Shown here piece after piece: positions 1 through 8,267 of a stretch of 8,267 bases of DNA. The DNA lies in contig JAKBGL010000037.1 in assembly GCA_021833085.1 (NCBI GenBank), positions 1,201 through 9,467 of the forward strand, in the 5' to 3' direction. The number at the start of each line of letters is the position of its first letter. The first letter of the stretch is position 1. Source of the DNA: Actinomycetes bacterium (GTDB lineage: Bacteria; Actinomycetota; Acidimicrobiia; Acidimicrobiales; Acidimicrobiaceae). A model generated the notes under the pieces. It was not told the DNA's origin. It worked only from the letters and a program-made list of their open reading frames with translations, and made no database searches. The position numbers and the translations under genes were made by a program.

Positions 1-110
1 ATGGAGGATCTAAAGGAACTCACCACAACAGATCTTTCATCGGTTGCGTCATGAAGAGTTTCACGATAAGTCCTAAACCACCGTTTGTTACGATAGGCGT
101 TACGACATGA
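1..110 (+). other. Window-edge sequence with two open frames, identity unknown
   Basis: Two forward frames are open from the window edge. One runs from position 1 to a TGA at 52-54 and reads MEDLKELTTTDLSSVAS. The other ends at a TGA at 108-110, which overlaps the ATG at 107-109 of the broken zinc-ribbon gene in an ATGA arrangement typical of translational coupling. I recognise neither peptide. The ATGA overlap hints that the second frame is the end of an upstream partner gene, but the 35 visible residues show no family motif. It may equally be decayed DNA. Confidence 0.2.
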
Positions 111-409
111 GTACGCTTTCATGAAAGTGGTGCGGTGCAACGTTTCCTTTATCTGGACGCCTCAAGTTCTGTAGCGATGCTCACAGACAGGCCAGCTATC
201 GGGCTAGAAGTAGATCTAACAGCACCAATGCTACTGTAACTGCTAAAAGACCTGACACCACTGTATATGAGTGCCCTAGTTGTGAACAGCGGTACCTTGG
301 GATTCAGAGATGCCCGGACTGTAACCTGTTCTGCTCTCGTGTTGGACCTGGAGGCTTATCTCCATACTGTGACGAATCGGTTGCCTACTTAGATCTCGAT
401 AACCGATAG
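107..409 (+). pseudogene. Broken small double zinc-ribbon protein
   Basis: Read from the ATG at 107, the frame gives MSTLS, then an in-frame TGA (122-124), then an open frame to TAG at 407-409. The rest begins KWCG and continues with FCSDAHRQASYRAR, YECPSCEQRYLG, RCPDCNLFC and GPGGLSPYCDE. This resembles small actinobacterial zinc-ribbon proteins, known to me from memory, of the form CxxCG...CSDACRQAAYR followed by YECPxCExRYLGEQRCPDCN...GLCPHCDEPV. The premature TGA sits exactly where the first Cys of the first CxxC should be. In the last pair the first Cys is Ser (SPYC). No alternative start codon exists in frame after the TGA. The loss of metal ligands and the stop together suggest a decaying gene. 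I have seen such proteins near mobile elements, but no transposase is visible here. Confidence 0.6.
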
Positions 410-469
410 ATACTCTACTTCCATTGTCAAGGACTAAATAAAGATCAAAAGTCAATGACAGTTCTATAA

Positions 470-682
470 CCATTTCCTAAGATAGACACAGTTCCAAAGA
501 CTCTGTGGCCCTATTTGCACAACTTTAGGTACACAACTAAGACGCCTTGCCGTCCATCCGGCGAGCGTTATGCTCGCCATCTCGGTCACCTCGACGACCT
601 AGTGCATAAGACATACAGCCCGTACGATCGCTTGAGACTGCGTGAACTGCTCCCAAATATTGATAACTCCGCAGGACTGTGA
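470..682 (+). pseudogene. Startless open frame, possible gene remnant
   Basis: A 70-codon frame is open between TAA (467-469) and TGA (680-682). It has no ATG or GTG start; the TTG at 515 is the only candidate and has no ribosome-binding site. The peptide looks protein-like towards its C-terminus (GERYARHLGHLDDLVHKTY, then SPYDRLRLRELLPNI), with amphipathic helical spacing and ordinary codon use. I cannot assign a family. It lies in the same reading frame as the broken zinc-ribbon gene 60 bp upstream, and its stop falls inside the inverted repeat at 662-691. It may be the 3' end of a decayed gene or chance. Confidence 0.3.
560..578. repeat. 7-bp perfect inverted repeat (hairpin)
   Basis: GGCGAGC and GCTCGCC flank the 5-base loop GTTAT. 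The stem is very GC-rich and perfect, but no T-run follows on either strand, so it does not look like an intrinsic terminator. It lies inside the startless open frame at 470-682. Confidence 0.5.
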
Positions 683-691
683 GGAGTTATC
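662..691. repeat. 9-bp perfect inverted repeat
   Basis: GATAACTCC (662-670) and GGAGTTATC (683-691) form a perfect 9-bp stem around a 12-base loop. No clear T-tract follows, so a classical terminator is doubtful. It lies about 100 bp upstream of the gene at 790 and spans the stop of the open frame at 470-682. It could be an operator-like dyad for the 790 gene or a structural remnant. Confidence 0.5.
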
Positions 692-789
692 CTCTTGTGG
701 GTAATTGGGTCTCTTATCGACTACCATGAGTTATGTGCCCGTAGGCAAGGGTATCCCTTAGGTTGATCAAAGAGTAGAAGAGGTGTCAA

Positions 790-1050
790 GTGGATGCAGA
801 GATTGCGAGTCCTCCGCGAGCGAAGGCTGTTGTAGTTTACCTTGGACCTGTGGCACCACACTGGGAAGTCCGTCAAGTATCTGGGGATGCAAGGGTTGTG
901 GACGACTTCAGACAGCGAGTTCTTGCTCGACTCTTGATGCTACCAGCTCATGATCCTCAGTTCCGGAGAAATCGTGAGCGTGTCATGAGAGACGCTGAGC
1001 GCGAAGGAGTAGTTATCGAGTGGGATATCTCTGGAAGTGAAGAAGGTTAG
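790..1050 (+). CDS. Conserved-looking small hypothetical protein (86 aa)
   Basis: The start is GTG at 790. It is preceded by a clear ribosome-binding site, GAAGAGG at 777-783, six bases upstream, and an in-frame TAG at 775-777 rules out a longer protein. The 86-residue product has a hydrophobic strand near residues 12-19 (KAVVVYLG), a WEVRQVSG segment that looks like a second strand, and a highly charged helical region at about residues 37-73 (DDFRQRVLARLLMLP, then RRNRERVMRDAERE). It ends with VVIEWDIS, another probable strand. There is no signal peptide, membrane segment or cysteine. I do not recognise the family; the alpha/beta pattern suggests a small cytosolic domain. The gene faces the next one tail to tail with only 15 bp between the stops. 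Confidence 0.7.
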   Translation: MDAEIASPPRAKAVVVYLGPVAPHWEVRQVSGDARVVDDFRQRVLARLLMLPAHDPQFRRNRERVMRDAEREGVVIEWDISGSEEG

Positions 1051-1065
1051 CTAATCTCTCCAACG

Positions 1066-2007
1066 CTAGTGCTTTCTCAAGCCCCATCTTCGTTTAGATG
1101 TTACAATTAGATCGTCAGACTTTGGATCCCATCCTTGCTTTTCTAACTTGGTAGCTGATTTTTCAAACTGTTCACCGAATTGACCAGTTTGTTCAAAGAC
1201 TTTGTTTTTAAGTTCCATAGTGGTAAAAAACGGATGATTCTCGAGCTCTTCGCTGGTTTCGTCGTGAAGTGGCACATCTGAGTTACTGCTACCAATTCGG
1301 CTTCCAATATCTGTGTTTGGTTTCAAGTCGTCGAGTCCTTCGAGTAGCCCTTGCACTTCATTGTATGTGTCGATTGGGCGGGATGGAACTTGGATATTTT
1401 TTGCTGTAGTCGTTTCTGTTGAGCTAGGAGTATCTTGCTGTACTAATACAGGACATGGCTTGAGGGCTTCGCCCGACTTGAGTCCGAGGGCTGCCACACG
1501 GCTAAGTCGATTCCATACGTCTTGTGTTGAAAGTTTAGAGCCATAGTCGCTGGCGCAACCTTCCGTGGAGGGCTCATTCTCTGACTCATGCAATTGGCTG
1601 GAGTCCATACTTGAAGTGGATAGAGCATCGATAGGTGGTTGTTGGGACGAAGTATCTGAGCCGAAGTCATCTTCTTCAAAGTATGTGAATTTTCCATCGG
1701 TGCTTTTGGCTTCTAGGTGCGAGTAGGAGTTCTGTGAGTTGTCATCGTCACTTGACGACCCTAGTGGATAGAGAGACATCGTGGCAGCATGGTCACTCGA
1801 AAGTTCCAATTGTGAAGATCTGCTACTTTGCAGGTCTTCATTAGGGTCGGAATCTAGTTGTGCAGGTGCCGACTGAGCTGGATTATGAGTCGACTCAATC
1901 CATGAATGCTTATATGCGAAGCCTGGAGAGATGGAACTCCGATCTTTCGGCTCTACTTCAAACCAAGAAAATTCTGCGTTGTAAGACCTGCCGTCGCCTG
2001 TATTCAT
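1066..2007 (-). CDS. Ser/Asp/Glu-rich, probably disordered hypothetical protein (313 aa)
   Basis: I chose the ATG at 2005-2007 because AGGAG (2013-2017, read on the minus strand) sits exactly five bases upstream. A frame extension to a GTG at 2047-2049 adds 14 residues but has no well-placed ribosome-binding site. The protein opens with a possibly ordered segment (AEFSWFEVEPKDR, residues 11-23). It then becomes very rich in Ser, Asp, Glu and Gln over about residues 40-155, with runs such as SSSDDDNSQNS and FEEDDFGSD. A likely helix follows at about 160-180 (TQDVWNRLSRVAALGLKSGE), then another polar linker, then a charged C-terminus (about 265-313) with a helix ending in KRRWGLRKH. No signal peptide or membrane segment is seen. 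Short helices in acidic linkers with a basic tail suggest a flexible adaptor or scaffold, possibly phosphorylated; this is inference. No family recognised. Confidence 0.7.
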   Translation of the reverse strand: MNTGDGRSYNAEFSWFEVEPKDRSSISPGFAYKHSWIESTHNPAQSAPAQLDSDPNEDLQSSRSSQLELSSDHAATMSLYPLGSSSDDDNSQNSYSHLEAKSTDGKFTYFEEDDFGSDTSSQQPPIDALSTSSMDSSQLHESENEPSTEGCASDYGSKLSTQDVWNRLSRVAALGLKSGEALKPCPVLVQQDTPSSTETTTAKNIQVPSRPIDTYNEVQGLLEGLDDLKPNTDIGSRIGSSNSDVPLHDETSEELENHPFFTTMELKNKVFEQTGQFGEQFEKSATKLEKQGWDPKSDDLIVTSKRRWGLRKH

Positions 2008-2141
2008 TATCGCTCCTAATGTGTGTGTGCCCTTGCTTGGGGCCATCACCTACATCTTGTGTATCGACACTATGTGACTAATTACTTACTTGTAATCCGT
2101 CGATTTATCTAAATAATCACTTAGGGTGGCAGAATTAACTG

Positions 2142-3314
2142 TCATAACTTTACTCTTGTAAGCCAAGCATCGAAATCAGTCAGCTCGTCGGATGTTGGAA
2201 GATGTTCGTGGTTGCTTAGGGCAAGAGTTAGTTCGGCTTCGCAGTCTTTTTCAGTTACAAAAGTCGCAAATTCACTTGCAAGCTCGACAACGCGCGCTGA
2301 TATGTCTATTCCAAACATGCGACCCATAATCAACTCTGCTTGCGGCCCGTCTAAACGACGTCTTCGAGTTGCCTCCTCGATTAGGTAGTACTCTCCGAAG
2401 AGCGATAGCGCGACCTTTCGACTTACGATATTTAAGGCTGCCTCTAGAACGACAAGCGTAACTTCAATATTTGAGTAGTTTATGCGTTGAGCTTCGGTCA
2501 TCTCATTGCCTATTAGTTCTGTTGGGTCGGCGAAGATAGCCTGGAGCGCTTCGGGATCGGTGGGATTGATACCTTGAATCTTTTCGATCATGGCGTGTAC
2601 GTCTGCGCGCATGTCTGCTAGGTGTAGACGAATCTGTACGTCAAAGGTGTCACGAAAGTCTTCAATTCCAAGCACCAGGGTGGCCGTAAGTTCTTGAACC
2701 AAGAGCCAGAGGACTACTTGATCGTGATCAAGGTTCCACTCCTTTGCGAATTTGGCGACCGAGTATGGTGCCACGATAGTCTTGTTGAGGTCTTGCATGG
2801 GTATGGGAAGTTCGTAGGCTCTCAGCGCTTCCTTGCAGTAATGACCCAGAAGCGATCCAATCTGAGCACCCGAGATCATAGGTGCCATTGCGCTGCCCAG
2901 CTGGCTCATGATAGCTGCAAGAGGGTTGTCTGCATCCGAGACTTGCGACGTCGGTAACGTGTTTGCAGAGACAGCGAGGGTCTCCGAGAGAGTCGTTATA
3001 TAAGGCGACCAGGCCTTCGACAATGCGTCGACCAATTGTCTTGGATTGACTAATTCAAGTTTCGTTTTGGAGACGGCGACTCCTGATAACAGGTCTATGT
3101 TCGACACGTGGAGTTGAGCAAGCTCAAAGAGTTGCTCGTACTTTAGGCGCTCAAGGGGCTCAACGTTTGCTTCGTACTCAGGTTCTGATACTGGGAGTAA
3201 CGAGAACTGCCCAATAAAGTCCTGTGCATTGACGCTGTTGGACGTTAGGGTTTTCATTAGATCACTAAGTAGGAAATCAAATGGATTATTTGGCTCTGGA
3301 CTGTCCTCGCTCAT
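2142..3314 (-). CDS. DUF2342 / zinc-dependent metalloprotease family protein lacking the HExxH histidines
   Basis: The 390-residue protein fits the actinobacterial DUF2342 ('zinc-dependent metalloprotease', zincin-like) family. It has an N-terminal FDFLLSDLM segment, a Gly/Ala-rich helix with SGAQIGSLLGHY (148-159), an LPIP turn (169-172), and APYSVAKFAKEWNLDHDQVVLWL (182-204) just before the expected active site. The C-terminus carries GRMFGIDISARVVELA (331-346) and LPTSDELTDFDAWLTRV (372-388), which match the family's ending. The metal motif, normally LHEVTHH or similar, here reads VQELTA: Gln207 and Ala211 replace the two zinc-binding His, and only Glu208 remains. Peptidase activity is therefore unlikely. 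The ATG at 3312-3314 lacks a strong ribosome-binding site. In mycobacteria the homologue lies next to the YlbL-type PDZ protease gene, which is also in this window. The Ser-rich gene follows 134 bp downstream on the same strand. Confidence 0.85.
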   Translation of the reverse strand: MSEDSPEPNNPFDFLLSDLMKTLTSNSVNAQDFIGQFSLLPVSEPEYEANVEPLERLKYEQLFELAQLHVSNIDLLSGVAVSKTKLELVNPRQLVDALSKAWSPYITTLSETLAVSANTLPTSQVSDADNPLAAIMSQLGSAMAPMISGAQIGSLLGHYCKEALRAYELPIPMQDLNKTIVAPYSVAKFAKEWNLDHDQVVLWLLVQELTATLVLGIEDFRDTFDVQIRLHLADMRADVHAMIEKIQGINPTDPEALQAIFADPTELIGNEMTEAQRINYSNIEVTLVVLEAALNIVSRKVALSLFGEYYLIEEATRRRRLDGPQAELIMGRMFGIDISARVVELASEFATFVTEKDCEAELTLALSNHEHLPTSDELTDFDAWLTRVKL

Positions 3315-3580
3315 AAGTGAAGTCTATTAGGTTTTGAGATCTCGCCGCTAGTGCGCTTATCTTAGATAGTTTGCGAAGTTAAGGTTCTTGATCATGGTGG
3401 AGTTTTGAGACCTGAGTTGATTTGACTTAGGCGTATAGGACTTTTCGCCCTGTTACTTTTCGCAGAGAGAGCCGTATGTTAGTGATGCTTTACGGGTTCG
3501 CAAAGTGTGCAGACGTAGACTTGTCCGAGGATTGCTCTTGGCAAATGCTGTTTTGGAGTTTATAGGAAGTTATAGAGTCC

Positions 3581-3602
3581 TTACCGGCTAGCGTGCTGGT
3601 AA
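3581..3602. repeat. Imperfect hairpin
   Basis: TTACCGGC (3581-3588) pairs with GCTGGTAA (3595-3602) as an 8-bp stem with one G-U wobble when read as plus-strand RNA; the loop is TAGCGT. No T-run follows on either strand, so it is not a standard terminator. Confidence 0.35.
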
Positions 3603-3758
3603 TGATGCTCCGTAGACGTATACCGGAGAACGCAGCTGATTAAAAATACCACTATAGAGTTCATTCGTGAGTACGTTCTCGAAGTAGTCGCGGTCCTGTA
3701 AACATCACCAAATCAGTCAAAGCAAGCATGCTAGTTTGAACTCATTTGTTCTATTTTT

Positions 3759-3780
3759 ACTGGGAGATGACTGGGAGATG
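3759..3780. repeat. 11-bp tandem duplication
   Basis: ACTGGGAGATG occurs twice head to tail (3759-3769, 3770-3780) and is followed by a partial AGATG. It sits in non-coding DNA and looks like a simple slippage duplication. Confidence 0.6.
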
Positions 3781-4226
3781 AGATGTGTTTTGTCTGAAGT
3801 TTCTGACAAAGCCGAACCTGTAACCTTCCACAGAGGTAACCAACAACGTCGCTATACATCGTTGTAGGGGTGGATATAAGCCAAGAGCGGCTACAGCGGC
3901 CTCCGTGATCTTTAGTGATAATACGATAGTTATAAGTCATATATTCCTTTTGCCGATACGGAAGCGAATACAGTTCAAGATGTACTCTCAATCGGTGTGA
4001 GGTATACGTTCTTACGAGGTAGACGTAGTCGTATGTATCTAAATCTAAAAAATAACACTTTGACCATAAGGTGCCAACCAGTCAAGTCTCTCATGCTTAG
4101 CCAATAGAGCTTCGTCTTTAAAGGCGGTGAAGATGTCGCGCCGATGCTAGATAGTGCACGTTATAAGTATTGGAGAGTAGACTTTAGAAGGTAAGAAGCT
4201 GGAGTTTTGAGTTTAGACACCAAACA

Positions 4227-4694
4227 ATGAGGAACTACAGGATTGAAGTGAATACAAACATACTCATATCTATTCAAGAGGAAGAGATATCCATTTCGCA
4301 ACTTTACGACTTTTGCTTGGAGCCAGATTGTGGAGCTGTTGTCGTGTTTTCGGGTACCGTACGCAGTTTTTCTGAAGGAAGACTGAACGTAACCTCTCTT
4401 GTCTACGAGGCTTACACGGAACTAGCCATAAAGATGCTTTCTGAAATTGCCGAGAGGGTTTTTGAGTTGTATCAAGGAGTAAGGAAAATTGCTATTGTTC
4501 ACAGGCTAGGCTTGCTTAGCTTGTGTGAGTCATCTGTCGTTGTGGCCGTTTCTTCAGAACATCGGGAAGAGGCGTTTCAAGGAGCGAGGTTTGCTATAGA
4601 CACGTTGAAAGCTAGAGCACCGATTTGGAAGAAGGAGACCTGGTCTGGTGGAGAAGACTGGTCGGAAAACGCTTCGACGATTGTTGATTTGTAG
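4227..4694 (+). CDS. moaE: Molybdopterin synthase catalytic (large) subunit MoaE
   Basis: MoaE joins with the thiocarboxylated small subunit MoaD to put the dithiolene sulfurs into cyclic pyranopterin monophosphate, giving molybdopterin in the cytosol. The 155-residue protein has the usual length and motifs: CGAVVVFSGTVR (35-46), the YEAY segment (60-63), IVHRLG (90-95), SSEHREEAF (109-117) and the active-site block TLKARAPIWKKE (126-137). Lys128 and Lys135 match the conserved catalytic lysines of the E. coli enzyme's LKTRAPFWKRE block, so it should be active. The ATG at 4227 is the only reasonable start: an in-frame TAG lies at 4185 with no start codon between. It lacks a close ribosome-binding site (GGAG at 4201 is too far). 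No moaD, moaA or moaC is in the window, so its partner must be encoded elsewhere. It leads a plus-strand group with the small membrane protein and MreB-like genes. Confidence 0.93.
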   Translation: MRNYRIEVNTNILISIQEEEISISQLYDFCLEPDCGAVVVFSGTVRSFSEGRLNVTSLVYEAYTELAIKMLSEIAERVFELYQGVRKIAIVHRLGLLSLCESSVVVAVSSEHREEAFQGARFAIDTLKARAPIWKKETWSGGEDWSENASTIVDL

Positions 4695-4756
4695 GATTTG
4701 CAATGGCTGTATTTTCTAGGTTTCGGTTTTGATTAGTGATTTAAGGGGTGTTTTGG

Positions 4757-4939
4757 GTGAGTGTTTTGCTTTACATAGTTGTTCCTGTGGCCGTATTTGT
4801 AGTCTTAGGACTTGCGTTCAGTTTGAAGGATCGTAAGCCCAAATCTTTCGAGTCGGGAATCGAGGACTTTTCAAAGACCATCCAAGCTCTATCTCACTCT
4901 GCGAAAAGTGTCAGACCGGTAAGTGGGAGTGAGGATTGA
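4757..4939 (+). CDS. Small single-pass membrane protein (60 aa)
   Basis: I chose the GTG at 4757 because AAGGGG (4743-4748) lies eight bases upstream. A GTG at 4748 would add three residues but overlaps that site. Residues 2-22 (SVLLYIVVPVAVFVVLGLAFS) form one strong hydrophobic helix. KDRKPK follows at once, so the positive-inside rule puts the C-terminal 35 polar residues in the cytosol. That tail has an amphipathic stretch (IEDFSKTIQALSHSA). I recognise no family. It ends one base before the start of the MreB-like gene, which strongly suggests co-translation. A membrane-anchor or partner role for that protein is a natural guess but only inferred from position. Confidence 0.75.
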   Translation: MSVLLYIVVPVAVFVVLGLAFSLKDRKPKSFESGIEDFSKTIQALSHSAKSVRPVSGSED

Positions 4940-4940
4940 T

Positions 4941-5939
4941 GTGGACAACATATGCGCGGTTGACATAGGCGCAAGTCGTTCACGAGTCTGCCTTAGTGGA
5001 AAGGGATTGATCTACGACTCTATTTCGTCGATCGCTGTTGACGTAGCTTCTAACAATATCAAAGCTTGCGGAGAGGCGGCACTTGAACTCGTACGTAAAA
5101 GTGGTGGTCGGTACGTTATCAAGACTCCCTTCAAGGGAGGTATAACCTCAGATCCGAACATCTTGGCACCGTATTTGCGTGCCTTGTTTCACCAAATAGG
5201 TCTTGCCTCTCCCTCGAAGTACAAACTTGGAGTGGCAATACCGTCGCGTCTGACTCCCTTGGAGACGGATGTTTTGGGAGAGTGCGTTAGAGATGTTGGA
5301 GCCAAAGGGGTTTTTCTCGTGCCTGCACTACTAGCTGCAGCTCTGAGCGCTGGTATGGATGGTTCAAAGGCAGACGGCTTTATGGTGATGCTCGTCGGTG
5401 CTTCAAGAACGGAGTCATCCGTCTTTTCTCTTGGACAGATGACCGTAGTCCAGACATCAGAACTCGGCGGTTCGATAATTGGAGAGAAAATCGCGCGATT
5501 GATTATGGATCGCTATGGACTGATTGTTTCAACTGACACCGTCGAACAGGTAAAACAACATCTCATTACTCTTTCACCTAGAACTAAAATCAGAGTTGCA
5601 GATCTCTGGGGTCGAGATTCAAGAACAGGTGAGAGTCGCCAAGTCCGGGTCGAAGACTCTATCTTTATTGAAGAGGTAGCGTCTATATTTAATGAGATTG
5701 CTTCCGTGCCTTCTTTAGTTTTTTCCAACTGCGACGCTGAGTTGGTTTCAGATATAAGTTACCAAGGACTTCATATGGTAGGAGGCGTATCGGTTGTATC
5801 AGGACTTAAAGAGTTGGTAGAGCGACGATCGCAGGTGTTGGTTTCACTTCAGTCAAAGCCCTCTACTGCTGTGATTGAAGGTATCTTGTCGCTTATGACC
5901 GGAGGTTCAAAGGTAACGAGGGCGCTATCACTGTCGTAG
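4941..5939 (+). CDS. MreB-like actin-fold protein with degraded nucleotide-site motifs
   Basis: I chose the GTG at 4941 because GAGG (4931-4934) lies six bases upstream; GTG at 4923 or 4929 would extend the protein slightly. The 332 residues align along MreB: AVDIGASRS (6-14) for phosphate-1 (MreB SIDLGTANT), KTPFKGGITSD (61-71) for RPMKDGVIAD, VAIPSRLTPLETDVL (98-112), VFLVPALLAAALSAG (124-138) for VFLIEEPMAAAIGAG, MVMLVGASRTESSVFS (148-163) for MVVDIGGGTTEVAVIS, ELGGSIIGEKIARLIMDRYG (174-193), and HMVGGVSVVSGL (278-289) for the adenosine motif. The Glu of EEP is Ala129. The phosphate-2 Asp is Leu151 and its Gly-Gly-Gly is Gly-Ala-Ser. ATP hydrolysis therefore looks lost or greatly changed. 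Family members polymerise under the membrane and guide wall growth; this one may be a regulatory relative. Its end overlaps the HEAT-repeat gene by 12 bp. Confidence 0.75.
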   Translation: MDNICAVDIGASRSRVCLSGKGLIYDSISSIAVDVASNNIKACGEAALELVRKSGGRYVIKTPFKGGITSDPNILAPYLRALFHQIGLASPSKYKLGVAIPSRLTPLETDVLGECVRDVGAKGVFLVPALLAAALSAGMDGSKADGFMVMLVGASRTESSVFSLGQMTVVQTSELGGSIIGEKIARLIMDRYGLIVSTDTVEQVKQHLITLSPRTKIRVADLWGRDSRTGESRQVRVEDSIFIEEVASIFNEIASVPSLVFSNCDAELVSDISYQGLHMVGGVSVVSGLKELVERRSQVLVSLQSKPSTAVIEGILSLMTGGSKVTRALSLS

Positions 5940-6557
5940 CAGGTCTTCGGCGATAGACCTAACTTGAAAGTCTCGATCAGCCGTTGCCTTTTCCAGAGCC
6001 TTATCGACAGCGGCTCCTTCGAAGGCGGAGAGTGCAACTACAGCTCTTCTTCGTATGTAGACTTTGTCATCTAGGCCACCGAGCACGACTGAAAGGGACT
6101 GGGGAGCGCCGATCGATCCCAACGCCGCAATGGCAGACTCTCGTACTAAGTCATTGGGATGGGAAACTGCTAACTGCTCGAGCCGTTCTTTGAACTGTAC
6201 GTCTTGTAGCTCGCCTGCGCTGAAACAAGCTGCCTCTAAGACGTCCACAGCATCATCTTGTTTGAGAAGTTTATGCAGGATCCTTTGGTATCTACGAGCG
6301 TAGGTAAGAGCTACTTGTGTTGAAAGTTCTTTGAAGGTTAAATCCCTTGTCAGGTTGTCCACGAAGCTTTCTGGTAGGTTGTAGTCTTGTCGCCAAAGGG
6401 CCTGAATAGCCAAGGACGCATTGATGTCTGCATCGGAGTCGAAGGTCTTTGGTAGATCTAGGTGTTTCAACAGAGCGCCTGAGTCCTTGTTTAGGGCATC
6501 CTTTGCTATTGTGAATAGAGAGCGTCGTTGGATCATGTAGAGGTGTTGGTTGTTCAT
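5928..6557 (-). CDS. HEAT-repeat protein (209 aa)
   Basis: The C-terminal half has HEAT-type helical repeats: residues about 102-131 (DAVDVLEAACFSAGELQDVQFKERL), 136-165 (DLVRESAIAALGSIGAPQSL), 166-192 (VYIRRRAVVALSAFEG) and a final half repeat 197-209 (FQVRSIAEDLLRQ). The pattern V-R-x-x-A-(I/V)-x-A-L is typical. HEAT arrays are protein-binding scaffolds; no catalytic lyase motif is evident. The N-terminal 100 residues are helical and of unknown type. There is no signal peptide or membrane segment, so it should be cytosolic. The start is ATG at 6555-6557. It has no ribosome-binding site, but a TATAGA box lies 11 bases upstream, which fits a nearly leaderless transcript. It converges on the MreB-like gene and overlaps its last 12 bp. 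Confidence 0.8.
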   Translation of the reverse strand: MNNQHLYMIQRRSLFTIAKDALNKDSGALLKHLDLPKTFDSDADINASLAIQALWRQDYNLPESFVDNLTRDLTFKELSTQVALTYARRYQRILHKLLKQDDAVDVLEAACFSAGELQDVQFKERLEQLAVSHPNDLVRESAIAALGSIGAPQSLSVVLGGLDDKVYIRRRAVVALSAFEGAAVDKALEKATADRDFQVRSIAEDLLRQ

Positions 6558-6568
6558 GGCGTCATCTA

Positions 6569-6576
6569 TCTATACA
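6569..6576. promoter_or_regulatory. Possible overlapping divergent -10 elements
   Basis: The 65-bp gap between the divergent HEAT-repeat and PDZ-Lon genes contains TATACA on the plus strand (6571-6576) and TATAGA on the minus strand (6574 back to 6569), the latter with an upstream TG. They share most bases. The minus element would start transcripts about 5 bases from the HEAT gene ATG. No good -35 box is visible for either direction. Confidence 0.3.
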
Positions 6577-6622
6577 GTAGTAGCTTAGGGAACTTAGTCG
6601 ATGGGGTAACAAAGGTGGGCGA

Positions 6623-7654
6623 TTGGCGAGGTTAGAGATAAGGTGGAAATTCTTCTTTCTGGCGCTACCTTTTGTGATAGTTGTTGGTTGGGCTATTGGG
6701 TTTTCCATTCCGTACTACTCGATTTCGCCCGGTGATGCATTGGATACTTCCTCGCTAATCTCGGTTCCGCATGCATCACCGCAAAGGTACAAGCACTCGA
6801 TATTTATGACGGATGTGACGCTAACGCACCTAACACCGATTCTCTGGTTGTTTGATCACCTGGCTTCTAACGTTACGATCTATCCAGCCTCTGAAATAGT
6901 CGGAAATGCAGACTCTTCACAGTTCAGTCAACAACAGCTTTCGCAGATGGCAAACGCTAAACTTGCTGCTGGTGTAGCAGCATTTAAATATCTTCATCGA
7001 TTTGTCCCTGAGGTGTATGGAGCTGAAGTTTTAGCGGTAGTCCCAGGTACACCTGCTGCAGGGATCTTGCAACCAGGGGACCTGATTACAAAAGTAGGAT
7101 CATACTCGATCACGTCAATGAAGACGTTCTCCACTTCCGTAAGTTCAAGCTCGCCCGGCGCAACGGTGAAGTTGAGCGTAATCCGCCAGAGCACAAGTTC
7201 AAGCTCCCTTGCTTTTCGACACCGTACTTTTACCGTCAAGTTAGGCGAGGACCCGAGAGATCCGAAACAAGCTTTTTTAGGTGTTGAGTTTACGCAAGGC
7301 GTGTTCTACGCTCTACCTGGATCTATCAGGATTTCGACTGGCGCAATCGGTGGCCCGTCTGCGGGGCTCGCTTTTACTTTACAGCTTGTTCAGGAGCTCT
7401 CTCATCGAAGATTCAATCAAAAAGTGGAAGTTGCAGCCACAGGTACAATAGCTCCTAATGGAGCCGTTGGTGAAGTCGGCGGTGTGCCCCAAAAAGCAGT
7501 TGCAGTTTATCGAGCTGGCGTGAGAGTATTTTTAGTTCCAGTGCAACAGGTAGCTCAAGCTCATACGTATGTGGGTAATAGATTAAAGATAGTTGGGGTT
7601 TCATCTCTTTCACAGGCAATTGATATAATAAAGCATCTGCGAAGTACCGCTTAG
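6623..7654 (+). CDS. YlbL-type membrane-anchored PDZ-Lon (S16) protease
   Basis: This matches the PDZ-domain Lon-like protease family (YlbL; Rv3194c in M. tuberculosis). The TTG start at 6623 follows AGGTG (6613-6617) at a good distance, and no better start is in frame. Order: membrane helix at about 9-29 (KFFFLALPFVIVVGWAIGFS), an extracytoplasmic SPGDALD segment (35-41), a PDZ domain at about 130-205 with GAEVLAVVPGTPAAGILQPG (133-152), then a Lon proteolytic domain at about 215-343. The catalytic Ser246 lies in GGPSAG (243-248) and Lys291 in GVPQKAVA (287-294), after the family's TGTIAPNGAVGEVGG segment. The dyad is intact, so an active protease facing the outside is expected, without an ATPase domain. 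The coiled-coil gene starts 18 bp downstream, likely in one operon. Confidence 0.92.
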   Translation: MARLEIRWKFFFLALPFVIVVGWAIGFSIPYYSISPGDALDTSSLISVPHASPQRYKHSIFMTDVTLTHLTPILWLFDHLASNVTIYPASEIVGNADSSQFSQQQLSQMANAKLAAGVAAFKYLHRFVPEVYGAEVLAVVPGTPAAGILQPGDLITKVGSYSITSMKTFSTSVSSSSPGATVKLSVIRQSTSSSSLAFRHRTFTVKLGEDPRDPKQAFLGVEFTQGVFYALPGSIRISTGAIGGPSAGLAFTLQLVQELSHRRFNQKVEVAATGTIAPNGAVGEVGGVPQKAVAVYRAGVRVFLVPVQQVAQAHTYVGNRLKIVGVSSLSQAIDIIKHLRSTA

Positions 7655-7672
7655 AGTACCTAAGCTATTGCT

Positions 7673-8267
7673 ATGCGCGTCAACAAAGAAGGCGAAGGGT
7701 TGTCAAGCGAAGGATCAGAGACCACACCACGGTTTCCTACAGTACGCAAAGGACTAGATCAGAGAGAGGTCTACCCCTACATCGAGCGTCTTCGATTGCA
7801 GATCGAGGGACTCCAGCGTCAAAATGAACTCCTCAAAGATGAAGTAGGTGAGCTGCGACGGCAGGTTGAGAACCCAGTTTTGGATATTGACAAAGTTACC
7901 GAGGTTTTTGGAAAGCAAGCCTCGGAGATACTAAGAAGTGCCCATGACATAGGCTCTTCTATTCGTAAGCGGGCAGAACTCAACGCTAGAGACATCGTCT
8001 CTAGAGCTGAACGAGAAGCCACAGACCTTGAACTTCAAGCGTCGGTCTCTGCCGAAGCACAGATGACTGAAGCGGCCGAGCGTGCCAAGGAAATTGTTGA
8101 ACGGGCTAAGTCAGAAGCGGCCGAGATCATTACTTTAGCAGAACAAGGCGCTCAAAGCATCTCCGAACGGGCTAAGTCAGAAGGTAGATCCCTCTTGCAT
8201 CGCGCGCGCGAGTTGAGAAGCAAGGTCTTCAACGAGATGCAGACTAGAATAGAGCTACTAAACGGAG
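7673..8267 (+). CDS. DivIVA-like coiled-coil protein, cut by the window end
   Basis: The frame is open from the ATG at 7673 to the window edge (198 codons, no stop). Residues 21-60 follow the DivIVA N-terminal pattern, FPTVRKGLDQREVYPYIERL then LRLQIEGLQRQNELLKDEV. Residues 74-83 (DIDKVTEVFG) lead into a long Ala/Glu/Arg/Lys coiled coil (AERAKEIVERAKSEAAEII and similar) that continues to the edge. DivIVA/Wag31 proteins bind curved membrane at poles and septa and organise wall growth in Actinobacteria; here the role is inferred from family and place. The ATG has no strong ribosome-binding site. A TTG at 7700, preceded by AGAAGG, is an alternative start that would keep the whole DivIVA-like domain. 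It may be co-transcribed with the protease gene 18 bp upstream. Confidence 0.7.
   Translation, partial: MRVNKEGEGLSSEGSETTPRFPTVRKGLDQREVYPYIERLRLQIEGLQRQNELLKDEVGELRRQVENPVLDIDKVTEVFGKQASEILRSAHDIGSSIRKRAELNARDIVSRAEREATDLELQASVSAEAQMTEAAERAKEIVERAKSEAAEIITLAEQGAQSISERAKSEGRSLLHRARELRSKVFNEMQTRIELLNG
8099..8183. repeat. Exact 19-bp direct repeat inside the coiled-coil gene
   Basis: GAACGGGCTAAGTCAGAAG occurs at 8099-8117 and 8165-8183, 66 bp (22 codons) apart and in frame, encoding ERAKSE twice. GAAGCGGCCGAG also repeats in frame at 8069-8080 and 8114-8125. Identity at the DNA level points to recent internal duplication of coiled-coil segments. Confidence 0.7.

What the first reader, a model, noticed from the sequence alone, without database searches (positions are those of the whole stretch)
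2682..2696. DUF2342-family protein with QELTA instead of HExxH
The protein aligns with the metalloprotease family on both sides of the active site, but both zinc-binding His are gone: Gln207 (CAA, one base from a His codon) and Ala211 (GCC), with Glu208 kept. The gene is otherwise intact at 390 codons. An intact, conserved frame without the metal site suggests a pseudoprotease kept for binding or regulation, perhaps of the PDZ-Lon protease whose gene neighbours this family elsewhere.
Basis: partly seen in the sequence, partly recalled or inferred. Interest (0 to 1): 0.72.

Follow-up and report, generated by a model that had tools for sequence, protein, structure and literature searches.

The report
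A protease relative without its zinc
This bacterial protein has the fold of a zinc-dependent protein-cutting enzyme but lacks its zinc grip, and its branch of the family has lost that grip in various ways while the gene was kept, usually near a membrane protease gene.

The parts
2142..3314 (-). DUF2342/Zincin_2 (PF10103) protein, 390 aa, subfamily B; pseudo-zincin
2682..2696 (-). QELTA (residues 207-211) in place of HExxH
   Evidence: codons printed; aligned to HEMTH of 3CMN
2442..2444 (-). Glu291, equivalent of the Glu kept in 111 of 112 subfamily A rows; presumed third zinc ligand (inferred from conservation and position; the metal site of 3CMN was not inspected)
   Evidence: coordinates computed from the reading frame
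1066..2049 (-). 327-aa protein without Pfam or NCBIfam match, downstream of the zincin gene; homologues at few B loci
   Evidence: no family; 7 of 125 loci
4227..4694 (+). MoaE-family protein, divergent neighbour conserved at the B locus
4923..5939 (+). MreB-like protein, divergent neighbour conserved at the B locus
5928..6557 (-). HEAT-repeat protein, frequent neighbour
6623..7654 (+). PDZ-Lon (YlbL/SepM-like) protein; Lon-type Ser246 and Lys291 present, one strong N-terminal hydrophobic segment
7673..8266 (+). DivIVA-domain protein, runs off the window

Best explanation
The gene encodes a pseudo-metallopeptidase: a zincin-fold protein of DUF2342 subfamily B that cannot build the normal His-His-Glu zinc site (both His gone; Glu208 and Glu291 kept) and so should have no ordinary zinc-protease activity. 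Shown by computation: loss of the motif, intact frame, purifying selection, conserved locus, co-occurrence with PDZ-Lon. Inferred: it folds like 3CMN, stays in the cytosol, and works by binding (scaffold or adaptor) in the envelope or division-related process that PDZ-Lon, the MreB-like protein and DivIVA serve. Catalysis became dispensable in this subfamily and was lost several times, while the binding role was kept.
Against: No biochemical data exist. A different chemistry or metal cannot be excluded: position 207 stays polar and 208 stays E/Q/D in all 34 own-family rows, which hints that the pocket still matters. Several B-specific conserved residues have also eroded in the window's own family, so part of the ancestral surface may have changed. 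The link to PDZ-Lon is not universal: of 48 B genomes 2 have none and 9 have it over 10 kb away or on another contig, in one single-contig genome 551 kb away. MoaE is just as conserved a neighbour in Acidimicrobiia. In Mycobacterium abscessus a protein listed as 'putative hydrolase' (MAB_3501, equated with Rv3195) was detected with a beta-lactone activity probe (PMC12101465, passages); that it belongs to subfamily B is recalled, not tested, and such labelling need not mean activity.
Confidence: 0.6

Rival explanations
1. Subfamily B is still an enzyme with altered chemistry: the pocket (polar 207, acidic 208, often Glu291) binds another metal or works without one.
For: Glu208 is kept in 86 of 105 motif-less B rows outside the own family and is E/Q/D in all 34 own-family rows; 207 is never hydrophobic there. 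A possible B protein was detected by an activity probe in M. abscessus (membership not tested).
Against: The pocket residues differ from clade to clade (REH, NQM, QEV, DDR, SEH, TEH and others), 211 is variable, and Glu291 is lost in 109 of 179 B rows, including 27 of the 39 that kept HExxH. A shared new chemistry should show a shared new signature.
Confidence: 0.17
2. Direct regulator or adaptor of the PDZ-Lon protease.
For: Strong co-occurrence and linkage: within 10 kb in 37 of 48 B genomes, median 2.8 kb; strong PDZ-Lon hits in 15 of 20 fetched phylum-level B loci, weak hits only in 3, none in 2.
Against: PDZ-Lon has one N-terminal hydrophobic segment preceded by basic residues, so its protease domain should lie outside; the B protein shows no signal peptide by eye and no clear membrane helix by hydropathy. 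The B. subtilis homologue YlbL is said to reside likely extracellularly (PMC6051672, passages).
Confidence: 0.13
3. Regulator of the active paralogue A (pseudoenzyme and cognate enzyme).
For: Own bin and three congeners carry a canonical HELTH paralogue.
Against: Genomes G041 (single contig), G124 and G145 have a motif-less B and no A; 21 of 99 genomes have A without B.
Confidence: 0.05
4. Ordinary decay: a gene on its way to loss.
For: Motif loss is repeated, and some B-specific residues erode in the own family.
Against: Low dN/dS, similar to that of A; frames without stops at all B places and one locus kept across the class.
Confidence: 0.05

Closest known systems
DUF2342/Zincin_2 (PF10103); 3CMN, Chloroflexus aurantiacus putative hydrolase
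   Different: 3CMN has HEMTH; this protein has QELTA
TIGR03883 F420-biosynthesis-associated DUF2342 (subfamily A, own-bin paralogue on C66)
   Same: Same fold family; the own-bin copy scores 265.6 bits against a cut-off of 171.35
   Different: Keeps HExxH and Glu in 111 of 112 rows; the window protein scores only 65.9 bits. The Haloferax member HVO_2770 is described as keeping the zinc-coordinating residues (PMC6267482, passages)
TIGR03624 putative hydrolase (subfamily B side)
   Same: Best NCBIfam model for the window protein, 109.6 bits; B members L076, L194 and L274 pass the cut-off
   Different: The window protein and its nearest kin (L003, L037) are below the curated cut-off of 136.05
Inactive metallopeptidase homologues such as FtsHi and inactive ADAMs (review PMC11266112, passages read)
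   Same: HExxH replaced by motifs such as REAAV, NEAAM, QSLAQ; intact genes with non-catalytic roles
   Different: Other families, and eukaryotic; this is a bacterial zincin, predicted cytosolic, with losses in many lineages at one locus

Membership tests
Pfam PF10103 Zincin_2 (DUF2342) | score above the curated cut-off over most of the profile | tested here: met
   123.6 bits against 25, profile 22-344 of 344
Pfam PF10103 Zincin_2 (DUF2342) | fold of 3CMN | tested here: met
zinc-dependent metallopeptidase (zincin) | HExxH | tested here: not met
   QELTA
zinc-dependent metallopeptidase (zincin) | third ligand, presumed Glu at 291 | tested here: inconclusive
   Glu291 is kept, but its ligand role is inferred, not seen
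NCBIfam TIGR03624 | curated cut-off 136.05 bits | tested here: not met
   109.6 bits
NCBIfam TIGR03883 (F420-associated) | curated cut-off 171.35 bits | tested here: not met
   65.9 bits
pseudoenzyme | catalytic residues lost, frame intact, purifying selection | tested here: met
pseudoenzyme | no metal binding and no activity in vitro | not testable with these tools
   needs purified protein
PDZ-Lon partner | linked and co-occurring genes | tested here: met
   46 of 48 B genomes, 37 of 48 within 10 kb
PDZ-Lon partner | physical or regulatory interaction | not testable with these tools
   none

The most novel reading that the evidence does not exclude
DUF2342 subfamily B is a phylum-wide family, mostly of pseudo-zincins, whose real job is non-catalytic and tied to the PDZ-Lon (YlbL/SepM-type) protease pathway. 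Its zinc site was lost several times in positional orthologues, leaving motif-bearing and motif-free orthologues at one conserved locus, a natural experiment that separates binding from catalysis.
Probability: 0.4. Interest if true: 0.65.

Novelty: new variant of a known kind. Interest (0 to 1): 0.5.

Why it matters
Proteins of this branch are deposited as 'zinc-dependent metalloprotease' although most sampled members lack the zinc motif: of the 9 so named among the 120 listed, 8 lack HExxH. If the reading holds, that name is wrong for a large part of an actinobacterial subfamily, a first functional lead (PDZ-Lon) exists for it, and orthologues with and without the metal motif at the same locus make it possible to test what a protease fold does when it does not cut.

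Tried and rejected
A salt bridge in place of zinc (Arg or Lys at 207 or 211 paired with an acid at 291) looked attractive from the motif list, but over the 69 motif-less B rows of the tree the association is weak (19/9/18/23, Fisher p 0.084), and tree-independent pairs are too few to decide. Left as unproven.

A lineage-specific reading of QELTA was rejected: the whole own-family sample lacks HExxH with other letters, and the subfamily shows many substitution types.

The second B copy in the own bin (C153, QELTV) first looked like a recent duplication. The bin holds two versions of the locus: C60 (the window), and C153 plus C27 at about 74-77% DNA identity. With 2.37% contamination reported, two related species in one bin is the simpler reading; duplication is not excluded.

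Results against a clean A/B split: one A row lacks HExxH (L291, a very long branch). L264 scores as A but groups with a B row. Eleven B rows (7 without and 4 with HExxH) fall on the A side of the midpoint root on weak branches. Genomes of the same families as these rows do have the B neighbourhood (f36: G066 and G106; f30: B within 10 kb of PDZ-Lon), which is why I keep them in B. So the split rests on profile score and locus, not on a clean tree.

Co-occurrence table, weak points: L264 (G102) was counted as B, and G083 as B from a partial sequence beside a weak PDZ-Lon hit, which is mildly circular. The own genome is left out, so n is 99. PDZ-Lon was called at 70 bits or more to NF041438, below that model's curated cut-off of 200, and a few calls rest on partial matches of 74-80 bits (for example G041, G095, G128). 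G010, scored as lacking it, has a weak 24% hit about 6 kb away.

The profile search with A1 found only 7 proteins because only candidates sharing exact words are scored. Papers: searches for DUF2342, Rv3195, Zincin_2, Rv3194c, COG5282/TIGR03624/TIGR03883/PF10103, and one combining metalloprotease, PDZ, Lon and pseudoprotease terms showed in the listings and passages seen no study of what subfamily B does; the Rv3194c papers were seen as a listing only. That the mycobacterial genes are of this type is recalled, not tested.

Full report
What is there. The minus-strand ORF 3314..2142 encodes 390 aa. It matches PF10103 Zincin_2 over nearly the whole profile (123.6 bits) and, by sequence, one solved structure, 3CMN. 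Residues 207-211 are QELTA, codons CAA GAA CTT ACG GCC at 2696..2682, opposite HEMTH in 3CMN.

Two paralogues. The own genome has three PF10103 genes: C66 with HELTH, C60 (the window) with QELTA, and C153 with QELTV. Most of 60 genomes searched (own included) have two matches. Sorted by profile score, the sequences from loci fall into A (112) and B (177); HExxH is present in 111 of 112 A and 39 of 177 B. By kinship, B keeps it in 0 of 30 family, 0 of 1 genus, 0 of 2 own, 5 of 27 order, 1 of 2 class, 20 of 76 named loci and 13 of 39 other phylum rows; rows under 230 aa were dropped, and some rows are near copies. The named loci are the 80 best of 289 by similarity to a motif-bearing B, so their share is not a census. 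The 127 database proteins then held, chosen the same way, are left out of these counts (14 of 127 keep HExxH). In the wider phylum the motif is lost differently (REAAH, TEAAH, HDxxR and others). The full HExxH plus Glu291 set is present in 12 of 179 B rows (two database proteins included).

History. On a tree of 118 representatives built without the motif columns, the 17 rows of the own family and its closest database kin form a supported group (95), all without HExxH. B rows with and without HExxH are interleaved elsewhere (16 changes for B_lost, at least 8 on well supported branches). Since A and 3CMN carry HExxH, repeated loss is the simpler reading; the counts themselves cannot tell gain from loss. 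Many branches are weak (45 of 115 open), and 11 B rows fall on the A side of the midpoint root.

Selection. Pairwise dN/dS (Nei-Gojobori, own script) is 0.021-0.074 for the five B pairs with dS under 1 (the window's own pair, 0.074, rests on 222 codons) and 0.063 and 0.079 for two A pairs. Other pairs are near or past saturation and are not quoted. In 34 own-family rows (the window's protein probably counted twice), position 207 is always R, N, Q, D or E, 208 is always E, Q or D, and 211 is variable. Some B-specific residues are less kept in the own family than elsewhere in B.

Locus in Acidimicrobiia. Of 125 B loci of at least 5 kb, the fetched stretch carries the MreB-like gene in 110, MoaE in 108, the HEAT gene in 80 and PDZ-Lon in 66; many stretches end too early, and the search used single window proteins. 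With at least 6.5 kb upstream, MoaE is at 68 of 72 loci without HExxH and 17 of 18 with it, PDZ-Lon at 47 of 72 and 13 of 18. So position does not depend on HExxH.

Locus in the phylum. Of 20 fetched phylum- or class-level B loci, 15 carry a strong PDZ-Lon hit, 3 only a weak one and 2 none. From the coordinates, PDZ-Lon lies within 10 kb of B in 37 of 48 B genomes (median 2.8 kb), farther off or on another contig in 9, and is not found in 2.

Co-occurrence. In 99 genomes of the phylum (own left out), PDZ-Lon (NF041438 match of 70 bits or more) is in 46 of 48 with B, 3 of 21 with A only and 0 of 30 with no PF10103 (Fisher p 4.9e-22). Collapsed by family the table is 18/2/2/19 (p 1.7e-7). Shared ancestry is not fully removed.

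Topology. PDZ-Lon has one strong hydrophobic segment (residues 11-29, preceded by basic residues) and the Ser246/Lys291 pair at the places of the Lon dyad; the B protein has no segment above 1.72 on the Kyte-Doolittle scale, and its peak is the motif helix itself. YlbL of B. subtilis, a PDZ-Lon, is described as likely extracellular with a Ser-Lys dyad (PMC6051672, passages). So a cytosolic B protein would hardly touch the protease domain.

What is known. Lenart et al. 2013 (PMC3650047, passages) list DUF2342 with 43% of members having HExxH and judge metalloprotease function most likely conserved. Only two held papers name DUF2342; the other (PMC6267482, passages) reports transposon insertions in hvo_2770, an F420-type member said to keep the zinc residues, in hypochlorite-tolerant Haloferax. 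A 2019 survey of PDZ genes (PMC6411480; section 16 read) names coaD and rsmD as PDZ-Lon neighbours, counting only genes within 50 nt. A 2024 review of inactive metallopeptidases (PMC11266112, passages) lists FtsHi and ADAM cases. Where JGI gives a name, A proteins are 'coenzyme F420 biosynthesis associated' and B proteins 'putative hydrolase'.

Verdict. A real pseudo-zincin by sequence, one case of a subfamily-wide pattern; partner and function are inferred.

Noticed in passing
own genome contigs C27 (L325) and C153 (L035) against the window: The MoaE to DivIVA block and the zincin gene exist twice in the bin at about 74-77% DNA identity, the second version split over C27 and C153; probably two related species in one bin.
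   Followed up: partly
window 1-540: The left end matches another contig (C135) of the same genome at 74% identity, and about 100 bases (433-537) match two further contigs at 90-91%: possibly a dispersed repeat near a contig end.
   Followed up: no
4923-5939: An MreB-like protein (187.6 bits to PF06723) is found at 110 of 125 B loci; its role at this locus is unexplained.
   Followed up: partly
1066-2049: A 327-aa protein without any Pfam or NCBIfam match lies downstream of the zincin gene; homologues at 7 of 125 B loci, and C153 carries a similar one beside its B copy.
   Followed up: no
database proteins P0010, P0014, P0021, P0034, P0039, P0067, P0068, P0107: Named 'zinc-dependent metalloprotease' in public records but carry SExxT or SExxS in place of HExxH.
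   Followed up: yes
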